A stretch of 64,000 bases of DNA, from the NCBI GenBank assembly GCA_003970805.2, contig CP051152.1, positions 4,122,345 to 4,186,344 on the forward strand, read 5' to 3'. The stretch's first letter is position 1. Each line of letters opens with the position of its first letter. This DNA is from Undibacterium piscinae. Lineage in GTDB: Bacteria; Pseudomonadota; Gammaproteobacteria; Burkholderiales; Burkholderiaceae_D. This document shows positions 1-64,000 of the stretch, piece by piece. A program made the translations under genes and the position numbers. Below the pieces are notes generated by a model that saw only the letters and a program-made list of their open reading frames with translations, did no database searches and was not told the DNA's origin.

Positions 1-332
1 AGTTGCGTGCCAGCACTCTCTTTGGTCAGGTAGCCACGTGCTCCGGCACGTATTGCGCGCACTGCATACTGCTCTTCCTCGTGCATAGTCAAGATCAGGA
101 TAGGCAATTTCGGCATTTCATCCTTGATTTGGCGAATCAGATCCACGCCGCTGCGACCGGGCATGGAAAGATCCATCAGCAGTACATCAAAATTTTCTGA
201 TCTTGCTTTTGCCAGAGTGTCGTGGCCATCAACCGCTTCCGCCACTACCTCGATGTCGTCAATCCCCTCCAGAATACGCTTCAGGCCTTCTCGCATAATG
301 GTGTGGTCGTCAGCGATAAGAATTCGTATCAT
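1..332 (-). CDS. NarL/FixJ-type response regulator, receiver domain (partial, runs off the left edge)
   Basis: The reading frame starts at ATG 332 on the minus strand and stays open to base 1, so only about 110 N-terminal residues are present. It begins MIRILIADDHTIMREGLKRI, the usual start of a NarL/FixJ/UhpA receiver. It has the acidic pair (ADDH), the phospho-acceptor aspartate in LLMDLSMPG, the conserved Thr in ILTMHEEEQ, and the Lys in YLTKES. In this family a C-terminal LuxR-type helix-turn-helix follows; here it would lie outside the window. A cognate histidine kinase is not visible. The 150 bases up to dbpA hold two small inverted repeats (AGGCGT/ACGCCT around 380-411 and GAAAAC/GTTTTC around 427-446). 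The assignment to the receiver superfamily is secure; the specific pathway is not. Confidence 0.9.
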   Translation of the reverse strand, partial: MIRILIADDHTIMREGLKRILEGIDDIEVVAEAVDGHDTLAKARSENFDVLLMDLSMPGRSGVDLIRQIKDEMPKLPILILTMHEEEQYAVRAIRAGARGYLTKESAGTQ

Positions 333-481
333 GGAGATGTTTTCAATTCAATATGGGTGAGTGGGCATGTCGAACATTCAGGCGTGGTTTCTTGACATAA
401 AACATACGCCTGCGCATTGTACTGTAGAAAACCTTTCGTTGTTTTCTATCGGTCTGCATGAGCTGAGTAGCGGAATATTGG

Positions 482-1861
482 CTACCAGACAATTCTCATC
501 CTGAACTGGCGACCCTTGATATTGCTGGTGCTAAGGCGATCCAGCACGTCTTGCGCAACATACCTGTCGATCGCGACATAGGTCATAAATTCAAATACGT
601 TGATTTTTCCGACCTGTTCTTTCTTGAGGCCGACGTCGCCGGTCAACGCGCCCAATAAGTCTCCGGGACGCAGTTTGTCTTTTTTTCCGCCCATGATGCA
701 GATGGTCATCATGGGTGCTTCAAGCCGGGTTTCAGGGTTTTGCTCAAGTTCATCAAGTTCGCCCCATTGCACTGGTTTATTCTGATATTCCTCTATCAGT
801 TTTACCCATTTTTTTTCATTCGGCGCGGCAAGGCTTAGTGCCAGCCCTTTTTCTCCGGCACGGCCAGTGCGGCCAATTCTGTGGATATGGACTTCCGTAT
901 CTTTGGAGACGTCCACATTGATCACTGCGCCCAGCGTTTGTATATCAAGTCCGCGTGCGGCGACATCGGTGGCCACTAACACGGAGCAACTTTGATTGGC
1001 GAAGAGCACCAGAATTTCATCGCGTTCGCGTTGCTCCAGATCTCCATACAGTGCCAGGGCGCTGATGCCTTGTTGCTGTAACTCTTCTGCCAGTTCGCGA
1101 CAATGGATTTTAGTGTTGCAAAACGCCAGGGTGGAAACCGGTTGATAGTGGCTTAGCAGTTGCGCGACTGCGGCATTGCGATTTTCCGGGGTAACGGCAT
1201 AGAACAGTTGTTCAATCTGATTGGTGGCATGCTGACTCTCGACTTTCACTTCGGCTGGGTCGCGCAAGAATTGCTCACTTGCTTTACGGATGTCATCCGG
1301 GTAGGTTGCTGAAAATAGCAGGGTTTGCCGACGTGGCGAGCAGGCTGCCACGATGCCGTAAATATCTTCGTAAAAGCCCATATCAACCATGCGGTCAGCT
1401 TCATCGAGCACCAGGGTCTGTACCGTGGCGAGATTAATGCTGCCGCGGCCTATGTGATCAAGCAAGCGGCCCGGCGTACCCACTACGATGTGCGCACCAT
1501 GTTCGAGTGAGGCAATCTGCGGGCGCATCGGCGTACCGCCGCACAGCGTGAGTATTTTTACGTTGTCGGCAAAACGGGCCAGGCGGCGTAACTCATTTGA
1601 TACCTGGTCGGCCAGTTCGCGGGTCGGGCAAATGACCAGTCCCTGAATCGCAAAATAAGTGGGATTTAACTTTGCCAGGATGCCGATACCAAAGGCGGCC
1701 GTTTTCCCGCTCCCTGTTTTGGCTTGAGCGATCAGGTCGCGTTGCTCAAGGATGATAGGCAGACTCGCTTCTTGTATCGGAGTCATTTGCGTATAACCCA
1801 GATTATCTAGGTTGCTGATCATCTCAGATGTCAGGGGGAGGCTGGAAAAAGTGGAGGGCAT
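482..1861 (-). CDS. dbpA: ATP-dependent RNA helicase DbpA (DEAD-box)
   Basis: A DEAD-box helicase of about 459 residues. Seen in order: Q motif (GYTQMTPIQ), Walker A AQAKTGSGKT, the GGTPMRPQ and TPGRL motifs, DEAD box VLDEADRM, SAT (LLFSATYP), and motif VI HRIGRTGRAG. The roughly 75-residue C-terminal RNA-binding domain contains GALTGDVGLKKEQVGKI, which is characteristic of DbpA. In E. coli DbpA this domain binds hairpin 92 of 23S rRNA, and the enzyme acts late in 50S subunit assembly in the cytoplasm. I chose ATG 1861. A TTG three codons upstream would also be in frame, but it has no better ribosome binding site. The gene stands alone between the response regulator and the tRNA region. Confidence 0.95.
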   Translation of the reverse strand: MPSTFSSLPLTSEMISNLDNLGYTQMTPIQEASLPIILEQRDLIAQAKTGSGKTAAFGIGILAKLNPTYFAIQGLVICPTRELADQVSNELRRLARFADNVKILTLCGGTPMRPQIASLEHGAHIVVGTPGRLLDHIGRGSINLATVQTLVLDEADRMVDMGFYEDIYGIVAACSPRRQTLLFSATYPDDIRKASEQFLRDPAEVKVESQHATNQIEQLFYAVTPENRNAAVAQLLSHYQPVSTLAFCNTKIHCRELAEELQQQGISALALYGDLEQRERDEILVLFANQSCSVLVATDVAARGLDIQTLGAVINVDVSKDTEVHIHRIGRTGRAGEKGLALSLAAPNEKKWVKLIEEYQNKPVQWGELDELEQNPETRLEAPMMTICIMGGKKDKLRPGDLLGALTGDVGLKKEQVGKINVFEFMTYVAIDRYVAQDVLDRLSTSNIKGRQFRMRIVW

Positions 1862-2370
1862 GATGGGCAATCTGGGAGTATAGGGCGGCTAGGGCGCTAA
1901 AGCAGTGAAGTCTAACAGTTGCTTAGGGCAACTGCCAGCGCTACTTAGCCGGGTTAAGGCGTAAGGCATTTGTGTGCCGGATGTCGGTGCTATTGCTGTT
2001 CTTGTTTTTTAGTAAGTTGGAATGGATGGGCTGCGACAGGTGCATCTGCATGTCTTTTGCTCACCAACTAATTTCCGTGACTTAGGATGCTGCCCAGATA
2101 GGTAGTCCGCTATGGTCCAGGTTGGCGTCGTGAGTCCAGGCTGGTAGGCCAGTGTGATCAGTTTGTCCGAGCGGGGCCAGTAAATCAAGTTGACTATGAG
2201 CGGGAACTTTGGATCTTGCATTGCCACGCAAATTGTACTTTTTTTCCGTTAGGATAGCCGTTGGCGCTGGTTGGGTAAGGTCTAATCCAGGTAGCTCTAG
2301 AGTTGTATGATCCTTGGCGTCTCTCATGGTGACTGAAGTTGGAATTGGTAAATGAGTGAGAGCAAACGAT
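1862..2370. other. Intergenic stretch without a convincing gene
   Basis: About 510 bases between dbpA and the tRNA terminator. Two overlapping minus-strand frames (about 2009-2227 and 2082-2327) are open, but neither has a Shine-Dalgarno sequence or a recognisable product. The longer one encodes two similar octapeptides near its end (DHTGLPAW and DHSGLPIW), so an internal repeat is visible. I do not regard either as a supported gene. Confidence 0.4.
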
Positions 2371-2404
2371 AAAGCCGCTGATTTTTTTAGAAATCAGCGG
2401 CTTT
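2371..2404 (-). terminator. Rho-independent terminator of tRNA-fMet
   Basis: A perfect 14-bp stem: 2371-2384 (AAAGCCGCTGATTT) pairs with 2391-2404, loop of 6. It lies 7 bases beyond the CCA end of the tRNA on the minus strand, and the stem ends in a U-rich arm in that direction. Confidence 0.85.
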
Positions 2405-2411
2405 AAATATT

Positions 2412-2488
2412 TGGTTGCGGGGACAGGATTTGAACCTATGACCTTCGGGTTATGAGCCCGACGAGCTGCCAGACTGCTCCACCCCGCG
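2412..2488 (-). tRNA. Initiator tRNA-fMet (anticodon CAU)
   Basis: 77 nt on the minus strand with the CCA end encoded. The sequence starts CGCGGGGTGGAGCAG and contains the anticodon stem-loop CGGGCTCATAACCCG with its three consecutive G-C pairs. It has the T-loop GGTTCAAATCC. The C at position 1 opposite A72 (unpaired) and the three G-C pairs of the anticodon stem are the identity features of bacterial initiator tRNA. It differs from E. coli fMet tRNA only by a few stem changes. The anticodon is complementary to 2452-2454. Confidence 0.97.
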
Positions 2489-2699
2489 TCTGAGATAAAG
2501 AAGTATATAGATCATTGGCGATTGATACAAGCGATTGTTAAATTTAGTTTATGTGAAGCTTTTGATTTACGCCTTTGTTTGTTAAATAAATCAAAGTTCT
2601 CTTGATGTTGCGCGGTACAGCGAACGTGAAATGTTGGCAATGCAATCTTGTTGCGGGCATAATAAACACCTTATATTAAGAGTGCCCAATGGCGATTAC

Positions 2700-5467
2700 A
2701 TGGATTTATACGCACTAAGTGATGAAATAAATCGTCTTTATATCGAATTGCCTCAATTGGACGGGATTGCTAGGGTTGATGTGGTGATCTCGCTTGCCTG
2801 GCATTTGCGGCAACTTGATAGCCGGCAGTCTTTGGCTTTTGTCAGTGAAGCAGAGATATTGCTCAATACACATACTTCAAGTTCATCTGAGTGGTGGCGT
2901 TCGGCTACTTGCCGCTTAGCTTTGATACGCGCTGAAATCGCCGCTTTATTCCAGGAGTTTGACAACGCGGAGCAATTGTTGCTTGAGGCTCGCTGCGGGT
3001 TTGTGGTACTCGGTGATTTTTCCGGTGAGGGTGACAGCTGTTTACTTGAGGTCATTATTGCGTTGGAGCAGGGCGATGTGAAACGTGCCGTGCAGGCGGC
3101 CAAATCGGCTGCCTTATGTTTTGAGCGTAGTGATGCAGTGCTACGCAAATTGCTGGCTCAGGCTTGGCATGTATATCTTCTGGCTTTCGTCGAACCTTCC
3201 GAGGCAAGGGGCAGATTGATGTCATTATTGGCGAATATCAATGAAGTTAAACATCCTGCTTTGGCGGGCTTGGTTGCGGCAGCCCAAGGTGAGCTCTTGT
3301 TTACCTCTGAGTTGGCGCGTTCCGCTGTGATGTATTCTCAGGCAAGTGAATTGGCGCGACAGGCTGGGTTGATCCGTCTTGCGATCATGTCTGCCTGCAA
3401 TGCGGGCGTTGCCTTGCAAAAGCTTGGGGCGCTTGATGCCGCGGCCTCGAATTATGACTGGGCGGTATCTCGTGCCAGGAAAACCGCATGGCCGGTAATG
3501 ATTGCCTTTACCTTGATACGCTTAGGGGAATTGCTCAGGCATCTGAATCGACTTGAGCAAAGTCAGCAGGTGCTGGAAGAGGCATTACAAGACTTAGCCG
3601 GAAGAAATAGCGGGATTCACCTTGCCATTGCGCATGCCGAGTTGGGAAGTACCTTGTTGCTTCGAGGCTTGCCAAAAGAGGCTGCAAGCTATTTTGATAC
3701 AGCCATTAAGCTTTACCGTGAAGTAGGTTCATGTCACAACCTCTGTGAGCATTTGATTAGTCAGGCGCGTGCGCTTTCTGCTGCGGGCGAGTCGATGGCC
3801 GCGCTGACTGCAATTGACGAAGCCAGGGCATTGATCGAAGAGTTATCTCTGGATACGCTGCAGGTCGATCTGCGGGAGGCGCTCGCTGAAATTCATCATA
3901 GAAATAATTCCCCGGCCATATCTGATATGCAGGTGCCCACTCTTACACTGCACTATCTGGAGCAGGCCTTGTGCGTCGGTAGTGGAGTTGATGGCTGGAT
4001 GGCTTCCTCTTCCTTGTTATTGTCGCTGGCGGAAGCGTGGTCACAGGCCGGAGATGGCCAACAGGCATTTTCATATGCCAAGCAGGCGATTGCCGCGGAT
4101 AGGCGCGAGCGCAGTAATCAGGCGGAAAATCTCACCAGCTTGATGCAGGTTCGGCACGAAACGGAAAGAGCTAAAGCTGAAGCTATGCATCATCAGCAAC
4201 TAGCTATGGTGTCAATGGAAACCTCACAGACACTTGATTTGCTAGCGACCGTCGGGCAAGAAATTACCGCCGATCTTAATTTTAAGAACGTCTGCCATAG
4301 TCTGCAGCGTCATCTTGGTAGTTTGCTTGGCGCCGCAGATTTGTGTATCTGGTTGATCGATCCTGATTCAAGGGGACTGGTGCTGTCTTATTGCTCGGAA
4401 GGCGATATGACGGCTTGTGCAGATTTGCTGAAGTCGGATAGGAATGCGGCCCATGCAACCCTTTGCATTGCGCAAAGACAGGAGATGTTGCTGACCACTG
4501 ATGTCGAGGAGGTATCTGAACGTGAGCAAGATCTCGTTTCTGGGCGAACCATGTTGTTTGGCCCCTTAATCGTTGGTGACTGCGCCTTGGGCGTGATGGC
4601 GATACAGTCTATCGGCTCGCTTGTCTATGGTGAGCGTGCGCGCCTTATATTTCGTAGCTTGTGTGCCTATGGTGCGATCGCACTCGATAACGCGCATACA
4701 CATGCTCAACTGCAGGAAACGCAAAAGCAATTGGAGCATGCCTTGCTCGATCTGGAGGAAACCAGCCTCACCGATCCTCTGACAGGGCTGAAAAACCGGC
4801 GTTTTCTGATGCAGCATATCGATGGCGATGTGGCACAGAGTGTGCGGCATTATCAGGATGTTTTTACGGTGTCTGGCGTAGCTGATGTTGCGTCAAAAGA
4901 TGCTGATTTGTTGATATTTCTGGTTGATTTGGATCATTTTAAGCAAATCAATGATAAATACGGGCATGCTGCGGGAGATGCGGTGCTGGTGCAGATACGC
5001 GAGCGTTTGCAGCAGGTATTCCGTGATTCTGATTATTTAATACGATGGGGCGGCGAAGAGTTTTTGATTGTTGCGCGCGGCACTACACGCGATATTGCCG
5101 CAGAATTGGCTGAACGCGTGCGTTTGGTGGTGGCCGAGTATGAGTTTCATCTTGAGGGGAATTGAGGATCCGGCAAACATGCTCGGTCGGTTTTGCGTGC
5201 TTCCCGTTTGTGACTGCGCATCCAAGCGCCATTAGCTGGCAAGATGTGATTGATATTGCCGACATCGCCCTGTATTCGGTGAAGCATTCCGGACGGAATG
5301 GCTGGGTCGGCATCTTTGCCGAACAACATGCCTGGCCGGAATTGTTGCTATGCACCTTGAAGAACGACCCAAAAGGCGCGATACTCAATAAAGACTTGCT
5401 GCTCTCGACAAACAAGGCGCCGGAACTGGTGATTGATGCACTCGCAAAAAAACACTCAGCGGTTTAA
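2700..5467 (+). pseudogene. TPR-GAF-GGDEF diguanylate cyclase, interrupted by a -1 frameshift
   Basis: A cytoplasmic sensor with N-terminal helical TPR-like repeats (about residues 1-480), a GAF domain (about 510-660), a short coiled linker, and a GGDEF domain with active-site GGEEF at about residue 783. An inhibitory I-site RDSD lies 5 residues before it. GGEEF proteins make cyclic di-GMP from two GTP. The frame stops at 5163-5165 inside the cyclase domain, but the rest (TCSVGFACFPF ... ADIALYSVKHSGRNGW) continues in another frame to 5467. Adding one G to the G4 run at 5156-5159 restores HLEGELRIRQTCSVGF without a gap. I place the start at ATG 2700 (MDLYALSDE) because the paralogue at 59320 begins with the aligned MELFVLNQD. 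An in-frame ATG lies at 2631. The break is either a sequencing error or inactivation; I favour error. Confidence 0.85.
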
Positions 5468-5525
5468 ATTGATTGAATGTATAAAACCAACTATAAAACC
5501 AACCAAGACAAGAGAGAATTTACTC

Positions 5526-6899
5526 ATGATTGAATATCAGGTAATCGATACGCAAATTGCTCCGGATGGTCGTTTGGAGGTGTTGTCAAAAGCCGAAATT
5601 ACCAAATTGCTTGACACTAGCCACGGTGGACTCTATCAGTTGTTTCGCAGTTGCTCGCTGGCGGTACTTAATTGTGGCAGCGGCTTGGATGATGGTAAAG
5701 AGTTGCTGGAGCGTTACAAAACTTTTGACATCAGCATCATACAGCGTGAGCGTGGTATCAAGCTTGATGTCAAGGCTGCCCCGGCCAGTGCGTTTGTTGA
5801 CGGCGTCATGATCAAGGGAATACAGGAACATTTGTTTACGGTGTTGCGCGATATCCTGTTCGTTCATGGTGAGATCGAAGAGAACTCGCAGTTTGATCTC
5901 AATACAACCGAGGGCGTTAGTGATGCGGTCTTTCATATACTGCGCAATGCCAATCTGCTCAAGCCCCAGGTCAATCCTAATTTAGTGGTTTGCTGGGGCG
6001 GTCATTCGATTTCCGGTATCGAATATGATTACACCAAGCAAGTTGGTTATCATCTGGGCTTACGTGGTATGGATATTTGTACCGGTTGTGGTCCGGGAGC
6101 GATGAAGGGACCGATGAAAGGCGCCACTATCGGTCACGCCAAGCAGCGTATCAGACATGGTCGCTACCTCGGGATTACCGAACCGGGCATTATTGCGGCA
6201 GAGGCACCGAATCCTATCGTCAATGATCTGGTGATTTTGCCGGATATAGAAAAACGCCTGGAAGCCTTTGTTCGTATCGGTCATGCCATAGTGGTGTTTC
6301 CGGGTGGTGCCGGCACCGCGGAAGAGATTTTATATTTGCTGGGGATTTTGCTGCACCCTGATAATGCAGGTCTGCCTTTCCCGCTGATTTTTACCGGTCC
6401 CGAAAGCGCAAAAGACTACTTTTTGCAGATAGACCAGTTTATCGCCGGAACACTTGGGGAGCAGGCCCGGCAAAGGTATCAGATTATCGTCAACGATCCG
6501 TCGCTGGTTGCGCAGGAAGTGTTGGAAGGAATAAAAAAAGTACGTGAATTTAGAAAGGCCAAGGGCGATGCCTATTACTTCAATTGGTTGTTGAAGATAG
6601 ATGCCGAATTCCAAAAGCCGTTTGATCCTACTCACGAAAATATGCGAAATCTTGAATTGCATAAAAACCAGGAACCCCATCTGCTGGCCGCCAATCTTCG
6701 CCGTGCCTTTTCTGGCGTGGTCGCCGGCAATGTGAAAGACCAGGGAATCAGGGCAATCGAGAAGTATGGACACTTTGAAATTACCGGTGACATCGCCATT
6801 ATGGAAGCAATGGATGCGTTATTAAGTTCTTTTGTTGCACATAATCGTATGAAATTGCCCGGAAAAGCATATACACCGTGCTATCGCGTTATAAAATAA
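5526..6899 (+). CDS. ppnN: Nucleotide 5'-monophosphate nucleosidase PpnN (LOG family)
   Basis: 457 residues, matching E. coli PpnN (YgdH, 454). The central LOG/Rossmann domain shows GWGGHSI-type nucleotide contacts (VVCWGGHSISGIEYDYT), the TGCGPGAMKGPMKGA loop, and the family signature PGGAGTAEE. N- and C-terminal extensions around this core are specific to PpnN and distinguish it from short cytokinin-type LOG proteins. PpnN cleaves purine and pyrimidine nucleoside monophosphates to base and ribose 5-phosphate; in E. coli it is a (p)ppGpp target that adjusts nucleotide pools. I chose ATG 5526 (MIEYQVIDT), preceded by AAGAGAG; the open frame extends 31 codons further upstream, but that part overlaps the previous gene and does not match the family. 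Confidence 0.93.
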   Translation: MIEYQVIDTQIAPDGRLEVLSKAEITKLLDTSHGGLYQLFRSCSLAVLNCGSGLDDGKELLERYKTFDISIIQRERGIKLDVKAAPASAFVDGVMIKGIQEHLFTVLRDILFVHGEIEENSQFDLNTTEGVSDAVFHILRNANLLKPQVNPNLVVCWGGHSISGIEYDYTKQVGYHLGLRGMDICTGCGPGAMKGPMKGATIGHAKQRIRHGRYLGITEPGIIAAEAPNPIVNDLVILPDIEKRLEAFVRIGHAIVVFPGGAGTAEEILYLLGILLHPDNAGLPFPLIFTGPESAKDYFLQIDQFIAGTLGEQARQRYQIIVNDPSLVAQEVLEGIKKVREFRKAKGDAYYFNWLLKIDAEFQKPFDPTHENMRNLELHKNQEPHLLAANLRRAFSGVVAGNVKDQGIRAIEKYGHFEITGDIAIMEAMDALLSSFVAHNRMKLPGKAYTPCYRVIK

Positions 6900-7029
6900 A
6901 GCATTAAAAATTTCAAAGTGGCAATTCATTAGCGTTTCTTGAAAAAATAGTCGCATAATACAAAATTGGTGCAAACAAGCTTTGGCAATGTTTGTATGAG
7001 CGAATCCCTAACCATTGAGGATGATAGAC

Positions 7030-7986
7030 ATGAGTACCGTACAGCACGATGTCGATGAACGCACTAACTTGATTAGTTCAAATAAATTTGAGCTGTTGCT
7101 ATTTAGATTGGGTGAGAGCGGTATTAGTGAACGTTCTGAATTGTTTGGCATTAACGTTTTTAAAGTGCGCGAGATTGTGGCTATGCCCGTCATCACTGCG
7201 GTAGCCGGTGCGCTTCCGCATAATCTTGGCGTGGTGAATTTACGCGGTCAGATTATTCCTGTCATCGATTTGGCATCGGTAGTCGGCTGCAAACCAAAAA
7301 CGGGTCTCAATATCATGCTGGTGACCGAGTTTGCACGCTCAACCCAGGGTTTTGCGGTGGAGTCGGTGGAAGAGATCGTCAGGCTCGAGTGGAGTCAGGT
7401 CTTATCGGCAGAAGCAAGTACCGCTGGCGGTATGGTGACCAGTATTGCGCGACTTGATGGCGATGCGGAAAACACCCGCCTCGCGCAAGTTTTGGATGTA
7501 GAGCAGATATTGCGTCAAATGGCGCCAAAAGATATCAAGGATGTTGATTCTGAAACCATAGGGGCGAAACTTGTGATCAAGCCCGGCTCGGTGATTCTGG
7601 CGGCAGACGATTCTGCAGTTGCCCGTGGTCTGATCGGACAGGCACTAGATGCGATCGGTGCACCCTACATCATGGCTAAGACCGGTAAAGAAGCGTGGGA
7701 GAAATTGCAGGCTATTTATGCTACGGCGCAAGCGGAAGGAAAAGATATCCGTGACAAAGTGGCGATGGTGCTGACTGATTTGGAAATGCCGGAAATGGAC
7801 GGTTTTACCTTGACGCGCAATATCAAGCAAGACGAACGTTTTAAGGGAATGCCGGTAGTCATACATTCCTCATTAACCGGCTCTACCAATGAAGAGCATG
7901 TCAAGAGTGTTGGCGCTGATGCGTATGTCGCTAAATTTGTCGCCGAAGAGTTGGCCGCGACTATCCGCCGTGTAGTTGCGCATTAG
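7030..7986 (+). CDS. cheV: Chemotaxis coupling protein CheV (CheW domain + receiver)
   Basis: 318 residues. Residues about 15-165 form a CheW-like domain (NKFELLLFRL, LFGINVFKVREIV, LGVVNLRGQIIPVIDLA). Residues about 180-318 form a receiver domain with the acidic pair AADDS, phospho-acceptor Asp in MVLTDLEMPEMDG, Ser/Thr in VIHSSLTG and Lys in AYVAKF. This order defines CheV, a cytoplasmic adaptor that links chemoreceptors to CheA and is tuned by phosphorylation. The start at ATG 7030 is favoured by GAGG 9 bases upstream; ATG 7021 overlaps that signal. It is a monocistronic gene ended by the strong hairpin at 8066-8108. No other chemotaxis gene lies in the window. Confidence 0.93.
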   Translation: MSTVQHDVDERTNLISSNKFELLLFRLGESGISERSELFGINVFKVREIVAMPVITAVAGALPHNLGVVNLRGQIIPVIDLASVVGCKPKTGLNIMLVTEFARSTQGFAVESVEEIVRLEWSQVLSAEASTAGGMVTSIARLDGDAENTRLAQVLDVEQILRQMAPKDIKDVDSETIGAKLVIKPGSVILAADDSAVARGLIGQALDAIGAPYIMAKTGKEAWEKLQAIYATAQAEGKDIRDKVAMVLTDLEMPEMDGFTLTRNIKQDERFKGMPVVIHSSLTGSTNEEHVKSVGADAYVAKFVAEELAATIRRVVAH

Positions 7987-8065
7987 TGTGACCATTCATC
8001 AGGGCATTAAAGCCGGGTTTAAAGTTGGATATTAAGTAAGATAGAAATAAGCAAAAAGGCAAGTA

Positions 8066-8108
8066 AAAATGAGGGGTGCGATTCAAATGAATCGCACCCC
8101 TCATTTTT
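8066..8108. terminator. Bidirectional terminator between cheV and the convergent gene
   Basis: Long near-perfect hairpin: 8066-8084 (AAAATGAGGGGTGCGATTC) pairs with 8089-8107, four-base loop, with A- and T-runs on opposite flanks. It can act for cheV on the plus strand and for the gene ending at 8143 on the minus strand. Confidence 0.9.
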
Positions 8109-8142
8109 TGTCCTGAATCTAAAAATTATTCTGACTCTCTGT

Positions 8143-8613
8143 TTATTTTGCTATCCGTTGCCAGCCGGCAGGGCAGGTTCTGATGGCAGGATAGAATCCG
8201 TCTGGATTATGGCAGTAATACCAGTCATTGCCGCCGGTTTCCGGGTTTGCGGATGCTGGCTGCGATGGCGCCTGATACTGATTTTGATAGGAGCTGGAAT
8301 AGTCTGGCTGTTGTACGTAAACGGTAGTTGGTGTCGGGCTAATGACGGTATTGACCACCACTTCAGGATAGTAGTGGTAGGAATTTGAGTATGGGTAGTA
8401 CGGCCGACCGTAATAGGAACCTGAATAGTAAGGTCTGGAGTAATAAGGTCGGGCAGAGTAAGGGGAGTAGTAGCCAGGAAAGGGTGCGATGCCTATACCT
8501 ATGCCAAAGCTAACTCTGGGGCCGCGATATGAGTTTCCGTGTGCGGTGGCAGGAATTGAACTTGCCGCCAGCATCAGGATCATCGTTGTCAGTATTAATT
8601 TCATCCGTTTCAT
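8143..8613 (-). CDS. Secreted Tyr/Pro/Ser-rich protein of unknown function
   Basis: 156 residues. The start at ATG 8613 is decided by GAGG about 7 bases upstream; the frame extends 11 codons further without a site. Residues 1-26 (MKRMKLILTTMILMLAASS then IPATAHG) form a clear signal peptide. A Gly-rich stretch (SFGIGIGIAPFPGYY) follows, then degenerate tyrosine repeats built from PYYS/PYYG blocks (ARPYYSRPYYSGSYYGRPYY), then a Gln/Ser/Pro linker. The C-terminus DWYYCHNPDGFYPAIRTCP then AGWQRI is a small two-cysteine motif (YYC..P.G.YP.I..CP.GW). I recall this motif at the C-terminus of many uncharacterised periplasmic or outer-membrane proteins of beta- and gammaproteobacteria. Function unknown; a surface or envelope role is only an inference. 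Confidence 0.8.
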   Translation of the reverse strand: MKRMKLILTTMILMLAASSIPATAHGNSYRGPRVSFGIGIGIAPFPGYYSPYSARPYYSRPYYSGSYYGRPYYPYSNSYHYYPEVVVNTVISPTPTTVYVQQPDYSSSYQNQYQAPSQPASANPETGGNDWYYCHNPDGFYPAIRTCPAGWQRIAK

Positions 8614-8760
8614 CGCACACCTCGCAGGAGAACATATATTTCTCAATTGGCAGTTAAATAATCTTCATCCTGGTCTTGCATCACGTTAACAAGACCTATC
8701 CTGAAAATTGGATAAGCATAGTAACATTTTAGGCCGGATATTTCGGTCTGGACGCTGCAA

Positions 8761-9333
8761 TTACATTGCGTTAGCGAAATCCCAGTTAACCAGGGACCAG
8801 AATGCTTCCAGGTATTTTGGACGCGCATTGCGGTAGTCGATGTAGTAAGCGTGTTCCCACAGATCGCAAGTGAGCAAAGGTGTGTCAGTTGTCGTCAGTG
8901 GTGTCGCTGCATTGGAAGTGTTGACGATGTCTAAAGTACCGTCAGCTTTTTTCACCAGCCAAGTCCAGCTAGAACCGAAATTGCCTACGCAAGATTTGGT
9001 GAAAGCGTCTTTGAATGCATCAAACGAACCCCATTTTGCATTGATCGCATCAGCGATCGCACCAGTAGGAGCGCCGCCGCCGTTAGGCTTGAGGCCATTC
9101 CAGTAGAAAGTGTGATTCCAGATTTGCGCGGAATTATTGAATACGCCACCGGAAGATTTTTTGACGATTTCTTCTAATGTGGAGTTCTCGAATTCTGTAC
9201 CTTTGATCAGGTTGTTCAGATTCGTCACATAGGTCTGGTGATGCTTACCGTAGTGATATTCCAGAGTTTCTTTGGAGATATGTGGCGCCAGAGCGTCCAT
9301 TGCATAGGGCAGTGCCGGGAGGGTATGTTCCAT
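8761..9333 (-). CDS. sodB: Superoxide dismutase [Fe]
   Basis: 190 residues, the usual length of bacterial Fe-SOD. It converts superoxide to oxygen and hydrogen peroxide in the cytoplasm. Metal ligands are visible as His in [14 protein letters not shown], His in IWNHTFYWN, and Asp and His in [20 protein letters not shown]. The GGGAPTGAI and [10 protein letters not shown] segments match the iron (SodB) rather than the manganese type; metal use cannot be proven from sequence. There is no signal peptide. It sits on the same strand as xseA, 209 bases downstream. A short (GCAGAA/GCAGAC)n run lies between them at about 9491-9525. Confidence 0.95.
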
Positions 9334-9542
9334 AGTGCATCCTTGTGTTTGATTTCGGTGGGCTTTCGTTCCAGATTTCTGAAACGGTTAATCAGCATTG
9401 TAAGCGTTTGCTGAAATGCTTGCAGCAATCCCTTAATTTTATGGCAGCGTCTGGCTTTTACCATCATTCAGTGTAGCTGCCATATGGAAAGAAGCCAGAA
9501 GCAGAAGCAGAAGCAGACGCAGACGCGAACCGTGCGCTTGCC

Positions 9543-10913
9543 TTAGCCAGCCTCGCCAAGTGTGGTTTGCACGGTGCTGATTCCCAGTTCGGCGCTGTCG
9601 ATGCCGGTACGCAGGTGTATCACGCTATTGGCCTTGATATCTTTACTCGAACGTATCAGTTTGCCCTTATGGTCGCTCAGGATCGCATAGCCACGCTCGA
9701 GGGTTCTCTGCGGATTGAGTAACTCCAGTTGTGTCTGTAAATTGTCCAGCGTACGGCGGTTTTGTTGTAGCTGGCGCTGCGTGGCATCGGTAAGCCGACG
9801 CTGGGCAGCTTCAAGATGCAGGCGGGCGGTCGCGCAGTCTGGTCGTCTGGCGGCCAGACGCGCCTGCCATTGCCCGAGTATTGTCTGCGCCTGTTGTAGC
9901 GGCATATGGCTGGCATAGCGCAGGCGTTGTGAGCAATTTTGCAGTTGCAGGCGTTTGCCGGCAATCGCGGCCAGCGGGCTAAGCAGGCGGCGCGCAGACC
10001 AGTCCAGGGTTTGCGCCTGGTTTGTCAGTAGTCTTTGCATGCTGCGTTGCAAAGAGCTTTGGCTTTGCTTTAACTGCTCCAGCCAGTCGGCACGCGCGCT
10101 TGCCGCCAGTTCGGCCGCAGCGGTCGGGGTAGGGGCGCGCATGTCGGCGGCAAAGTCGGCAATCGTAAAGTCCGTCTCGTGCCCGACCCCGCTGATGACC
10201 GGCATGCTGCAATGGGCAATCGTACGCGCCACGATTTCAGCGTTAAACGACCACAGGTCCTCTATGCTGCCGCCGCCGCGACAAACCAGCAGTACATCAC
10301 ATTCTTCGCGGGCCGAGGCGGTGGCGATAGCTTGCGCGATTTTCTCCGCTGAGCCTTCACCTTGCACCGGAGTCGGATACAAAATCACTTCTATATGCGG
10401 TGCGCGCCGGTGCAAGGTCGTGAGTATGTCGCGTAAGGCCGCCGCCTGTGGGCTGGTGACTATTCCTATGCGTCGTACGAAGGCGGGAATGGTGCGTTTG
10501 TTGGCTGTGTCGAACAGGCCTTCACTGGCTAGCCGCGCCTTGAGTTGTAAAAAAGCTTCATACAGGTTGCCGACCCCGGCCCGGCGTATCGCTTCCACGT
10601 TGATCTGATAATCGCCGCGCGGCGCATACAGGCTCACCAGCGCGCGCACTTCCACCTTATCGCCTTCGCGCGGGGCAAAATCGGCATATTGGGCACGCCC
10701 GCGAAACATCACCGCCTTCACCTGCGCCGCGCTGTCTTTCAGGGTGAAATACCAATGTCCCGATGCGGCGCGGGTGAAATTGGAAATCTCTCCGGAAACC
10801 CAGGTCAGCGGGATGTTGCGCTCCAGAAGTTGCGCAACCGCTTGGTTGAGCGCGGAGACTGTGATGACAGAGCCGGTGGCAATTGGGTTAGTCAAACGGG
10901 ATTGAGGAATCAT
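9543..10913 (-). CDS. xseA: Exodeoxyribonuclease VII large subunit
   Basis: 456 residues, family length. The N-terminal OB-fold (about residues 18-115, including [20 protein letters not shown] and MFRGRA) binds single-stranded DNA. The catalytic domain follows with [32 protein letters not shown] and [31 protein letters not shown] long coiled-coil C-terminal region binds XseB. Exonuclease VII degrades single-stranded DNA from both ends to acid-soluble oligonucleotides in repair and mismatch correction. The small subunit XseB is not in the window. The start at ATG 10913 has only a weak ribosome binding site. The gene is divergent from exbB, with the DnaA/IHF repeat array between. Confidence 0.95.
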
Positions 10914-11079
10914 AAGGGCTGTAGGGCTAAAAGCTGTCCACAGAAGCGTGGAATGGCCGCCAGAATGTCATTAAGCCCGGCTGATGTCAAAAAAAATCTG
11001 GATATTTTATGTAAGTGCTTGATTTTTATAGTAGAAGTTATTCTGCCTATCGTTTTGGCAGGACTATAAATGCCTTATG

Positions 11080-11144
11080 AATCAAGGACTTCGGGGTGCT
11101 GAAAGTTACTTATGCACAAACTTATCCACAAAATCTGTGGAAAA
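11080..11144 (+). repeat. Array module 1 (IHF-like site + DnaA boxes)
   Basis: IHF-like AATCAAGGACTTC (last base deviates), perfect TTATCCACA at 11122-11130, inverse box TGTGGAAAA at 11136 (8/9 match as TTTTCCACA). Confidence 0.75.
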
Positions 11145-11218
11145 TCTGAACTTGGGATGCGTGGCAATAGCGGTTTGTGCGCTGCCATATTTAGTGGCAG
11201 ATAGGAAATATTGAGTAA

Positions 11219-11282
11219 AATCAATAGCTTAGTTTTGTTTGTAAGGCTTGCACACAATCTTATCCACAAAATATGTGTAGAA
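11219..11282 (+). repeat. Array module 2
   Basis: Perfect IHF consensus AATCAATAGCTTA, perfect TTATCCACA at 11260-11268, inverse box TGTGTAGAA at 11274 (7/9), extra direct half-box TTGCACACA at 11248. A second inverse box (TGTGGATAT) lies at 11293. Confidence 0.85.
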
Positions 11283-11388
11283 ATTCCTGTCTGTGGATAT
11301 GTTACTTGCTGTTATCTTAATTTTTTTATCGGAAAGGGTAAAAAACCTAGGCTGCCTAAATAGTTTGCATGAGATAAAAAATTATTTA

Positions 11389-11452
11389 AATCAATTACTT
11401 AGCCTGATCTAATGGGCTTCTTCACAATGTTATCCACAAAATATGTGTAGAA
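11389..11452 (+). repeat. Array module 3
   Basis: Perfect IHF consensus AATCAATTACTTA, perfect TTATCCACA at 11430-11438, inverse box TGTGTAGAA at 11444, further inverse box TGTGGATAT at 11454. An AT-rich run precedes it (11370-11390). Confidence 0.85.
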
Positions 11453-11557
11453 CTGTGGATATATGCTATTTGGGCTTTAAAACTTTCTTTTAATTATTTA
11501 AATCATATAAAACCGCGCTCTTGCCACTTTCTTGAGCAGGACTGTAATTTTCAATGA

Positions 11558-11621
11558 AATCATGGACTTAGGGATTGCAGCATCGCTTGTACACAATCTT
11601 GTCCACAAAATGTGTGCAGAA
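11558..11621 (+). repeat. Array module 4
   Basis: IHF-like AATCATGGACTTA (one mismatch), TTGTCCACA at 11599-11607 (8/9), direct TTGTACACA at 11587 (7/9), inverse TGTGCAGAA at 11613. Confidence 0.8.
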
Positions 11622-11728
11622 AAAAGAGATACTTGCAAACGGGAGTGCCGATTTTTACGCTCATCCACAAATGAGAGTGCGGGGTTTTTAGCTGCCTATT
11701 TTGGTGGCACTCTTAAAATAGTCAATTA

Positions 11729-11792
11729 AATCAATCGCTTAGTTAGTAAGCGGGGGCTTGTGCACAATCTTGTCCACATAATATGTGCAGAA
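11729..11792 (+). repeat. Array module 5
   Basis: Perfect IHF consensus AATCAATCGCTTA, TTGTCCACA at 11770-11778 (8/9), inverse TGTGCAGAA at 11784. Confidence 0.82.
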
Positions 11793-12064
11793 TGTGTGTC
11801 GATGACCAGTCATCCTGCGATGCACTGGTTCGCGCAAGCTCAAAAAGGGTTTTGATTTTTTTTTTCACGATTAAACGCATATCGTGGATTTTCTATGCCC
11901 CGATGTTTGTTGGTGCTGCTTGATGTTGGTTGGTGTTGTGCAGAAAATGCTTTTTTATTCAATTTAGTGAGAAACACTATCTTTGGCCGGCCCTTGGCAA
12001 AAAAACGGCGAAGCTAAAAGGCCGCTATTGCCTGATTATTGTGCAGAGGTATTTTATTGAATGA

Positions 12065-12128
12065 AATCAATTGCTTAGTGTTTTAGTTAAGGCTTGCACA
12101 CAATCTTATCCACATTAGCTGTGCAGAA
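12065..12128 (+). repeat. Array module 6
   Basis: Perfect IHF consensus AATCAATTGCTTA, perfect TTATCCACA at 12106-12114, inverse TGTGCAGAA at 12120. It follows module 5 by 336 bp, two periods. Confidence 0.85.
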
Positions 12129-12234
12129 AAAAGGCGCGGAAGTATAAAAAATGCTTTTTTAATAGTTTTTTGAGCCGGGTCAGCTCGTTTCCGGCCTCTG
12201 CCTATTTTCTTTGCACTTGATGTTTTATCTTTAA

Positions 12235-12298
12235 AATCAATCGCTTAGTTTTAACTCCAGCACTTCCTAACAATGTTATCCACAATTAATGTGCGAAA
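12235..12298 (+). repeat. Array module 7
   Basis: Perfect IHF consensus AATCAATCGCTTA, perfect TTATCCACA at 12276-12284, inverse half-box TGTGCGAAA at 12290. Confidence 0.85.
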
Positions 12299-12403
12299 CT
12301 ATGAAGTTATGCACGAAAGCATAAACTTGCCTGGTTTTTAGCCTGGGAAAGAGTCGGAATGCTGCTGTGCCACATTCTTGAGCAGCCATCTGATAGTGAT
12401 TAA

Positions 12404-12467
12404 AATCAATGACTTAAGGCATTTTTTTGCGTTTGTACACAATATTGTCCACATATTATGTGTAGAA
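12404..12467 (+). repeat. Array module 8
   Basis: Perfect IHF consensus AATCAATGACTTA, TTGTCCACA at 12445-12453 (8/9), direct TTGTACACA at 12433, inverse TGTGTAGAA at 12459. Confidence 0.83.
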
Positions 12468-12574
12468 CATTGGGTGTTTTTATCTGGTATAGAGGTAGTC
12501 GCTATGGCATTGCATTTGGACTATGAGCGGTAGTGCGCTGAGTAATTCTTTGGCATGGGGATTACTTCTTTTAG

Positions 12575-12638
12575 AATCAATGACTTACCTTTGTTTTTGT
12601 AAGATATCCACAGTTTTTCACACAGAATTTGTGTAAAA
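12575..12638 (+). repeat. Array module 9 (degenerate main box)
   Basis: Perfect IHF consensus AATCAATGACTTA. The expected box position 12616 carries only TTTCACACA, but an intact-core box ATATCCACA lies 12 bp earlier (12604-12612). The inverse box TGTGTAAAA sits at the expected 12630. Confidence 0.7.
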
Positions 12639-12778
12639 CATCCTGATTTGCTGTGTGCGAGTCGCTGGAAGTAAGGCACCCTAAAATTTCCGGTGATTTC
12701 AATCGCAGCCACTTGCTCATAGAGACACACTGCGCTACATTGCGGGGTTAGATTCACACCCCTCTTTAGGAGTTTCAT

Positions 12779-13384
12779 TTGTTCGCCATTATTCAAGCTG
12801 CTGGTTGGCCTATCTATTTTTTACTCATCGCCTCGATTATTGCGCTGGCATTGATACTTGAACGTACTTTGTCTCTGCGACGTGAGCGCATACTGCCGAA
12901 AACCTTGCTCGATGAGGTTATTCGCGTCTACCACTCAGGCAAAATCAAGCAGGAAGTGATAGACCAGCTTGCCGGTAATTCGCCTTTGGGAAAAGTGTTG
13001 GCGGCCGGATTGCGCAATGTTGACGCGCCGCGCGAAGTCATGAAGGAATCGATAGAGGAAGCCGGACGCGGCGTTGCGCATGAGCTGGAGCGTTTCCTGA
13101 CAACGCTGGGTACGATCGCCTCGCTGGCGCCGTTGATGGGCTTGTTCGGTACGGTGGTGGGGATGATAGAAATTTTTGGCTCCCAGACTTCTTCTGGCGC
13201 CAACCCGGCACAACTGGCGCATGGTATTTCCGTGGCCTTGTACAACACTGGCTTTGGTTTGCTGATCGCTATGCCAGCCTTGATTTTTTACCGTCATTTC
13301 CGCGCACTGGTTGATACCCTGGTGGTCGATATGGAACAACAGGCGGTAAAGTTTGTCGATACTGTTCACAGCGCGAGAAAATAA
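12779..13384 (+). CDS. exbB: ExbB/TolQ/MotA-family proton channel subunit
   Basis: 201 residues. It forms the proton-conducting inner-membrane complex that energises outer-membrane transport with ExbD and TonB. Three membrane segments are visible: residues about 9-27 (GWPIYFLLIASIIALALIL), about 113-135 (LGTIASLAPLMGLFGTVVGM) and about 155-178. The LAPLMGLFGTVVGM motif is the MotA/TolQ/ExbB signature. The start is a TTG at 12779, decided by AGGAG six bases upstream; no ATG is available nearby. It is followed one base later by exbD, as an operon. No tonB is in the window, so ExbB versus TolQ is judged from the short length and the pairing; tolA, tolB and pal are absent. Confidence 0.88.
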   Translation: MFAIIQAAGWPIYFLLIASIIALALILERTLSLRRERILPKTLLDEVIRVYHSGKIKQEVIDQLAGNSPLGKVLAAGLRNVDAPREVMKESIEEAGRGVAHELERFLTTLGTIASLAPLMGLFGTVVGMIEIFGSQTSSGANPAQLAHGISVALYNTGFGLLIAMPALIFYRHFRALVDTLVVDMEQQAVKFVDTVHSARK

Positions 13385-13385
13385 G

Positions 13386-13835
13386 ATGAATTTTCGCAAA
13401 GGCAAGGGCAGGGAAGACCCCGAGATTAACCTGATTCCTTTTATCGACGTGTTGTTGGTGATTTTGATTTTTCTGATGGTAACGACCACTTACAGTCGTT
13501 TTACCGAGCTACAGATCACATTGCCAACGGCAGACGCAGAAAAAGCGCAGGATAAGCCGAATCAAATCGAGATCGGCATTGATGCGCAGGGACGTTACAA
13601 GATCAATAACCAGGCAGTGTCATTTCTCGATACCGCAACCCTGGCGAATGATCTTAAGCAGGCTGCCGGTGCCATGGATGCCGCTAAAGATGGCGCGCAG
13701 CATGATCCTATCGTCATCATTAACGCTGATCGTGCCGCTACGCATCAGTCAGTGATTGATGTTCTGGAAGCGGCGCGCGTGGCCGGACTGGCGAAAGTCA
13801 CTTTCGCGGCGCAAGCCTCGGGTAAATCCAGGTAA
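13386..13835 (+). CDS. exbD: ExbD/TolR-family biopolymer transport protein
   Basis: 149 residues. A short cytoplasmic start (MNFRKGKGREDPEINLIPFIDV) precedes a single membrane helix (about 18-36, VLLVILIFLMVTTTY) with the conserved Asp of PFIDVLLVILI that carries protons. A periplasmic domain follows (about 45-149) with VIINADRAATHQSVIDVLEAAR, typical of ExbD/TolR. It partners with the ExbB channel encoded one base upstream. Unlike TolR it lacks the extended C-terminal region, which supports the ExbD assignment. About 160 bases separate it from lpxK, with an AT-rich promoter-like tract at 13930-13980. Confidence 0.88.
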   Translation: MNFRKGKGREDPEINLIPFIDVLLVILIFLMVTTTYSRFTELQITLPTADAEKAQDKPNQIEIGIDAQGRYKINNQAVSFLDTATLANDLKQAAGAMDAAKDGAQHDPIVIINADRAATHQSVIDVLEAARVAGLAKVTFAAQASGKSR

Positions 13836-13996
13836 GTCCGGGTAAATCTCAGCTAAATCTTAGTGTAATCTCAGGGGAGTATGGACGTATGCTGCCCTGA
13901 GACGCCCTACTAATATGCGCCTCTCAATGTAATTTTTGATACTAGGTGGGAGTATAATGTGCTCCCCGTAGTTTTCATTTATCCGGAGTATTTTTC

Positions 13997-15010
13997 TTGC
14001 GTGCTCTTCTCGAAGCAGCTTTACTACGTGCTTGGTTGAGGCGCGGCTTGCTGGCCTGTTTGCTATGGCCGGTTTCCAAGCTGTTTCAACTGATCATACA
14101 ATTTCGCCTTGGGCTGATCATGCTCGGCTATAAGCGCCAGACGCGGCTGGACGTGCCTGTGATTGTGGTCGGCAATATTTTTCTCGGCGGCACCGGCAAG
14201 ACGCCATTGGTGATCTGGCTGGCGCAACAATTAAAGCGGGCGGGTAAAACGCCGGGCGTGATTTCGCGCGGCTATGGCGCTAGCGCTGAAACCATTTCTG
14301 AAGTACGGCCCGATTCACTGGCCAGCGTGGTCGGTGATGAGCCTTTGCTGATCGCCTTGCGCGGCGCTTGCCCGGTGATGGTCGGGCGCGACCGGGTAGC
14401 CGCGGCACGTGCCTTGCTGGCCGCTTACCCCGCTACCGATGTGATTATTTCTGATGACGGTTTGCAGCACTACGCGCTGGCACGTGATGTCGAGATATTG
14501 ATGTTCGATCAGCGCGGCGTGGGCAATGGCTGGTTGTTGCCGGCCGGCCCCTTGCGCGAACCGGTTCAGCGGCGCCGTGACTTTACCGTGCTCAATGCAC
14601 CGGCGGGGGTAGCGGTTGCCGGCATCCATGAAAATGCGATGCGTATGCAGTTGGTGCCCGATAAGCTGTTTTGTTTGAGTGCTCCCGGCCAGACGACGAG
14701 CTTGGCGCAGCTTGCCGGGCAACGGATTACGGCGGCGGCGGGAATTGGCCATCCGCAACGCTATTTTGCGATGTTGCGCGCAGCCGGATTGCAGTTTGCC
14801 GAGCTTGCCTTGAATGACCATCATGCCTTTTCGGCGGAGTCTTTTCGCAATGTTGATGCTGATATCATCCTGATCACTGAAAAGGATGCAGTAAAATGTC
14901 GCCAGATAGCCGAACTGCGAAATGACGCGCGCATCTGGGTAGTGCCAGTGAGCGCACAACTTGACGCCGGTTTTTTGGCGCAACTACTTACTATGATTTC
15001 GGAGAAATAA
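13997..15010 (+). CDS. lpxK: Tetraacyldisaccharide 4'-kinase
   Basis: 337 residues. LpxK phosphorylates the 4' position of the lipid A disaccharide precursor at the inner face of the inner membrane. A hydrophobic, basic N-terminus ([19 protein letters not shown]) serves as a membrane anchor. The P-loop is [20 protein letters not shown], followed by [38 protein letters not shown] and a C-terminal [13 protein letters not shown] motif ([12 protein letters not shown]), all characteristic. The first in-frame codon is TTG 13997, with GGAG nine bases upstream; no in-frame ATG gives the full N-terminal anchor. It sits in the lpxK-Trm112-kdsB operon with gaps of 1 and 3 bases. Confidence 0.93.
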
Positions 15011-15011
15011 T

Positions 15012-15194
15012 ATGGACGCACGCTTGCTGGATATTTTGGTTTGTCCTTTGTGCAAGGGACCGCTGGTATATGACAAGACCGCGCAAGAATTGGTATGCAA
15101 TGCCGATGCGCTGGCTTACCCGATACGTGATGGAATTCCTATTATGTGGGCGGATCAGGCCCGCAGTCTGGCGGCCACTGAACGGGCGAAGTAA
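15012..15194 (+). CDS. Trm112 family protein (YcaR-like zinc-ribbon)
   Basis: 60 residues, begins [18 protein letters not shown], with CPLC and later [20 protein letters not shown]: the standard Trm112/UPF0434 fold. It is a small cytoplasmic protein. Eukaryotic and archaeal members activate methyltransferases; the bacterial role is unsettled. It is encoded between lpxK and kdsB in many Proteobacteria, as here. Only three of the four zinc cysteines of classical ribbons are present (CPLC plus C in LVC), as is common in bacterial members. Confidence 0.93.
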
Positions 15195-15197
15195 GCG

Positions 15198-15944
15198 ATG
15201 AGTTTTATCGTCATTATTCCCGCTAGGATGGCGTCGAGTCGCCTGCCGAATAAGCCTCTGGCTGATCTGGGCGGTAAGCCCATGGTGGTACGCACCGCTG
15301 AGCGGGCGCTGTTGTCGGGCGCTAGCCAGATCATGGTGGCGACTGATCATGCCGATATTCTTGCCGCCTGTGAAACGCATGGCATTCCTGCCTGCATGAC
15401 ACGTGCCGATCACCCTTCCGGGACCGATAGAATTGCCGAAGTTGCCGCAGCCATGGGTCTGGCAGACGATGCGGTGGTGGTCAACGTGCAGGGCGATGAA
15501 CCTTTGATTGATCCGGCCCTGATCGCCGCAACTGCGGCATTAGTGAGCGCTAGCGTACCGATGGCGACTGCCGCCCATGCTTTGCATGAAGTGCAGGATG
15601 TGTTTAACCCCAATGTCGTTAAGGTGGTGCTGGATAAGGCCGGGCGCGCCATGTATTTTTCGCGCGCAACCATCCCTTGGCATCGCGATGCTTTCGCACT
15701 GGCCAAGGATGTGTTGCCTGCCGGCTATGCCCCATTGCGGCATATAGGTTTGTATGCATATCGCAACGATTTCCTGCAATCCTATCCTTTGCTGGAAATC
15801 TCACCGGTCGAGCAAATCGAGGCTCTGGAGCAATTGCGCGTGCTATGGAATGGTCATGCGATTGCGGTCCATGTGAGTGATGCCAGCCCTGCACCAGGAG
15901 TCGATACGCAGGAAGATTTAGATAGGGTAAGGCAGTTTTATTGA
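15198..15944 (+). CDS. kdsB: 3-deoxy-manno-octulosonate cytidylyltransferase
   Basis: 248 residues. KdsB couples CTP to Kdo, giving CMP-Kdo for lipopolysaccharide inner core synthesis in the cytoplasm. Seen: the nucleotide-binding start [63 protein letters not shown]-type [23 protein letters not shown] and [18 protein letters not shown]. All are family hallmarks. It is the last gene of the lpxK operon. About 290 bases of AT-rich sequence with a TTGCAT/ATGCAA inverted repeat (15985-16000) separate it from adk. Confidence 0.96.
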
Positions 15945-16208
15945 AGTGCCGACCGGTAATTTCACGCAAAATCGCCTGATATCGTTGCATATCGATGCAA
16001 TAGCGTGACAAAGCATCAATAAACTAAAAATCTGTGGTAAGTTTCGTGAAAAGATTCTGTGATATTACTAGTGCAAAATAAAATAAATAATAAAAAAGAG
16101 TCATTAGAAATATCAAATGAAATATCAAATCAAGTAATTGGCATGTTGATAAAATGGTCGTTTTATTTGCCAGCTTATCATTAGGCATGCACGCAAAAAT
16201 TTAAATAA

Positions 16209-16889
<681 letters not shown>

Positions 16890-16900
16890 ACCAAAAACTA

Positions 16901-16928
16901 AAGCGGACGTAAATGTCCGCTTTTTTTT
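16901..16928 (+). terminator. Rho-independent terminator of adk
   Basis: AAAGCGGAC (16901-16909) pairs with GTCCGCTTT (16916-16924), loop of 6, followed by a run of T. Confidence 0.9.
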
Positions 16929-17124
16929 CGCCAAAATGTTTGCAAAAAAGATTTTCAGTTCTTCAATTCCCTGATGTCAGCAGCCGAGCCTGGCTCTATT
17001 GCAATAAGTCGCACTAAGTTGCACTAAGGCTCCATCCGTAGGGGCGGCGTAATCAGACGGAAGTAAGTTTTCTTGTGTTACATCTTAGGGCATGGGCTGG
17101 TAGCGCCAAGTAATTTGTTCTTGG

Positions 17125-17206
17125 GTCGTTGTTATTGTTTGTTGTTATTGAGTTGTTATTGGGTTGTTATTGGGTTGTTGTTATTGTGTTATTGTTGTTG
17201 TATTAC
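17125..17206 (+). repeat. TTGTTATTG-type low-complexity repeat upstream of hppA
   Basis: Within the 390 bases between adk and hppA lies an 80-base pyrimidine-poor run built of GTTGTTATTG/GGTTGTTATT units (at least six partial copies). The plus strand carries almost only T and G with some A. The rest of the gap (16930-17124) shows no gene. The run lies in the presumed 5' untranslated region of hppA. Confidence 0.7.
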
Positions 17207-17281
17207 TTCGTCGCTTTGTATCTTCAGGCTTTTCTGGCATTACCCATGCAAGAGGAAGCCATCACAATAGGAGGATTCAAC

Positions 17282-19444
17282 ATGGTAGCTAGTCTTTGGT
17301 TTGTTGTCGCCTGCGGATTGATTGCCGTCATTTATGGCTTGATGTCACGTAGCTGGATATTAAAACAGGATGCCGGAAATGCGCGCATGCAAGAAATTGC
17401 CAAGGCGATACAGGAGGGCGCTGCCGCCTATCTTGCCCGCCAGTATAAAACCATCGCTATCGTCGGCATGGTCTTGTTCATCGCGATCTGGGCTTTGCCT
17501 GGCTTGGGGGCGCTGCCTGCAATGGGCTTTTTGACCGGCGCGGTATTGTCCGGAGCTTGTGGCTTTATAGGGATGAACGTCTCGGTAAGGGCCAATGTCC
17601 GAACTGCGCAGGCTGCGACTAAAGGGATGAATCAGGCGCTTGATGTGGCATTCCGGGGCGGTGCGATCACGGGGATGCTGGTGGTTGGCCTGGGTTTGCT
17701 CGGTGTCACTGGATTTTATTGGATGCTGATGGCATCTGCACCGCTCGGCTTGGGCCATACGGTGACCGAGCATGATGTGATTAAACCTCTAATTGGCCTG
17801 GCGTTTGGCGCATCGCTGATTTCAATTTTTGCGCGTCTGGGTGGAGGCATCTTCACTAAGGGGGCTGATGTCGGTGCCGATCTGGTTGGTAAGGTCGAGG
17901 CCGGCATTCCCGAGGATGATCCGCGCAATCCTGCCGTGATTGCCGATAACGTCGGTGATAATGTCGGTGATTGTGCCGGTATGGCAGCCGATTTGTTTGA
18001 AACGTATGTGGTGACCCTGATCGCCACGATGCTGTTAGGCGCATTGATGATTACCAAGGCGACTACCGCGGCAATTATGTATCCGTTGCTATTGGGCGCG
18101 GTATCTATCCCCGCCTCCATCATCGGTTGCTCTATGGTGAAACACACCCCTGGCAAGAAAATCATGTCAGCCTTATACACGGGCTTATGGTGGGCGGCCG
18201 GCTTGTCCCTGATAGGTTTTGCAGTCGTTACCTGGATGCTGCTGCCGGAGAATATGCGTATTCCTATGATGGGTTCGGCGGTGGTCGGGATTGTCTTGAC
18301 CGGTCTGATGGTCTATATCACCGAATACTATACGGGCACCGATTTTAAGCCGGTGCGGCATATTGCCGAGGCATCCACTACCGGTCACGGAACCAACATC
18401 ATTGCCGGACTTGGCGTATCAATGAAATCGACCGCCTATCCTGTGCTGGCGGTGTGTGCCGCGATTCTGGTTTCTTATCAGCTTGGACAAATGTGTGATG
18501 CCGGCCTATACGGCATCGCGATCGCCGCCACCTCTATGCTGTCTATGGCCGGTATTGTCGTTGCGCTCGACGCTTATGGGCCGATTACCGATAATGCCGG
18601 CGGTATTGCCGAAATGTCTGGCATGCCGGAATCGGTGCGCGCCATTACCGATCCGCTCGATGCGGTCGGCAATACCACCAAAGCGGTAACCAAAGGCTAT
18701 GCTATCGGTTCCGCCGGTTTGGCCGCGCTGGTGTTGTTTGCCGATTACACGCATGCCTTATCGTCCGTTGGCTTGCAGGTGTCGTTTGAATTGTCCGACC
18801 CTAAGGTAATCGTCGGCTTGTTTATCGGCGGCCTGATTCCCTATCTGTTTGGTGCCATGGCGATGGAAGCGGTTGGTCGTGCCGCTGGCGCGGTAGTCGT
18901 AGAGGTGCGCCGTCAATTCCGTGATATCAAAGGAATTATGGATGGTACTGGCAAGCCAGAATACGATAAGGCGGTTGATATGCTGACCGCTTCCGCGATC
19001 AGGGAAATGATCGTTCCTTCGCTGTTGCCGGTAGTGGTGCCGATTATCGTTGGCCTTGCGCTTGGGCCTGCCGCTTTGGGCGGTATGCTGATGGGCACTA
19101 TCATCACCGGCTTGTTTGTGGCCATTTCCATGACTACCGGTGGCGGTGCCTGGGATAATGCCAAAAAATATATCGAAGACGGTCATTTTGGCGGTAAGGG
19201 TTCGGAAGCCCATAAGGCTGCAGTGACGGGCGATACGGTTGGTGATCCTTACAAGGACACCGCTGGTCCTGCAGTTAATCCTTTAATCAAGATCATTAAT
19301 ATCGTGGCATTGTTATTGGTTCCCTTGTTTCCATTATTGCCTTGGACTGCAGCACAGAATGTCGCTGCACCGCATGTTGAAGCTCCTGCAGCTGTCATAT
19401 TTGTTCCTGCCATGGCTCCTGCGACTGCCATGCCTGCCAAGTAA
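17282..19444 (+). CDS. hppA: Membrane-bound proton-translocating pyrophosphatase, K+-independent type
   Basis: 720 residues, about 16 membrane helices. It couples hydrolysis of pyrophosphate to proton export across the inner membrane. Substrate-site motifs are visible: [55 protein letters not shown], and near the C-terminus [20 protein letters not shown]. The motif [10 protein letters not shown] has Lys where K+-dependent enzymes have Ala, so this should be the K+-independent, H+-pumping class. The start is ATG 17282, fixed by AGGAGG 7 bases upstream; the frame is open further upstream through the low-complexity repeat. The C-terminus ends in an Ala/Pro-rich tail ([20 protein letters not shown]). 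Confidence 0.96.
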
Positions 19445-19462
19445 GAAATGCCAAGTAAGAAA
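19435..19462 (+). repeat. 14-bp tandem duplication over the hppA stop codon
   Basis: TGCCAAGTAAGAAA occurs twice in direct succession (19435-19448 and 19449-19462); the first copy contains the TAA stop of hppA. Confidence 0.9.
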
Positions 19463-19477
19463 CAGCTAGATCATCTA

Positions 19478-19505
19478 AAAAGGTAGCTCCGGCTGCCTTT
19501 TTTTA
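19478..19505 (+). terminator. Rho-independent terminator of hppA
   Basis: AAAAGGTAGC/GCTGCCTTTT stem (core 19482-19487 with 19492-19497, one G-T pair), TCCG loop, then a T-run. Confidence 0.85.
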
Positions 19506-19544
19506 TTCCTGGGCTAAGAAATTGGTTACAATATAGAAGATGTT

Positions 19545-19560
19545 ACGTTTACGTAAACGT
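19545..19560. promoter_or_regulatory. Perfect 16-bp palindrome, probable operator of the downstream dehydrogenase
   Basis: ACGTTTACGTAAACGT is its own reverse complement. It lies 76 bases before the dehydrogenase start, in the only promoter region available. From memory it resembles operators of MerR-family regulators of branched-chain amino acid and acyl-CoA breakdown (LiuR type). That would fit the enzyme, but the regulator is not in the window. Confidence 0.6.
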
Positions 19561-19635
19561 CATACTGGTTTGACTGGTAAGTGGGTATGATTGCGCAAAC
19601 CAAGCGATAGACTTAATTCCGAAAGAGACAGAAAA

Positions 19636-20394
19636 ATGCAAATTCAAAATAATGTTTTTATCATTACCGGTGGTGCATCAGGTTTAGGCGCAGCGAGCGC
19701 ACGTATGATTGTTGCCAATGGCGGCAAAGTCGTATTGGCTGACGTGCAATTGGAGTTGGGCGAAAAACTGGCGGCTGAATTAGGCGCTAAGTTTGTCAAG
19801 TGCGATGTCACTTCAGAAGCCGACGGCAAGGCCGTGGTAGCGGCTGCTAACGATTTAGGTACATTGCGCGGCTTAATCAATTGCGCCGGTGTTGCGCCTG
19901 CAGTCAAAACGGTAGGGAAAGATGGCGCGCATCCGCTTGATGTGTTTCAGCGCACAGTCAACATCAATCTGGTCGGCACCTTCAATATGGCGCGCCTGGC
20001 TGCTGAAGCAATGGGTAAAACCGAAGCTACCAGCGACAGTGAGCGTGGCATTATCATTAATACGGCATCGGTTGCCGCTTATGACGGACAGATGGGGCAG
20101 GCTGCCTATGCGTCGTCCAAGGCAGCGGTAGTTGGTTTAACCTTGCCTATGGCGCGCGATTTGTCACGTAACGGCATACGCGTCATGACCATCGCGCCGG
20201 GAATTTTCGAAACACCTATGTTGCTGGGTATGCCGCAAGAGGTGCAGGACGCTTTGGGTAAGATGGTTCCGTTCCCATCCCGCCTCGGCAAACCAGATGA
20301 GTATGCGCATTTGGCCAAGGCTATTATCGAAAATGTGATGCTCAACGGTGAGACTATCCGTCTCGATGGTGCGATACGCATGCAGCCAAAATAA
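19636..20394 (+). CDS. SDR 3-hydroxyacyl-CoA dehydrogenase (type II HAD / HSD17B10-like)
   Basis: 252 residues, cytoplasmic, NAD-dependent. The N-terminal Rossmann motif is IITGGASGLGAASARMIV. An Asp after the second strand (VVLADVQ) indicates NAD rather than NADP. Also NCAGVAPA, and the catalytic Ser/Tyr/Lys in NTASVAAYDGQMGQAAYASSKAAV. The C-terminal half (RVMTIAPGIFETPMLLGMPQ, LGKPDEYAHLAKAIIENVMLNGE) matches type II 3-hydroxyacyl-CoA dehydrogenases, which act on short branched acyl-CoAs (isoleucine degradation) or in beta-oxidation. ATG 19636 is preferred; the open frame runs 15 codons upstream without family similarity. A palindromic operator precedes it and a terminator follows, so it is a single-gene unit. 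Confidence 0.88.
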   Translation: MQIQNNVFIITGGASGLGAASARMIVANGGKVVLADVQLELGEKLAAELGAKFVKCDVTSEADGKAVVAAANDLGTLRGLINCAGVAPAVKTVGKDGAHPLDVFQRTVNINLVGTFNMARLAAEAMGKTEATSDSERGIIINTASVAAYDGQMGQAAYASSKAAVVGLTLPMARDLSRNGIRVMTIAPGIFETPMLLGMPQEVQDALGKMVPFPSRLGKPDEYAHLAKAIIENVMLNGETIRLDGAIRMQPK

Positions 20395-20470
20395 TTATGT
20401 TGTAATTTGTTATGCGATATAGGAAATCCCGTCTTGTCGCATGACATTTTTATAGCGTGCTTATACACTA

Positions 20471-20497
20471 GGACAGACAAGATGTTTGTCCTTTTTT
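20471..20497 (+). terminator. Rho-independent terminator of the SDR dehydrogenase gene
   Basis: GGACAGACA (20471-20479) pairs with TGTTTGTCC (20483-20491; one G-T pair), 3-base loop, then TTTTTT. Confidence 0.8.
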
Positions 20498-20510
20498 ATT
20501 TGTGGGCGCA

Positions 20511-21695
20511 ATGATAAACAATAGCAAAACAGGACTGATACTCACCGGTGGTGGTGCGCGAGCGGCCTATCAAGTCGGTGTATTGAAGGCGATTTCCGGA
20601 ATTTTGCTGGAAGAGGGCTGGAACGAAAAAGATAACCCTTTCGGCATTATCTGCGGAACTTCTGCCGGTGCGATCAACGCCACCGCCTTGGCATGCCGCT
20701 GCGATCATTTTAACGAAGCGGTCTCCAGCATACTTCATGTGTGGGAGAATTTTGAGGCGGCTCAGGTGTATCGGGCCGATTCTTTCGGGGTCATACGATC
20801 GGGCGCGCGCTGGTTGTCGCTCATGTCATTCGGCTGGCTGTTGAATAAGTGGCGTAAAACTCCTCCGACATCACTGTTGGATAATTCACCTTTGGCTGCC
20901 TTGCTGACCCGCTTGCTCGATCTCGATAGGCTAGATCAGACTTTGGCTAACGGCGCCTTGCATGCCCTGGCTGTTACGGCCTCATCCTATACTGCGGGGC
21001 ATCACCTGACCTTTTATCAAACCTTGGCCGATATTGCGCCGTGGGTCAGAAGTCAGCGCTTATCTCAACGTGACTTTATCGGGGTGCAGCATTTGCTGGC
21101 ATCTTCCGCGATTCCTTTTATCTTTCCGTCGATCCCGCTCAACTGGGGCGGGCGGCTGGAGTATTGCGGCGATGGCTCCATGCGTCAGTTGGCGCCGATT
21201 TCTCCCGCAATACATCTTGGCGCAGAAAAAGTCTTGATTGTCGGAGCGGGGCGACTGACAGAACCGGCGCATCAACAAACGGAGAACGCCCAATATCCGA
21301 GTTTTGCGCAGATCGCCGGTCATGCCATGTCGAGTATTTTTCTGGATAGTCTGGCGGTGGATATTGAGCGTTTGACGCGGATTAATAAAACTTTGTCCAT
21401 GCTGCCGCCAGATCTATTGGAAAAAACTCCGTTGAAGCCGGTAGATATTTTAGTCATCGCCCCCTCAGAGCGATTAGATGAGATTGCCAGTCGGCATATC
21501 AATAGTTTGCCATTGCCGGTAAGGACCATGCTGGGCGGCATAGGGGCAACCGAAGCAAGGGGCGCTGGGCTGGCCTCCTATTTACTGTTTGAGTCGAGTT
21601 ATACGAGGGAATTGATCGAATTGGGAGTTAAAGACACCATGGCAATGCGCGAGCAAGTATGTGAATTTTTCGCTGATAAGGCAAAAAAACAGTGA
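20511..21695 (+). CDS. Patatin-like phospholipase
   Basis: 394 residues. The start carries the oxyanion-hole motif [17 protein letters not shown]. The nucleophile elbow is [11 protein letters not shown] (Ser of GTSAG), and the catalytic Asp is in [22 protein letters not shown]. This is the Ser-Asp dyad of the patatin family, whose bacterial members hydrolyse phospholipids or other acyl esters. No signal peptide or membrane helix is evident, so it is probably a cytoplasmic or peripheral enzyme. I prefer ATG 20511; GTG 20502 is in frame but no clear ribosome binding site supports either. The precise substrate is unknown. Confidence 0.88.
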
Positions 21696-21787
21696 AATCT
21701 TGGCGTTTTTGATGTCAAAGGTTGATTCGCCGAACGCAAAACGTTACCCTATACACCCTAGTATGTTTTTAAGACATTAAATCTGGT

Positions 21788-22153
21788 ATGCAAATGAAAT
21801 CAATGGTATTTAAAAAATGGATCGCTTTTTTAATTTCGCTATTGATTGCAACAACGGTTTTTGCAAAAGGAAGTGCTGGTTATGAATCAATCAGTGCTGC
21901 TGACCTGCCAAAGGAGGCACGAGCTACCTTGGTGCTCATTAAGCAGTCAGGTCCGTTTCCTTATGAGAAAGATGGTATTGTCTTTGGTAATTACGAGGCT
22001 CGCTTGCCCAAACAAAAACGGGGCTATTACCATGAATATACGGTTAAAACCCCTAGGGCAAAAAATCGAGGCATGCGGCGCATTATTTCAGGTGGTGAGC
22101 CGAGGACGTCGGGTGAATATTATTACACTGATGATCATTATGAGAGTTTTTAA
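21788..22153 (+). CDS. Secreted guanyl-specific ribonuclease (barnase / RNase N1 family)
   Basis: 121 residues. A hydrophobic signal peptide (about residues 10-26, WIAFLISLLIATTVFAKG) is followed by a roughly 90-residue microbial ribonuclease domain. Barnase-like active-site residues are visible: Glu in RGYYHEYTVKTPR, Arg in RGMRRIISGG, and the general-acid His in EYYYTDDHYESF (barnase TDHYQTF). These enzymes cut RNA on the 3' side of guanosine through a 2',3'-cyclic intermediate. The gene is followed 52 bases later by a barstar-type inhibitor, so the two form a toxin-immunity pair. ATG 21788 is the first of three possible starts; 21794 and 21803 are also in frame. Confidence 0.88.
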   Translation: MQMKSMVFKKWIAFLISLLIATTVFAKGSAGYESISAADLPKEARATLVLIKQSGPFPYEKDGIVFGNYEARLPKQKRGYYHEYTVKTPRAKNRGMRRIISGGEPRTSGEYYYTDDHYESF

Positions 22154-22205
22154 AAAAATACGGGAATAAGTTCATTATCGATACTATGCTGCAGACGGAG
22201 CCTTC

Positions 22206-22634
22206 ATGACCATAAATCCATCAACCGAAGGGGACGTAAGCTTGCTGGAAACGGTTACGCCTAATGTGGTTCAATCGATCCGCGCTTTTCGTGTTCCCGA
22301 ATTGCAGGCCGAAGCGATTAAGTCAGGACAGCATTTTTTGTATGCTTACTGCCTCGAAGCGACCACTAAGCAGCAAGTGCTGGGGAAAATCGCGTCTTCC
22401 TTTGGCTTCCCGAAACAAATGTGTAAAAATTTCGATGCCTTGTCGGATTGCCTGACCGATCTTATCTGTAAAGCCGGGCCGCAGCCAGGGTTTGTCGTGG
22501 TACTCGAGCAATTGCCCAATACCGCTAAGTTTGACAAAGAGGCGCGTGAGATATTATTGGATGTATTTCGCGATGCAGCTGAGTTTTGGGCAGAAAAAAA
22601 AGTGGCATTTAGGGTATTTTACTCGTTCGAGTGA
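22206..22634 (+). CDS. Barstar-family ribonuclease inhibitor
   Basis: 142 residues, of which about residues 35-140 are the barstar fold: HFLYAYCLEATTKQQVLGKI (first strand and helix), FGFPKQMCKNFDALSDCLTD (the helix that plugs the RNase active site; barnase inhibitors have the same FG.P..Y..N.DALWD.L pattern), and FVVVLEQLPN. An N-terminal extension of about 30 residues precedes this. It should act in the cytoplasm and protect against the partner RNase before export. GGAG lies about 6 bases before ATG 22206. It is probably co-transcribed with the RNase gene; a terminator follows at 22660. Confidence 0.9.
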   Translation: MTINPSTEGDVSLLETVTPNVVQSIRAFRVPELQAEAIKSGQHFLYAYCLEATTKQQVLGKIASSFGFPKQMCKNFDALSDCLTDLICKAGPQPGFVVVLEQLPNTAKFDKEAREILLDVFRDAAEFWAEKKVAFRVFYSFE

Positions 22635-22659
22635 TTAATTATTAGCTTAGCGTATGGCG

Positions 22660-22686
22660 TGCCGACTTAGACAGGTCGGCATTTTT
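22660..22686 (+). terminator. Rho-independent terminator of the RNase-barstar pair
   Basis: TGCCGACYT hairpin: GCCGACTT (22661-) pairs with AGGTCGGC (to 22680), flanked by T/A, followed by TTTTTATTT. Confidence 0.8.
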
Positions 22687-22724
22687 ATTTGAGAATTAGG
22701 CGTGGACACAGGTACAATGCGGCA

Positions 22725-23333
22725 ATGAAAAGGATAGTCATATTAATTTCTGGTCGTGGCAGCAATATGCAAGCCATCGTTCAGGCAGCAAAAATAGAGC
22801 AGTGGCCGGCAGAAATCGTTGCGGTGATCAGTAATCGTAACGACGCTGCTGGTTTGGAATATGCAAGCAGTATGGGCATTCCCACATCTGTGGTTGTCAG
22901 CAAAAATTTCCCTACGCGTGAAGCGTTTGATGCAGTGCTTCAAGCGACAATAGACAGTTACTCCCCCGATCTTGTTGTGTTGGCTGGTTTTATGCGCATC
23001 TTAAGCGCAAGCTTTGTTCAGCATTACACAAATCGGATCATGAATATCCATCCATCATTGCTGCCTAGTTTTGTTGGTATGGCGACGCATAAGCAGGCGC
23101 TCGATGCCGGCGTGAAGCTGCATGGTATTACTGTCCATTTCGTCACTCCTGAGTTAGATCACGGGCCAATTATCGATCAGGTTGCAGTCAAGGTACTTGC
23201 CACTGATACCGAAGAGAGTTTGGCGCAAAGGCTGTTGATTCAGGAGCATATCGCTTACCCTCGCGCCGTGCGTTGGTTCATCGAAGGTAAGCTAAAAATT
23301 GAAGGCAATCGTGTCGATGTCGATACTGATTAA
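22725..23333 (+). CDS. purN: Phosphoribosylglycinamide formyltransferase 1
   Basis: 202 residues. PurN transfers a formyl group from 10-formyl-tetrahydrofolate to GAR in de novo purine synthesis. Seen: IVILISGRGSNMQAIVQA, AVISNRNDAAGL, the folate site VVLAGFMRILS, the catalytic NIHPSLLPSF with Asn and His, HGITVHFVTPELDHGPIIDQ with the catalytic Asp, and the final VRWFIEGKLKI. The usual SFPGL sequence here reads SFVGM, a small deviation. ATG 22725 (MKRIVILIS) is the family start; the open frame reaches 12 codons further upstream. It is followed 32 bases later by rsmB. Confidence 0.95.
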   Translation: MKRIVILISGRGSNMQAIVQAAKIEQWPAEIVAVISNRNDAAGLEYASSMGIPTSVVVSKNFPTREAFDAVLQATIDSYSPDLVVLAGFMRILSASFVQHYTNRIMNIHPSLLPSFVGMATHKQALDAGVKLHGITVHFVTPELDHGPIIDQVAVKVLATDTEESLAQRLLIQEHIAYPRAVRWFIEGKLKIEGNRVDVDTD

Positions 23334-23365
23334 CGAATTAAAGAATGAATTAAGAAAGAAATACC

Positions 23366-24655
23366 ATGAGATTACCTCCAGCAATTGTCGGTCATACCGA
23401 AGAAGTCTTGCGCGAAATATTGCGATTTACCGGTCCTGCTGATGGCACCTTGTCACGCTATTTTAGAGAGCATCCACGGTTGGGCGGCAGGGAGCGTGGC
23501 GTCATTGCTGAGGCGATCTACGGTCTGTTGCGCAATAAAAGTGTCTACACAAGTTTCTCTGAATCGGGTTCCGGTTCACCGATGCGCCGTCTTACTTTGC
23601 TTGGTCTGGCCGATGCCGCCGGTGTCGACGCTTTAGGCGGACTCACTGATGATGAGATCGCTTGGCTGGAGCGTGTCATGCAGATCGACCGCGCACATTT
23701 ACCGGTAGCAATGAAGTCAAATATGCCTGATTGGTTGTGGCAGAAGCTGGTGCATAAATTTGGCGAGACTGAGGCCTTGCAATTGGCCGAGTCGCTCAAT
23801 ATGCCAGCGGCTTTAGATTTAAGGGTCAATACCTTAAAAGGTAACCGTGAAGACGTTGTCACCACTTTAGCTCTGGCTCCGATTATTGCTGAGCCTACGC
23901 CTTATTCGGCAACCGGATTACGTATCAAGAAAAAACCGTCGATTCAAAACCTTCCTTTGTTCCAGGACGGTACGATAGAAGTGCAGGATGAAGGTAGTCA
24001 ACTTCTGGCGCAATTGCTTGGCGCTAAGCGCGGTGAAATGGTGGCTGACTTTTGCGCGGGTGCCGGTGGTAAAACATTGGCATTAGGCGCATTTATGCGT
24101 AACACAGGTCGCTTATATGCTTTTGATATTTCAGAGAAGCGCTTGGCTAGACTGAAGCCGCGTCTGGCACGTAGCGGCCTTTCGAATGTACATCCGGTAC
24201 TGATCGCCCATGAGCGCGATGCTAAAGTGAAGCGACTTGCCGGTAAGTTGGATAGAGTGCTGGTCGATGCGCCTTGCAGCGGCTTGGGTACGTTACGGCG
24301 TAACCCCGATGTGAAATGGCGTCAGACGCAAGCCGGTGTTGCCGAACTTAATGTGAAGCAGGCTGCCATTCTTGATAGCGCAGCGCGCTTGGTGAAGGCG
24401 GGCGGTCGTTTGGTCTATGCGACTTGTAGCGTATTGGACGAAGAAAATGATGATATTGTCCAGGCCTTTTTGTTAACGCATCCTGATTTCAAATTAGTCC
24501 CTGCTTCGCAAGTACTTGCGGATCAGAAGATTGATCTTGAAATGGGCGATTACCTGAAACTCCTGCCTCATCTGCATCAAACGGATGGATTCTTTGCCGC
24601 GATTATGCAAAGAAATGCTCTTGTTGCGGAAGTCGTCGCAACTCCAGCAGAGTAA
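23366..24655 (+). CDS. rsmB: RsmB/NOL1-type 16S rRNA (cytosine-C5) methyltransferase
   Basis: 429 residues. The N-terminal roughly 140 residues are a NusB-like helical RNA-binding region. The SAM-dependent methyltransferase domain carries EVQDEGSQLLAQLLGA, motif I VADFCAGAGGKTLALGA, YAFDISEKRLARL, motif IV LVDAPCSGLGTLRRNPD (first catalytic Cys), and motif VI LVYATCSVLDEENDD (second Cys). The two cysteines and their spacing define m5C RNA methyltransferases. By similarity to RsmB (Sun/Fmu) it modifies 16S rRNA. It forms a likely transcription unit with purN upstream and the mscS gene 28 bases downstream. The exact target base is inferred. Confidence 0.85.
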   Translation: MRLPPAIVGHTEEVLREILRFTGPADGTLSRYFREHPRLGGRERGVIAEAIYGLLRNKSVYTSFSESGSGSPMRRLTLLGLADAAGVDALGGLTDDEIAWLERVMQIDRAHLPVAMKSNMPDWLWQKLVHKFGETEALQLAESLNMPAALDLRVNTLKGNREDVVTTLALAPIIAEPTPYSATGLRIKKKPSIQNLPLFQDGTIEVQDEGSQLLAQLLGAKRGEMVADFCAGAGGKTLALGAFMRNTGRLYAFDISEKRLARLKPRLARSGLSNVHPVLIAHERDAKVKRLAGKLDRVLVDAPCSGLGTLRRNPDVKWRQTQAGVAELNVKQAAILDSAARLVKAGGRLVYATCSVLDEENDDIVQAFLLTHPDFKLVPASQVLADQKIDLEMGDYLKLLPHLHQTDGFFAAIMQRNALVAEVVATPAE

Positions 24656-24683
24656 TCATTCGATTTAACTACGTTAATTCTTT

Positions 24684-26010
24684 ATGAGTACACCCCTACT
24701 GGCAAAGTTATTGTCCGATTTGCTTGATGACTTGCAGACGCCGGATATCTTATGGCAAGTTGGAACGGTCCTGGTTTGCTTTGTATTGGCGTTATTGCTG
24801 TCTCGGCAGGTGAGAAAAAATTTTTTCATCGGTCGGGTCTTCTTCTGATGTCATTAAGCTAGGGGTGGAGAGTTTTGCCCCCGTGTTATTTCCGGGTTTT
24901 TGTCTGGCGTTTATTCTGCTTGCCAAAGTAATTCTTGGTAAATGGCAGCACACCAATTTACTTAGCTTACTTTTTCCTATCATTGGATCGTTCGCACTGA
25001 TTCGCTTTGTCTTGTATGTAGTCAGGCGAACCTTTGCGAAGGATGGCACGATAGGGAAAGTTCTTGCGCTTTTTGAAAAAGTATTCGTTGCTTTGGTGGT
25101 GTTCGGAGTGACGCTTTACTTTACCGGCTTGTGGCAAGAGTTGTCTTCCGCATTAGATGACATTGTGCTTCCGCTGGGGCGCAACAAAATTTCCATTTTG
25201 GAAATTCTACAAGCACTCGCATCCGTTGTCGTCACCCTGATAGTCGCCATGTGGGCAAGTGCGGCACTGGAAGCACGCCTGATGCTGTTGCCTAGCATGC
25301 ATATCTCTCTCAAGGTTGTACTTTCAAGATTGGGGCGTGGCGTCCTGATTTTAGCTGCCGTTTTGGCGAGTCTGACCATGGTCGGGATTGACTTGACTGT
25401 GCTATCCGTGTTTGGCGGCGCCTTGGGGGTTGGCCTTGGTTTGGGCTTACAAAAAATCACTAGCAGCTATATTTCCGGCTTTATTATTCTGCTCGATAGA
25501 AGTGTATCGATAGGTGACATGATTTCAGTTGATAAGTTTAACGGTGAGATCACCGATATCAAGACAAGGTACACGGTACTTAAGGGTTTGGATGGCGGAG
25601 AGTCAATTATTCCTAATGAGATGTTGGTTTCTAACCCCGTGCAGAACTATTCATTAACGGACCGTTCCATCGTTATGACCACCGACCTCACCGTTTCTTA
25701 TCATACGGACCTGGAAGCCTTATTGCCTTTGCTGATTGAGACCGTTGCCAGCGTGAACCGGGTTTCCGTCGATAACGGACCATCGGCAAATCTGATCAGA
25801 TTTGGCCCCGACGGGCTTGAGTTGAGGGTAGGGTTTTGGATTGCCGACCCGGAGAATGGTCGATCAAATGTGCTTTCGGATGTAAATCGAGCGCTCTGGA
25901 AGACGTTGCAGGCCCATCAGATTGAATTGCCTTATCCTCAGCGGGTTGTGACGATGAATGATGCTGTCAGTAAAACAGAGATACCGATTGGAAAAAGCGT
26001 ACAATGCTAG
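24684..26010 (+). pseudogene. MscS-family mechanosensitive channel, interrupted by a +1 frameshift
   Basis: The frame from ATG 24684 (MSTPLLAKLLSDLLDDLQTP then a membrane helix VGTVLVCFVLALLLSRQV) stops at 24846-24848. The protein resumes in another frame as EKIFSSVGSSSDVIKLG and runs to 26010. Removing one base from the A6T6 run (24815-24826) joins them as RQVRKIFSSVG. Further membrane helices follow at about residues 70-165, and the pore helix plus beta-domain is clear: LTVLSVFGGALGVGLGLGLQ followed by ISGFIILLDRSVSIGDMI, with the C-terminal region GESIIPNEMLVSNPVQNYS. MscS channels release solutes on hypo-osmotic shock. The break may be a sequencing error. Confidence 0.85.
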
Positions 26011-26060
26011 GGAAAACATTCTAATTTCTGGTCGACTATTTTTGCTTGTCCGTGTCGACG

Positions 26061-27290
26061 ATGATTAACTATGGAGCACATGTTATTTTGAGTACTTTTA
26101 TTGATATTGCAATAGATTTTTTATCCAATGGCATTACGCGTGCTACTGGTTGGCAGGTTTTTATTTTTACGATGGTCGTTACTCATATAACCATTGCAAG
26201 TGTGACGATTTTCCTGCATCGCTGCCAAGCCCATCGGGCGCTGGAGTTACATGCGATTCCTAGTCATTTTTTCCGTTTCTGGCTTTGGCTAACTACCGGT
26301 CAGGTGACGAAAGAGTGGGCCGCAGTACATCGCAAGCATCATGCCAAATGTGAAACTGTAGACGATCCGCATAGCCCGGTGACGCGTGGCATCAAAAAAG
26401 TTTTGTTTGAAGGTGCGGAGCTGTATCGGATAGAGTCGAAAAATCTTGAAACGATACAGAAGTATGGACATGGAACGCCCGACGACTGGATGGAAAAAAA
26501 CGTTTATACAGGCTTTAGCTGGGCAGGCATGATATTGATGTTGTTCATTGATGTGCTGTTGTTTGGCGTAATCGGCGTCACTGTTTGGGCTGTGCAGATG
26601 ATGTGGATACCAGTAACCGCCGCTGGAATTATCAACGGTATAGGTCACTACTGGGGTTATCGTAATTATGACTGCGTAGATGCTTCAACCAACATTCTCC
26701 CTATCGGGATATTAATTGGTGGTGAGGAGTTGCATAATAATCACCATACTTTCGGTACTTCAGCTAAATTATCTTCTAAGTGGTATGAGTTCGATATCGG
26801 TTGGATGTATATACGCTGCATGGAAATCATAGGCTTGGCGAAGGTCAGAAAGGTCGCGCCAGAGCCTAAGTTTGCGGAAATAAAAACGGTAATTGACATG
26901 GATACCTTACAGGCTGTCATTACAAACCGCTATGACGTGATGGCTAAGTATACGAAGTCGCTGGGCAAGGCGTGGCGTAGTGAGATTGCGCAATTACGTG
27001 AAAAAAAGCAATTTGAAGATGGATTTTTAAAACTCGCCAAAAAATACTTGCAGCGTGAACCTAGTAAGCTTGAAGCTCCCCAAAAGCAGCAATTGTCGGA
27101 ATTGCTTGCCCACAGCGCTGCCTTAAAAACTATGCATGATATGCGTGTGGAGTTAGGCTTGATTTGGGAACGTTCTACCGTCAGTCGCGAACAATTGGTG
27201 CAGCAGTTGCAAGATTGGTGTGTAAGGGCTGAAGCCTCAGGAATTCAGACTTTACATGACTTTTCCCGCCGGCTCCGTACTTACGCTTAG
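26061..27290 (+). CDS. Membrane fatty-acid / acyl desaturase with a helical C-terminal extension
   Basis: 409 residues. Three histidine clusters for the di-iron centre are visible: FLHRCQAHRAL, AAVHRKHHAKCE and EELHNNHHTFG, the pattern of acyl-CoA/acyl-lipid delta-9 desaturases. Membrane helices occur at about residues 30-50, 75-90, 150-170 and 175-195. After about residue 275 comes a 130-residue, mostly helical, charged extension (DMDTLQAVITNRYDVMAKYT; SREQLVQQLQDWCVRAEASG) that ordinary desaturases do not need. The predicted role is insertion of a double bond into membrane acyl chains, with fluidity control as an inference. I prefer ATG 26061; the open frame starts at TTG 26046. A terminator follows at 27327. 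Confidence 0.88.
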   Translation: MINYGAHVILSTFIDIAIDFLSNGITRATGWQVFIFTMVVTHITIASVTIFLHRCQAHRALELHAIPSHFFRFWLWLTTGQVTKEWAAVHRKHHAKCETVDDPHSPVTRGIKKVLFEGAELYRIESKNLETIQKYGHGTPDDWMEKNVYTGFSWAGMILMLFIDVLLFGVIGVTVWAVQMMWIPVTAAGIINGIGHYWGYRNYDCVDASTNILPIGILIGGEELHNNHHTFGTSAKLSSKWYEFDIGWMYIRCMEIIGLAKVRKVAPEPKFAEIKTVIDMDTLQAVITNRYDVMAKYTKSLGKAWRSEIAQLREKKQFEDGFLKLAKKYLQREPSKLEAPQKQQLSELLAHSAALKTMHDMRVELGLIWERSTVSREQLVQQLQDWCVRAEASGIQTLHDFSRRLRTYA

Positions 27291-27326
27291 TCATGTCTAC
27301 TTAGTAATGCCGATTGATTGAAAATA

Positions 27327-27357
27327 AAAATGACACTCTTTGGGTGTCATTTTTTTT
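27327..27357 (+). terminator. Rho-independent terminator of the desaturase gene
   Basis: AAAATGACAC (27327-27336) pairs with GTGTCATTTT (27344-27353), T-run follows. Confidence 0.88.
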
Positions 27358-27472
27358 GCCGGCGTAAAGCTATTTTTTTAAGCTGTATGTCGACCTAAGA
27401 ACCCGGCGATTAAGAGATGTACATAGCCATGTGCGCTCTGATATTTGCTTTTAGATAGAGACATCAGGCGAA

Positions 27473-27499
27473 AAAAAACCCGCAAAATTTGCGGGTTCT
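27473..27499 (-). terminator. Rho-independent terminator of rpmB-rpmG
   Basis: AACCCGCAAA/TTTGCGGGTT hairpin downstream of rpmG on the minus strand, ending in a run of at least seven T in that direction. Confidence 0.9.
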
Positions 27500-27515
27500 T
27501 TAGAAAGAACTAGAT

Positions 27516-27683
27516 TTATTTAATCTTAGTTTCTTTGTAGATAACATGCTTACGTGCCTTAGGATCAAACTTCATGATCTCCATTTTTTCAGGCATAGTG
27601 CGCTTGTTTTTTGATGTGGTATAGAAATGACCTGTACCAGCAGTCGATTCCAGTTTGATTTTGTCGCGACCAGATTTAGCCAT
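27516..27683 (-). CDS. rpmG: 50S ribosomal protein L33
   Basis: 55 residues, [20 protein letters not shown] ... [20 protein letters not shown] ... KETKIK. This is the standard L33 sequence without the zinc-binding CXXC pairs, so it is the zinc-independent form. It lies 26 bases after rpmB on the minus strand, the usual rpmB-rpmG operon, with a terminator behind. Its stop-to-start length is 168 bases. Confidence 0.97.
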
Positions 27684-27709
27684 GATATTTCCCTAACAAT
27701 GATTTTCGC

Positions 27710-27946
27710 TTAAACTTTTTCGCCGCGAGCACGCATATCAACCAAAACGGCATCGATGCCAATTTTGTCTACGATACGCAGGCCAGCATTAGACAAACGC
27801 AGGGCAACCCAGCGATTCTCTGATTCGACGAAAAAACGACGATTTTGCAGATTTGGCAAAAAACGACGTTTTGTTTTGTTGTTCGCATGGGAAACATTGT
27901 TGCCAACCATTGGCCCCTTCCCAGTAACTTGGCAGACACGCGCCAT
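27710..27946 (-). CDS. rpmB: 50S ribosomal protein L28
   Basis: 78 residues: [57 protein letters not shown]. Full family length. The N-terminal C..TGK.P..GN.VSHA.N motif is diagnostic. First gene of the rpmB-rpmG unit. The start ATG 27946 is preceded by AAGGAG. Confidence 0.97.
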
Positions 27947-28083
27947 GTTTCACTCCTTAATGGTTTCCGAAATTGGAAAAACGCAAGTATATACAAAAAT
28001 CTATGATTTATCAACGACTTGCGAAAAACAATTGTGTCTTTGTTGTTTAAAATTATTTAACAATTGTGACCATGTGAATAAAT

Positions 28084-28758
28084 TTATATCTGTCCGTGTT
28101 CTGCAAAGGAATATACATGCGGATTTGCTATGATGAAGTGATCAAGAACGCGAATGTCGACCAATGCCAATGCTTGTTTTAATGTATTGGTTAACGAAAT
28201 ATCTGCCTGACTCGGTTCGCATGAGCCGGACGGATGGTTGTGCGCCAGAATGATACTTGCGGCATTATGAAGTAAGCCTGCTTTTACGACTTCTCGTGGG
28301 TAAACATTGGCGTGGCTGAGCGTGCCACGAAAAAGTTCTTCCGACAGAATCAGCCTGTTTTTAACATCCAGAAATAGAACGGCGAAAGACTCATAGGGCT
28401 TGTTGCCTATTAATAATTGCAGATAATTTTTGACCGCGTTGGGCGAGGAAAGGCTGGTGGAAATTTTTAATTCTTCCGAGATCGCACGTTTTGCCAATTC
28501 GAGTGCTGCATGGAATTGGGCATATTTAGCATGTCCCAGACCGTGGATCGCCGAAAACTCTGCGGTACTGGCCGAGAATAAAGCGGTAAGTGAGCCAAAT
28601 TTGCTGAGCATATCGCGCCCTAGATCTACCGCACTTTTACCTTTGACACCCACTCTGAGGAAAACGGCAAGCAACTCGGCATCTGAGAGCGCTGCAGCTC
28701 CAAATTTAATTAAGCGCTCCCGAGGGCGCTGATCCTCTGGCCATTCGTTGATTCCCAT
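28084..28758 (-). CDS. radC: RadC family JAB-domain protein
   Basis: 224 residues. An N-terminal helix-hairpin-helix region (PRERLIKFGAAALSDAELLA; FSAIHGLGHAKYAQF) is followed by a JAB/MPN domain with the JAMM metal motif AHNHPSGSCEPSQAD and an upstream Glu (SEELFRGTLSHANVYPREVV). The family was once linked to recombinational repair, but its biochemical role is unsettled. A DNA-associated metallohydrolase is possible. It is divergent from fkpB; the 96 bases between them hold both promoters. RpmB lies downstream on the same strand, the common betaproteobacterial order. Confidence 0.93.
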   Translation of the reverse strand: MGINEWPEDQRPRERLIKFGAAALSDAELLAVFLRVGVKGKSAVDLGRDMLSKFGSLTALFSASTAEFSAIHGLGHAKYAQFHAALELAKRAISEELKISTSLSSPNAVKNYLQLLIGNKPYESFAVLFLDVKNRLILSEELFRGTLSHANVYPREVVKAGLLHNAASIILAHNHPSGSCEPSQADISLTNTLKQALALVDIRVLDHFIIANPHVYSFAEHGQI

Positions 28759-28854
28759 TGAGTACCCCCTAGATAGTAAATAAGAACCGAGATGAAATCA
28801 TCTTGAGGCTCTAGCTGATTTACAATATCGGCTTATTCGAACTCTTTCAGAATT

Positions 28855-29310
28855 ATGTCCCAGCCATCTATTCCAGTCGTCACCCCAGACGCATACCTTA
28901 CTTTACATTATCGCTTGCGTAGTCCTGACGGCGATGAAATATTAAGTACCTTTAATGATAGCCCCGCAACATTGCAAATGGGGGGCGGGCAACTTGCTCC
29001 TCAACTGGAAACAGCATTGCTTGGATTGGAAGAAGGTTCGCATACGATACTAGAACTGACTCCGGAAAAGGCCTTCGGAGCGCGTAACTCCAGTTTAATT
29101 CAACGTGTTTCACTTGCTACTTTGCAAGAGAATTCTGCGTTTGGAGAACAGCATGTAATCGGTGATTTAGTTGAGTTTTCAGCGCCTTCAGGTGGTCGAT
29201 TTGCCGGAGTGCTGCATTCCTTGGATGCAGATGGTGCTCTGTTTGACTTTAATCATCCGCTGGCAGGAAAGACTGTTTCATTCGAAGTGCAAATAATCGG
29301 AATCTTATAG
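28855..29310 (+). CDS. fkpB: FKBP-type peptidyl-prolyl isomerase (SlpA/FkpB-like)
   Basis: 151 residues, cytoplasmic. It begins with an FKBP beta-strand (YLTLHYRLRSPDGDEILSTF), then MGGGQLAPQLETALLGLEEG and LTPEKAFGARN. This arrangement, with an inserted-in-flap chaperone domain (about residues 75-130), is the SlpA/SlyD class. Unlike SlyD it lacks the metal-binding His/Cys-rich tail. It sits 3 bases before ispH, the same order as fkpB-ispH in E. coli. Confidence 0.9.
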   Translation: MSQPSIPVVTPDAYLTLHYRLRSPDGDEILSTFNDSPATLQMGGGQLAPQLETALLGLEEGSHTILELTPEKAFGARNSSLIQRVSLATLQENSAFGEQHVIGDLVEFSAPSGGRFAGVLHSLDADGALFDFNHPLAGKTVSFEVQIIGIL

Positions 29311-29313
29311 TTT

Positions 29314-30249
29314 ATGGATGCAGAAATTTTATTGGCGCAGCCCAGAGGGTTTTGCGCCGGGGTAGATCGAGCCATAGAAATAGTCGAGCGCGCCTTGCTG
29401 CAGTTTGGCGCTCCTATCTATGTTCGCCATGAAATTGTTCATAATGCTTATGTTGTGAATGATTTAAGAAGTAAAGGGGCTATTTTTATTGAAGAATTGA
29501 GCGATGTTCCTTCAGGAAATACCTTGATCTTTTCCGCGCACGGTGTTTCGCAAATGATCAAGAAAGAAGCCGAGGCGAGAGGTTTGAGAGTCTTTGACGC
29601 TACGTGCCCTTTGGTGACAAAAGTACATATGGAAGTCGCAAAAATGCGACGTGAAAAACGTGAAATCATTATGATAGGACATCACGGTCATCCCGAGGTT
29701 GAGGGAACCATGGGTCAAAGTGATGGTGGAATGTATCTGGTTGAAACTGTGGCCGATGTCGAAAAGTTAGATGTCATAGATCCAACGATGCTGGCATACG
29801 TATCTCAGACCACGTTGTCAGTGGACGATACTATAGAGATCATTGCCGCACTGAATAATAAATTCCCGGATATTATCGAACCTAAAAAGGGCGACATTTG
29901 CTATGCCACGACTAATCGGCAGGAAGCGGTGAAATTCATGGCTCCGCAAGTTGATTTGCTTATTGTGGTCGGTAGCATCAATAGCTCCAATTCGAATCGT
30001 TTAAAAGAAGTAGCGCAAAAGAAAGGCGTTACTTCTTATATGGTGGATACTGCGGATCAAATTAATCCTGATTGGATCCTTGATTGCGAGCGTATAGGTG
30101 TGACCGCGGGAGCTTCGGCGCCAGAATTATTGGTACAAGAAGTGATTGAGCGCCTTAAGCAATTAGGCGCGAAGCGTGTACGCACATTGGATGGCGTTGA
30201 GGAAAATGTAACTTTCCCTATGCCAAAAGGCTTGGCGGGTATAAGATAA
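29314..30249 (+). CDS. ispH: 4-hydroxy-3-methylbut-2-enyl diphosphate reductase
   Basis: 311 residues. IspH makes IPP and DMAPP in the last step of the MEP isoprenoid pathway with a [4Fe-4S] cluster. The three cluster cysteines are seen in [25 protein letters not shown] and [23 protein letters not shown] contexts (cluster Cys near residues 13, 97 and about 203 in [11 protein letters not shown]). Substrate contacts [13 protein letters not shown] and SSNSNRLKE are present. It is the second gene after fkpB. No terminator is clear downstream; the 480-base liv leader region follows. Confidence 0.96.
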
Positions 30250-30540
30250 TTTAGAATTGTCACGTATTTTTTTAAATAAAAATTCGTGTTTTCTAATTAT
30301 TCGATACTTTATTTTGTATATTCATCGTTAACATTACGCGGCGATGATTCAGGTTAGTTTAGTGATGTACTAATTGGATAGTTGCATAGTAGTATTGATC
30401 TTGTTTGACGATGTTGCTGGTGCCGCTTTTTGTGACGACGCTATCAAATAGTGATTTGGCCTGACATTGCCACGCATGATAAGTAAAGTAAAAAATATTA
30501 TAAAAATAGTCCCATTTAAGTTGTCGAGGAGAGTCTTACC
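30250..30540. other. AT-rich intergenic region upstream of the liv operon
   Basis: About 290 bases with very high A+T and no gene, RNA or repeat that I can recognise. It is followed by a short ORF and hairpin before livH. Confidence 0.4.
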
Positions 30541-30594
30541 ATGAATTTTCATTACGTTTATATGTTGGAAAATATTGCATGTCTGTTCGGATAA
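30541..30594 (+). CDS. Possible 17-residue leader/small ORF before livH
   Basis: ATG 30541 is preceded by GAGGAGAG at good spacing, one of the best ribosome binding sites in the window. The frame reads MNFHYVYMLENIACLFG and stops at 30592. It lies 17 bases before a terminator-like hairpin and 139 bases before livH. The peptide is not enriched in Leu, Ile or Val (2 Leu, 1 Ile, 1 Val), so a classical attenuation leader is doubtful. It may be a small protein or a translation-coupled control element. Confidence 0.4.
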   Translation: MNFHYVYMLENIACLFG

Positions 30595-30610
30595 GCGCAG
30601 CCTGAATTTT

Positions 30611-30642
30611 AGCGGCCCCCTAATTTTAGGGAGCCGCTTTTG
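30611..30642 (+). terminator. Hairpin with T-run in front of livH
   Basis: AGCGGCCCCCTA (30611-30622) pairs with TAGGGAGCCGCT (30627-30638), one mismatch, loop of 4, followed by TTT. It lies between the small ORF and livH, so it ends the small-ORF transcript or regulates read-through. Confidence 0.75.
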
Positions 30643-30732
30643 CTATCCGGATTTCATTTAATTTATGTCGGGTAGCATTCAGGTGCATTGCTTTGATGAA
30701 AATTTTAATTTGTTTATAGAAAGAGAAACGAC

Positions 30733-31662
30733 ATGGATACCTTTATCCAACAAATTATTAATGGCCTGGTACTCGGGAGTATGTATGCCCTGGTAGCCTT
30801 AGGTTACACCATGGTCTACGGTGTTCTTAACCTGATTAATTTTGCCCATGGCGAAGTGCTGATGGTGGGCGCAATGGCTGGTTTGAGTATTCTTAAACTG
30901 TTGCAAGTGTTTGCTCCCGATTTGCCAGGAATGGTGAAATTGATGATTGCGATTCTTGGTGCAATACCGGTTTGTATCGCGCTTAATGTGTTGATTGAGC
31001 GTGTTGCATATCGCAAACTGCGAAATGCTCCAAGGTTAGCTCCTTTGATTACTGCAATTGGGGTGTCAATTTTAGTGCAAACTTTTGCGATGATGATATG
31101 GGGACGCAGCCCAATTCCATTCCCTCCTATCATGCCTTCCACTCCGGTAAATATTGGTGGTGCGGTAATTTCTCAGACACAAATTTTATTGTTGGCTCTG
31201 GCGACACTTGCCATGGTCGGATTAGTCTTGTTAGTCGAGAAAACTAAAATGGGGCGCGCTATGCGTGCGACAGCTGAGAATCCTAGGGTCGCCGGGTTGA
31301 TGGGGGTTGACTCGAATAAGGTGATTGTCGCAACATTCGCGATTGGTGCTGCGCTGGCAGCGATTGCCGGAGTAATGTGGGCTGCAAACTATTCATCTGC
31401 CCAGTTTGCAATGGGTTTTGTTCCTGGATTAAAAGCGTTTTCCGCTGCTGTATTGGGTGGCATAGGCAATATATACGGAGCGATGGTGGGAGGAATTCTT
31501 CTCGGTCTCATCGAGAGCTTGGGTGCCGGTTACATTGGTGACCTTACTGGCGGCGTCCTTGGAAGTCACTATCAGGATATTTTTGCTTTCGTCGTATTAA
31601 TTATAGTACTCACATTGCGTCCGTCCGGCATTATGGGTGAACGTGTTGCTGATCGAGCATAA
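30733..31662 (+). CDS. livH: Branched-chain amino acid ABC transporter permease LivH
   Basis: 309 residues, about eight membrane helices. It starts with NGLVLGSMYALVALGYTMVY followed by GVLNLINFAHGEVLM, the LivH signature, and later LGGIGNIYGAMVGGILLGLI with the EAA-loop-like ATPase contact (RATAENPRVAGLMGVDSNKV). It forms the inner-membrane channel with LivM. The gene opens the livH-livM-livG-livF cluster; the stop is 10 bases before livM. No periplasmic binding protein gene (livJ/livK) is in the window. Confidence 0.94.
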   Translation: MDTFIQQIINGLVLGSMYALVALGYTMVYGVLNLINFAHGEVLMVGAMAGLSILKLLQVFAPDLPGMVKLMIAILGAIPVCIALNVLIERVAYRKLRNAPRLAPLITAIGVSILVQTFAMMIWGRSPIPFPPIMPSTPVNIGGAVISQTQILLLALATLAMVGLVLLVEKTKMGRAMRATAENPRVAGLMGVDSNKVIVATFAIGAALAAIAGVMWAANYSSAQFAMGFVPGLKAFSAAVLGGIGNIYGAMVGGILLGLIESLGAGYIGDLTGGVLGSHYQDIFAFVVLIIVLTLRPSGIMGERVADRA

Positions 31663-31672
31663 GGAGAAAACA

Positions 31673-32863
31673 ATGTCTAATATGTTTGATATAAAAAGTA
31701 ATCCAGCTAAGGCTTACACTAGCTTCGCCGTGATGGGAATTTTGCTCGTGTTGTTTCCTTTTGTTGCCGCAAATTTTGGTAACTCCTGGGTACGTATTAT
31801 TGATTTCGCTTTGCTTTATATCATGTTGGCACTCGGTCTCAATATTGTTGTGGGATTCGCAGGATTGCTTGATCTTGGTTATATTGCGTTTTATGCCGTC
31901 GGTGCATATTTGGCGGCATTGCTAGGGTCACAGCAGTTCGCGGTGGTGCTCGAGTCTTTTGTGAATAACTACCCAGCATTAGGGAATTTTTTAGTGAGTT
32001 TGTTTGGCCCTGAGATAACTCAGAATGGTCTCCATCTGTCTGTATGGGTTATTGTTCCCTTGGCTGCGGTCTTGGCTGGCTTGTTTGGCGCTTTGCTAGG
32101 GGCACCAACCTTAAAGTTGCGCGGTGATTATTTAGCTATCGTTACTTTGGGTTTTGGTGAAATTATTCGTATTTTTATGAATAATTTGAATTCGCCTATC
32201 AATTTTACGAACGGCCCGCAGGGTATCAATATGATTGACCCAATTCGTATTTTTGGAGTCTCTTTGGCTGGTGAATCTGGTTCAAATGCGACTGTCGTCA
32301 TCGGTGGTTTCAGTATGCCGTCTGTCAATGCCTATTATTTTTTGTTTTTGGCATTATGTATAGCAATCGTGATCATTTCGCTTCGCTTGCAGGACTCCCG
32401 CCTCGGACGTGCATGGGTTGCGATTCGTGAGGATGAGATTGCTGCAAAGGCGATGGGTATTAATACCCGAAATATGAAGTTACTCGCATTTTCTATGGGT
32501 GCTTCGTTTGGCGGTGTCTCCGGTGCGATGTTCGCCTCGTTTCAAGGATTTGTTTCTCCTGAATCGTTCTCCTTGATGGAGTCTATCGTGATTTTGGCAA
32601 TGGTTGTGCTCGGTGGGATTGGGCATATTCCGGGTGTGATTTTGGGGGCGGTGTTACTCGCGGCACTACCTGAGGTCTTGCGTCACGTGGTTGAGCCTGT
32701 GCAAATGATGCTTTTTGGGAAAATTTGGATAGAAGCTGAGGTCTTACGTCAGTTATTGTATGGTTTTGCGATGGTTGCAATCATGCTTAATCGTCCAGCA
32801 GGTTTATGGCCGGCACCAAAGCACGAAGATAAAATGCCTAATACCAACGAAGCTGCGGCATAA
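31673..32863 (+). CDS. livM: Branched-chain amino acid ABC transporter permease LivM
   Basis: 396 residues with about nine to ten membrane helices. LivM signature stretches are visible: IMLALGLNIVVGFAGLLDLG followed by YIAFYAVGAYLAALL, LRGDYLAIVTLGFGEIIRI, WVAIREDEIAAKAMGINTRN (ATPase contact loop), and VLGGIGHIPGVILGAVLL. ATG 31673 with AAGGAGA upstream is the proper start; the open frame starts further up inside livH. It pairs with LivH, and livG follows after 11 bases. Confidence 0.94.
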   Translation: MSNMFDIKSNPAKAYTSFAVMGILLVLFPFVAANFGNSWVRIIDFALLYIMLALGLNIVVGFAGLLDLGYIAFYAVGAYLAALLGSQQFAVVLESFVNNYPALGNFLVSLFGPEITQNGLHLSVWVIVPLAAVLAGLFGALLGAPTLKLRGDYLAIVTLGFGEIIRIFMNNLNSPINFTNGPQGINMIDPIRIFGVSLAGESGSNATVVIGGFSMPSVNAYYFLFLALCIAIVIISLRLQDSRLGRAWVAIREDEIAAKAMGINTRNMKLLAFSMGASFGGVSGAMFASFQGFVSPESFSLMESIVILAMVVLGGIGHIPGVILGAVLLAALPEVLRHVVEPVQMMLFGKIWIEAEVLRQLLYGFAMVAIMLNRPAGLWPAPKHEDKMPNTNEAAA

Positions 32864-32874
32864 GGAATAGCGAT

Positions 32875-33644
32875 ATGACTCAACAGACTGTTTTGAAAAT
32901 TGAGGGTGCCAATAAACGTTTTGGCGGACTGCAAGCTTTGTCCAATGTGGGCATCAATATTAAAGAAGGTCAGATTTACGGTTTAATCGGCCCCAACGGT
33001 GCGGGAAAACAACATTTTTTAATGTGATTACCGGGCTTTATCAGCCAGACACCGGTACTTTTGAACTTGCTGGAAAACCATATTCACCGTCAGCACCGCA
33101 TGAAGTAGCGAGAGCCGGCATTGCGCGAACATTTCAGAATATTCGTCTTTTCGGTGAGATGACTGCATTAGAAAACGTCATGGTGGGTCGGCATATACGT
33201 ACGCATCAAGGGGTCTTTGGTGCTATTTTTAGAGGCTCTGCAGCTCGTAAAGAAGAGGCTGAGATTCGTCTGCGTGCGCAAGAGTTACTCGATTTTGTCG
33301 GTATCGGACAGTTTGCTGACCGGACTTCGAAATTCTTATCTTATGGCGATCAGCGCCGTTTAGAGATTGCTCGCGCACTGGCAACAGACCCTAAGTTACT
33401 TGCGCTTGATGAGCCGGCTGCGGGAATGAATGCAACAGAGAAACTTGCATTGCGTGAGTTACTGGTGAAGATTAAGGCCGAGGGAAAAACGATTTTGTTG
33501 ATTGAGCATGACGTCAAATTGATGATGGGCTTGTGTGATCGGATAACCGTGCTTGATTACGGCAAGCCAATTGCAGAAGGCGTGCCGGCAGAGATACAAA
33601 AAAATCCGGCAGTTATTGAGGCATATTTGGGAGGTGGTCACTAA
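32875..33644 (+). pseudogene. livG: Branched-chain amino acid ABC transporter ATPase LivG, interrupted by a -1 frameshift
   Basis: From ATG 32875 the frame reads VLKIEGANKRFGGLQALSNV and reaches the P-loop as LIGPNGAGK, then goes out of frame (QHFLM stop). The rest, ITGLYQPDTGTFELAGKPYS to the end, continues in another frame to 33644. Adding one A to the A4 run at 33006-33009 gives GPNGAGKTTFFNVITGLYQP, the textbook LivG P-loop. Downstream are Q-loop TFQNIRLF, SYGDQRRLEIARALA, Walker B LLALDEPAAGMN and H-loop LIEHDV. It overlaps livF by one base (TAATG). Since a break exactly in Walker A would kill the transporter while all neighbours are intact, a sequencing error is likely. Confidence 0.88.
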
Positions 33645-34369
33645 TGGTTCAAAATGTATTGAGAGTGAGTAATCTCAAAGTTGCTTATGGTGGAATCAAA
33701 GCTGTTAAAGGCATTGATCTTGAAGTCAATCAAGGTGAGTTAATTACCTTGATTGGAGCCAATGGCGCGGGGAAAACAACGACACTAAAGGCTATTACGG
33801 GTACCTTGCCAGATTGCAAGGTTGAAGGCGATATCATTTACAATGGTAAGTCGATTAAAGGCCTAAGTTCATTTAACCTGGTCAACGATCAGTTGGCCAT
33901 GGTTCCGGAAGGACGCGGGGTGTTTACTCGTATGAGTATTCATGAAAACCTGATGATGGGAGCCTTTACCCGCAATGATAAGGCCGGGATCAATGCGGAT
34001 ATTGAAAAATGGTTTTCTATTTTCCCTCGGCTAAAGGAGCGGGCGGCCCAATTGGCCGGTACCTTGTCCGGAGGGGAGCAACAAATGTTAGCGATGGCAC
34101 GTGCTCTGATGAGTCATCCTAAATTGTTGTTGCTTGATGAGCCGTCAATGGGCTTGTCGCCAATTATGGTGGAGAAAATTTTTGAAGTGATCCGTACGGT
34201 TTCTGCGGAGGGTGTAACCATTTTGTTGGTAGAGCAGAATGCGAAACTTGCCCTGCAAGCGGCGAATCGCGCCTATGTGATGGACTCCGGCGTTATTACC
34301 ATGAGCGGTCTGGCAAAAGATATGCTGAATGATCCTAAGGTGCAAGCCGCCTATTTGGGTGAAACCTGA
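33644..34369 (+). CDS. livF: Branched-chain amino acid ABC transporter ATPase LivF
   Basis: 241 residues. P-loop: LIGANGAGKTTTLKAITG. Also MVPEGRGVFTRMSIHENLMM, signature TLSGGEQQMLAMARALM, Walker B LLLLDEPSMGLSP, and H-loop LLVEQNAKLAL. It is the second ATPase of the Liv importer, cytoplasmic face. It starts with an ATG that overlaps the livG stop. Its terminator at 34382-34399 has been split by the IS element. Confidence 0.95.
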   Translation: MVQNVLRVSNLKVAYGGIKAVKGIDLEVNQGELITLIGANGAGKTTTLKAITGTLPDCKVEGDIIYNGKSIKGLSSFNLVNDQLAMVPEGRGVFTRMSIHENLMMGAFTRNDKAGINADIEKWFSIFPRLKERAAQLAGTLSGGEQQMLAMARALMSHPKLLLLDEPSMGLSPIMVEKIFEVIRTVSAEGVTILLVEQNAKLALQAANRAYVMDSGVITMSGLAKDMLNDPKVQAAYLGET

Positions 34370-34381
34370 TTGGTTTTGAAC

Positions 34382-34399
34382 AAAAAAAAGCCCCGGGAT
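34382..34399 (+). terminator. Left half of the livF terminator, split by the IS element (right half at 35854-35869)
   Basis: AAAAAAAAGCCCCGG ends next to GAT, then the IS begins. After the IS comes GAT again, ATT and CCGGGGCTTTTTTT. Removing the IS and one GAT gives a 14-bp A/T-G/C stem with loop GATATT. It would have served livF and the convergent phasin gene. Confidence 0.88.
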
Positions 34400-34434
34400 T
34401 GAACTGACCCCATTAAGTTGGACAGATTAATTGC

Positions 34435-35272
34435 TTAGGTTACCAAGGGCTGGGTTCTGTATTGCACAGGGCTCAGCCCTTTTAGTTTCATCTTAATGCG
34501 ATCGTAATTATAGTAGTGAATATACTTTGCCAGCCCTTTTTGAAGCTCATCAATGCTTTTAAATTTGTCGAGGTAAAAATACTCAGACTTCAGCACTGCA
34601 AAAAAGCTTTCCATCGCTGCATTGTCGAGACAGTTTCCTTTGCGTGACATGCTCTGTGTGACTTGATTTTTCCCGAGTAGCCGTTGGTAGGCGGGCATTC
34701 GATATTGCCACCCCTGATCCGAATGCAAGACTGGCTTTTCGCCTGGCTTTAATTTGACCAACGCTTTCTTGAGCATGTTGCTCACCATTTCAAACACCGG
34801 GCGTCTGGACGTCTCATAGGCAATAATTTCGCCATTGTACAAATCCAATACCGGGGAGAGATACAACTTTTCTCTGGCAACATTAAATTCCGTCACATCC
34901 GTTACCCACTTCTGATTCGGCTCTTGTGCCTCGAACTGACGTTGTAAAATATTGGGGCGCAGCACAGCCCACGTCGCCCTTGTAGGAACGGTATTTTTTG
35001 ATTCTGACCAGTGACTTGAGTCCGAGCGACGTCATCAATCTCTGCACTGTCTTGTGGTTTACAAGCGTACCCATTTTCTGGATGGTCGCGGTGATGCGCC
35101 TATAACCATAACGCCCCTTATGGCGTGCGTAAATGCTGCGGATGCGGCCCTTCAAATCCGCATATTTATCTGCTGCCAGCAAGGCTTTCTGTTGATAGTA
35201 AAACGTACTGCGTGCCAGACCGGCAAGTTTGAGCAAGCCGGCTATCGGGTACTGCTGCCTTAGTTCTTGCAC
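34435..35272 (-). pseudogene. IS3-family transposase OrfB (integrase catalytic domain), one-base frameshift
   Basis: The N-terminal HTH_21-type part (LKLAGLARSTFYYQQKALLA; HKGRYGYRRITATIQKMG) starts at GTG 35272, which overlaps the orfA stop (TAGTG). It runs out of frame after the segment YRSYKGDVGCAAP. The catalytic core continues in another frame as NILQRQFEAQEPNQKWVTDV. Catalytic residues are Asp in WVTDVTEF, Asp in VLHSDQGWQY, and Glu in NAAMESFFAVLKSEYF (DDE). The two parts join if one C is removed from the C4 run (plus-strand G4 at 34954-34957). The element would then be intact, so error or decay cannot be told apart. Confidence 0.88.
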
Positions 35273-35799
35273 TACTTGCGCTTGTTGCGCGGTGTTGTCT
35301 GTGCTTGTTGCTGAACTAAGGCTTTTAACTTTTTTAGGTAGGCATTCTCCATGCGCAGATAAGCCACTTCCGCCAGCAATTCTTCGTGGCTGCGGCTTTC
35401 ATCTTCTTTGGCGTGCGGTGCTTTTGGTGTTGGTGGGGCTGACATGTTTTTAGGGCGTCCTCGGGTGCGTGGAGTTAAGGCGTCGATACCACCGCTATGA
35501 TAACTGCGTTCCCAGACTCCGAGGCAACCTGGGCTGCGGATATCAAACACGAGTGCGGTTTCTGCATAGGAGAGCTGCTGATCCCACATGTGTTGCAATA
35601 CCGAGAGCCTGAACTCCAGGTTGTAATGGCTGAACTTCTTTCCGAGACCTTCAGCGCCGTAGTGCTCGTAGCGCTTTACCCAGCGACGCACTATCGACCC
35701 ATTAATACAGTAATGCTGCCCGATGGCGTTGAAGCTGGTCGACTTGTTGAGATACCGTTTAACGACGCCTAATTTAAACTGCTTCGTGTACTTACTCAT
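35272..35799 (-). CDS. IS3-family transposase OrfA (DNA-binding)
   Basis: 175 residues from ATG 35799 (MSKYTKQFKLGVVKRYLNK), preceded in frame by 11 codons of IS end sequence. Helix-turn-helix: AIGQHYCINGSIVRRWVKRY, then a second HTH and a C-terminal leucine zipper (EELLAEVAYLRMENAYLKKL). The heptamer AAAAAAG (minus strand, 35335 to 35329), read as A AAA AAG, is the classical -1 frameshift signal that makes the OrfAB fusion in this group. The shift leads into the orfB frame without a stop. Confidence 0.92.
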   Translation of the reverse strand: MSKYTKQFKLGVVKRYLNKSTSFNAIGQHYCINGSIVRRWVKRYEHYGAEGLGKKFSHYNLEFRLSVLQHMWDQQLSYAETALVFDIRSPGCLGVWERSYHSGGIDALTPRTRGRPKNMSAPPTPKAPHAKEDESRSHEELLAEVAYLRMENAYLKKLKALVQQQAQTTPRNKRK

Positions 35800-35850
35800 A
35801 AAAACACCCCAAAAGTTAGGACTGGTGTCCAACTTTTGGGGTGCAGTTCA

Positions 35851-35869
35851 GATATTCCGGGGCTTTTTT
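35851..35869 (+). terminator. Right half of the split livF/phasin terminator
   Basis: GAT (target duplicate), ATT, then CCGGGGCTTTTTTT, complementary to the left half at 34382-34396. Confidence 0.85.
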
Positions 35870-35892
35870 TATACAAATTTTCCGCAGCGAGC

Positions 35893-36462
35893 TTATTTCT
35901 TTATAGAAGCACGAGTTGTATCTTTAGCGGTAACTTGTGTCATCTGATTGACTGCCGTATTTAAATTGGCTTCCAATGTTTCAACGGCTTGTTTGGTTGT
36001 TTTGGTTAATTGATCGTAGCTGGCATTTGCATTGCCGATAGCAGTCTTTACTAAGGCCACAACATTTTGCGAGCCTGTCGGTGCATTTTTTGTCACTTCT
36101 TCAAACAGTGCCAATACTTTACTGCTTGTTTCTGCGATTTGGGATTCTGCGGCGCGGACGAACTCTGTTTGTGTGCTGGTCGCAATATTTGCTAAGTGGC
36201 GGCCATAAGACAGGATTTTTTCTGCTGACGGTTGAGCGTGAGTGGTGCTTAAATTAAAAAATTCCTGTGGATTTTTTGCTGCCATTAATTCTTTTGTTAT
36301 TGCGTTAGTTTCTTCAAACGAAGTTTTTGCAACTGTCATATTCAATTCGACAAATTTTTCTGCGCCTTCAAATACTTTGTTTGTTAAAACAGTAATCAGT
36401 GCGAGTTGTGCTTCAAAATTTGCTTTAGTTGCATTAGAAATTTGTTCTGGTACCGAAAACAT
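35893..36462 (-). CDS. Phasin family protein
   Basis: 189 residues from ATG 36462, with GGAG at the right distance; the open frame starts 15 codons earlier without a site. It begins MFSVPEQISNATKANFEAQL, continues ALITVLTNKVFEGAEKFVEL, and later has NVVALVKTAIGNANASYDQL, a fully helical, Ala/Thr/Gln-rich protein. Phasins coat polyhydroxyalkanoate granules and control their size, so the organism probably stores PHB. It is monocistronic; its terminator was shared with livF and is now split by the IS. Confidence 0.92.
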   Translation of the reverse strand: MFSVPEQISNATKANFEAQLALITVLTNKVFEGAEKFVELNMTVAKTSFEETNAITKELMAAKNPQEFFNLSTTHAQPSAEKILSYGRHLANIATSTQTEFVRAAESQIAETSSKVLALFEEVTKNAPTGSQNVVALVKTAIGNANASYDQLTKTTKQAVETLEANLNTAVNQMTQVTAKDTTRASIKK

Positions 36463-36971
36463 GAAAAATTCTCCAATATAAAATGTACTGCTTGAAAGAT
36501 GAATCACTAATAGTGTTTAATTGTTAATTTAAACGAGTTGAGGCGGACGTAAATATGCTTTATAGGGTTTCTTAATACGATGAAAAATGCATGCAAAGAG
36601 TTAAAAACAATGACTTATTTTTAACTAATCAATTATCAAGCAAAATTGTGACCTTAGTGTTAATTGGCGCTTATGCTCTCCTTTTTTTTATTGTTTTTGT
36701 GATAAATGTCATGGGAGGAAGGTGACCTATAGCTTGGTGGATACTCTTTGAAAATTAAGTGAGTATGTTTGAGATGTTCTTGCATGAATTTTCGATTGAA
36801 AAATGCCGTTTGCAAAATAAATGAAAATTAGCAACTGATTAATCCTGGTTTTGAAAAAACATATAAATATTTCCATTTAAGTACCTGTGCTTAGCCTTTA
36901 ATTACCTTGCCAATTCATGTGGTTTTGTTACACTGAGTTAAATTCTTTTATATTTGTACAGGGGGCAATTG
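36463..36971. other. AT-rich divergent promoter region between the phasin and PBP7 genes
   Basis: About 500 bases, strongly AT-rich, with no gene, RNA or repeat that I can recognise. It must contain the promoters of both divergent genes. Confidence 0.45.
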
Positions 36972-37982
36972 ATGGTGAAATTTTTCCGTCAAACACTATT
37001 CGTTTTTGCTGCTGCAATTTTGCCGGCAACGCTCGCGATAGCTGCTACGACTCCGCATAAAAAACACACTACGCATAAGACCGCGAGTGTGAAAACGGAG
37101 TCCGGCAAGTTTGTAAAGCGCACAATAATGGTGAACGGTAAGCGCCGCGTGGTGGTTCAGCGTGTTGTGGTAGCGAGCGCTGCAGTTGCTCATCCGTCAG
37201 TAGGTGATATGGCTGGCTTGAAGCACTCTCAAGACCCGTTGTATCTGCAGTCGAATGTTGCCTATGTTGTTGATCAATCAAGCTCTAAGGTTTTGTTTGA
37301 GAAAAACTCGAATGTTTCGTTGCCGATAGCTTCCATCACTAAACTGATGACCAGTCTCGTCGTTGTTGAGGCAAATCAGGATATGAATGAGCTCATTGAA
37401 GTGACGACCGATGATCTCGACAAAGAGAAGGGCACTGGTTCAAGGTTGAAAATGGGTGCAAAGTTGTCACGTGCAGATATGTTGCACATCGCTTTGATGA
37501 GTTCGGAGAACCGTGCCGCTTCTGCTCTAGGGAGAAGTTATGTAGGCGGCTTGCCGGCATTTGTGCTTGCGATGAATGCCAAGGCCAAGCAACTTGGCAT
37601 GACTGATACGCATTATGTCGACTCTTCTGGCTTATCTAGCCAGAATGTGGCTAGCGCCCGCGATTTGGTGAAATTGATTAATGCTGCGTATCGGCATCCG
37701 CTGATCCGCGAATATTCGACTGATGCCAAATATGTGGTTAATCCCAGCGGTCGACCTTTGCAATATTCGACAACAAATAAACTTGTCGCCAATCCGGATT
37801 GGGATATAGGTTTGCAAAAAACTGGCTATATTTCCGAGGCAGGGCGTTGTCTGGTAATGCAGGCAATGATAGAGGGGCGTGCGGTTGTCATGGTATTTCT
37901 CGACTCAAAAGGCAAGTATTCACGTCTTGCTGATGCCGGAAGAATCCGGAAATGGCTTGAGACTATTAAGCCTCAAGCCTGA
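36972..37982 (+). CDS. pbpG: D-alanyl-D-alanine endopeptidase (PBP7/8-like, S11 family)
   Basis: 336 residues. ATG 36972 with AGGGGG upstream; the open frame extends six codons before. A signal peptide (residues about 6-25, TLFVFAAAILPATLAIAA) is followed by a basic linker of about 50 residues, then the S11 peptidase domain. Seen: SxxK as LPIASITKLMTSLVVVE, SxN as LMSSENRAASALGR, and KTG as GLQKTGYISEAGRCLVM. It has no C-terminal amphipathic anchor, which favours PBP7-type soluble endopeptidase over DacA. It cleaves D-Ala-mDAP crosslinks of peptidoglycan in the periplasm. It ends 15 bases from the convergent glnE stop, with no terminator between. Confidence 0.9.
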   Translation: MVKFFRQTLFVFAAAILPATLAIAATTPHKKHTTHKTASVKTESGKFVKRTIMVNGKRRVVVQRVVVASAAVAHPSVGDMAGLKHSQDPLYLQSNVAYVVDQSSSKVLFEKNSNVSLPIASITKLMTSLVVVEANQDMNELIEVTTDDLDKEKGTGSRLKMGAKLSRADMLHIALMSSENRAASALGRSYVGGLPAFVLAMNAKAKQLGMTDTHYVDSSGLSSQNVASARDLVKLINAAYRHPLIREYSTDAKYVVNPSGRPLQYSTTNKLVANPDWDIGLQKTGYISEAGRCLVMQAMIEGRAVVMVFLDSKGKYSRLADAGRIRKWLETIKPQA

Positions 37983-37997
37983 CTGAAGATAGATACG

Positions 37998-40718
37998 TTA
38001 AGCTTTAGAAAATAAGCTATCCCATAGTCCACGTGTAGCCAGCAATTCGCTGGCTATTTTTTCGTGGGGAACGCGTGCTTTGTCTTCCCCTTGCAAACGA
38101 ATATTGTGCTGAAATTTGCGGAACACCCTATACGCGTTTGCAGTGTCGAGCGCCATCTTGGCGTCAATCAACCCTAGTTCACCACAACGTTTGAGTAGTG
38201 CAATATTACCTATGTTGGCGGTCAGTTCAGGATATTGATGGGCGTTACGCAGTACCAAAAATTGCACCATGAACTCAATGTCTATCATTCCTCCTGAATC
38301 ATGTTTTAAATCGAATAAGTCAGTACGATTCGGGTGTGCATCATGCATTTTTTTTCTCATATTGATGACTTCCGTACACAAGAGCATTTCATCTCTTTTC
38401 TGAGTGAGTACGTGGGTGCGGATATCATCAAATTGCTTTCCGATACTAGGATCACCTGCGCAGAAGCGCGCCCTGGTCAATGCCTGGTGCTCCCATAGCC
38501 ATGCCGATTTTTCCTGGTAGCGTAAAAAAGAAGATACCGTCGATACCATTAAACCACTTGCGCCATCGGGGCGCAGTGCAATGTCGATGTCAAACAAGAT
38601 GCCGGCAGGTGTATGAGACGTCATCCAGGTGATAAAGCGCTGGGCTAGTTTCGCATACGATGCGGGGGCATCTTGATGCTCATCTTCATAAAGGAAAATG
38701 ACATCCAGATCGGATGCATATCCGAGTTCCTTGCCGCCTAATTTGCCGTAGGCGATAACGGCGAATTTTGGTTTTTCACAATGTCTGGTCGCGATTGTTT
38801 CCCATGCTCCTTGCACCGTTGCTTCCACCATGATGTCAGCCAATTGCGATAATGCATCGGCTAGATGCTCGACGCTGAGTTCGCCTTCAAGATCTTGTGC
38901 CAGTAGCCGGAATAGTAGGGCGTGATGCATTTCCCTTAGTGTTTCCATTTGACGCTCTACATCACCCCGATGTTGCTCAAGTTGTTGTCTTAAGTCTTTG
39001 GCAAACACGGCCCAATCGGGCATTTGATGCAGAACCGATTCATCCAATAGTTCATCAAGAAGAATGGGATGGCGGGTAAGAAATTTTGCGGCCCAATCGC
39101 TGGAGCCCATCATCCTGATAACTCGCTGCAATGCACGAGGGTATTCAGTTAACAGGGAAAGATAGGCGGACCTTCTGGCAATTGCCTCCATGAAATCGAG
39201 CAGCCGATTCAGGGTGGACAGTTGGCCTGTCGTTTGGAAAGCTATCATCCTTAGCGCGCTATTGATCAGCGCTAGCATTTTATTGCGGCTTGCTTCTGAC
39301 AGTGTTTGCATCCTCGGTGATTGCCAGGTGCTGATGAGTCGTTGCGCAGTCTCTTTGGTTTCATGCAAACCTAGTGAGGCTAACTGCGACTCTATCGACT
39401 CTTTATCCAATTGTTCAAAGAGTGCCGGCGTGATCGCATCCTCCTCGGTTTTCTCAGTCTTGTCTTTGAATATGGCATCAAATTGTTCTGCAACGAATTT
39501 CCTGCAGGGCGCTAATTGCGCCAGCAAATCGTCTGTGCTTGCGCAGCCCATCATTTGTGCAATGATCTGCTGGTCTTCTTCTTTTGCCGGAAAAGTATGC
39601 GTTTGGGCATCATCCAAATACTGCAGGCGATGCTCTAAATTGCGCAGGAAAGCATAGGATTCCAGCAATTGGCTTACGATCGCCGGCTCAAGTATGCCTT
39701 TTTCGGCTAAAACTTTCAGTGTCAGTCGTGTTGAGCGGTCACGCAGCTCTATTTCCCGCCCGCCGCGAATTAGCTGGAATACCTGACTTAAAAATTCTAT
39801 TTCACGAATTCCGCCCCGGCCGAGTTTGACATTGTTACCCCGCTCCGGGTGGCGGGTTTCCTGGCGTATGACTTCCGCACGAATTTGCGCATGCATATTA
39901 CGCAAGGAGTCGATGACGCCATAATCGAGATAGCGGCGATAGATAAAAGGATGAATGATTTTGTCCAGCGCGGCGATGTGTTCAGGTATCCCGGTTAGTG
40001 CGCGTGCTTTGACCCAGGCATAGCGTTCCCATTCTCTGCCTTGGATGAGGAAATATTCTTCTACCATGGAAAAACTTGCAACCAGGGGCCCCGAGGTACC
40101 ATTCGGGCGCAATGCCATGTCTACCCGAAATGAGAAACCATCTTCGGTAATTTCAGAGATGGCGGCAATCAGCTTTTTGCCTAAGCGGCTGAAAAATTCG
40201 TGATTGGATAATGAGCGTTGTTCCGCCGAGGTGGTTTGGGTTTCACCGTCTTCCGAGTAACAAAAAATCAAATCAATGTCGGAAGACACGTTTAACTCGC
40301 GCCCGCCCAACTTCCCCATTCCGATGACGATCAACTCTTGCCGCTCGCCAGATTCTTCACCGATCGGTTGCCCATGCAGTGCGACCATATCTGCCATTAA
40401 TGCACGTAAATGTGTTTGCACTACAAAATCGGCAAAATCACTGACGGTCGTCACTACTTCATCAAGATTCGCCAGTCCATTGAGATCGCGGACAATTAAT
40501 GTCGAGATCACCAGGTGCCGCAAGCGTCGCATGGCGCTATTGAGTGATGCGCCTAAATTCGTTTTATTTTGTAAAATTTCAGCGAAAATGCTTGGGCTCA
40601 AGGATAATCGTGATATATCTTCCAGCTCGGAAATTCTGGATTTATCCGCTTGTAACCATCTGGCTACAAAGCGTGATGCGGTGGCGCTGCAGCTTGGCGT
40701 GCTCGATATACTTGTCAT
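37998..40718 (-). CDS. glnE: Bifunctional glutamine synthetase adenylyltransferase/deadenylylase
   Basis: 906 residues. Two nucleotidyltransferase domains in tandem are seen. The N-terminal deadenylylase carries GMGKLGGRELNVSSDIDLIF with the D.D metal motif (about residue 150-170) and LRPNGTSGPLV. The C-terminal adenylylase carries AYGKLGGKELGYASDLDVIF, then LRPDGASGLMVS, plus GGMIDIEFMVQFLVL. GlnE transfers AMP to and from GlnA under control of PII, adjusting glutamine synthesis to nitrogen supply. The start at ATG 40718 lacks a strong ribosome binding site. It is divergent from the yhdP gene. Confidence 0.96.
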   Translation of the reverse strand: MTSISSTPSCSATASRFVARWLQADKSRISELEDISRLSLSPSIFAEILQNKTNLGASLNSAMRRLRHLVISTLIVRDLNGLANLDEVVTTVSDFADFVVQTHLRALMADMVALHGQPIGEESGERQELIVIGMGKLGGRELNVSSDIDLIFCYSEDGETQTTSAEQRSLSNHEFFSRLGKKLIAAISEITEDGFSFRVDMALRPNGTSGPLVASFSMVEEYFLIQGREWERYAWVKARALTGIPEHIAALDKIIHPFIYRRYLDYGVIDSLRNMHAQIRAEVIRQETRHPERGNNVKLGRGGIREIEFLSQVFQLIRGGREIELRDRSTRLTLKVLAEKGILEPAIVSQLLESYAFLRNLEHRLQYLDDAQTHTFPAKEEDQQIIAQMMGCASTDDLLAQLAPCRKFVAEQFDAIFKDKTEKTEEDAITPALFEQLDKESIESQLASLGLHETKETAQRLISTWQSPRMQTLSEASRNKMLALINSALRMIAFQTTGQLSTLNRLLDFMEAIARRSAYLSLLTEYPRALQRVIRMMGSSDWAAKFLTRHPILLDELLDESVLHQMPDWAVFAKDLRQQLEQHRGDVERQMETLREMHHALLFRLLAQDLEGELSVEHLADALSQLADIMVEATVQGAWETIATRHCEKPKFAVIAYGKLGGKELGYASDLDVIFLYEDEHQDAPASYAKLAQRFITWMTSHTPAGILFDIDIALRPDGASGLMVSTVSSFLRYQEKSAWLWEHQALTRARFCAGDPSIGKQFDDIRTHVLTQKRDEMLLCTEVINMRKKMHDAHPNRTDLFDLKHDSGGMIDIEFMVQFLVLRNAHQYPELTANIGNIALLKRCGELGLIDAKMALDTANAYRVFRKFQHNIRLQGEDKARVPHEKIASELLATRGLWDSLFSKA

Positions 40719-40897
40719 TGATTTTTCTTTGAGTGGTTGCCGTTGATATTAAATTCTAAGCGAAACAGTAAGTAAAAGGATAAGAGCTTCTTTTATTTGC
40801 TATGTCATGCTGGTTTTACCTATTCAGGAGCAAGTTCTGTTTTAAGATTATGTTGTTGGTATGAATAATATAAATTTTTGTTGAAAGCCGAAAGAGT

Positions 40898-40981
40898 ATG
40901 CTGTTTTCGTTTGTGTTGAAGAGTTTCGGTCTGTCATCCGCTGCTTATGTATCTATGGCTGCCACGATTTTTGCCTATTGA
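40898..40981 (+). CDS. Possible 27-residue upstream ORF coupled to yhdP
   Basis: ATG 40898 (after AAAGAG) opens a 27-codon frame (MLFSFVLKSFGLSSAAYVSM and so on) whose TGA overlaps the ATG of yhdP (TGATG at 40979). yhdP itself has no Shine-Dalgarno sequence. Translational coupling is therefore possible. The peptide is not recognised; support is only positional. Confidence 0.3.
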   Translation: MLFSFVLKSFGLSSAAYVSMAATIFAY

Positions 40982-43900
40982 TGCCAAACATGGATCAATC
41001 CCGGCAATCTGGTAAACCAAACAAAATAGTTAGTCTCTTTAATTTGCTTTGCCACTCGTGCATCTCTTTTGCCGCTGTCTGTGGCATCTTGTTTCGTCTT
41101 GCCCTGAAGCTGACCGTTATCAGCTATTTCATATTCTGCGCCATTTTTTTGAGCTTGCGTTATGGTATTTTGCCTAACATTGATGCTTATAAAACAGATA
41201 TTGAGCGTATTGCAAGTCACTCAATAGGAAGAAATCTTAGTATTTCATCCATCAGCGCTTCATGGCAAGGAATTAATCCACGTCTGATGCTTAATAATGT
41301 CGTGGTGCTTGACCAGAATGGCCGCAGTGCCTTGGTGCTGCCTAACGTCAGTGCAACGCTTTCATGGTGGTCGGTTGTGGCCGCCGATTTACGCTTTAAA
41401 AAAATAGAAGTCATACGACCGTCGCTGAATATCCGCAGGGATGCGGCAGGCATCATCTATGTGGCCGGGATTTCGATTGACACACAAAAACAAGCAAATG
41501 GAACAGGTCTCGACTGGCTGTTGGCGCAACACGAAATAGAGATACGCCAGGGATCTCTAAGCTGGACCGATCAATTACGTTCGGCTCCTGAGTTGGTTTT
41601 GGCTAATGTTAACTTTATTTTGAATAATCAATGGGGACATCATAAATTCGCACTAAAGGCACAACCTCCGCTTAGTTTGGCTGCCCCGGTTGATGTCAGG
41701 GGTAGTTTCCGGCATCCGGCGTTTACCCGAAGTAAATCGGATTTTTCCAGTTGGACCGGCGAACTGTACGCGGATTTGCGGCAAGCCGATTTATCCGTCT
41801 TGAAAGTATATTTCGACTATCCGGCAGATCTGCAAAAAGGCATGGGAACGATACGCTCCTGGACCACTTTTGAAAAAGGTCGTATCGCGGACTTTACTGC
41901 AGACGTAAGATTAAATGATGTTCTCGGTAAGTTGCGTCATGACCTCCCTGTGTTTGATATGGCTCAAGTTAGCGGTCGCTTGATTGCGGCGGAACGGGCG
42001 GCATTTGGAGCCAAATATTTGCCATCCTTATTCGGGCAAGGCGGACATACGATTTCCCTGGTTGATTTTTCCATGCAGACGCGGGAAGGTATCTGGCTTC
42101 CTTCCATGACGATCCGTGAGAGCTTCATTCCTGGCGAAAAGGGAAGGCCGCAGAAAGTCGAGTTGTACGCCACAGTGCTTGATTTACAGGCGCTTGCCGA
42201 TGTTGCGGAACGCTTGCCATTGCCTTTGGATCAGCGCCAGATGCTGATCGATTTTGCACCTCAAGGTCAGCTCAAGGATTTCTCTGCGCAATGGCAGGGC
42301 GTCTATCCGGAGATCTCTGCGTATCATGTAAAAGGGCAATTCATTAATCTGGCTATGAAGCCGCAGGCGGCACAAATAGCGCGCCCTCAGACGGCAAAAA
42401 ATCCGGCGCGACCAGCGGTGCCGGCGATTCCTGGTTTTGAACAATTGTCCGGTTCGCTCGATGCCAACGATAGGGGCGGAAGCTTCGTCCTTAATTCAAA
42501 TAATTTGACCTTGCAGTTTCCCGGTTACTTTGTCAATCCGCTCATGCCTTTTGATAAGTTGCAGATGCAGGCTCGCTGGCAATTTGAGAGCAAGGAGAGG
42601 TTTGTTTTTCAAATTAGTAAGATGGATTTCCAGCAAGATGGAATGAGCGCTTCGTTGAGTGGCAAGCATGTCATGACTACGCTTAGTCCGGCTGCAGAGC
42701 AAAAAAATGAAGTGGATATTTCAGGGAAACTGACCGGCTTTGATTTGAAACAGTTGGATCGCTATGTCCCGGCTGACACTCCGACCGACTTGCGTCATTG
42801 GTTGACCACGGCCATTCTGGATGGGCGTGCCGATGACGTCAGCGTTCGCGTCAAAGGCGATCTCGCCCAATTCCCCTTTAATAATATTGCAGGGAAACTT
42901 ATAGGGAAATCCGAGTTTCTGGTGAAAGGTAAGTTAACTGGTGGCAAACTCGATTTTGAACCTGGTTATTTATCTGAAGATGGAAAATCGAGTTTGTGGC
43001 CGGTCATCGATAACATCAAGGGCAGTTTTGTTTTTGATCGTGCCAGAATGGAGATCCGCGGCGATACCGCTAAAACCCTGACGGCTGATCTTCTCAAGGT
43101 AAAGACAGTGATCCCGGATCTGTTGAGTGACAATCCCATCTTGTACATAGAAGGCAATGCTGGCGCCGGTTTGCAAACTATGTTGCAGTATGTGAAAGCC
43201 AGTCCTGTCAATGGTTGGCTGGAGCATTTTCTTGAGGATTCTAAGGCAACAGGTAACGCACAATTACAGCTTAAGCTGCAACTGCCATTAAATCATTTTA
43301 CAGATTCCAAGGTGCAGGGCGTGTTGCATTTTGCAAATAATGAAGCGCTGCTGCAACCGAGTATTCCGCTGATTTCAGGGGTTAACGGTAAACTTGATTT
43401 TAATGAAAAAGGCGTCAACCTTACCGGTCTTAAAGGCTCGCTATTGGGTGGTCCGGTGGTGGCGAGCGGTGGAACGCAAAAAGACGGCAGCATACGTATC
43501 AGACTCGATGGTACGGTGACATCGGATGGCTTACGTAAGAATTTCCCGGGAACGGTGATTGCGCAACTGTCCGATAAGATAGCCGGGGCGACACGTTATA
43601 ACGCACAGATTAATGTCAAAAAACATCAGCCGGAACTGATTATTGAATCTTCGCTTCAGGGGCTTGCTCTTAATTTTCCGGCTCCAGTAAAAAAATTGGC
43701 AAACGAGTATTTGCCCGTGCGCTTTGAGATGACTCCGCTTGCATCGAATAATCCGTCCTTGTGGCGCGACGAAATTAAACTGAGTTTGGGCGCGGTTATT
43801 TCGGCCCGCTACCAGAGACAAAAAACAGATGAGAAAAATGCTGCATGGCAAATGCTGCGCGGCGGGATAGGTGTCAATGTTGCGGCACCGGAGCCGGATA

Positions 43901-45156
43901 GCGGCTTGAGCGCGAATATTGATTTCAGGTCTTTGAATGTGGATGAGTGGCGCGCTTTGATGGCTACCGAGAGTGTTACCGCAACAACGGCACTTGCAAC
44001 CGTTAATCAGTTGGGGCATGCTCCTACGCTAGACTTGTCCCCGTATATAGAGCCGAATGTGCTGGCAGTGCGCACTTCTGAGTTATTGGTGATGGGTAAA
44101 AAGCTCGATAACGTCGTGGTCGGAGCTTCTTACCAGAATGGCGTATGGCAGGCAAATATCGATTCTAGTCAGACCTCAGGTTATCTGCGCTGGAACGAAT
44201 CGAGCAATGCCCAGGGGGCCGGTAATGTGACGGCACGCTTGAGCCGCCTGATTATTCCAGCCTCCGCAGCTTCTGATGTCTCTGAAATTTTCGAGGGGAA
44301 AAAAACTTCAGCGCAGATACCAGGGCTTGATATCGTGGCGGACAATTTTGAGCTTTTCAATAAAAAACTCGGACAGTTGGAATTGTTGGCCAGCAATCTG
44401 CCGGTGGCGACCGGGCGCGAATGGAGAATTAAAAAAATCTCCCTGAAAAATGAAGATGCGGAATTAAAAGGCACGGGCAAATGGTCAAGCCGTTCGGGCG
44501 AAGGGATTACTGACCTAAGTTATGTGCTTGATGTAGAGAATGCCGGAAAATTATTGGATCGCTTTGGTTTTTTGAGTGTGATGCGCGGTGGCCGTGGCAA
44601 GCTGGAGGGGGATATCCGTTGGAACGGCTTACCCTATGAGATGGACATTCCCAGTATGACGGGAAAGATACAATTGGACCTGGCGGCGGGGCAGTTTTTA
44701 AAGGTCGACCCTGGTGCTGCCAAGCTCTTGGGGGTATTGAGTATGCAGTCTTTGCCACGGCGCCTTACCCTGGATTTCCGGGATGTTTTTTCTGATGGAT
44801 TTGCCTTTGATGGCATCAATGGTACTGCCTACATCCAACAAGGGGCCGCGAGAACGGATAATCTGAAAATGCGTAGCGTCAATGCCACGGTGCTGATGGA
44901 TGGCAGCGCCGATATCGCGAAAGAGACGCAAGATGTACACGTAGCCGTAATTCCTGAAATTAACGCTGGGACAGCATCGGTGGTGTACGCGCTGGCGGTT
45001 AATCCGGTGATTGGTCTGGGAACATTTTTGGCGCAATTATTTTTACGTGAACCTCTGGCGCGTGCATTTACCTATGAGTACCAGATTACCGGTCCGTGGA
45101 AAGATCCGCACGTCAGAAAAATCAATAACAGAGAAAATCAGGCCGGCAAGCCTTAA
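40981..45156 (+). CDS. yhdP: YhdP/AsmA-like family protein (intermembrane phospholipid transport)
   Basis: 1391 residues from ATG 40981 (40990 is an alternative). An N-terminal membrane helix (about residues 25-60, SFAAVCGILFRLALKLTVIS) anchors a very long beta-rich periplasmic part: LPNIDAYKTDIERIASHSIG with ISSISASWQGINPRLMLNNV at the start, repeated AsmA-like strands, and the conserved C-terminus (YALAVNPVIGLGTFLAQLFL, AFTYEYQITGPWKDPHV). E. coli YhdP, with TamB and YdbH, moves phospholipids to the outer membrane. The family (TIGR02099) is present in most Betaproteobacteria. The 54 bases before the nitrilase gene suggest an operon. Confidence 0.9.
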   Translation: MPNMDQSRQSGKPNKIVSLFNLLCHSCISFAAVCGILFRLALKLTVISYFIFCAIFLSLRYGILPNIDAYKTDIERIASHSIGRNLSISSISASWQGINPRLMLNNVVVLDQNGRSALVLPNVSATLSWWSVVAADLRFKKIEVIRPSLNIRRDAAGIIYVAGISIDTQKQANGTGLDWLLAQHEIEIRQGSLSWTDQLRSAPELVLANVNFILNNQWGHHKFALKAQPPLSLAAPVDVRGSFRHPAFTRSKSDFSSWTGELYADLRQADLSVLKVYFDYPADLQKGMGTIRSWTTFEKGRIADFTADVRLNDVLGKLRHDLPVFDMAQVSGRLIAAERAAFGAKYLPSLFGQGGHTISLVDFSMQTREGIWLPSMTIRESFIPGEKGRPQKVELYATVLDLQALADVAERLPLPLDQRQMLIDFAPQGQLKDFSAQWQGVYPEISAYHVKGQFINLAMKPQAAQIARPQTAKNPARPAVPAIPGFEQLSGSLDANDRGGSFVLNSNNLTLQFPGYFVNPLMPFDKLQMQARWQFESKERFVFQISKMDFQQDGMSASLSGKHVMTTLSPAAEQKNEVDISGKLTGFDLKQLDRYVPADTPTDLRHWLTTAILDGRADDVSVRVKGDLAQFPFNNIAGKLIGKSEFLVKGKLTGGKLDFEPGYLSEDGKSSLWPVIDNIKGSFVFDRARMEIRGDTAKTLTADLLKVKTVIPDLLSDNPILYIEGNAGAGLQTMLQYVKASPVNGWLEHFLEDSKATGNAQLQLKLQLPLNHFTDSKVQGVLHFANNEALLQPSIPLISGVNGKLDFNEKGVNLTGLKGSLLGGPVVASGGTQKDGSIRIRLDGTVTSDGLRKNFPGTVIAQLSDKIAGATRYNAQINVKKHQPELIIESSLQGLALNFPAPVKKLANEYLPVRFEMTPLASNNPSLWRDEIKLSLGAVISARYQRQKTDEKNAAWQMLRGGIGVNVAAPEPDSGLSANIDFRSLNVDEWRALMATESVTATTALATVNQLGHAPTLDLSPYIEPNVLAVRTSELLVMGKKLDNVVVGASYQNGVWQANIDSSQTSGYLRWNESSNAQGAGNVTARLSRLIIPASAASDVSEIFEGKKTSAQIPGLDIVADNFELFNKKLGQLELLASNLPVATGREWRIKKISLKNEDAELKGTGKWSSRSGEGITDLSYVLDVENAGKLLDRFGFLSVMRGGRGKLEGDIRWNGLPYEMDIPSMTGKIQLDLAAGQFLKVDPGAAKLLGVLSMQSLPRRLTLDFRDVFSDGFAFDGINGTAYIQQGAARTDNLKMRSVNATVLMDGSADIAKETQDVHVAVIPEINAGTASVVYALAVNPVIGLGTFLAQLFLREPLARAFTYEYQITGPWKDPHVRKINNRENQAGKP

Positions 45157-45210
45157 CGTGCTTGACCCGGGCGAACAACTAATTGAAGGACTAACAGTTT
45201 ATGAGGTGCT

Positions 45211-46008
45211 ATGAAAGTTGCTGCTATACAAATGGTTTCTACTGAGCATCTGGCGCAGAATATGGCAACGGCTGCCACTTTGCTGCAAAAGGCAAGTGAC
45301 GCAGGCGCAAAATTGCTATTGCTGCCCGAGTATTGGCCGCAAATGGGCTTGCAGGAAACCGATAAGCTGGGCATAGCAGAGCCTATCGGTAGTGGTGTGA
45401 TACAGCGCTTCTTGTCGGACAGCGCACGACGGTTGGGTGTCTGGATTATCGGAGGCACTTTACCGCTAATGTCTTCGGAAGACGATAAGGTACTTAACAC
45501 CACTCTGGTGTATAACCCGCAGGGGGAGGCGGTCGCGCATTACGACAAGATTCACTTGTTTGGATTCACTAAGGGAAGCGAGTCTTATGAAGAGTCCAGA
45601 ACCATTGTTGCCGGCGACGAGGTGACCACGGTCGATACTGATCTGGGTAAGGTCGGCCTGTCAATTTGTTATGACTTACGCTTTCCCGAGTTGTTCCGCC
45701 AGATGGGGGTATGCACCATGATCGTGGTTCCTGCTGCATTTACCCATACCACCGGGCAGGCTCACTGGGAGATCCTGTTGCGGGCGCGGGCGATAGAGAA
45801 TCAATGTTACGTGTTGGCGGCAGCCCAGGGGGGCGTGCATACCAATGGCCGGCGAACCTGGGGGCATAGTATGTTGATCGATCCCTGGGGGAAGGTCGTT
45901 GATGTCCTTGCTGAGGGCGAGGGTTTTGTTTTCGGTGAGCTCGATATGGCCTTGTTACAGGGGATACGCGACAATTTACCTGCCTTAAAGCACAGAAAGC
46001 TGGTTTGA
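45211..46008 (+). CDS. Carbon-nitrogen hydrolase (nitrilase superfamily, Nit/YbeM-like amidase)
   Basis: 265 residues. The catalytic triad of the superfamily is visible: Glu in LLLLPEYWPQMG, Lys in AHYDKIHLFGF, and Cys in GLSICYDLRFPELFRQ. A second conserved Glu lies in HWEILLRARAIENQCYV. Fold and length match the Nit1/YbeM clade, which hydrolyses deaminated glutathione; that substrate is inferred from family resemblance. Cytoplasmic. It lies between yhdP and tldD in the same orientation, a common betaproteobacterial arrangement. Confidence 0.88.
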   Translation: MKVAAIQMVSTEHLAQNMATAATLLQKASDAGAKLLLLPEYWPQMGLQETDKLGIAEPIGSGVIQRFLSDSARRLGVWIIGGTLPLMSSEDDKVLNTTLVYNPQGEAVAHYDKIHLFGFTKGSESYEESRTIVAGDEVTTVDTDLGKVGLSICYDLRFPELFRQMGVCTMIVVPAAFTHTTGQAHWEILLRARAIENQCYVLAAAQGGVHTNGRRTWGHSMLIDPWGKVVDVLAEGEGFVFGELDMALLQGIRDNLPALKHRKLV

Positions 46009-46111
46009 TCCCTGCTTTGCTGTCAGATGATCTACAATTCGATGATTCAGGCATTAATAAGCCCATGCGCCTGATGACGCATGGGGCCGCCCCTTTTTCT
46101 ATAGATACGCT

Positions 46112-47572
46112 ATGAAACTATTTGACTCCAATCTGCAGCACCTTGCGATCGCAAGAGACATTTTGCTTACCCCGTTTGGCCTGGATGAAGCCAAACTGGC
46201 TAAAGCGTTGAGCTCGATGTTTACTCACAAGATTGATTATGCAGACCTGTATTTTCAATTTACCAAAAATGAAGGTTGGAGCCTGGAAGAGGGGATAGTC
46301 AAAACGGGTAGTTTTTCGATAGATCAGGGCGTTGGTGTGCGTGCCATTTCCGGTGATAAAACCGCTTTTTCGTATTCTGATGAAATCTCTGAGCAAGCCT
46401 TGCTCGATGCCGCTACCGCGACCCGTACTATTGCCCGGCAAGGTTCAGGAAAAATCAAGGTGGCTTCTCAGATGCTGGGGCGCGCTAGTCATTCCCTGTA
46501 TTTGCAGAATGATCCTTTGGCTTCGCTCGACGCCAATCAAAAAGTAAGTTTGCTCGAACGCATGGAAAAAATTGCGAGGGCTAAGGATACGCGTGTAGTC
46601 CAGGTGATGGCTGGTCTGGCGGGTGAATATGACGTGATCCTGGTGGCGCGTAGCGACGGTGTCATGGCGGCCGATATCCGCCCTCTGGTGCGGGTGTCCG
46701 TCACTGTGATCGTTGAGCAAAATGGTCGTCGTGAAATGGGTTCAAGTGGCGGCGGCGGGCGTTATGATTATTCGTATTTTTCGGATGCCTTGCTTGAGCA
46801 GTACGCCGATGAGGCGGTGAAATCTGCCCTGATTAATCTGGACGCACGCCCGGCGCCGGCCGGACCCATGACGGTAGTGCTCGGTTCCGGGTGGCCAGGT
46901 ATTTTATTGCACGAAGCGATAGGACATGGCCTCGAAGGTGACTTCAATCGCAAGGGCTCCAGCACCTTCTCCGGCCGCATCGGTGACCGTGTTGCCGCCA
47001 AAGGTGTGACGGTAGTCGATGACGGTACCTTGGCCAATCGCCGCGGTTCGCTCAATATCGATGATGAGGGTAATCCTACCCAGTGCACGACCTTGATTGA
47101 GGATGGCATTCTGAAAGGATATATTCAGGATACGATGAATGCACGCCTGATGAAGATGCCGGTGACCGGTAATGCGCGTCGTGAATCCTTCGCCCATCTG
47201 CCTATGCCGCGTATGACCAATACCTATATGCTGGCGGGCGATAAAGATCCGCAAGAAATTTTGGCCTCAGTTAAAAATGGCTTGTACGCAGTTAATTTTG
47301 GCGGCGGTCAGGTTGATATCACTAATGGGAAATTCGTTTTCTCTGCCAGTGAAGCCTATATGATAGAAGACGGTAAAGTGACGTATCCGGTCAAGGGTGC
47401 CACCCTGATTGGTAACGGGCCTGATGTCTTGAATCGTGTTTCCATGATAGGTAATGACATGCGTCTTGACCCCGGTGTCGGTGTCTGTGGTAAAGAGGGG
47501 CAAAGCGTGCCGGTCGGTGTCGGCCAGCCTACCTTGAGGATAGATGGTTTAGTCGTTGGCGGAACTGCATAA
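46112..47572 (+). CDS. tldD: Metalloprotease TldD
   Basis: 486 residues. The zinc-binding helix is [20 protein letters not shown] (HExxxH), with the upstream [20 protein letters not shown] and the C-terminal [20 protein letters not shown] and [13 protein letters not shown] [20 protein letters not shown]. TldD forms a heterodimer with TldE (PmbA), which matures ribosomally made peptides and degrades antitoxins and unfolded helical peptides. PmbA is not in the window. It is the last gene of the yhdP-nitrilase-tldD series; the aro leader region follows. Confidence 0.95.
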
Positions 47573-47629
47573 TCGCAATGATAAAATCATGATTTCCGTC
47601 AGGGAACAGAATAAAATAAAACAAAAACC

Positions 47630-47659
47630 TTGCCAAGCCATGCAATATATTGTTATAGT
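47630..47659 (+). promoter_or_regulatory. Probable sigma70 promoter of the DAHP synthase leader
   Basis: -35 TTGCCA (47630-47635) and -10 TATAGT (47654-47659) with 18-bp spacing. Transcription would start near 47666, about 20 bases before the leader ATG. Confidence 0.6.
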
Positions 47660-47686
47660 CAGCTCATTAGACTTGCAGAGTTAGCC

Positions 47687-47758
47687 ATGGCACACGCCCG
47701 ATTTTACTTTTATTTTTATTTTAGCTATTCCAGCCCCAAGGCGGTGGAGAAGCGGTAA
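47687..47758 (+). CDS. Phe/Tyr-rich leader peptide (23 aa) of the DAHP synthase gene
   Basis: ATG 47687 opens a 23-codon frame ending in TAA 47756-47758. Residues 6-14 read FYFYFYFSY: eight Phe or Tyr codons in nine (four UUU, three UAU, one UAC). The C-terminal part is SSPKAVEKR. The last codons contain GGCGG (about 47740-47744), which can pair with the 5' arm of the following terminator. A ribosome stalled at the Phe/Tyr codons would leave GGCGG free to form an antiterminator, while one that reaches the stop would cover it and let the terminator form. This is classical transcription attenuation responding to Phe and Tyr. Confidence 0.85.
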   Translation: MAHARFYFYFYFSYSSPKAVEKR

Positions 47759-47794
47759 GTTCACGTAAAAGCAAGATCCGAACATATCAAATCT

Positions 47795-47828
47795 AAAAAA
47801 TCCGCCAGCGTTGGCGGATTTTTTTTTT
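47795..47828 (+). terminator. Attenuator terminator in front of the DAHP synthase gene
   Basis: TCCGCCA (47801-47807) pairs with TGGCGGA (47812-47818), extended by A6/T6, followed by a long T-run. It lies 36 bases after the leader stop and about 95 bases before aroG. Confidence 0.92.
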
Positions 47829-47923
47829 GCGCATTCGATTTTAGCTTTGAGTTTTTTTAGTTTTTTAGTTTTTTAGTTTTTAAATTTTATATAGTAAATA
47901 TTAACCATTAAGCGGGAAATAAC

Positions 47924-48985
47924 ATGCAACGCACCGACGATTTACGCATACGGGAAATGAAAGAACTGCTTCCTCCTTCGCATCTGATACGCGAATACGG
48001 CTGTTCGGATAAGGCTTCTGAAACGGCGGCAAGTGCCAGAACTGCGCTACACAGAATTTTGCACGCGCAGGATGACCGCGTGATGGTGGTGATAGGGCCT
48101 TGCTCGATTCATGACACCAAGGCTGCCATGGAATATGCGCATAAGCTGGTAAAAGAGCGTGAGCGTTTTTCGGGCGAGCTGGAAATCGTCATGCGTGTAT
48201 ATTTCGAAAAACCACGTACCACGGTCGGCTGGAAAGGCCTGATCAATGATCCATATATGGATAATAGCTTCCGCATCAATGACGGTTTGCGCATTGCGCG
48301 AGAATTGCTGCTCAATATTAATGAGCTAGGTTTGCCAGCAGGCACGGAATACCTGGACGTGATTAGCCCGCAATACATTGCTGATTTGATTAGCTGGGGC
48401 GCGATAGGCGCACGCACTACCGAGTCGCAGGTGCATCGCGAACTGGCATCTGGCCTGTCATGCCCGGTCGGGTTCAAGAACGGCACCGATGGCAACGTCA
48501 AGATCGCAGTGGATGCGATTAAGGCGGCATCGCAGCCGCACCATTTCCTGTCTGTGACCAAGGGCGGACATTCGGCGATTGTCTCTACCAACGGTAATGA
48601 AGATTGTCACATCATTCTGCGCGGTGGCAAGGCGCCAAACTACGATGCGGCCAGTGTTGATGCCGCATGTATTGATATCGCATCCAATGGCCTGGCATCG
48701 CGTCTGATGATCGACGCGTCGCACGCCAATAGTTCGAAAAATCCGGCTAACCAGATCCCTGTATGTGCGAATATCGCTGCCCAGATCGCAGCCGGTGACA
48801 CGCGTATTGTGGGCGTCATGATAGAGTCCAATCTGGTCGCCGGACGTCAGGATCTGGTCGCTGGCAAAGAACTGGTCTACGGTCAGTCGGTCACTGACGG
48901 CTGTATTGCCTGGGATGAGAGTATTGCAGTACTGGAAGGTTTGGCAGAAGCGGTTAAACAGCGTCGCCTGAAGTTGGCTGAGTAA
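47924..48985 (+). CDS. aroG: 3-deoxy-7-phosphoheptulonate (DAHP) synthase, class I
   Basis: 353 residues, cytoplasmic, first step of aromatic amino acid synthesis from PEP and erythrose 4-phosphate. Class I motifs are visible: VMVVIGPCSIHDTKAAMEYA (metal Cys), MRVYFEKPRTTVGWKGLIND, EYLDVISPQYIADLISWGAI with GARTTESQVHRE, GFKNGTDGNVKIA, and the C-terminal LMIDASHANSSKNP. The regulation visible upstream (Phe/Tyr leader, terminator) suggests end-product control by Phe or Tyr. Which amino acid inhibits the enzyme itself cannot be read reliably. It appears to be transcribed alone. Confidence 0.95.
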   Translation: MQRTDDLRIREMKELLPPSHLIREYGCSDKASETAASARTALHRILHAQDDRVMVVIGPCSIHDTKAAMEYAHKLVKERERFSGELEIVMRVYFEKPRTTVGWKGLINDPYMDNSFRINDGLRIARELLLNINELGLPAGTEYLDVISPQYIADLISWGAIGARTTESQVHRELASGLSCPVGFKNGTDGNVKIAVDAIKAASQPHHFLSVTKGGHSAIVSTNGNEDCHIILRGGKAPNYDAASVDAACIDIASNGLASRLMIDASHANSSKNPANQIPVCANIAAQIAAGDTRIVGVMIESNLVAGRQDLVAGKELVYGQSVTDGCIAWDESIAVLEGLAEAVKQRRLKLAE

Positions 48986-49049
48986 AGCCGTGATTCCCGG
49001 TGGATGAAACTGACTTACTCATCCATCGGCATCATTGTAGTAGCGCGTT

Positions 49050-49685
49050 TTAGAAGCGCTTGCTGAGTATCATTTGCTCGCCATTTCTGCGCATGTCCAT
49101 GCGATTGAGAAATGACATGCCTAGCAGAATAATCGGTAGCTGCCCCTCATGTACCGAGGCTTCTACCTGATGTAATTCTATGTCGCCGATTTTAATAGAG
49201 TCTAGCTTGACGATGTAGATATTGACTATACCGTTGGCGGTGCTGGAGCGACCCTGTCTTCCCGCCTTGTAATTGATACCCATGCGACGGGCATCGGCTG
49301 CCGGTATCGAAATTAAGCTGGCGCCGGTGTCTACCAGCATATCCATGCTGCCACCGCCATTGATCTGGCCTTTGGCGACGAATTGACCATGGCCATCGGC
49401 CTGCAGCGTAACGCTGGTGTTGGCGCTCACAGCTGAACGATGTACGTGCTGACCCAATGTCAGAGTCTGACGCTTACCATTGAGCTCTATGGTCGCCGTT
49501 GCGCTGTCGGTCGAGACCAGGCGGGCACCATCGGCAATACTGCTGCCGACGGCATAAATCTTGGGTGCATTGCCATCTACCACCAGCACAGCCTTACCCG
49601 GAAACAGTCCCACCACGCCGATGTCAGCGGCCTGTGCCGATGACAACCATGCGATAGATAAACACAGTGCCGGGAAAATTTTCAT
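49050..49685 (-). CDS. Secreted retropepsin-like aspartic protease (TIGR02281 family)
   Basis: 211 residues. A signal peptide (residues 1-19, MKIFPALCLSIAWLSSAQA) precedes an SH3-like N-terminal part. The single-lobe retroviral-type protease domain (about 105-211) has the active-site MLVDTGASLISIP, then MGINYKAG and the second hydrophobic-Gly motif IILLGMSFLNRMDM. The single DTGA motif implies a homodimer, as in retropepsins. It is periplasmic or membrane-associated; the substrate is unknown. It follows yajQ on the minus strand after about 43 bases. Confidence 0.87.
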   Translation of the reverse strand: MKIFPALCLSIAWLSSAQAADIGVVGLFPGKAVLVVDGNAPKIYAVGSSIADGARLVSTDSATATIELNGKRQTLTLGQHVHRSAVSANTSVTLQADGHGQFVAKGQINGGGSMDMLVDTGASLISIPAADARRMGINYKAGRQGRSSTANGIVNIYIVKLDSIKIGDIELHQVEASVHEGQLPIILLGMSFLNRMDMRRNGEQMILSKRF

Positions 49686-49728
49686 GCTGGTAGTCTCCGC
49701 TTGATTTTTTTACTGAAACTTAATTTGC

Positions 49729-50220
49729 TTAGTCGCGGAAATTATTGAATTCCAGTGGCAGATCCTTGATTTCCTTGCGCAGCATTGCCATCGCCTCTTG
49801 CAAATCATCGCGCTTGGCACCGGTGATACGTACTGCATCGCCCTGTATGCTCGCTTGTACCTTGAGTTTGCTATCCTTGATGGTCTTGACGATTTTCTTG
49901 GCATCGTCACTTTCAATACCATTTTTAATCTTGATGACTTGCTTGACCTTGTCGCCGCCGATTTTCTCTACCTTGCCTTTGTCGAGGAAACGTACGTCAA
50001 CGCCGCGTTTTCCCATGGTCTGCGTCACTTCTATCATGATCTGATCAAGATGAAATTCGGAGTCACCGAAAATGGTGACTTCGCGCTCTTTTTCCTTAAG
50101 CTCAACTTTGGCACTGGTACCTTTTAAGTCAAAACGATTGGTGACCACTTTGTTGGTCTGCACGATCGCATTTTTAACTTCGTCCATATTCGCTTCAGAG
50201 ACGGTATCAAAAGATGGCAT
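49729..50220 (-). CDS. YajQ family cyclic di-GMP-binding protein
   Basis: 163 residues: [60 protein letters not shown], and [22 protein letters not shown] [18 protein letters not shown]. The family has two ferredoxin-like halves. Some members bind c-di-GMP and act as co-regulators with LysR-type factors; others bind tRNA or nucleotides. It is consistent with the c-di-GMP enzymes elsewhere in the window, but no partner is adjacent. The ribosome binding site is AAGGA before ATG 50220. Confidence 0.93.
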
Positions 50221-50330
50221 GTTTATTCCTTGGTGATTTAATGTAAATTAATTGAATTGACGACTATGGGCGTATTTTAACAAAAGCCAGCTCTAACTTA
50301 GCGTCTATTCACGTCTATAATTCTGCCTCT

Positions 50331-51359
50331 ATGAATATGCCTCTTCTCCCACAAAAAAATATCTCCCTGCAGAAGCTCAATAGTTTCGGTATCGCTGCGC
50401 ACGCTTCAGCATTTTTGCGCATAGAGAGCGAACAGCAATTGATACAGATCAGCCGCGACCAACAACTGGCGCGCATGCCCAGATTAATCCTTGGCGGCGG
50501 CAGTAATCTGGTGCTCTCTGACAAGCTTGATGTGCTGGTGCTGCAGATGGCCATGATGGGTAAGCATATCGTTGAAGAGAATGAAGATTTTGTGTATGTC
50601 TGTGCGGCGGCTGGTGAACCATGGCATGAATTCGTCTTGTGGACTTTGCAGCAGGGCTTGGGTGGCTTGGAAAATCTCTCGCTGATACCTGGCACTGCCG
50701 GTGCTGCACCGATACAAAATATCGGTGCCTATGGCGTTGAGATGCAGGATTATTTTCATCACCTTACCGCGTTTGATTTCCTCAGCGGCGACATCGTCAC
50801 AATGGATAAACAGGACTGCCGGTTCGCCTACCGCGATAGTATTTTCAAGCACGACTACCGTGACAGAATGGTGATTTTGAACGTGGTTTTCGCCTTGCCA
50901 AAAATATGGCAGCCGCGTTTGAACTATGGCGATGTCGCACAACTGCTGATAGCGAAAGGGATTACTGCGCCTGGCCCGAAAGACGTCAGCGACGCCATCA
51001 TCGCGATCCGCCGCAGTAAATTGCCCGACCCTGCCGAAATCGGCAATGCCGGCAGTTTTTTCAAGAACCCTATCGTCAGTGCAGAGTTGCGCGACTCTTT
51101 GCACGCTCAATATCCGGCGATGGTCAGCTATGCGCAAACGGATGGTGGTTATAAGCTGGCGGCAGGCTGGCTGATAGAGCAATCCGGCTGGAAGGGTAAG
51201 GCTTTGGGCAATGCCGGTGTCTACCAAAAACAGGCGCTGGTGCTGGTTAATCTCGGTGGTGCCACAGGGGCGGAAGTGCGTCGCCTGGCGCAGCAGATAC
51301 AGGCCGATGTGTTTGATAAATTTGGCGTCGAGCTGGAAATTGAGCCGGTGTTTGTCTGA
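50331..51359 (+). CDS. murB: UDP-N-acetylenolpyruvoylglucosamine reductase
   Basis: 342 residues, the longer type I MurB. It reduces the enolpyruvyl group to make UDP-N-acetylmuramate in peptidoglycan synthesis, using FAD and NADPH. FAD-binding domain: NSFGIAAHASAFLRI, RLILGGGSNLVLSD, SLIPGTAGAAPIQNIGAYGV, CRFAYRDSIFK. Catalytic Ser and Glu in PEIGNAGSFFKNP-like DPAEIGNAGSFFKNPIVS and the terminal ELEIEPVFV. Cytoplasmic. It is divergent from yajQ. Confidence 0.95.
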   Translation: MNMPLLPQKNISLQKLNSFGIAAHASAFLRIESEQQLIQISRDQQLARMPRLILGGGSNLVLSDKLDVLVLQMAMMGKHIVEENEDFVYVCAAAGEPWHEFVLWTLQQGLGGLENLSLIPGTAGAAPIQNIGAYGVEMQDYFHHLTAFDFLSGDIVTMDKQDCRFAYRDSIFKHDYRDRMVILNVVFALPKIWQPRLNYGDVAQLLIAKGITAPGPKDVSDAIIAIRRSKLPDPAEIGNAGSFFKNPIVSAELRDSLHAQYPAMVSYAQTDGGYKLAAGWLIEQSGWKGKALGNAGVYQKQALVLVNLGGATGAEVRRLAQQIQADVFDKFGVELEIEPVFV

Positions 51360-51561
51360 GTCTGAACGCAGACTTAGTGCCGACGCAGCATACAATTGCA
51401 TGAACATATGATGTCTCGTTTCTGCGACTGTTCTGATACAAATTGAATCAAAATGTTTCAACGACACTGATCTGATACCGCTTGTAGCTGTTTATGCTGC
51501 GGGCATCGCTAGGTTCGGGTTAGCATGTCTTTATCTTATTATCAGACATAAGGGCAATTTC

Positions 51562-52345
51562 ATGAGCAAGACCATTTTGATCACCGGTGCCGGCAGCGGT
51601 TTTGGCAAGCTAGCGGCCTATGCTTTGGCGCAACGCGGCCATCGCGTGATCGCTGCCACCTATGACCAGATGCAGGCTGATGCGCTGGCAACCGAAGCCG
51701 GTGCGGCAGGGATTGCACTACAAATCATTAAGCTTGATATCACTAACGAGGAAGACCGGCGTCAACTGTTGGGTAGCGGGATTGATGTGCTGATCAATAA
51801 TGCCGGTGTCGGAGAGTCCGGACCATTGGCCGAAGTGCCTTTGGAGCGCATCCGCCGCACCTTTGAAACCAATGTCATCGGTAGTCTGGGTATGGTGCAA
51901 GTGGCGGTTCCCGAATTGATCAAGCGCGGCGGCGGCACTATCATCTTCGTGACTTCGCTGGCCGGGCGCATGCCCATCCCTTTCCTGGCTCCGTATGGCA
52001 TGACTAAATATGCGCTGGAAGTGGCCGGTGCTGATCTGGCGGTTGAATTAAAACCCTTCAATATCGCCGTTAGCATGATAGAGCCGGGCGCCTTTGCTAC
52101 CGGTTTTAACGAAGCGCAGATTGCCCACCAAATATAGCTGGATGCGGCCCGATTCGATCTATCGTGACCAGAAGGCATTTATCGAAAAGAACGAAAAGAC
52201 CGTGCTCGGCCTGCAAAGCGTCAAGATAGAAAAAGTGATAGATGCGCTGGTGATGGCGGTTGAAGCGAAGCGGCCAAAACTGCGTTACGCCGTACCAAAA
52301 TGGCAGGGTGCCGGGATACAGTTATTGCGTGCTTTTGGGATGTGA
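51562..52345 (+). pseudogene. SDR family oxidoreductase, interrupted by a +1 frameshift
   Basis: It begins MSKTILITGAGSGFGKLAAY, continues VLINNAGVGESGPL, and has the catalytic Ser in FVTSLAGRMPIPFLAPYGMT with Tyr and Lys of Y..TK. The frame stops at 52135-52137 after NEAQIAHQI. In another frame the protein goes on as YSWMRPDSIYRDQKAF to RYAVPKWQGAGIQLLRAFGM and stops at 52345. Deleting one A of the AAA run near 52126-52128 joins them as AHQYSWMRPDS. The full length would be about 260 residues, normal for classical SDRs; the substrate is unknown. A sequencing error is as likely as a pseudogene. Confidence 0.85.
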
Positions 52346-52353
52346 GTGGGCTT

Positions 52354-52788
52354 ATGATGAAAATTCACGGTCAATGGGAAATCTCTTTAGTGAGAAATGT
52401 TGTGCTTAGTGCGGTCGCAGGTATCTTCAATGAAGAGGGGGTTGAGGCCGAACTGCGCGATTTTCATGCACTAATACCTAAGGAAGGGGCATGGGCGGCC
52501 CTGATCGATCTGAGCAATTGGGACATGGGCAGTAGTGCCACATTTAAAGCGGTCGTGAGCTTTCATGAATGGATTTTTGCACATGGCTGTCAGCGCATCG
52601 CGATTGTGATGCCAGAGAGTTTTCGCCGGACTCTCCATCAAAAAAACACCAGTCAATTTTCTACCGATGTGTTTCGCTACTTTGGCAATTTTGAGGCGGC
52701 CAGTGTCTGGCTCAGTGACGAGGGATTTTTAATCGCTGCCGATGAAAATCCGCATCAGGCATTTCTGCAGCGCACGCGATTTGAGTGA
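52354..52788 (+). CDS. Conserved-looking protein of unknown function (possible STAS-like fold)
   Basis: 144 residues from ATG 52354 (52357 also possible); the open frame starts earlier but overlaps the SDR gene. It has no signal peptide or membrane helix. The sequence alternates helix and strand, and contains AALIDLSNWDMGSSATFKAV (a strand then helix) and RIAIVMPESFRRTL. The order resembles STAS/SpoIIAA-like domains, but no diagnostic motif is present. It follows the SDR gene by 8 bases and is probably co-transcribed with it. Confidence 0.7.
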   Translation: MMKIHGQWEISLVRNVVLSAVAGIFNEEGVEAELRDFHALIPKEGAWAALIDLSNWDMGSSATFKAVVSFHEWIFAHGCQRIAIVMPESFRRTLHQKNTSQFSTDVFRYFGNFEAASVWLSDEGFLIAADENPHQAFLQRTRFE

Positions 52789-52896
52789 TGTTGCGCGATC
52801 AAGATACGGCCAAAAAAACAATACACAGCATTCATGCGCCTTACGGGCCATTTTCAGGCCGGCAGGCGCATCAATAGGGCGTCTTGCAATGTAGAT

Positions 52897-53211
52897 TTAG
52901 ACGAAATGGCAGACGTAATCCAAGGTTTCCAGCGTTTCTATATCGAAGCTGGAATTGGCTGGAACATTGAATTGCTGGCCACCTTCATAGCTCGCCCAGT
53001 CTTGTTCGCCCTTGATGCGGATGCGGCATTTACCTGCATTCAGTTCCATAATTTCTGCTGCGCCGGTATTGAAGACCAGGCTAGACGGGAAAATCACGCC
53101 TATGGTTTTTTTGCTGCCGTCGGCAAACAAGACGGTGTGTGAAACGCATTTACCATCGAAATAGATATTGGCTTGCTTGATGACGCTAACTTGGTCGAAT
53201 TGTGTAGTCAT
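52897..53211 (-). CDS. ppnP: Pyrimidine/purine nucleoside phosphorylase PpnP
   Basis: 104 residues, a single cupin-like barrel (DUF1255/YaiE): [59 protein letters not shown], and [20 protein letters not shown]. PpnP cleaves a range of nucleosides with phosphate to base and ribose 1-phosphate. Together with ppnN at 5.5 kb it suggests active nucleotide salvage, although they are far apart. It lies downstream of argG, with 90 bases between that include the arg terminator; a separate transcript is likely. Confidence 0.94.
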
Positions 53212-53241
53212 TATGAGTCAGGGTTGTGGAGGAAAAAAGGC

Positions 53242-53276
53242 AAAAAAACAGCCCGATGTCTTGCGATATCGAGCTG
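53242..53276 (-). terminator. Rho-independent terminator of the argDFG operon
   Basis: On the minus strand CAGCTCGAT pairs with ATCGGGCTG (53276-53268 with 53257-53249, one G-T pair), then T7. It lies 26 bases after the argG stop. Confidence 0.85.
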
Positions 53277-53301
53277 CTTAAATCAGTACAAATAAAGCGT
53301 G

Positions 53302-54531
53302 TTAACCGCGTTTAGCTTTAGCGTTGGCTGCAATGCGCATACGCAGGGCATTCAACTTGATGAAACCGCCGGCATCCGCCTGGTTGTAAGCGCCGCCATC
53401 TTCATCGAAAGTGGCAATCGTCATGTCGAACAGCGAATCGGTTTTAGAGTCGCGTGAGACGGTGATGACATTACCCTTGTACAGTTTCAGGCGAACCCAG
53501 CCGTTGACGTTCAGTTGTGTATGGTCGATCAGGGTTTGCAGAGCGACGCGCTCTGGTGCCCACCAGTAGCCGTTATAGATCAGGCTGGCGTAACGCGGCA
53601 TCAGATCGTCTTTCAGATGTGCCACTTCACGGTCTAAGGTGATCGATTCAATCGCACGGTGTGCGCGCAGCATGATGGTGCCGCCCGGAGTTTCGTAGCA
53701 GCCGCGTGATTTCATGCCGACGTAACGGTTCTCTACCAGATCCAGACGGCCGATGCCGTGCTTGCCACCCAGGCGATTGAGTTCGGTCAGTACGGTGGCG
53801 GGCGACATGCGTACGCCGTTCAGTGCAACGATATCGCCTTTTTCGTATTCGATATCGAGGTATTCCGGTTGATCCGGAGCTTGCTCAGGGCTGACAGTCC
53901 AGCGCCACATGCTTTCTTCTGCTTCGTTACTTGGGTTTTCCAGGTGACGACCTTCAAAGCTGATGTGCAGCAGATTGGCATCCATGGAGTAAGGGGCACC
54001 GCCATTTTTATGCTTCTGGTCGATTTCTATGCCAGCGTCTTCCGCGTATTTCATCAGTTTTTCGCGTGACAGCAAATCCCATTCGCGCCATGGAGCGATA
54101 ACTTTAACGTTAGGCATCAGGGCGTAGGCGCCGAGTTCAAAGCGCACCTGGTCATTACCTTTGCCGGTCGCGCCATGCGAGATAGTATCGGCACCGGTGG
54201 CCTTGGCGATTTCGATCAGACGCTTGGCAATCAAAGGACGGGCGATCGAGGTGCCGAGCAGGTACTCGCCTTCATACACGGTGTTGGCGCGGAACATAGG
54301 GAAGACGAAGTCACGCACGAACTCTTCACGCACATCGTCGATGAAAATGTTTTCAGGCTTGATGCCGAATTTCAAGGCTTTGGCACGTGCCGGTTCCAGT
54401 TCTTCGCCCTGGCCGAGATCGGCGGTGAAGGTGATGATTTCGCATTTGTAATTATCTTGCAGCCATTTCAATATGACTGAAGTATCCAGGCCGCCGGAAT
54501 AGGCTAGCACTACTTTTTTGACGTCGCTCAT
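53302..54531 (-). CDS. argG: Argininosuccinate synthase
   Basis: 409 residues, the type with about 400 residues. It joins citrulline and aspartate using ATP (arginine step 7). Seen: [20 protein letters not shown] (PP-loop), [39 protein letters not shown], and [20 protein letters not shown]. It is the last gene of argD-argF-argG. About 88 bases separate it from argF, and the operon terminator follows. Confidence 0.96.
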
Positions 54532-54619
54532 AATTCGCTTTCTATTGGTTCTAACGTGTTTGTGTAGATTGAGTATTTGATCGGTACTGTTGTTAGTACT
54601 GGTATTTTTTGGTATTTGT

Positions 54620-55537
54620 CTAGTCTTTGATGATGCCGACGACTAAAAATTCTAGCAGGGCTTTTTGTATATGCAGGCGGTTTTCCGCCTCATCCCAGAC
54701 TACCGATTGCGGGCCGTCGATCACGCCAGCCGAGACTTCTTCGCCACGATGGGCCGGCAGGCAGTGCATGAACAGCGCATCTGGATTGGCGCGTGCCATC
54801 TTGGCTTCGTCAACGATCCAGCCGTCAAAGGCTGCCAGGCGTGCCTGATTTTCCGCCTCGTAGCCCATGCTGGTCCAGACATCGGTATTGACGAGGTCCA
54901 CCCCTGCACAGGCATCCGATGGGTTCTCAAATACACTGTAATGGCTGGCATCGGCAGTCACTTGCGCCATGTCCATGTCATAGCCCTTAGGCGTAGAGAT
55001 ATGCAGGTGGAAGCCGAAAATCACGGCAGCCTGCAACCACGAGTACAGCATATTGTTGGCGTCACCGATCCAGGCTACTTTCTTGCCGGCGATAGAGCCA
55101 CGGTGCTCGATATAGGTGAAGACATCGGCAAACACCTGACATGGGTGATGCTGATTGGTCAGGCCGTTGATCACAGGTACGCGCGAATTGGCGGCGAAAC
55201 GCTCTATCATTTCTTGCTCGAAAGTGCGAATCATGATGATGTCGCACATGCGCGAGATGACCTGACCCGCATCTTCCACCGGTTCACCGCGACCTAACTG
55301 GCTGTCGCGGGTATTGAGGTAGATCGCTGCGCCACCGAGTTGGTGCATGCCAGCCTCGAACGAGAGACGGGTACGGGTAGAGTTTTTTTCAAAAATCATG
55401 ACCAGCGTGCGATCCAGCAGAGGATGATACGGCTCGTAATTTTTAAACTTGCGCTTGATGATACGTGCCCGTTCCATCACATACTCGAACTCGGTAAGCG
55501 ATAAATCGGAAAATTGCAAAAAGTGTCTGATAGCCAT
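54620..55537 (-). CDS. argF: Ornithine carbamoyltransferase
   Basis: 305 residues. It makes citrulline from ornithine and carbamoyl phosphate. Carbamoyl-phosphate motif STRTR is visible in [20 protein letters not shown]. Also [40 protein letters not shown] (HPCQ), [16 protein letters not shown], and the ornithine-binding [20 protein letters not shown]. The start is ATG 55537 (MAIRHFLQF); the frame is open to a TTG six codons earlier. It lies in the arginine operon with argD before and argG after. A hairpin-like inverted repeat (ATCAACACCG/CGGTGTTGAT) sits between argD and argF at about 55657-55691. Confidence 0.95.
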
Positions 55538-55697
55538 AAATAAAATCGCTGACAAGAGGAAATTTTGTCATCGCCTGTTATAACTGCTGAATTATAAGGG
55601 ATTTAATTGCGTAAGCTCCATAAATTCTGGAGCCTTGTACCAATTGCATCGGCTTCATCAACACCGCCGGTGCCGCCAGTCGGTGTTGATTTTGTCG

Positions 55698-56888
55698 CTA
55701 TTTTTTGATTTGTGTCAGCAGGCTATCGAGCATCTGTATCATCTGGTCGATTTCTTCAATGCTGACATTCAAGGCCGGCATGAAACGTAACAGGTCTGGA
55801 CGTGGTGAGTTGAGCAGCACGCCAAACGGCTGCATGTCGCGCCCGGCTTCGACCAGCTTAGCACCGATGTCGGAACCGAGCTTGAGGGCGCGCAACAAGC
55901 CTTCGCCGCGCTCGCCTTGCAGGCCATGTTTTTCGGAAATATTTAGCAAGGCTTGGCTCAGATAAGCCGATTTTTCTTTTACCGACGCCATGAAACCTGG
56001 TGCCAGCAGTTCATTGATGACGGCAATGCCGACGGCGGTAATCAAGGGATTGCCGTTGTAGGTGCCACCCTGGTCGCCTGGTACAAAACAGGCCACCGCT
56101 TCCTGGCATAGCAAGGCAGCCAAAGGCACACCGCCGCCTATGCCTTTACCCAGTGTCATGATGTCTGGTTCGATTTCCGACAACTGGTAGGCGAATAGTT
56201 CACCGGTACGGCCCATGCCGGTTTGCACTTCATCGACGATCAGCAGGATATTGTGTTTCTTGGTCAGTGCGCGCAGGGCTTGCATGAATTCGCGGCTGGC
56301 CGGCAGCACGCCGCCTTCGCCTTGCACAGGCTCCAGCATGACCGCAACGGTTTTTTCCGAGATCAGGCGCTCGACCGAGGCGATGTCGTTCAGGTCTGCT
56401 TTCGGGAAACCGGTCACTTGCGGTGCAAACAGCGTATCCCAGCCCGGTTTGCCCGATGCTGACATGGTGGCCAGGGTGCGGCCGTGGAAGCCGTGGTCAA
56501 AGGTGATGATTTCATAGGCGCCGCCCTTATTTAACTGGCCCCACTTGCGCGCGAGTTTGATCGCGCCTTCATTCGCTTCAGCGCCGCTATTGGTAAAGAA
56601 TACGCGGTCAAAACACGAGTTGGCGGTGAGTAAGCTGGCCAGTTCTATGGCTGGCGCGTTATAAAAGGCAGGAGAAGGATTGATGAGTTTCTTCGATTGG
56701 GCAATCAGCGCGTCCTGTATGCATTGTGGCGAATGGCCGAGGCAGTTGACGGCCCATCCTTGCAGGTAATCGAGGTAGCGCTTGCCATTGTGATCGGTCA
56801 TCCACATACCGCTGCCTTCGGTAAATACCAGTTCCGGGCGGGGCGTGATGTACATGAGTGCGTTCACATTGTACTGACTGAATTCCAT
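55698..56888 (-). CDS. argD: Acetylornithine/succinyldiaminopimelate aminotransferase
   Basis: 396 residues, class III aminotransferase. Seen: [92 protein letters not shown], and the PLP-lysine motif [20 protein letters not shown]. It transfers an amino group from glutamate to N-acetylglutamate semialdehyde, and often also serves lysine synthesis. First gene of argD-argF-argG. A terminator and a possible Arg-rich leader frame lie just upstream (56967-57129). Confidence 0.94.
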
Positions 56889-56966
56889 TTGTTGGCTCCT
56901 GAAAAAGTGAGGATGCTGCAGAGTGATAGATTAAAAAGACGAATGTAAATTAAAAAATCCGGATGT

Positions 56967-56998
56967 AAAAAAAGCCACAGGTTTTTGTCCTGTGGCTT
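56967..56998 (-). terminator. Hairpin with T-run between the reductase gene and argD (terminator or attenuator)
   Basis: AAGCCACAGG (minus 56998 to 56989) pairs with CCTGTGGCTT (56981 to 56972), 7-base loop, then TTTTT. It lies 79 bases before the argD start. It either ends the transcript of the upstream gene or controls argD read-through. Confidence 0.85.
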
Positions 56999-57039
56999 CC
57001 GTTTGCGTTATTTGCTTAATGTTACTTAAGACTGCTTAT

Positions 57040-57129
57040 TTACGCGCAAGACTTCCCAGGCTCGATCTGCAAGCTACGGCGTCGGGCGATATTTGGGGAA
57101 GACATGTCGGTAAAAGAATTCATCAGCAT
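57040..57129 (-). CDS. Possible leader peptide with Arg-Arg-Arg run upstream of argD
   Basis: A minus-strand frame with three candidate in-frame starts (57129, 57123, 57105) ends in TAA at 57042-57040. The shortest version is 21 residues and starts MSSPNIARRRSLQIEPG, with three consecutive Arg codons (CGA CGC CGT). The terminator at 56998 begins 41 bases further on, then argD. The architecture resembles an attenuator, but no clear Shine-Dalgarno sequence precedes any start, and the antiterminator pairing I can draw (CCTGGG with CC-A-CAGG) is weak. Confidence 0.4.
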   Translation of the reverse strand: MLMNSFTDMSSPNIARRRSLQIEPGKSCA

Positions 57130-57186
57130 AGTGTAAAGCAGTTTTGGGTATTTTGCGCACTGCAATAAAAAATTATTCAAAAAAAT

Positions 57187-58215
57187 TTACGCGCTTTGTA
57201 AATCCGCTTCTGAGGTAAATGAATCGGCATAAAACTCGTCTTGCGGTAATTTGCATAGGGCGACGAAATCGCGCTTGGCCGAATCAACCACGACAGGCGC
57301 TCCGCAGGCATATACCTGATAGCCGGATAAATCGGCATGATCAGCCATTACGGCCTGATGCACAAAGCCACTGCGGCCGGTCCATTGATCTTCAGGCTGG
57401 GCGCCTGATACTACCGGTACGTAGCTGAAATTAGCCAGATTAGCGGCCCATTCCTGACACAGCGCATCCATGTACAGGTCTTGCGGTCTGCGACCACCCC
57501 AGTACAGCGTCACAGGACGGCTTGATTTTAGGTCTGTCAGGTGTTCCATCAGGGCTTTGATAGGCGCAAATCCGGTACCCGAGGCTAGCAGAATGATGGG
57601 TTTTTCCGAGTCTTCGCGCAGGAAGAAGCTGCCTTGCGGGCCTTCAAAGCGCAAGATGTCGCGCTCTTTCATGCTGGAAAATACCTGATCGGTAAATAAG
57701 CCGCCTGGCATGTGGCGCACGTGTAGCGTGATCTGTGCATCGATATGCGGTGCGTTTGCCATGCTATAGCTACGGCGTTTGCCGTCTTTGAGCATGAATT
57801 CTATATATTGGCCGGCGCGATACTGCAGGCGTTCATTGGCGGGTAATTGCAGCGCGATCAGCATCACGTCTTCCGATAGCTTTTCCATCTTGGCGATACG
57901 GCTAGGCATTTTTTTCAGCGGGAATTCATCGCTGCCCTGGATTTCACGTACTTCTATGGTGATGTCAGACTGTGGCTTGGCGCAACAAAACAGTGACATA
58001 CCTTGCGCTTCCTCAGACTCTGATAAAGCTTTTTGCTGATGTCCGCCATGTTCCACCTGGCCGGCTATCATCTTACCTTTGCACGAACCGCAAGCGCCGT
58101 TTTTGCAGCCGTAAGGCAGGCCGACACCGGCACGCAGCGCTGCCGACAGGATGGTTTCATCGGCATCGCAGCTAAATTGGCGGCCGCTAGGCGTTACAGT
58201 TACTTGAAAAGTCAT
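57187..58215 (-). CDS. NAD(P)H-flavin reductase with [2Fe-2S] domain (CDP-6-deoxy-delta-3,4-glucoseen reductase-like)
   Basis: 342 residues in three domains. A plant-type ferredoxin domain (1-90) has cluster cysteines in LPYGCKNGACGSCKGK and LFCCAKP. An FAD-binding domain (about 100-200) has YRAGQYIEFMLKDGKRRSYS with the RxYS motif. An NAD(P)-binding domain follows (about 205-342) with LLASGTGFAPIKALMEHL and VYACGAPVVVDSAKRDFVAL. It moves electrons from NAD(P)H through FAD to the iron-sulphur cluster and a partner oxygenase or reductase. The family resembles AscD, but such genes in Betaproteobacteria usually serve unknown electron-transfer roles; no partner is adjacent. Confidence 0.88.
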   Translation of the reverse strand: MTFQVTVTPSGRQFSCDADETILSAALRAGVGLPYGCKNGACGSCKGKMIAGQVEHGGHQQKALSESEEAQGMSLFCCAKPQSDITIEVREIQGSDEFPLKKMPSRIAKMEKLSEDVMLIALQLPANERLQYRAGQYIEFMLKDGKRRSYSMANAPHIDAQITLHVRHMPGGLFTDQVFSSMKERDILRFEGPQGSFFLREDSEKPIILLASGTGFAPIKALMEHLTDLKSSRPVTLYWGGRRPQDLYMDALCQEWAANLANFSYVPVVSGAQPEDQWTGRSGFVHQAVMADHADLSGYQVYACGAPVVVDSAKRDFVALCKLPQDEFYADSFTSEADLQSA

Positions 58216-58250
58216 ACAATTCCTGAAATAAAAAATCAGATAAAAATAAA

Positions 58251-59192
58251 ATGAATCAACATCAAATGAATCACGTCAATTGCATCAAGCGTTCCAGGCA
58301 ATTGGGAAAACCGCGTTTGCTGGTGGTCGGTTGCGGCGACGTCGGTATGCGGTTGCTGCCTTTGTTGCGCCGGCAATTCCGCATTTTTGCGCTGACCAGT
58401 CAGCCCGAACGGCATGCCGAGTTGCGTGCTGCCGGTGCCGTCCCGCTCACGGCCAATCTTGACGATCCGCGCAGCCTGGCCCGTTTGGCCGGGCTGGCGC
58501 GCTATATCGTGCATTTGGCACCGCCACCGGCGCAAGGTGATAGCGACAGCCGTACACGCAATTTGATCGCCATTTTACCTGACAAGAGCCGCCTTGTTTA
58601 TGTCAGTACCACTGGCGTATATGGAAATTGTGGCGAACAACGCTTTGATGAGACCCGTCCGGTGGCGGCGCATAATCCGCGCGCCAAGCGTCGGGTGGCG
58701 GCCGAGCGCCTATTGCGCGCGTGGGCGGTAGCTAGCCAGTCGAGTTTGTCTATCCTGCGTGTTCCGGGAATATATGCGGCCGACAGGCTACCTTTGGAAC
58801 GCTTGCATAAAGGCACGCCGGCATTGACAGCAGACGAGGATGTGTACACCAATCATATTCATGCCGATGATTTGGCCGCCCTGATCAAGTTGGCTTTGTT
58901 TCGCGCTGCACCGAATCGTATCTATCATGCGGTGGATCATAGTGACCTGAAAATGGGCGAGTATTTCGATCTGGTGGCGGATAGTTTTCAGTTGCCGCGA
59001 CCGCCGCGCTTGCCGCGTGCTGAGCTGGCACAGCAGATCTCGCCAATGCTACTGTCATTCATGTCGGAATCACGGCGCATGCTAAATCACCGGATCACGC
59101 AAGAGCTTGGTGCCCGGCTTCGTTACCCGACCGTGGAGCAGGGCGTGGCAGCGGCTGCTAATGTCGAAAAAACTACACATGAGAAGTGCTGA
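58251..59192 (+). CDS. NAD(P)-dependent epimerase/dehydratase-like SDR (YeeZ-like)
   Basis: 313 residues; ATG 58251 with alternative at 58266. Glycine-rich dinucleotide motif: LLVVGCGDVGMRLLPLLRRQ. Then SLARLAGLARYIVHLAPPPA, LVYVSTTGVYGNCGEQRFDE (Ser/Thr and Tyr of the active-site region), LRVPGIYAADRLPLERLHKG, and NHIHADDLAALIKLAL. The family holds sugar-epimerase-like enzymes without assigned substrates. It is divergent from the reductase gene; the 35 bases between hold no room for separate full promoters beyond overlapping ones. Confidence 0.83.
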   Translation: MNQHQMNHVNCIKRSRQLGKPRLLVVGCGDVGMRLLPLLRRQFRIFALTSQPERHAELRAAGAVPLTANLDDPRSLARLAGLARYIVHLAPPPAQGDSDSRTRNLIAILPDKSRLVYVSTTGVYGNCGEQRFDETRPVAAHNPRAKRRVAAERLLRAWAVASQSSLSILRVPGIYAADRLPLERLHKGTPALTADEDVYTNHIHADDLAALIKLALFRAAPNRIYHAVDHSDLKMGEYFDLVADSFQLPRPPRLPRAELAQQISPMLLSFMSESRRMLNHRITQELGARLRYPTVEQGVAAAANVEKTTHEKC

Positions 59193-59319
59193 TGTGACGA
59201 AACATGTAATAAAATGTTACGAAAATAATTTCTTCATGGTAAATTGCCGCAGCACTATTCGCACAGGAAAAATGCAGGAAAAACGCGGGAAAACAGACCC
59301 GGGAAAATGACGCTTAAGT

Positions 59320-62079
59320 ATGGAATTGTTTGTACTCAATCAGGATGTTGTCGCCTTAGAGGCTCGTCTCTCCAGTTTGGAGGGGGAAGAGCGGCTGGGC
59401 GTTCTGATAGAGCTGGCCTGGGCGTTGCGCCAGCGTGACTGTTCGCAGGCCCTGAAGTTGGTCCAAGAAGCTGAAGCTTTACTCAATAGCACTCGGACGG
59501 ATGACGCTGTCGCCCGCTCTCATCGGGCGCGTTTGCTGCTGGTAAAGGCAGAAGTGAGTTGGCTGTTTGCCGATCTCGATACCGCTGAAACGCAGTCTGC
59601 CTTAGCCATTTCCATTTTTAACCTGCTTGGTGACGAGATCGGCGCCGGTGATGCCAAGTGGCTTTTGGCATCGGTATGGCTTGATCGCGGGGATGTGCCG
59701 CGCCATGGCGAGTGGCTGGAGCGGGCTATCGCCAGTTACCGTGACGCAGGCGATTTGTTAAGGGTCGCAGTCGCCACCGCAAGGTCCATGCATTTTTCCG
59801 CATTTCTCGACGCGACTGCTACCGGTGCCCGTATTTCTGATTTGTTTGATCCCGATGTTCAGCAGCATGCGTCGGTGATGGCATGGCTGGCCAGCGCGCT
59901 GGCGCTGGTGCCTAGCTTGAGCGGTGATCAGGTCACTGCAATTAAGGGGTATTCGCAAGCGCATCTGGCGGCGCGTGAGAGCGGTCAGTTGCGCCAGGCA
60001 ATTCTTGCTGCCAGTAATGGCGCTGATGCCTTCGCGACTTTGGGTGATCTCGATGCCGCGCTGGAGTGGGATGAACATGCATTGGCGCTGGCGCGTAACA
60101 CGGGTTGGCCATCGATGATAGGGAATACCCTGATGCAAACCGGGAATGTGTTGCGCTTGCTCGGGCGGCTTGATGACGCCAAGGCGATCTTGCTTGAGGC
60201 TAAGCTTTCCATGCGCGAGCTGACCAGTTCCAAGTCCTACACGATGGCCTTACAGTATCTGGGAGATCTGTCGCTTGATGCCGGAGATCCCGGCGCTGCA
60301 CTGGCCTACTTTTGCCAGGTGGAAGATCGCCTCACGGCATTGGGAGAGTCGTATTTCTTACTGCGTTGCTGGCGCGGCCAGGCCAACGCTTTGTGTCGCC
60401 TGGCGCGGCCACAAGATGCCTGCGCCAAGGTAGCGATGGCATTTGCGCTGGCCAAGCGCGAAGGTAGTGCGGATGAGCAAATCAAGGCCTTGCGCATTTA
60501 TGCAGAATTGCATCATCAGTATGCCTTGCCGGCGCCAGAGGGAATGATTGCACCGAGTGCGGCACTGCATTTCTTAAATCAGTCGCTGGTGGTGGCGGCG
60601 ACTATTAATGGTTACATCGTGCCTAGTGAGCTGCTTGATGAGGTCGCGAGCGCCTATGCAAGCGTAGGCAACTATCGTCTGGCATATACGTATGCGCAAT
60701 CAGCTGCCGCAGCGCGCGACAATAAACGTCTGGCTGATGCCGGTATCCGCGCCATGGCTATGCAGGTAAGGCAGGAAACTGAGCGTGCTTACGCAACGGC
60801 CAGATATCATCGCCAGCTTGCCATCACCGAGGCGAACCGTGCCGGAGCCCTGCAGGATGCCATCGCTACCCTGGAAACGCTGGGCTTGATCGGCCGAGAG
60901 ATGACTGCCAGTCTCAATGCCCAGGCGGTCTTTGCGACTTTTTACCGGCATGTCGCCCAATTGCTGGAGGTCACTTCATTTTCCATTGCGTTGCTGGCCG
61001 AGGATGGTATTACCCTCAGGGGGAGTTTTTGCGTTGAAGACGGACGCGATCTGCCTTTGTTGTCTGATTTTTCGCTGGATCATCCCGGCATTATTTCTGC
61101 CCGCTGTGCCAGAGAGCGACAGCAGGTGTTGGTGAATATTGCTCCAGATGATGATGCCGCTTGCTCAAGCATAATCCCGGGCTCGCTCAATACGCTTAGT
61201 TTGCTGTTCGCTCCGCTGCTGGTCGGTGAGCGCTTGCTGGGCGTAATGTCGATACAATCTATCCATGCCAACGCCTATGGCGAGCGCGAATGTGCGATCT
61301 TCGGCACCTTATGTGCGTATGGCGCGATTGCGCTCGACAATGCGGCCGCTTATGCGCTGGCCGAAAGCGCGCAACAGCAGGCTAATCTGGCCTTGCTGGA
61401 ATTGGGTAAGGCCAGGGAGAAGCTGGCTGATCATGCTGAATGGCTGGCGGAAGAAGTCAGCAAGGCGACCGGAGAAATTACCCAGCGTGAACGTGAAACC
61501 GTCTATCGGCTGTCAAAGGCGGCCGAGTATCGCGACCGGGAAACCGGGGCGCACATTCTACGTATGGCGCATTACTCTGAATTGATCGCCAGGGGCTTGG
61601 GCTTGTCGGCGGCGGACCGCGAATTATTGCTGGAAGCGGCACCTATGCACGACATCGGCAAAGTGGGAATCGCTGACAATATCCTGCTCAAGCCTAGACG
61701 GCTTGATGGCGAAGAGTTTGAAGTCATGAAGCAGCACGCTATCTATGGCTATGAAATCCTGAAAGAAAGTTCGTCACGGGTGCTGCAGGCTGGTGCCGCG
61801 ATTGCGCGCGGACATCACGAAAAATTTGATGGCAGCGGTTATCCGTATGGCTTGAAGGGCGATGAAATTCCGATTTTTAGCCGTATCGTGGCAGTAGCCG
61901 ACGTGTTTGATGCGCTTACTTCGGAGCGCCCCTATAAGCCGGCATGGTCGCTGGAGGCAGCAGCCGACTATCTGCGCGAGCATGCCGGCTCACATTTTGA
62001 TCCTGCTTGTATCGCGACGTTTTTCGACCAGTGGCAAGAGGTATTGGCGATACGTGAGCGCTTTCAGGACGGGCACTGA
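59320..62079 (+). CDS. TPR-GAF-HD-GYP cyclic di-GMP phosphodiesterase
   Basis: 919 residues, cytoplasmic. About residues 1-480 are helical TPR-like repeats, 520-680 a GAF domain, 690-730 a coiled linker, and 730-919 an HD-GYP domain. HD-GYP motifs are intact: HD pair in APMHDIGKVGIADNI, HHEKFDGSGYPYGLKGDEIP, and ADVFDALTSERPYK. HD-GYP enzymes hydrolyse c-di-GMP, here probably in response to a ligand at the GAF or TPR domain. The N-terminal part is paralogous to the protein at 2700: MELFVLNQDVVALEARLSSL aligns with its MDLYALSDEINRLYIELPQL, and AEALLN with its AEILLN. It replaces the GGDEF by an HD-GYP. Confidence 0.93.
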   Translation: MELFVLNQDVVALEARLSSLEGEERLGVLIELAWALRQRDCSQALKLVQEAEALLNSTRTDDAVARSHRARLLLVKAEVSWLFADLDTAETQSALAISIFNLLGDEIGAGDAKWLLASVWLDRGDVPRHGEWLERAIASYRDAGDLLRVAVATARSMHFSAFLDATATGARISDLFDPDVQQHASVMAWLASALALVPSLSGDQVTAIKGYSQAHLAARESGQLRQAILAASNGADAFATLGDLDAALEWDEHALALARNTGWPSMIGNTLMQTGNVLRLLGRLDDAKAILLEAKLSMRELTSSKSYTMALQYLGDLSLDAGDPGAALAYFCQVEDRLTALGESYFLLRCWRGQANALCRLARPQDACAKVAMAFALAKREGSADEQIKALRIYAELHHQYALPAPEGMIAPSAALHFLNQSLVVAATINGYIVPSELLDEVASAYASVGNYRLAYTYAQSAAAARDNKRLADAGIRAMAMQVRQETERAYATARYHRQLAITEANRAGALQDAIATLETLGLIGREMTASLNAQAVFATFYRHVAQLLEVTSFSIALLAEDGITLRGSFCVEDGRDLPLLSDFSLDHPGIISARCARERQQVLVNIAPDDDAACSSIIPGSLNTLSLLFAPLLVGERLLGVMSIQSIHANAYGERECAIFGTLCAYGAIALDNAAAYALAESAQQQANLALLELGKAREKLADHAEWLAEEVSKATGEITQRERETVYRLSKAAEYRDRETGAHILRMAHYSELIARGLGLSAADRELLLEAAPMHDIGKVGIADNILLKPRRLDGEEFEVMKQHAIYGYEILKESSSRVLQAGAAIARGHHEKFDGSGYPYGLKGDEIPIFSRIVAVADVFDALTSERPYKPAWSLEAAADYLREHAGSHFDPACIATFFDQWQEVLAIRERFQDGH

Positions 62080-62253
62080 GGGGTAGCTTCCTAAAACTTA
62101 AATAGGGTAGGCCTGACACATAATCCCCATGCGGCTTGCCAGGCACATAGGCTGGCGAGCCGCGTCAGTATTGCGTGACAGGCCTGCCATCGGCGGTCTA
62201 TGCTGCGCCAATACGATCTGCCGTTTGCCGGGCTAAACCTGACGTTCGCTGTA

Positions 62254-62289
62254 AAAAAGCCGCTGGCTCCCAGGGAGTGCAGCGGCTTT
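62254..62289 (-). terminator. Rho-independent terminator of the GspE-like gene
   Basis: AAAGCCGCTG (minus 62289-62280) pairs with CAGCGGCTTT (62265-62256), loop with an inner GGGAG/CTCCC pair, then T-run. It lies 7 bases after the stop at 62296. Confidence 0.88.
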
Positions 62290-62295
62290 AGCGTT

Positions 62296-64000
62296 TTAGA
62301 ATAGCGCTGAAGTGACTTTCAATACTTCATCGGCAGTGGTCAGTCCTTCAAGAATCTTATATGCGCCGGCAATGCGCAGGGGTTTCATGTGATCCCTGAT
62401 GCTTTGTTCCCTGAGTGCATTGATGTCGGACTCTTGCTTGATCAGTTTGCTAAACGGTTGGGTGACGGTGAGTAACTCATACAGGCCAACGCGGCCCTTA
62501 AAGCCGGTCTGGCGGCATTCGGGGCAACCGACCGGGCGGTACACGGTCGCCGGTTTCGGGATGCCCCACTTCTCGGTCAGGCTTTCCCATACGGCATCGA
62601 GCATTTCGCCATCCGGTGATTTGCAATGCGGACACAGCGTGCGTACCAGCCTTTGCGCCAGGATGCCGATGATGGTCGCTTCCAGCAGATAGTAGGGTAC
62701 GCCTAGTTCCAGCAGACGCATGATGGCAGATGGCGCATCATTGGTATGTAGTGTTGACAGCACCAGATGGCCGGTCAGTGCCGCCTGAATCGCCATTTCG
62801 GCCGTTGGCAGGTCACGGATTTCACCGACCATGATGATATCGGGATCTTGCCGCATCAGCGCCCTGACACCATCGGCAAAGCTGAGACCGATATTGTGCT
62901 GCACCTGCATCTGATTGAACGCCGCCTCAACCATTTCTATAGGATCTTCTACCGTACAGACGTTGACTTCGGGTGTTGCCAGCGCTTTTAGCGTGGTGTA
63001 GAGCGTGGTGGTTTTGCCGGAGCCGGTAGGTCCGGTGACTAAAATAATCCCGTGTGGCTTGCTGGTCAGGTGATCCCAGCGCACGGCGTCATCGACCGGG
63101 AAACCCAGTTCCGGTAAGGTCTTCACGACGACTTCCGGATCAAAAATACGCATCACCATTTTTTCACCGAAAGCGGTAGGCAGGGTGGACAGGCGTAATT
63201 CTACTTCCATGCCTTCGGCAGTGCGGGTCTTGATGCGGCCGTCTTGCGGACGGCGTTTTTCGATCACGTCCATACGCCCCAGCAGCTTGATCCTGGCCGT
63301 CATCGCTATCATTACGGTGGCAGGCACCTGATAGACCTGATGCAGTACGCCATCGATGCGAAAACGTATGGTGGCGATGTCACGCTTGGGTTCGAGGTGA
63401 ATGTCCGAGGCGCGCTGGTCAAACGCGAACTGCCACAACCAGTCGACAATATTGATGATGTGCTGGTCGTTGGCATCGAGTTGCTTGTTGCCTTTGCCCA
63501 GCTCTACCAGTTGTTCCAGATTGTTGCGTAAAGCGAGATCCTTGTTGCTGGCCCGCTTGGCATCCTTGATCGATTTTGCCAGCGAGAAAAACTGTGAGAT
63601 GTATTGCGCCACGTCGAGCGGATTGGCCAGTACCAGCTTGATTTCCTTGCGGCTGAGCCGGGCAATCTCTTCTACCCAGGTGTTATTGTAGGGATCGGCG
63701 GTAGCTACCGTTACCGTAGTGGCGCTGGTTTCAACCGGCAAGATATTGAAGCGCGCCGCATACGTCGATGACATGACATCGGATACTTTGGCGAAGTCTA
63801 TCTTGAGCGGATCTATCCGGTAAAACGGCAGCCCGCTCTTTTTTGCGGTCCATTCGGTTAGCCAATCCAGTGTCAAAAGCTGGCGGGGCTCCAGTTCCGA
63901 GTGTAGTTTGGTCTGCGCTACCGCGGTCAACGCATGCATGGTTGCGGCACCATTGCGCAGTATTCCTTGGGCGTTGGTGAACTCGGTCTTGGCATTTTCC
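62296..64000 (-). CDS. GspE/PilB-family secretion or pilus assembly ATPase (N-terminus outside the window)
   Basis: The frame is open from the stop at 62296 to the right edge (64000), so only the C-terminal 567 residues are visible. An ATG at 63939 exists inside, but the 20 codons before it (FTNAQGILRNGAATMHALTA) remain open without a stop. GspE domain: LDWLTEWTAKKSGLPFYRID start, FDQRASDIHLEPKRDIATIR, Walker A LVTGPTGSGKTTTLYTTLKA, VEDPIEMVEAAFNQMQVQHN (Asp box), ALMRQDPDIIMVGEIRDLPT (Walker B), STLHTNDAPSAIMRLLELG (His box), and a zinc motif CPHC..CPEC. It drives type II secretion or type IV pilus assembly. No neighbouring gsp or pil genes are visible, so which system is uncertain. Confidence 0.92.
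   Translation of the reverse strand, partial: ENAKTEFTNAQGILRNGAATMHALTAVAQTKLHSELEPRQLLTLDWLTEWTAKKSGLPFYRIDPLKIDFAKVSDVMSSTYAARFNILPVETSATTVTVATADPYNNTWVEEIARLSRKEIKLVLANPLDVAQYISQFFSLAKSIKDAKRASNKDLALRNNLEQLVELGKGNKQLDANDQHIINIVDWLWQFAFDQRASDIHLEPKRDIATIRFRIDGVLHQVYQVPATVMIAMTARIKLLGRMDVIEKRRPQDGRIKTRTAEGMEVELRLSTLPTAFGEKMVMRIFDPEVVVKTLPELGFPVDDAVRWDHLTSKPHGIILVTGPTGSGKTTTLYTTLKALATPEVNVCTVEDPIEMVEAAFNQMQVQHNIGLSFADGVRALMRQDPDIIMVGEIRDLPTAEMAIQAALTGHLVLSTLHTNDAPSAIMRLLELGVPYYLLEATIIGILAQRLVRTLCPHCKSPDGEMLDAVWESLTEKWGIPKPATVYRPVGCPECRQTGFKGRVGLYELLTVTQPFSKLIKQESDINALREQSIRDHMKPLRIAGAYKILEGLTTADEVLKVTSALF

What the first reader, a model, noticed from the sequence alone, without database searches (positions are those of the whole stretch)
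11080..12638. A regular array of nine IHF-site/DnaA-box modules, far from any replication gene
Each module has an IHF-consensus site (AATCAATNRCTTA, six or more perfect matches to WATCAANNNNTTR), then a DnaA box TTATCCACA or TTGTCCACA starting exactly 40 bp after the ATCAA (41 in module 1). All nine are in one orientation. The IHF consensus and the DnaA box are established knowledge, and both are recognised here by direct reading. In E. coli, IHF with clustered DnaA boxes occurs at oriC, and also at datA and DARS2, which inactivate or recharge DnaA. A large uniform array between xseA and exbB, with no dnaA, dnaN, gyrB or rpmH, matches none of these. Candidates are a datA-like DnaA sink or a new kind of origin.
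Basis: partly seen in the sequence, partly recalled or inferred. Interest (0 to 1): 0.95.

Follow-up and report, generated by a model that had tools for sequence, protein, structure and literature searches.

The report
Nine-copy DnaA recharging array (DARS2-like)
Between the genes xseA and exbB of an Undibacterium-like bacterium lie nine copies of a DNA module laid out like E. coli's DARS2 site, so the array likely recharges the replication starter protein DnaA; between related bacteria the gaps separating the copies change mostly by one or two turns of the DNA helix.

Summary
In detail: nine modules in one orientation in the xseA-exbB gap. Two things were missed. Each module carries three DnaA-box sequences, not one: box III, 3 bp, box II, 5 bp, inverted box I, the orientations and 12/14-bp steps of the E. 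coli DARS1 and DARS2 cores. Beyond the IHF site lies a Fis-like 15-mer, so the order core-IHF-Fis is that of DARS2. It is not the origin: it lies 1.2-1.5 Mb from the broad GC-skew flip. Of 80 named loci found with ExbB, 51 have 4-9 modules, 16 one, 8 none. Between nearest arrays, 28 of 30 spacer changes of 3-26 bp are one or two helical turns; like for like, 20 of 21 against 61 of 295 outside the array. IhfA, IhfB, Hda and a Fis-family protein are encoded. Best reading: a tandem, helically phased array of DARS2-like DnaA-reactivating modules. Single DARSs are known; my searches showed no such array in print. No binding or activity was tested.

The parts
11045..11144 (+). Module 1: Fis-like 15-mer 11045-11059, IHF-like AATCAAGGACTTC from 11080, DnaA boxes III 11110-11118, II 11122-11130, I (inverted) 11136-11144
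   Evidence: three boxes score 7/7/7 of 7 fixed bases of TTNTNCACA
11184..11282 (+). Module 2: Fis-like 11184-11198, IHF from 11219, box III 11248, II 11260, I 11274-11282
11354..11452 (+). Module 3: Fis-like 11354-11368, IHF from 11389, box II 11430
11523..11621 (+). Module 4: Fis-like 11523-11537, IHF-like AATCATGGACTTA from 11558, box II 11599
11694..11792 (+). Module 5: Fis-like 11694-11708, IHF from 11729, box II 11770
12030..12128 (+). Module 6: Fis-like 12030-12044, IHF from 12065, box II 12106 (after a 336-bp step, twice the usual one)
12200..12298 (+). Module 7: Fis-like 12200-12214, IHF from 12235, box II 12276
   Evidence: boxes III and I weaker, 5 and 6 of 7
12369..12467 (+). Module 8: Fis-like 12369-12383, IHF from 12404, box II 12445
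12540..12638 (+). Module 9: G-N13-C 12540-12554, IHF from 12575, boxes III 12604 (ATATCCACA), II 12616 (TTTCACACA), I 12630; degenerate box II, 9.1 bits on the core matrix, not among the matches
   Evidence: same 12/14 steps by reading
9543..10913 (-). xseA, left flank of the array (also in relatives)
12779..13384 (+). exbB, right flank of the array (also in relatives)

Best explanation
The locus is a tandem array of nine modules, each with three DnaA-box sequences in the order, orientation and spacing of the E. coli DARS core, then an IHF-like site and a Fis-like site in the order found in DARS2, and it likely works as a multi-copy station that would turn spent ADP-DnaA back into ATP-DnaA. 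Shown by sequence: the three-box geometry (start-to-start 12 and 14), the IHF site about 40 bp from box II on the box-III side, the Fis-like 15-mer beyond it, conservation at xseA-exbB, one orientation, and spacers that change mostly by helical turns. Inferred: ADP-DnaA binds boxes I and II head to head and loses ADP, as reported for E. coli DARS; IHF bending and Fis switch each module on; helical phasing puts modules on one face so that they can join one large complex; copy number sets how much ATP-DnaA is regenerated. Hda, which in E. coli makes ADP-DnaA, is encoded, so there should be substrate to recycle.
For: E. coli DARS1 boxes at 2608/2622/2634 of L103 and DARS2 boxes at 1636/1650/1662 of L102 have steps 14 and 12, box I opposed; PMC5742627 section 20 (read) says the spacing is the same in both and box I is opposed to II and III. 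Of 282 box-II sites, 87% have an inverted 9-mer with 6 or more of 7 fixed bases at +14 and 82% a direct one at -12. The matrix from these sites scores DARS1 25.5 and DARS2 24.5 bits, the E. coli oriC region 16.8, datA 10.6, and has 2 hits of 14 bits or more in 1.4 Mb of own-genome strands outside the window, both beside hemE. IHF consensus with one mismatch or less at -43..-39 in 247 of 344 modules; G-N13-C with AT-rich centre at -79..-75 in 296 of 344, 18 of 344 at control offsets. DARS2 order core-IBS-FBS: and PMC4245941 passages; a primer in a PMC4585315 passage places the core. IhfA, IhfB and Hda over cut-off, Fis-family model just over. Phasing.
Against: No binding or nucleotide-exchange data. 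The strict Fis consensus GnnYAnnnnnTRnnC is met at -77 in only 34 of 343 modules; the dyad TGC-N11-GCA could belong to another protein; the Fis candidate passes NF002517 by 0.2 bits and falls short of the E. coli-type model NF001659 (88.5 against 99). IHF and Fis sites sit closer to the core than in E. coli. Box III often reads TTGCGCACA, one base off. DARSs in E. coli are single, so the copy number is unexplained. Four of six loci titled Herbaspirillum have no module. Outside the family the IHF-box pattern is rare (20 genomes outside the family in a draw of 399 from the order, 7 of those 20 at xseA-exbB), and of two 2-Mb f31 genomes scanned one has no core hit (L059) and one 16.8 bits (L061). 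Three-box patterns are common in the class (296 of 369 genomes), so a core alone does not prove function. PMC4245941 (passage) calls Fis and the DARS2 core specific to gamma-proteobacteria related to E. coli.
Confidence: 0.7

Rival explanations
1. A datA-like locus: IHF-bent DnaA boxes that would promote ATP-DnaA hydrolysis and damp initiation.
For: IHF site plus DnaA boxes in each module; datA is another E. coli locus with both.
Against: datA lacks the 14/12 head-to-head core and scores 10.6 bits against 24.5-25.5 for the DARS cores; its nearest opposed pair is 12 bp apart; minimal datA is described with one IHF site and no Fis site, whereas these modules also have a Fis-like site.
Confidence: 0.12
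2. A plain DnaA titration sink: 27 boxes hold DnaA away from oriC, without changing its nucleotide.
For: Nine modules times three boxes; titration on the chromosome is argued for E. coli (PMC12371093, passages).
Against: A sink needs neither IHF and Fis-like sites at fixed distances nor spacers that change by helical turns. The array is far from the likely origin, whereas that paper describes boxes accumulating towards it.
Confidence: 0.1
3. A replication origin or an origin remnant.
For: DnaA boxes and IHF sites also occur at oriC; the E. coli oriC region reaches 16.8 bits on the matrix.
Against: No skew flip in the window; the flip is in 2.6-2.95 Mb, with oriC-like units carrying ACTACTACTA runs at 2686650 and 2687480; the array has no such run; oriC boxes are described as head-to-tail.
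Confidence: 0.01
4. A DnaA-, IHF- and Fis-controlled promoter region for exbB or xseA.
For: It fills the divergent gap; distances from the array to the two genes also tend to change by helical turns (9 of 12; 3 of 4 on the exbB side and 6 of 8 on the xseA side).
Against: Up to nine modules over 1.6 kb in one orientation; the last module lies 93 to 445 bp from exbB in different species.
Confidence: 0.05

Closest known systems
E. coli DARS2 (rppH-mutH)
   Same: Three-box core with steps 14 and 12 and box I inverted; IHF-like sites on the box-III side of the core; Fis site beyond them.
   Different: One required core in E. coli, nine modules here; about 100 bp per module against 455 bp; IHF and Fis sites closer to the core; different chromosomal place; I found no counterpart of the phased repeats in the passages read.
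E. coli DARS1 (bioD-uvrB)
   Same: Same core geometry. The cores beside hemE in this family resemble it: 0 of 33 have the IHF consensus at the module position, 2 of 33 within -120..-20.
   Different: Single, and described with only a short regulatory region; no array. Of the hemE cores 14 of 33 still have a Fis-like 15-mer.
E. coli datA
   Same: DnaA boxes plus an IHF site.
   Different: Boxes 2, 3 and 7 with one IHF site; no 14/12 head-to-head core; matrix score 10.6 bits.
IHF/DnaA arrays of another family of the order (f49; L067, L068)
   Same: Three modules with an IHF site 39 bp before TTATCCACA, 134-216 bp apart.
   Different: By reading, boxes run head to tail in 12-bp steps; no DARS-core hit of 8 bits or more; no XseA, ExbB or ExbD in the 3-kb loci.

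Membership tests
DARS (DnaA-reactivating sequence) | Core of three DnaA boxes, box I opposed to II and III, with the spacing shared by DARS1 and DARS2 | tested here: met
   9 of 9 window modules have 12/14 steps (module 9 by reading), 8 of 9 with a strong box II; 87% and 82% of 282 sites; E. coli cores measured
DARS (DnaA-reactivating sequence) | Releases ADP from ADP-DnaA | not testable with these tools
   needs purified proteins
DARS2 type | IHF-binding site required for activity | tested here: inconclusive
   sequence present: exact consensus in 7 of 9 window modules, 247 of 344 modules at one mismatch or less; binding and requirement untested
DARS2 type | Fis-binding site beyond the IHF site | tested here: inconclusive
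   G-N13-C AT-centred 15-mer in 296 of 344 modules (18 of 344 at control offsets), G-N13-C in 9 of 9 in the window by reading; strict consensus only 34 of 343; Fis-family protein encoded
datA | One IHF site with essential boxes 2, 3 and 7; ATP-DnaA hydrolysis | tested here: not met
   layout differs; hydrolysis not testable
oriC | Skew flip, unwinding element with DnaA-trio, head-to-tail boxes | tested here: not met
   searches find these near 2.69 Mb, not at the array

The most novel reading that the evidence does not exclude
A DNA machine not described before: a polymer of DARS2 modules on one helical face that joins into a single giant complex, so that the number of modules, gained and lost by tandem duplication, tunes how much DnaA is recharged when the replication fork copies the locus about a third of the chromosome away from the origin.
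Probability: 0.35. Interest if true: 0.9.

Novelty: new variant of a known kind. Interest (0 to 1): 0.78.

Why it matters
DARS sites are known from E. coli as single elements. If the array recharges DnaA, many environmental bacteria control initiation with a repeated, helically phased, copy-variable version, and copy number (0 to 9 modules across the loci seen) becomes a natural dose series for testing how DARS dosage and position set initiation timing. It also offers a compact, roughly 100-bp version of DARS2 with the same order of parts, useful for structural work on the head-to-head DnaA complex.

Tried and rejected
Origin reading: rejected by GC skew in 35 stretches of 20 kb (700 kb of 4.19 Mb) plus the window. 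The flip is broad: skew is near zero at several samples between 2.76 and 2.92 Mb, so skew alone does not separate 2.687 Mb from dnaA. Origin at dnaA: one strict box upstream in G000, 0-2 in the 13 dnaA loci looked at, no ACTACTACTA run in them (records that begin at dnaA lack the upstream part and were not looked at).

RNA reading: no Rfam match at gathering score in 10500-13200.

Phasing tests. Pooled spacings gave a period of 10.85 with R 0.50 (n 262, 0 of 1000 random sets reach it), but related arrays are not independent, and the same test on the 71 distinct spacing values is not significant (719 of 1000). An earlier run with exact boxes gave 99 of 2000 (random) and 74 of 2000 (jitter) for distinct values. 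A first pairwise count gave 31 of 40 changes in phase. I rely on changes between nearest arrays: arrays with at least four modules, same number of modules, no spacer differing by more than 26 bp and at least two unchanged; 34 arrays joined by 22 edges, window not included. My intended neutral control, the array's flanks, was not neutral (9 of 12 in phase), so I used indels outside the array that are not divisible by three (61 of 295; on the same terms 20 of 21 in the array).

I first took E. coli DARS2 boxes at 1952-1986 of L102 as the core; the order of sites in PMC4245941 and the deletion primer in PMC4585315 put it at 1636-1670, which has the same geometry.

Class-wide genomes with many cores (G720, G860, G926) have them mostly scattered.

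Full report
What is there. The gap between xseA and exbB (window 10914-12778) holds nine modules in one orientation. Each has, from left to right, a G-N13-C 15-mer whose G lies 76 bp before box II (77 in module 1; by reading), an IHF-like sequence (ATCA 40 bp before box II, 41 in module 1), then three DnaA-box sequences: a direct one 12 bp before box II, box II itself, and an inverted one 14 bp after it (module 9 by reading). Eight of nine box II are TTRTCCACA; module 9 has TTTCACACA. The window holds no other TTRTCCACA (8 found, 0.95 expected), and the three-box pattern with up to two mismatches is found 8 times against 0.02 expected.

Not the origin. The window lies at 4122345-4186344 of a single 4,186,344-bp contig. 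dnaA is at 2.948 Mb. In 35 sampled stretches skew is negative from about 0.63 to 2.69 Mb, weak or near zero over most of 2.70 to 2.93 Mb, then positive to about 0.6 Mb across the contig end. At 2686.4-2688.7 kb three related units carry DnaA boxes followed by trio-like runs: ACTACTACTA at 2686650 and 2687480 and ATTACTACTA at 2688255. The array is 0.345 of the chromosome from this likely origin and 0.283 from dnaA.

The known pattern it fits. In E. coli K-12, DARS1 has boxes at steps 14 and 12 with box I opposed, and so does DARS2 at 1636/1650/1662 of L102. PMC5742627 (section 20 read) says the spacing is the same in both and that box I is opposed to II and III; [quoted passage not shown] Read on the minus strand, each module is box I, II, III, IHF, Fis-like. 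DARS2 is core, IBS1-2, FBS2-3 (PMC4245941, passages); in L102 IHF-like sites lie at 1729 and 1745 and a Fis consensus at 1781, on the box-III side. Order and side agree; the module is more compact.

Relatives. The pattern IHF plus 20-35 bp plus box occurs in 152 of 294 family genomes and 23 of 44 genera, with one backward-control match seen. In a draw of 399 genomes of the order 30 match, 20 of them outside the family, with three backward-control matches seen. Of the first 30 family loci, 26 carry XseA, ExbB or ExbD beside it; of the 20 outside the family, 7 do. Of 80 named loci found with ExbB, the best 80 of a capped list, 73 have at least one direct TTRTCCACA in the gap; 9 inverted ones occur over all 80. 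With a 38-column core matrix at 17 bits, 72 of 80 have a module: 16 one, 51 four or more, the most nine. Loci titled Undibacterium, Massilia, Duganella, Pseudoduganella and Rugamonas mostly have arrays, as do 5 of 6 titled Janthinobacterium; two of three Noviherbaspirillum loci and all six loci L179-L184 (Denitromonas, Oryzomicrobium, Uliginosibacterium, a Rhodocyclaceae MAG) have one; four of six titled Herbaspirillum have none. The matrix has 2 hits of 14 bits or more in 1.4 Mb of own-genome strands, both beside hemE, and scores DARS1 25.5, DARS2 24.5, the oriC region 16.8 and datA 10.6 in E. coli.

IHF and Fis. Of 344 modules, 247 have the IHF consensus at one mismatch or less at the expected place and 296 the Fis-like 15-mer, against 18 of 344 at control offsets; the strict Fis consensus is met at -77 in 34 of 343. 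IhfA, IhfB and Hda pass NCBIfam cut-offs; the Fis candidate passes a Fis-family model by 0.2 bits but not the E. coli-type Fis model, and is 40% identical to E. coli Fis over 80 residues.

Helical phasing. Module spacings pile up near 117, 128, 138, 149, 160, 170, 182, 192 and 203 bp, with smaller groups such as 123 and 143. Joining nearest arrays by a minimum spanning forest, 85 of 115 spacer comparisons differ by 2 bp or less; of 30 that differ by 3-26 bp, 28 are 9-12 or 20-22 bp (binomial 2e-13 against 7 of 24 lengths). On lengths not divisible by three this is 20 of 21, against 61 of 295 outside the array. Against: the test on distinct spacing values alone is not significant, and the array's flanks also tend to change by turns (9 of 12), which I cannot explain.

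Position. In 12 one-contig family genomes whose places were listed, the array lies 0.147 to 0.310 of the chromosome from dnaA, 11 of them 0.274-0.310 (sizes rounded by the tool). This may be synteny alone.

Second locus. Beside hemE, 19 of 19 family genomes checked have at least one core of 20 bits or more, 3 of 4 of family f49, neither of 2 in f31 nor the 1 in f15. Of 33 such cores none has the IHF consensus at the module position and 14 have a Fis-like 15-mer. In G000 it is at 2653055, 34 kb from the likely origin, between hemE and a start that I recognise by eye as priA. So the genome has a core-only locus and an IHF/Fis-type array, a parallel to DARS1 and DARS2.

Class-wide. The three-box pattern with one mismatch is in 296 of 369 genomes of the class, with no backward-control match in the rows shown; G000 has 9, the most; G860 8, G720 7 and G926 6, mostly scattered.

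Known or new. DARS-like sequences in other proteobacteria are in print (PMC10380432 section read; PMC5742627 passages). Searches for arrays, this locus or this family listed no such report; I saw those listings, not the papers, apart from the six papers that I opened (PMC10380432, PMC4585315, PMC4245941, PMC8682772, PMC5742627, PMC12371093; passages and the two sections named). I did not look up the original DARS paper of 2009, and most subscription papers are not held. I call it a new variant of a known kind. Family and genus groupings of named loci beyond their titles are recalled.

Noticed in passing
L021:10437-12510 (G000 2686.4-2688.7 kb): Three tandem oriC-like units with DnaA boxes and DnaA-trio-like runs, within the broad GC-skew flip and about 260 kb from dnaA: a likely triplicated origin away from dnaA.
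   Followed up: partly
L095, G000 2653055 (-); L262-L287: A second DARS-like locus, one or more cores beside hemE in 19 of 19 family genomes checked, without the IHF consensus at the module position (0 of 33 cores).
   Followed up: partly
L067, L068 (about 1150-1550 on the minus strand): Another family of the order has a three-module IHF/DnaA-box array whose boxes read head to tail in 12-bp steps, beside a gene that looks DUF427-like by eye; a possible datA counterpart.
   Followed up: no
L049 (minus strand, about 176-1290): Five units at 245-246-bp steps, nearly identical in the printed stretch: recent growth of the same array by tandem duplication.
   Followed up: no
window 11770-12106: The 336-bp step equals two usual steps; TGTGCAGAA at 11937 may be a remnant of a decayed module.
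   Followed up: partly
L162, L170, L171, L173: Four loci titled Herbaspirillum have a 200-230 bp xseA-exbB gap with no module: probable loss of the array.
   Followed up: no
window 17115-17205: Tandem repeats of 11-14 bp (TTGTTATTG) at the start of an ORF that looks like a proton pyrophosphatase.
   Followed up: no
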